Positions 1 through 7,503 of a stretch of 7,503 bases of DNA are shown here, one piece after another. The stretch lies in the NCBI GenBank assembly GCA_028868395.1, contig JAGWUO010000049.1:1-7503 (forward strand), written 5' to 3'. Numbering within the stretch: the stretch's first letter is position 1; each line of letters opens with the position of its first letter. Origin of the DNA: Cytophagales bacterium. Its GTDB lineage: Bacteria > Bacteroidota > Bacteroidia > Cytophagales > Spirosomataceae. The notes below the pieces were generated by a model. It was not told the origin of the DNA and ran no database searches. It saw only the letters and a list, made by a program, of their open reading frames with translations. Position numbers and translations under genes: made by a program.

Positions 1-55
1 GCATTTTAGTCATCGCTTCGCGATTTAGTCGCCTTCGGCTTAGTCAATGGGCCAA

Positions 56-109
56 GCGACTAAACCTCGTAGAGGTGACTGAGTCCGCAGGACGACTAAG
101 CCGCAACGC
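56..109. repeat. 54-bp direct repeat, copy 1
   Basis: The bases are identical to 187-240, 131 bp away. The block spans three hairpins (arms ACCTC, GTCC, and the first part of GCCGC). The copies diverge immediately after, at 110 versus 241, where copy 1 has the base that breaks the third stem. This suggests array growth by block duplication followed by point change. Confidence 0.93.
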
Positions 110-186
110 CGCGACTAAACGACGCAGTCGTGACTAAATCGCACAGCGATGACTAAACGGCTCCGCCGTGACTAAACGGCTCCGCC

Positions 187-240
187 GCGACTAAACCTCG
201 TAGAGGTGACTGAGTCCGCAGGACGACTAAGCCGCAACGC
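187..240. repeat. 54-bp direct repeat, copy 2
   Basis: Second exact copy of 56-109. In this copy the third hairpin (231-243) is fully paired, GCCGC-AAC-GCGGC, while copy 1 has a mid-stem mismatch. The copy ends a few bases before the recF stop codon. Confidence 0.93.
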
Positions 241-245
241 GGCGA

Positions 246-1328
246 TTACAAAGAAATATAATGAATATTCCCCTTCAAATCCTTCAGCAATTTCTTCGTC
301 CTTTCTGGTCTAGCGTCGGTAATGAAGACTTGGCCAAAGTGCTCTTCTGCCATCATTTGGACCAAACGCTGGATGCGGCGGTCATCGAGTTTGTCGAAGA
401 TGTCGTCGAGGAGCAAGAGTGGTTTGCGGGGTTTAGCGGCAACAAGGGAATCGAATTGCGCGAGTTTGAGCGCAACAACGAAGGATTTTTGTTGCCCTTG
501 GGAGCCAAATTTGCGCAAGGAGTAGCCATTAATTTTAAAATCAAATTCATCTCGATGAATTCCGATGGATGTCCGCTGCGCGGACAAATCCAGCGGTTCC
601 GCGGCGCGCAGCGCCGCGTCTAAGCCCCCTGCTTCAAAGGTAGATTCGAGCTGAATATCGACGTCCTCGCGATCGTCTGAAAGTTTGGAATAATGAAATG
701 TAAAACTAGGCAAAAAGACCTCGAGGAATTCCTTTCGGGCTTTTGCAAGCGATTCCCCCAGTTCTACTAAGGGCGCGTGATAACTATCTAAATGGAGGCG
801 ATCGACCTGGCCACGTTCTGCGAATTGCTTTAGCAATACATTGCGTTGCTGTACGATACGGTTGTAACGTAATAATTGATCCAGAAAGTTGCGGTCGAGC
901 TGAGACATCATACCGTCAAAAAAACGGCGACGTTCTTCACTCCCCTCTCGTACTAAATCGGTGTCATGAGGGTCCATTAAAACCACCGGAAAATGGCCAA
1001 TGTGGTCCGCTAAGCGAGGATAGGGTTTGTCATCGCGGAGGAATTGCTTTTTGGCCCCCTTCTGAAAAACACAGGTAATCTGCGTTTCGCGATCCTGCGT
1101 ATCGACAAAATCTCCCTGCACTCTGAAAAAATCCTGCGTATGCTTGATGCAGAGCTGGTCCGAAATGCCCCTCGCGCTTTTGGTCATCGAAAGGAAATGG
1201 ATGGCGTCCAACAGATTCGTTTTCCCAATCCCGTTCTCCCCCACAATGCAATTAATCTCCGAAATAAAGCTAAATCTAGCCTCCTCATAGGATTTAAACT
1301 GATTTACCTGAAGAGATTTGAGATGCAT
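246..1328 (-). CDS. recF: DNA replication/repair protein RecF
   Basis: This is an ABC/SMC-like ATPase that binds gapped duplex DNA and, with RecO and RecR, helps load RecA at stalled or damaged forks; it acts in the cytoplasm. The 360-residue protein matches the usual RecF length. Visible motifs are the Walker A GENGIGKT (residues 30-37) after the typical start MHLKSLQVNQFKSYEE, the signature segment FGSQGQQKS (about 274-282), the Walker B LLLLDDIFDKLD (about 304-315), and a terminal ITDAR switch region. The ATG at 1328 is at the expected distance from Walker A. The gene diverges from pdhA. Its TAA stop lies in the degenerate last spacer of hairpin array 1, so its transcript would run straight into that array. 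No conventional terminator is seen. The gene looks intact. Confidence 0.97.
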   Translation of the reverse strand: MHLKSLQVNQFKSYEEARFSFISEINCIVGENGIGKTNLLDAIHFLSMTKSARGISDQLCIKHTQDFFRVQGDFVDTQDRETQITCVFQKGAKKQFLRDDKPYPRLADHIGHFPVVLMDPHDTDLVREGSEERRRFFDGMMSQLDRNFLDQLLRYNRIVQQRNVLLKQFAERGQVDRLHLDSYHAPLVELGESLAKARKEFLEVFLPSFTFHYSKLSDDREDVDIQLESTFEAGGLDAALRAAEPLDLSAQRTSIGIHRDEFDFKINGYSLRKFGSQGQQKSFVVALKLAQFDSLVAAKPRKPLLLLDDIFDKLDDRRIQRLVQMMAEEHFGQVFITDARPERTKKLLKDLKGNIHYISL

Positions 1329-1375
1329 GGATGTAGGAATGCGATTAAAAGCGTGTAAAAATAAAGATTTTGTAC

Positions 1376-1383
1376 TAATTTTG
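1376..1383 (+). promoter_or_regulatory. Probable pdhA promoter, -7 element TAATTTTG
   Basis: The bases match the Bacteroidota -7 consensus TAnnTTTG exactly. They lie in the recF-pdhA divergent region, which would put transcription start near 1390 and give a leader of about 50 nt. The upstream -33 TTG element is not convincing; the expected place (about 1353-1355) reads GTG. No equally good element was found for recF on the other strand; TATTTTTA (complement of 1356-1363) is the nearest. Confidence 0.5.
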
Positions 1384-1394
1384 CAGGGATTAGC

Positions 1395-1411
1395 GCCGGA
1401 ATTAACCCGGC
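1395..1411 (+). other. Small hairpin in the pdhA leader
   Basis: GCCGG at 1395-1399 pairs perfectly with CCGGC at 1407-1411 around a 7-base loop. If transcription starts near 1390 this would sit at the very 5' end of the pdhA mRNA, where it could stabilise the transcript. It does not resemble the units of the hairpin arrays: it has a longer loop and no GACTAA flank. The role is inferred only. Confidence 0.4.
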
Positions 1412-1441
1412 ATACCGCTTTAAAAATATTCTATCAAGAAG

Positions 1442-2452
1442 ATGGCAAAGAAAAACGCAGACGCGCCCAAGTATTCTAAAGAGACTTACAAGTATTGGTA
1501 CGAATCCATGCAATTACAACGCAAGTTCGAAGAGAAATGCGGTCAGTTGTACGGAATGCAGAAAATTAAAGGCTTTTGTCACTTATATATTGGACAAGAG
1601 GCTTGTTCTTCTGGTTCAAAATCTGCCCTACAAGAAGGCGATAAATACATCACAGCGTATCGTGACCACGGTATCCCTTTGGCCTTAGGAACCTCTCCTA
1701 ACGCAATTATGGCGGAATTATACGGTAAAATCACCGGTGCTTCGAAAGGAAAAGGTGGCTCCATGCACATCTTCGATAAAGAAGTAGGTTTTGTAGGTGG
1801 CCATGGTATCGTAGGGGCTCAAATCCCGTTAGGTGCTGGTCTTGCCTTCGCCGAGAAATACAATAAAACAGGTAACGTTTCGATCACGTATTTTGGTGAC
1901 GGAGCAGTTCGTCAAGGTGCTTTACACGAGGCATTTAACATGGCGATGACTTGGAAATTACCGGCAATTTTCGTCGTAGAAAATAACGGTTACGCGATGG
2001 GAACTTCCGTGGCACGTACATCTAACGTTACTGAACTTTACAAAATCGGTGAGGCATACGATATGCCTTCTGAGCCGGTGGATGCCATGAATGTGGAAGC
2101 GGTTCACGAGGCGGTATCTCGTGCAGCAGCTAGAGCTCGTGCCGGAGAAGGTCCTACTTTCTTAGAATTCAGAACCTACCGTTACAGAGGTCACTCGATG
2201 TCTGATCCACAAAAATACCGTTCTAAAGAAGAGGTAGAGGCTTACAAAGACCGTGACCCTATCGAACAAGTGAAACACACGATCTTAACGCACAATATCT
2301 TAACGCAAGCAGAATTAGACGAGATCGATGCTAAAATCAAGGTTCAAGTTCAAGAATCAGTTGACTTTGCAGAAGCATCTCCTTTCCCAGATAAATCGGA
2401 GGCTTACAAAGATGTGTATGTCGAAGAGAATTATCCTTTTATAGAGGAATAG
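1442..2452 (+). CDS. pdhA: Pyruvate dehydrogenase E1 component, alpha subunit
   Basis: This is the thiamine-diphosphate-dependent E1-alpha subunit. With E1-beta it decarboxylates pyruvate and transfers the acetyl group to the E2 lipoyl arm in the cytoplasmic pyruvate dehydrogenase complex. The 336 residues show the family pattern throughout: RDHG (74-77), KGKGGSMHIF (102-111), the ThDP/Mg motif starting GDG (152-154) and ending ENN (180-182), and the active-site loop YRYRGHSMSDP (246-256). Related branched-chain oxoacid E1-alpha proteins share the fold, but this loop and the overall match favour pyruvate. No E1-beta gene is adjacent: the gene is followed at once by hairpin array 2 and a terminator, so it is probably transcribed alone from the promoter near 1376. 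The stop TAG is next to a second TAG that forms part of the first degenerate array spacer. Confidence 0.95.
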   Translation: MAKKNADAPKYSKETYKYWYESMQLQRKFEEKCGQLYGMQKIKGFCHLYIGQEACSSGSKSALQEGDKYITAYRDHGIPLALGTSPNAIMAELYGKITGASKGKGGSMHIFDKEVGFVGGHGIVGAQIPLGAGLAFAEKYNKTGNVSITYFGDGAVRQGALHEAFNMAMTWKLPAIFVVENNGYAMGTSVARTSNVTELYKIGEAYDMPSEPVDAMNVEAVHEAVSRAAARARAGEGPTFLEFRTYRYRGHSMSDPQKYRSKEEVEAYKDRDPIEQVKHTILTHNILTQAELDEIDAKIKVQVQESVDFAEASPFPDKSEAYKDVYVEENYPFIEE

Positions 2453-2524
2453 TAGCCGCGTTGCGGCAGTCGTCACTGCGTGACATAGTCGCCTTCGGCT
2501 TAGTCATCGCTTCGCGATTTAGTC
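2453..2524. repeat. Hairpin array 2, left part (after pdhA)
   Basis: Four hairpins sit in TTAGTC orientation: GCCGC-GTT-GCGGC (2455-2467), GTCAC-TGC-GTGAC (2472-2484), GCC-TTC-GGC (2491-2499) and ATCGC-TTC-GCGAT (2506-2518). Spacers are AGTC, ATAGTC, TTAGTC and TTAGTC. The first hairpin starts three bases after the pdhA stop codon, so any pdhA transcript carries all four in its 3' untranslated region before the terminator. The segment 2468-2525 is duplicated at 2583-2640 with three differences, two of them in loops. Confidence 0.93.
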
Positions 2525-2532
2525 AATAAGTC

Positions 2533-2567
2533 AAAAGCTCATTCGCTCCGCCGGATGGGCTTTTTTT
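2533..2567 (+). terminator. Rho-independent terminator of pdhA
   Basis: A 10-bp stem (2536-2545 with 2552-2561, including two G-T wobble pairs) closes a 6-base loop and is followed by seven T. The preceding A run (2533-2535) can extend the stem. It lies about 80 bp after the pdhA stop. Unlike the array units it has a long stem, a T tract and no GACTAA/TTAGTC flank. It interrupts array 2, so the array seems to have spread on both sides of an older terminator, or duplicated around it. Confidence 0.88.
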
Positions 2568-2571
2568 ATGT

Positions 2572-2677
2572 CGCTTCGCGTCAGTCGTCACTTCGTGACT
2601 TAGTCGCCTGCGGCTTAGTCATCGCTTCGCGATTTAGTCACGACTATGTCGTTTAGTCGCTGCTTCGCAGCTTAGTC
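2572..2677. repeat. Hairpin array 2, right part (after the four-helix-bundle gene)
   Basis: Six hairpins sit in TTAGTC orientation: CGC-TTC-GCG (2572-2580), GTCAC-TTC-GTGAC (2587-2599), GCC-TGC-GGC (2606-2614), ATCGC-TTC-GCGAT (2621-2633), ACGAC-TAT-GTCGT (2640-2652) and GCTGC-TTC-GCAGC (2659-2671). All are fully paired. The spacers are TCAGTC once and TTAGTC otherwise. The last TTAGTC (2672-2677) overlaps the TGA stop of the minus-strand gene that follows. In that gene's transcript the units would read GACTAA with GAA-type loops. Confidence 0.93.
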
Positions 2678-3044
2678 AATTCAATCGATGACCATTTTTA
2701 TCAAGAACTCGAATAAAACTCTTAAGCATAAGAGAGATTTCTACTAAGTCTTTTTGCAATTGATTTGCCTCTTCTTGTGATACATAATTTAATTGAAGAG
2801 CCATATACATCATCGATTTAACTTCACTACATGATCCTAAAGAGATGAATAAAAAACGTCGAAAATCAGCATCTGAACCTCTTTCAAAACCCTCAGCTAT
2901 ATTATTAGAAATAGAGACTGATGCCCGCTGTATTTGGTTTTTAAATCCATAATCGACATTAATCTGAAGTAGTTTATAAATCTTTATGGCGACGATTTGA
3001 GACTTCTTCCATGCCTCAATTTCTTCAAAGTGGTATATTCTCAT
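2676..3044 (-). CDS. Four-helix-bundle protein, 23S rRNA intervening-sequence protein family
   Basis: This 122-residue protein is all-helical by eye and carries the family hallmark QIQRASVSISNNIAEG (37-52) followed by GSDADFRRFLFISLGSCSEV (56-75). It matches the four-helix-bundle family first described as open reading frames in 23S rRNA intervening sequences; relatives (Avd) serve as nucleic-acid-binding helpers in diversity-generating retroelements. The cellular role of stand-alone members is not established. Members are small, basic, and form oligomeric barrels (family knowledge). Here the gene is complete and visibly AT-richer than its neighbours, a hint of separate origin. It stands alone between hairpin arrays 2 and 3, which face opposite ways. 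Its TGA stop lies partly in an array spacer. Bases 3045-3101 upstream hold no clear promoter. No reverse transcriptase or variable repeat is seen here. Confidence 0.9.
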   Translation of the reverse strand: MRIYHFEEIEAWKKSQIVAIKIYKLLQINVDYGFKNQIQRASVSISNNIAEGFERGSDADFRRFLFISLGSCSEVKSMMYMALQLNYVSQEEANQLQKDLVEISLMLKSFIRVLDKNGHRLN

Positions 3045-3101
3045 AGTTCAACAAGGTTACGTGATTTTTAACTATTATTGTAACAGTAAATTGATAATCA
3101 G

Positions 3102-3339
3102 GACTAAGCCGTAGGCGACTAAATCGCGAAGCGATGACTAAGTGACGCAGTCACGACTAAACTGCAAAGCAGTGACTAAATCGCAAAGCGATGACTAAAC
3201 TGCGAAGCAGTGACTAAACGACACAGTCGTGACTAAATCGCGAATCGATGACTAAACGACACAGTCGTGACTAAATCGCGAAGCGATGACTAAGTGACGC
3301 AGTCACGACTCTTTGACTAAGCCGTGAAACGGCGACTAA
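3102..3339. repeat. Hairpin array 3 (upstream of pxpA), 19-bp period
   Basis: This is the most regular array, with twelve hairpins in GACTAA orientation. From 3117 to 3306 it keeps an exact 19-bp period (6-bp spacer plus 13-bp hairpin) for ten units. The 5' arms in order are GCC, ATCGC, GTGAC, ACTGC, ATCGC, ACTGC, ACGAC, ATCGC, ACGAC, ATCGC, GTGAC and GCCGT. The loops are GTA, GAA, GCA, AAA, AAA, GAA, ACA, GAA, ACA, GAA, GCA and GAA. Only the hairpin at 3237-3249 has a mismatch (at the closing pair). Bases 3117-3158 recur exactly at 3269-3310, eight periods away. The last GACTAA (3334-3339) is separated from the pxpA ATG by one base. Confidence 0.95.
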
Positions 3340-3340
3340 T

Positions 3341-4003
3341 ATGACTATAAACTGCGACCTTGGCGAAGGCATTGGAAATGATGCCGCACTCATGCCCTAC
3401 ATCGACGAAGCAAATATTGCCTGCGGATTTCATGCCGGAGATGCTTTTACCATGCGCGAAACGGTAGCTTTGTGTATACGCCATGGCGTAAAAATGGGAG
3501 CACATCCGTCCTATTTAGATCGGGAGAATTTTGGGCGAAAAGAGATTGAATTGAGTTCTGAAGAGATCTATTTGCTGGTGAAAAAGCAGATAGAGACACT
3601 GAATCAAATTGTAAAAACTGCAGGAGGAACGCTAAATCACGTGAAGCCACATGGTGCCTTGTATAATACTTCGGCTAAAAATCCTGAAATCGCAAAGGCC
3701 ATTGCGAAAGCGGTAAAGGATGTGAATGGAGGGTTGATTTTATTCGGTCTGAAAGGCAGTCTGTCAATCGAGGTCGCACAGGAAATGGGCCTAAAAATCG
3801 CAGAAGAGGCTTTCGCGGATCGACGCTATGAAAGTGATGGAACCTTAACTCCGCGCAGTCAGCTAGGAGCATGCTTTACAGAGGTTAAAGATGTCTTAAA
3901 TCAGGTGGAAAAAATAAAGGCCGACACCTGGTGTATTCACGGTGACGGCCCTCATGCGTTGGAATTCGCGAAAGCTTTACACAGCCTTAAAACTCCACGA
4001 TAA
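3341..4003 (+). CDS. pxpA: 5-oxoprolinase subunit A (LamB/YcsF family)
   Basis: PxpA acts with PxpB and PxpC to hydrolyse 5-oxoproline (pyroglutamate) to glutamate using ATP, clearing a damage product of glutamine and glutamate in the cytoplasm. Family motifs appear in order: CDLGEG (5-10), NIACGFHAGD (25-34), GAHPSYLDRENFGR (53-66), HVKPHGALYN (100-109), EEAFADRRY (155-163), PRSQLGA (171-177) and HGDGPHAL (200-207). The 220 residues are somewhat shorter than the roughly 245 of E. coli PxpA; the difference lies mainly between PRSQLGA and HGDG and looks like a shorter loop, not damage. The ATG at 3341 is the natural start because it leads directly into the first motif. No ribosome-binding site is visible: the preceding bases are the last GACTAA of array 3. 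No pxpB or pxpC is beside it. The 3' end overlaps the receptor gene tail to tail by 17 bp. Confidence 0.94.
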   Translation: MTINCDLGEGIGNDAALMPYIDEANIACGFHAGDAFTMRETVALCIRHGVKMGAHPSYLDRENFGRKEIELSSEEIYLLVKKQIETLNQIVKTAGGTLNHVKPHGALYNTSAKNPEIAKAIAKAVKDVNGGLILFGLKGSLSIEVAQEMGLKIAEEAFADRRYESDGTLTPRSQLGACFTEVKDVLNQVEKIKADTWCIHGDGPHALEFAKALHSLKTPR

Positions 4004-6467
4004 ATCCAATCGTAGGCGTTACCTGCGCCTTGTCATTCAAGAATTGGGTAGGAATGGCGTTGCTACCGTCTTTGGCAATAGGTAAACCATTCGTTGTCGC
4101 AAAGGCTGAATTATCCTCTAAACGCTTGAAGGTATAGGTGGGAATTCCTGGATTCACGGCGATGTACCAGTTCGTCACGTCGAGGAACAAATCGATGGTC
4201 GTTTTCTTCAAATTGTATTTCTTGTCAATACGCACATCGCTCGAATGGAAGTTTGGGAGACGTTGTGTATTGAGACGCGAATAGTCAAAGGTGCCTTGGC
4301 CTAAAGTTAGGTAACTGGACTTAGATATTGTTTCATCATAGGGTGTGTAAGGTGCTCCGCCTTGGTAACGGAAACGAAGCCCTAGCTCCCAATTGCGTGG
4401 GAATTTATAGCCCCAAGTAACGCTCAATAAGTGTTGGTTATCCCAGCTGGAGGCGATTAAATTGCCATCAAAACCGCTGTACATACTGCGGTAATAGGTG
4501 TAAGACAAGATTCCGAATGATTTGTCGGTCAGTTTCTTTTGGGCAAATAACTCAAAACCATAGGCCCTACCTTTCCCAGAAGTGGTCACATCTTCGTTGC
4601 CCAAAATGTTAAAGTCGCCTCCTAAATTGGCTAATGATATTCCCTTAGCATTTGAAATAGGCACATTGGCATATTCTTTTACAAAGGCTTCCGCCGTGAA
4701 ACGCAAGGATTCGTTGTGCAAGTATTCAAGTCCAGCAACATAATGATTACTTTGTTGGTATTTCGCATCTTGATTTACCAGTTGAGGAGGTGAATACGCA
4801 AAATTATATTGCATCGAATTGAATGGCGGGGTGCTTGCATAACCTAAAATCGTATACGGAGCTAACTTGAAATAGCGCCCCACGGAAGCATTGGCTGTCC
4901 ATTTTTCAGATAGCACATAACTGGCAGAAACACGGGGTGAGATGGTTTCCAAAGGATCCATTCCTGTCGTTGTGAAGCTATTCATATCCGTGCGAAGGCC
5001 GGCACTTAGACCTAATTTGGAGTCAAAAAAGGTCTTCGAAACCTGTGCAAAAGCACCGTATTTCCATAGAGAATTCAATGGACTCCTATAAAAAATAGAA
5101 GTCGTAGGATAGGCTAAACGAATTGCAGGACTCGCAGTTATATTATTCAACACCTGATAAGTACTGTTCGCATATTCCACGAACTGCGCAGAAAGGCCAT
5201 AATTGATCTTCCAGCCATTCGTGTTTTTATTCACATCCACACGCAATTTATTTTCCGTTTCGCGAGAGGCATAATCAAAATTTAATTGCGATGGATCTTT
5301 CTTTAAATTGTCCTCATAACGCAGGAAATTATTGTCAAACACATTTCTAGATAGCGCCACATTCACATAGCCATTATCCAGCAATTTCTTCAACGACATT
5401 CCCAGGGTATAATTCCACTGATTGATCAGCGGATTCGAGTTATAGATGTATAATTTCTCCGGTGTGGCTTTTTTCAGTGTGCCAAAAGAGAAGTCATCAA
5501 TCGCCCCCAATCCCATCAACGAAAGTGTCGTAGTGGAATTGATTTGCTTCGTGATTTTGAACTGTGCATCCCAGAAGTTTGGGCGAATAGGGATATCTAA
5601 AGCCTGAAAAAGGAATTGCAAATACGAGCGGCGGACGGAAGCTAAAAACGTCGTTTTACCTGATTTGGAAAGTGGCCCCTCTGTTGTTAAAGCGAATTCA
5701 GTCGCGCTTAAACGCGCATTTCCTTGGAATTTATTCGGATTTCCGGTGCGTTGTTTGAACTGGAAAACGGAACTTAAGGCATTGTCATAACGGGCATCAA
5801 AGGCGGAAGAGCTCAGTTTCACATCCTCAATAAAGGAAACGTTTAGAATCCCTTGTGGACCGCCGCTGCTGCCTTGTGTTTGGAAGTGATTTAAGACTGG
5901 AATTTCAATTCCGTCTAAGTAGTAGACGTTTTCGTTCGGGCCTCCACCGCGAATAATGATGTCATTTCTGAAACCTCCGCCTTGTGGACCTCCGCCTACC
6001 CCGGGTAGGGTTTGGATCACTTTGCTGACGTCGAAATTACCGCCGGGATTGCTCTTTATCTCTTCTGTCGTAAGCCGTTGAACACTGAGAGGAGATTCTA
6101 AGGTGGCGGCTTTGGCAGTGCGGCGGTTTTGGGTGACTACCACTTCCGTTAATTCTTGGTTAGAGGGTACTAATTCAATGTTCAAATAATTCTCGTTACC
6201 GGCATTGATGATCACGTTGAAGGCGGTGTATTTCTCATAGCCTACCGCGGAGAATGATATGTTGTAGGTTTTTAGGGCCAAACCCGTTAAACGGAACTTT
6301 CCTTTGTCATCTGCGTTTACGCCTTTGGTAGAACCGTCGAGCGATACAGAAACTCCAGCAATAGGTTTTTGGGTTAATTGATCGACGATTTTACCGGAGA
6401 TGCGGCCGTTGTTTTGGCCCAAAACCGAAAAGGAAAATAACAGCAATAAAAGGACATTTTTCATCAT
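3987..6467 (-). CDS. TonB-dependent outer-membrane receptor with carboxypeptidase-regulatory-like N-terminal domain
   Basis: This 826-residue outer-membrane beta-barrel is predicted to import an unknown ligand with energy from TonB/ExbBD. A signal peptide covers about residues 1-17 (MMKNV, a leucine-rich core, then VLG before Gln18). A carboxypeptidase-regulatory-like beta domain follows (about 21-101), then a TonB-box-like ELTEVVV (105-111), the plug (about 120-235, with IIRGGGPNENVYYLDGIEIP) and the barrel, which ends in the aromatic FIVEF typical of outer-membrane proteins. It is shorter than typical SusC proteins and no SusD partner is visible downstream, so a glycan-utilisation pair is not supported. 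Met1 or Met2 could be the start; they are adjacent. It begins 17 bp after the oxidase-like gene's stop on the same strand, suggesting co-transcription. The ligand cannot be told from the sequence. Confidence 0.93.
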   Translation of the reverse strand: MMKNVLLLLLFSFSVLGQNNGRISGKIVDQLTQKPIAGVSVSLDGSTKGVNADDKGKFRLTGLALKTYNISFSAVGYEKYTAFNVIINAGNENYLNIELVPSNQELTEVVVTQNRRTAKAATLESPLSVQRLTTEEIKSNPGGNFDVSKVIQTLPGVGGGPQGGGFRNDIIIRGGGPNENVYYLDGIEIPVLNHFQTQGSSGGPQGILNVSFIEDVKLSSSAFDARYDNALSSVFQFKQRTGNPNKFQGNARLSATEFALTTEGPLSKSGKTTFLASVRRSYLQFLFQALDIPIRPNFWDAQFKITKQINSTTTLSLMGLGAIDDFSFGTLKKATPEKLYIYNSNPLINQWNYTLGMSLKKLLDNGYVNVALSRNVFDNNFLRYEDNLKKDPSQLNFDYASRETENKLRVDVNKNTNGWKINYGLSAQFVEYANSTYQVLNNITASPAIRLAYPTTSIFYRSPLNSLWKYGAFAQVSKTFFDSKLGLSAGLRTDMNSFTTTGMDPLETISPRVSASYVLSEKWTANASVGRYFKLAPYTILGYASTPPFNSMQYNFAYSPPQLVNQDAKYQQSNHYVAGLEYLHNESLRFTAEAFVKEYANVPISNAKGISLANLGGDFNILGNEDVTTSGKGRAYGFELFAQKKLTDKSFGILSYTYYRSMYSGFDGNLIASSWDNQHLLSVTWGYKFPRNWELGLRFRYQGGAPYTPYDETISKSSYLTLGQGTFDYSRLNTQRLPNFHSSDVRIDKKYNLKKTTIDLFLDVTNWYIAVNPGIPTYTFKRLEDNSAFATTNGLPIAKDGSNAIPTQFLNDKAQVTPTIGFIVEF

Positions 6468-6484
6468 AGCCCTATAACCAATAA

Positions 6485-7503
6485 CTAGCTATAAATGTTT
6501 CTTTGCAAGAACGCATTTTTCCATTTGCCTTGCGGATCCATCTTCTTCGCTAGGGCTAAGAAATCTTTGAATTTAGGGTAGCGACTTTGCACTTCCGCAG
6601 CCGGCATCGTGAAGATTTTGCCCCAATGCGGCATCGCACCCAGAGGTCTCAATTTCGCCTCCACCTGTGGAATGACTTTCATCACTTTCTCTACTTCTTG
6701 CTTCCACGTGAAGTGAATGGCGATGACATCCTTTTTATAAGCTGGGCTTAACCACAATTCATCGGCAGCAATACTGCGCACTTCGGTCACAAACAAAACG
6801 GGTGAAACAATCTCGTGCAAACTTTCCACGGCCATAATGGCCTTATAGGCATTTTCGCGTGGTACGAAAAACTCCGTCTGCAATTCCGCTCCATTGCTCG
6901 GCGTGAAGCCCATTTTGAAGTGTGGCAAACGCTCGTACCAAGGTCCTGGAACGCCCATTTGGTCCGTGCAATTCACCGGAGAATTCACCTTAATTGGGTG
7001 CAAATTAGTCGTCGCGGGTGTGGCTCCGTAGAAATTCGTTTTAGGCACTACATCGCCCACTTTCTTCTTCACCCATACCTGGTTGATATTTTTATCAAGC
7101 CAGTGCGTAAACATACTTACGCTGTAACCGGCGGAATAAATCTCGTCAAAATGATGCTCTAGGGCACTCATTGGCAGGTTTTCATACACCTCCTGCGTTA
7201 CTTGAAAAGTCGGCTGAATGGCTAAGGCAAGCTTTGTCACAATGCCCAAAGCCCCAATATTCACCACCGCCCCATAAAATTCTGGATTCGTCCTATCCCA
7301 CTGAACCAAGGTTCCGTCTGCTTTCATGATTTCAATCGCCCGAACCGCGGACGAAAGATTCCCCGTTTTACCTCCCGAACCGTGGGTCGCCGTAGCGCAA
7401 GCTCCCGCTACCGAAATATGCGGCAACGATGCCAAATTATGAATCGCATAACCCCGCTGATCGATGTATAATCCTAGCGTCCCGTATTTAATACCTCCTT
7501 CAA
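6485..7503 (-). CDS. FAD-linked oxidase, alditol/xylitol oxidase-like (5' end outside the window)
   Basis: This flavoenzyme has a PCMH-type FAD-binding domain and a C-terminal D-arabinono-1,4-lactone-oxidase-type domain. The frame stays open to the window edge, so 338 residues are visible and the true start lies beyond 7503. The codon at 7433-7435 is TTG and in-frame upstream residues (GGIKYGTLGLYIDQRGYAIHN) clearly belong to the FAD domain, so TTG is an internal leucine, not a start. Visible motifs are LASLPHISVAGACATATHGS, VNIGALGIVTKL, EVRSIAADELWLSP, IHFTW, and PHWGKIF with DPQGKWKNAF near the end. This pattern best fits alditol oxidases, which oxidise sugar alcohols with O2 and make H2O2; other aldonolactone oxidases are possible. 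The histidine that binds FAD covalently in that family would be in the missing part. No signal peptide can be judged. Confidence 0.9.
   Translation of the reverse strand, partial: EGGIKYGTLGLYIDQRGYAIHNLASLPHISVAGACATATHGSGGKTGNLSSAVRAIEIMKADGTLVQWDRTNPEFYGAVVNIGALGIVTKLALAIQPTFQVTQEVYENLPMSALEHHFDEIYSAGYSVSMFTHWLDKNINQVWVKKKVGDVVPKTNFYGATPATTNLHPIKVNSPVNCTDQMGVPGPWYERLPHFKMGFTPSNGAELQTEFFVPRENAYKAIMAVESLHEIVSPVLFVTEVRSIAADELWLSPAYKKDVIAIHFTWKQEVEKVMKVIPQVEAKLRPLGAMPHWGKIFTMPAAEVQSRYPKFKDFLALAKKMDPQGKWKNAFLQRNIYS

Follow-up and report, generated by a model that had tools for sequence, protein, structure and literature searches.

The three arrays of short hairpins in the window, by which the whole 7,503-bp stretch of DNA analysed is meant, are on balance probably clade-specific, mostly non-coding repeats of a REP-like (REPIN/BIME-like) kind, whose working form would be a DNA mini-hairpin, single-stranded or extruded, formed by the GACTAA strand. 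Each unit is composed of a constant 5' GACTAA tag, a stem of 3-5 bp that may be spelled with any letters as long as they pair, and a three-base loop that is closed by C-G, begins with a purine and ends in A, and follows this rule more strictly as the stem shortens.

Arrays 1, 2 and 3 (6-243, 2455-2677 and 3102-3339) occupy gaps between the genes of the window, which also codes for a TonB-plug receptor and an ALO-type oxidase besides the genes given in Table 1. In the units, GACTAA is followed by a palindrome of 9, 11 or 13 bp (arms of 3, 4 or 5 bases and a loop of 3), and the tag variants GACCAA, GACTGA, GACTCA and GACTTA were also seen. The first-pass annotation had counted 11 of 12 hairpins as fully paired at 3102-3339 and 31 of 34 over the three arrays, and both counts were reproduced (10/12 in array 1, by script; 10/10 in array 2, by eye and with variant-tag units included; 11/12 in array 3). 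The sole imperfect hairpin of array 3, at 3231-3249, has one mismatch, and GACTCTTT stands in place of one junction at 3307-3314. Of the traits said to be common to all units, the length of 13 bp is not universal, since array 3 opens with a 9-bp unit (3-3-3) and 11-bp units (4-3-4) are present in array 1. Array 2 contains a terminator-like stem with a T run at approximately 2533-2567, and there is an overlap between its final tag and the S23 stop. Comparison of the window with Rfam at the gathering score gave no matches, and a tRNA search of the window gave nothing. Inside recF (600-618, + strand) there is a perfect hairpin that is longer and has a GCA loop; by eye, a similar one with a GAA loop on that strand occurs in the carriers G028 and G002, and it is missing in the non-carriers L128 and L131.

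Table 1. Coordinates of the hairpin arrays and neighbouring genes in the window.
Feature	Position	Strand	Description
Array 1, left arm	6..45	-	GACTAA units with ATCGC-GAA-GCGAT and GCC-GAA-GGC hairpins
Array 1, right arm	58..243	+	10 units, 2 of them imperfect (94, 170); recF stop codon 2 bp from its end
recF-like gene	246..1328	-	SMC_N / AAA domains; adjoins array 1
Pyruvate dehydrogenase E1 alpha-type gene (pdhA-like)	1442..2452	+	E1_dh; gene used for clade placement
Array 2	2455..2677	-	Starts 2 bp past the pdhA stop codon
S23 gene (23S_rRNA_IVP, four-helix bundle)	2676..3044	-	Between the inverted arrays 2 and 3
Array 3	3102..3339	+	12 hairpins (eleven 5-3-5 and an opening 3-3-3), of which 11 pair fully; ends just before the pxpA start codon
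LamB/YcsF (pxpA-like) gene	3341..4003	+	ATG; array 3 directly upstream

Pairing between the two arms exceeded that expected by chance. For 24 units of the window, each 19 bp long and 17 of them distinct, standard pairs filled 96.5% of the cells as compared to a shuffled mean of 71.3% (0 of 500 shuffles as high), and the covariation score was 0.847, against 0.333 after shuffling and 0.028-0.305 when partners were slid by 1-3 columns; the slides preserve the relatedness of the units, whereas the shuffles do not. All five pairs changed on both sides among these 24 units, in line with the earlier claim that the arms vary together. Among 117 distinct 13-mers of the pooled loci, 93.5% of the cells were Watson-Crick compared to 52.9% after shuffling (maximum 59.0% in 2000), 82 sequences being perfect and 32 having one mismatch. 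After removal of 187 of 675 pooled units, from loci without any perfect unit, perfect units accounted for 302 of 341 at 13 bp, 38 of 43 at 11 bp and 74 of 77 at 9 bp, and 27 further pooled units of other lengths were mostly unpaired by the same measure. The stem sequence itself is not conserved, with 24 stem words among the 302 perfect 13-bp units. The pairing counts, together with the shuffle and slide controls, rule out an ordinary tandem repeat. The idea of the first-pass annotation that the hairpin is maintained while its sequence varies is thus upheld: shuffles and slid partners abolish pairing, and the high proportion of perfect 13-bp units in the pooled loci goes against stem arms that mutate independently.

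The loop followed a rule on the GACTAA strand. Perfect 13-bp units were closed by C-G in 299 of 302 cases and had an R-N-A loop in 256 and a G-N-A loop in 202, and the perfect 9- and 11-bp units were closed by C-G in 112 of 112 and had G-N-A in 110. The excess of G-N-A in the shorter-stem units (Fisher P = 7e-14, calculated on units that are not independent) was also seen among distinct sequences, with 18 of 20 for the 9- and 11-bp units vs 31 of 82 for the 13-bp units. A stricter loop on a shorter stem is expected if hairpin stability is kept, because a short stem needs the best loop. Under a stricter definition of the unit, 97 units in bases 1-2,000,000 of the genome G018 showed 24 arm sequences of 3-5 bp and the loops GAA (46), GCA (16), GTA (12), AAA (6) and others. 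Mismatches were skewed too: the 32 distinct one-mismatch 13-mers, read on the GACTAA strand, gave 15 G.T vs 5 A.C (binomial P = 0.041; 20 words). Together, the loop rule, its C-G closing pair and the G.T skew suggest that it is the GACTAA strand which folds. Part of the loop rule could be inherited rather than selected. The predicted DNA stability was near-equal between the strands (-6.8 vs -6.5 and -7.0 vs -6.4 kcal/mol), and the whole 239-base strand was predicted, both as DNA and as RNA, to adopt much longer-range pairing and not 12 separate hairpins.

Loops of the GNA type are described as giving exceptionally stable DNA mini-hairpins (PMC4686876), and extrusion of the phage N4 promoter hairpins is reported to need a loop-closing G:C pair and a loop with 5'G and 3'A, the non-conserved stem bases being free provided that the hairpin is kept (PMC4496689). 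The GACTAA units have the same C-G closing pair and a loop of the form 5'G...3'A and, with their free paired stems, resemble the promoter hairpins of the N4 virion RNA polymerase as described there, but they differ in forming chromosomal tandem arrays and in their flanks (PMC4496689).

A contig pattern scan for three tags at 19-bp spacing retrieved at least 119 stretches, of which 80 were titled and the 39 untitled were left unsorted. In this sorting by hand, among the matches listed, all 36 loci titled Cytophagaceae, Aquirufa or 'Spirosoma fluviale' MAG had at least one unit with 3-bp arms, and unrelated organisms contributed 44 loci with equal GACTAA spacing, of which 43 lacked any such unit. 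Within the genus of Aquirufa antheringensis (G001), a doublet pattern was detected in 18 of 38 genomes, ten of them with 20-99 matches and the other eight with 1-2, which does not exceed a reversed-pattern control (range up to 6). A tag-free pattern matched the same 10 of 38 genus genomes, and a looped pattern matched 10 of 222 family genomes, the remaining 212 giving none. In the pdhA tree (15 rows; two carriers without a pdhA match were left out), eight carriers and the window split from six non-carriers (100/99), and the window pdhA is 95% identical to that of G018. From the pattern counts and the pdhA tree, the GACTAA array family is restricted to one freshwater clade of Aquirufa among the genomes searched. 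Its units occur at many loci in 10 species-level genomes; confinement to this locus in one strain, which the first-pass annotation had singled out as damaging to the idea of a maintained hairpin, was thus not observed. BLAST of the array against 50,697 phage and 72,556 plasmid records gave no match and the three matches of a viral contig pattern scan were all unpaired, so a phage or plasmid origin was set aside.

The location of the units was analysed in G018, a single contig of 2,505,188 bp, over bases 1-2,000,000, with ORFs that were called by length and are not annotated genes. This census revealed 104 units, 100 in 23 inter-ORF gaps and 4 in one ORF. The array gaps were 11 convergent, 11 tandem and 1 divergent, compared to 93, 259 and 198, respectively, for all gaps above 60 bp, and thus convergent gaps were enriched (Fisher P = 0.0004) and divergent gaps depleted (Fisher P = 0.0006). 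Among 31 blocks, 23 faced a stop codon and 8 a start, and 27 were closer to the gene toward which their GACTAA strand points. The stop codon was TAG in 7 of the 10 cases where a unit started no more than 8 nt away, as compared to 365 of 1,654 ORFs overall (P = 0.0016), and these array-adjacent TAG stops were part of an edge TTAGTC or TAGTC. The predominance of stop-facing blocks and the skew toward convergent and away from divergent gaps would suit a function at the RNA level, with 3'-UTR hairpins that are under selection in the transcript of UUAGUC sense and either shield the ends of mRNAs or influence termination. We consider such a role unlikely, however, given the 8 blocks that face starts and the 4 units inside one ORF, and because the structured loop and the G.T skew sit on the strand opposite to the mRNA, which at stop-facing blocks carries the complement of the GACTAA strand. 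Nor do the stems look like intrinsic terminators, in which a U run follows the stem: what follows the array stems is the tag or its complement (GACTAA or TTAGTC) and not a T run, and a terminator-like stem with a T run is still found in or after the pdhA array of the window and of G018. In addition, an array is lacking from the pdhA-pxpA gap of the carrier G008, and G006 and G028 show none in the approximately 450 bases read past pdhA.

Two-sided clusters had a fixed polarity. With a gap of 400 bp, the minus block lay to the left of the plus block in 8 of 8 clusters of G018, in the single cluster of the window and in 34 of 34 other loci, a total of 43 of 43 that includes many orthologous loci and so counts not all independent cases. 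The same minus-plus order is shown by arrays 2 and 3 of the window, which flank the S23 gene, and under a 1500-bp grouping one G018 group runs plus then minus, around two genes. A single cluster order is what a head-to-head founder pair would give, whereas both orders would be expected if single units had inserted independently. In REPINs and BIMEs, inverted pairs recur and mosaics are found in intergenic space, and the GACTAA clusters are like them in both respects. They are unlike them in that the two arms do not carry mirrored stems which could pair into one long hairpin: stem identity at mirror positions, counted from the cluster centre, was 4 of 90 against a null mean of 8.7. Folding of the two cluster arms as one long hairpin was accordingly unsupported, with a tendency toward too few shared stems (22 vs 28.2 by chance, P = 0.055).

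Neighbouring units tended to differ. In the pooled loci, adjacent units had an identical stem in 4 of 300 pairs (2 of the 4 being artefacts of imperfect units) vs 20.6 expected and a minimum of 10 in 2000 within-chain shuffles; in G018 and the window alone, the avoidance was not significant (1 of 43 vs 3.3 expected, P = 0.13). It may result from deletion between close direct repeats or from selection for independent folding. Stem identity rose at a unit separation of 3 (27 of 104), which reveals clear local segment duplications, and hairpins beside direct repeats are known slippage substrates. Both points count for a purely mutational upkeep, by slippage and hairpin template switching (quasipalindrome correction), with neither selection nor a reader protein. 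This explanation is nevertheless improbable in our judgement. In 400 kb of G018, loop-3 hairpins with arms of at least 6 occurred at 280 per Mb vs 222 in one Markov simulation, a density that falls within the 198-315 obtained for loops of 2-8 and so represents no loop-3 excess; a genome-wide palindrome-perfecting process was unsupported in that sample with its one simulation. The shortage of identical neighbours in the pooled loci is the opposite of what neighbour copying would give, and mutational upkeep would account neither for the loop rule and its closing pair nor for the fixed polarity. Of the two causes put forward in the first-pass annotation, copying, whether from arm to arm as stated there or between neighbours, is thus disfavoured, and the evidence leans toward the folded strand being selected or used.

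Across species, orthologous gaps, at loci mostly picked for holding arrays, kept their arrays while the units changed. In the sister genomes G005 and G008 of the pdhA tree, the cassette array-S23-array is found at the pdhA-pxpA locus only in G005. At a second gap with 96-97% identical flanks, GACTAA arrays are present in G005, and inverted heptamer-like repeats plus a single tag in G008, a draft in which two contigs carry part of this flank. No clean recent insertion of a single unit was caught among the loci compared, and presence or absence at the pdhA locus may reflect replacement of a whole segment. The N-terminal region of a TolC-like protein (G018:C1 ~1471560-1471700) is a hotspot in which species differ in short repeats, and in G018 it was read through with the upstream CzcA-like gene (both named by eye). 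This N-terminus contains GACTAA units in G018, where the frame is open, and in G005 and G002, some GACTAA units plus other repeats in G007 and G008, and other short repeats in G001, G003, G006 and G028; none were found in the non-carriers L321, L322 and L325, and for L323 and L324 no alignment of this region was obtained.

The S23 gene lies between inverted arrays at the pdhA-pxpA locus of the window, G018, G003, G001 and G005, and by coordinates also of G002, and the array-S23 cassette is missing there in G008. S23 genes are also commoner in carriers (10 of 10, with 1-4 each) than in non-carriers (18 of 28, with 1-3 each; Fisher P = 0.04). An array pair and an S23 gene might on these grounds form a small composite mobile element with the S23 protein as mover, but this is very improbable: just one of the three S23 genes of G018 adjoins an array, no S23 gene accompanies the remaining array clusters within the first 2.0 Mb of this genome, and many non-carriers have S23 genes without arrays. 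The S23-free arrays and array-free S23 genes mostly refute the S23 protein as mover. The pdhA-pxpA gap is a hotspot of cassettes: besides S23 between arrays in some species, G008 and G028 carry a different small ORF there, and G006 carries one that by eye is nucleotidyltransferase-like.

Other repeats were observed in the same genomes. Bases 1-2,000,000 of G018 contain degenerate period-7 arrays of the types TTYACCA, YACTGNN, CTCTANN and KCTTTRT, at 26.5 per Mb vs at most 0.5 at six other periods tested, and two non-carriers (391 kb) have 5.1 per Mb. Period-7 neighbours of the same type and opposite orientation (within 300 bp) had one order in 15 of 15 pairs, 9 more pairs having the same orientation, and these unrelated repeats sometimes take up the same positions at gene edges, with matching inverted polarity. 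One more intergenic repeat is interspersed in these genomes: by eye, its palindrome TATTGACA...TGTCAATA precedes CTGAAAA and a stretch resembling GTGCCTCGAAG, with sites in G018 at ~1198552, 1388600, 1392950 and 1452920 and in L127. Short tandem intergenic repeats are known in cyanobacteria as STRRs. Intergenic heptamer repeats such as TAACTGA are described as short and tandem, abutting start or stop codons and patchy in Bacteroidetes (PMC4679880, MacGregor 2015). The GACTAA arrays are likewise short, tandem and intergenic and located at start or stop codons, but the heptamers are not built as hairpins (PMC4679880).

REP elements of the GTAG and CGTC superfamilies are described as a tag with a palindrome, with head-to-head dimers and a 3'-end bias; their termini supply TAG stops, some copies are intragenic, and many families prefer heterodimers, a preference left unexplained (PMC3733652, Di Nocera 2013). 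The GACTAA family resembles them in the unpaired tag beside a palindrome, the many dispersed and mostly intergenic copies (100 of 104 units outside called ORFs in 2.0 Mb of G018), the head-to-head pairs (43/43 two-sided clusters at the 400-bp gap), the TAG stops, the bias to 3' ends and to convergent or unidirectional gaps (23/31 blocks facing a stop), the heterodimer preference, some intragenic copies and the clusters, which REPs form in some species (PMC3733652). It is unlike them in its tag, which is GACTAA and not a terminal GTAG or CGTC, in stems of 3-5 bp without sequence conservation (24 words in 302 units), in 3-base loops, in long head-to-tail arrays and in that no Y1 transposase was found in carriers (PMC3733652). 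A Y1_Tnp transposase was detected at E 0.001 in none of 10 carriers, of unstated completeness, and in 12 of 28 non-carriers. Mobilisation by a resident RAYT/IS200 enzyme is therefore unsupported, and the mobiliser is either missing or unlike RAYT.

Group-3 REPs offer a comparison for the reading of the folded strand. Cleavage of a group-3 REP by TnpA_REP is reported to depend decisively on the tag and the first loop base, and stem mismatches affected or almost eliminated it, whereas the stem could be changed in blocks without drastic consequences (PMC8266576, Corneloup 2021). GACTAA units are like group-3 REPs, which are read as a single strand and strand-specifically, in having a perfect palindrome and a tag; they are unlike them in the tag used and in their lengths, and no TnpA_REP homologue was found in the 10 carriers (PMC8266576). 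In view of the mismatches in tag, stem conservation and transposase, the arrays were classified as working like REP/REPIN DNA and not as GTAG or CGTC members, and the best reading is that they work most like REP DNA but stand outside both families. The statement in the first-pass annotation that no named repeat family was recognised is correct as to membership, but it overlooked the match to REPs in the tag with a palindrome, the head-to-head pairs, the gene-end site and the TAG stops supplied by the tag. No earlier description of a GACTAA mini-hairpin family was found in a literature search, part of which was broad and says little.

Under the REP-like reading, a protein would recognise the tag, the loop and the shape on the folded strand, by analogy with TnpA_REP on group-3 REPs. 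If this reader is indifferent to the stem letters, stems could drift through compensated, mostly G.T, intermediates. The head-to-head pair would be the unit of dispersal, and arrays would then enlarge or shrink by local duplication and deletion, by which identical neighbours would be purged or disfavoured. A broader proposal, which we put forward only tentatively and regard as possible but rather doubtful, is that the identity of a repeat family is inherited as a DNA shape, that is, the tag and an extrudable C(RNA)G mini-hairpin, and that the stems diversify but remain unlike those next to them, which would let every hairpin fold by itself; period-7 repeats in the same slots and polarity would then suggest a single activity by which different repeat families are assembled into inverted arrays at gene boundaries.

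If the REP-like reading is true, the family would provide a natural dataset in which covariation reveals the formation of DNA hairpins, as it routinely does for RNA, and an example of a REP-like element in which shape is separable from sequence. With the stem freed while loop and pairing are kept, the needs of a REP-reading protein would become testable, as would the question of whether small DNA hairpins extrude in living chromosomes beyond phage N4. The avoidance of identical neighbours would also bear on why many REP families prefer heterodimers, a question that Di Nocera 2013 raised (PMC3733652).
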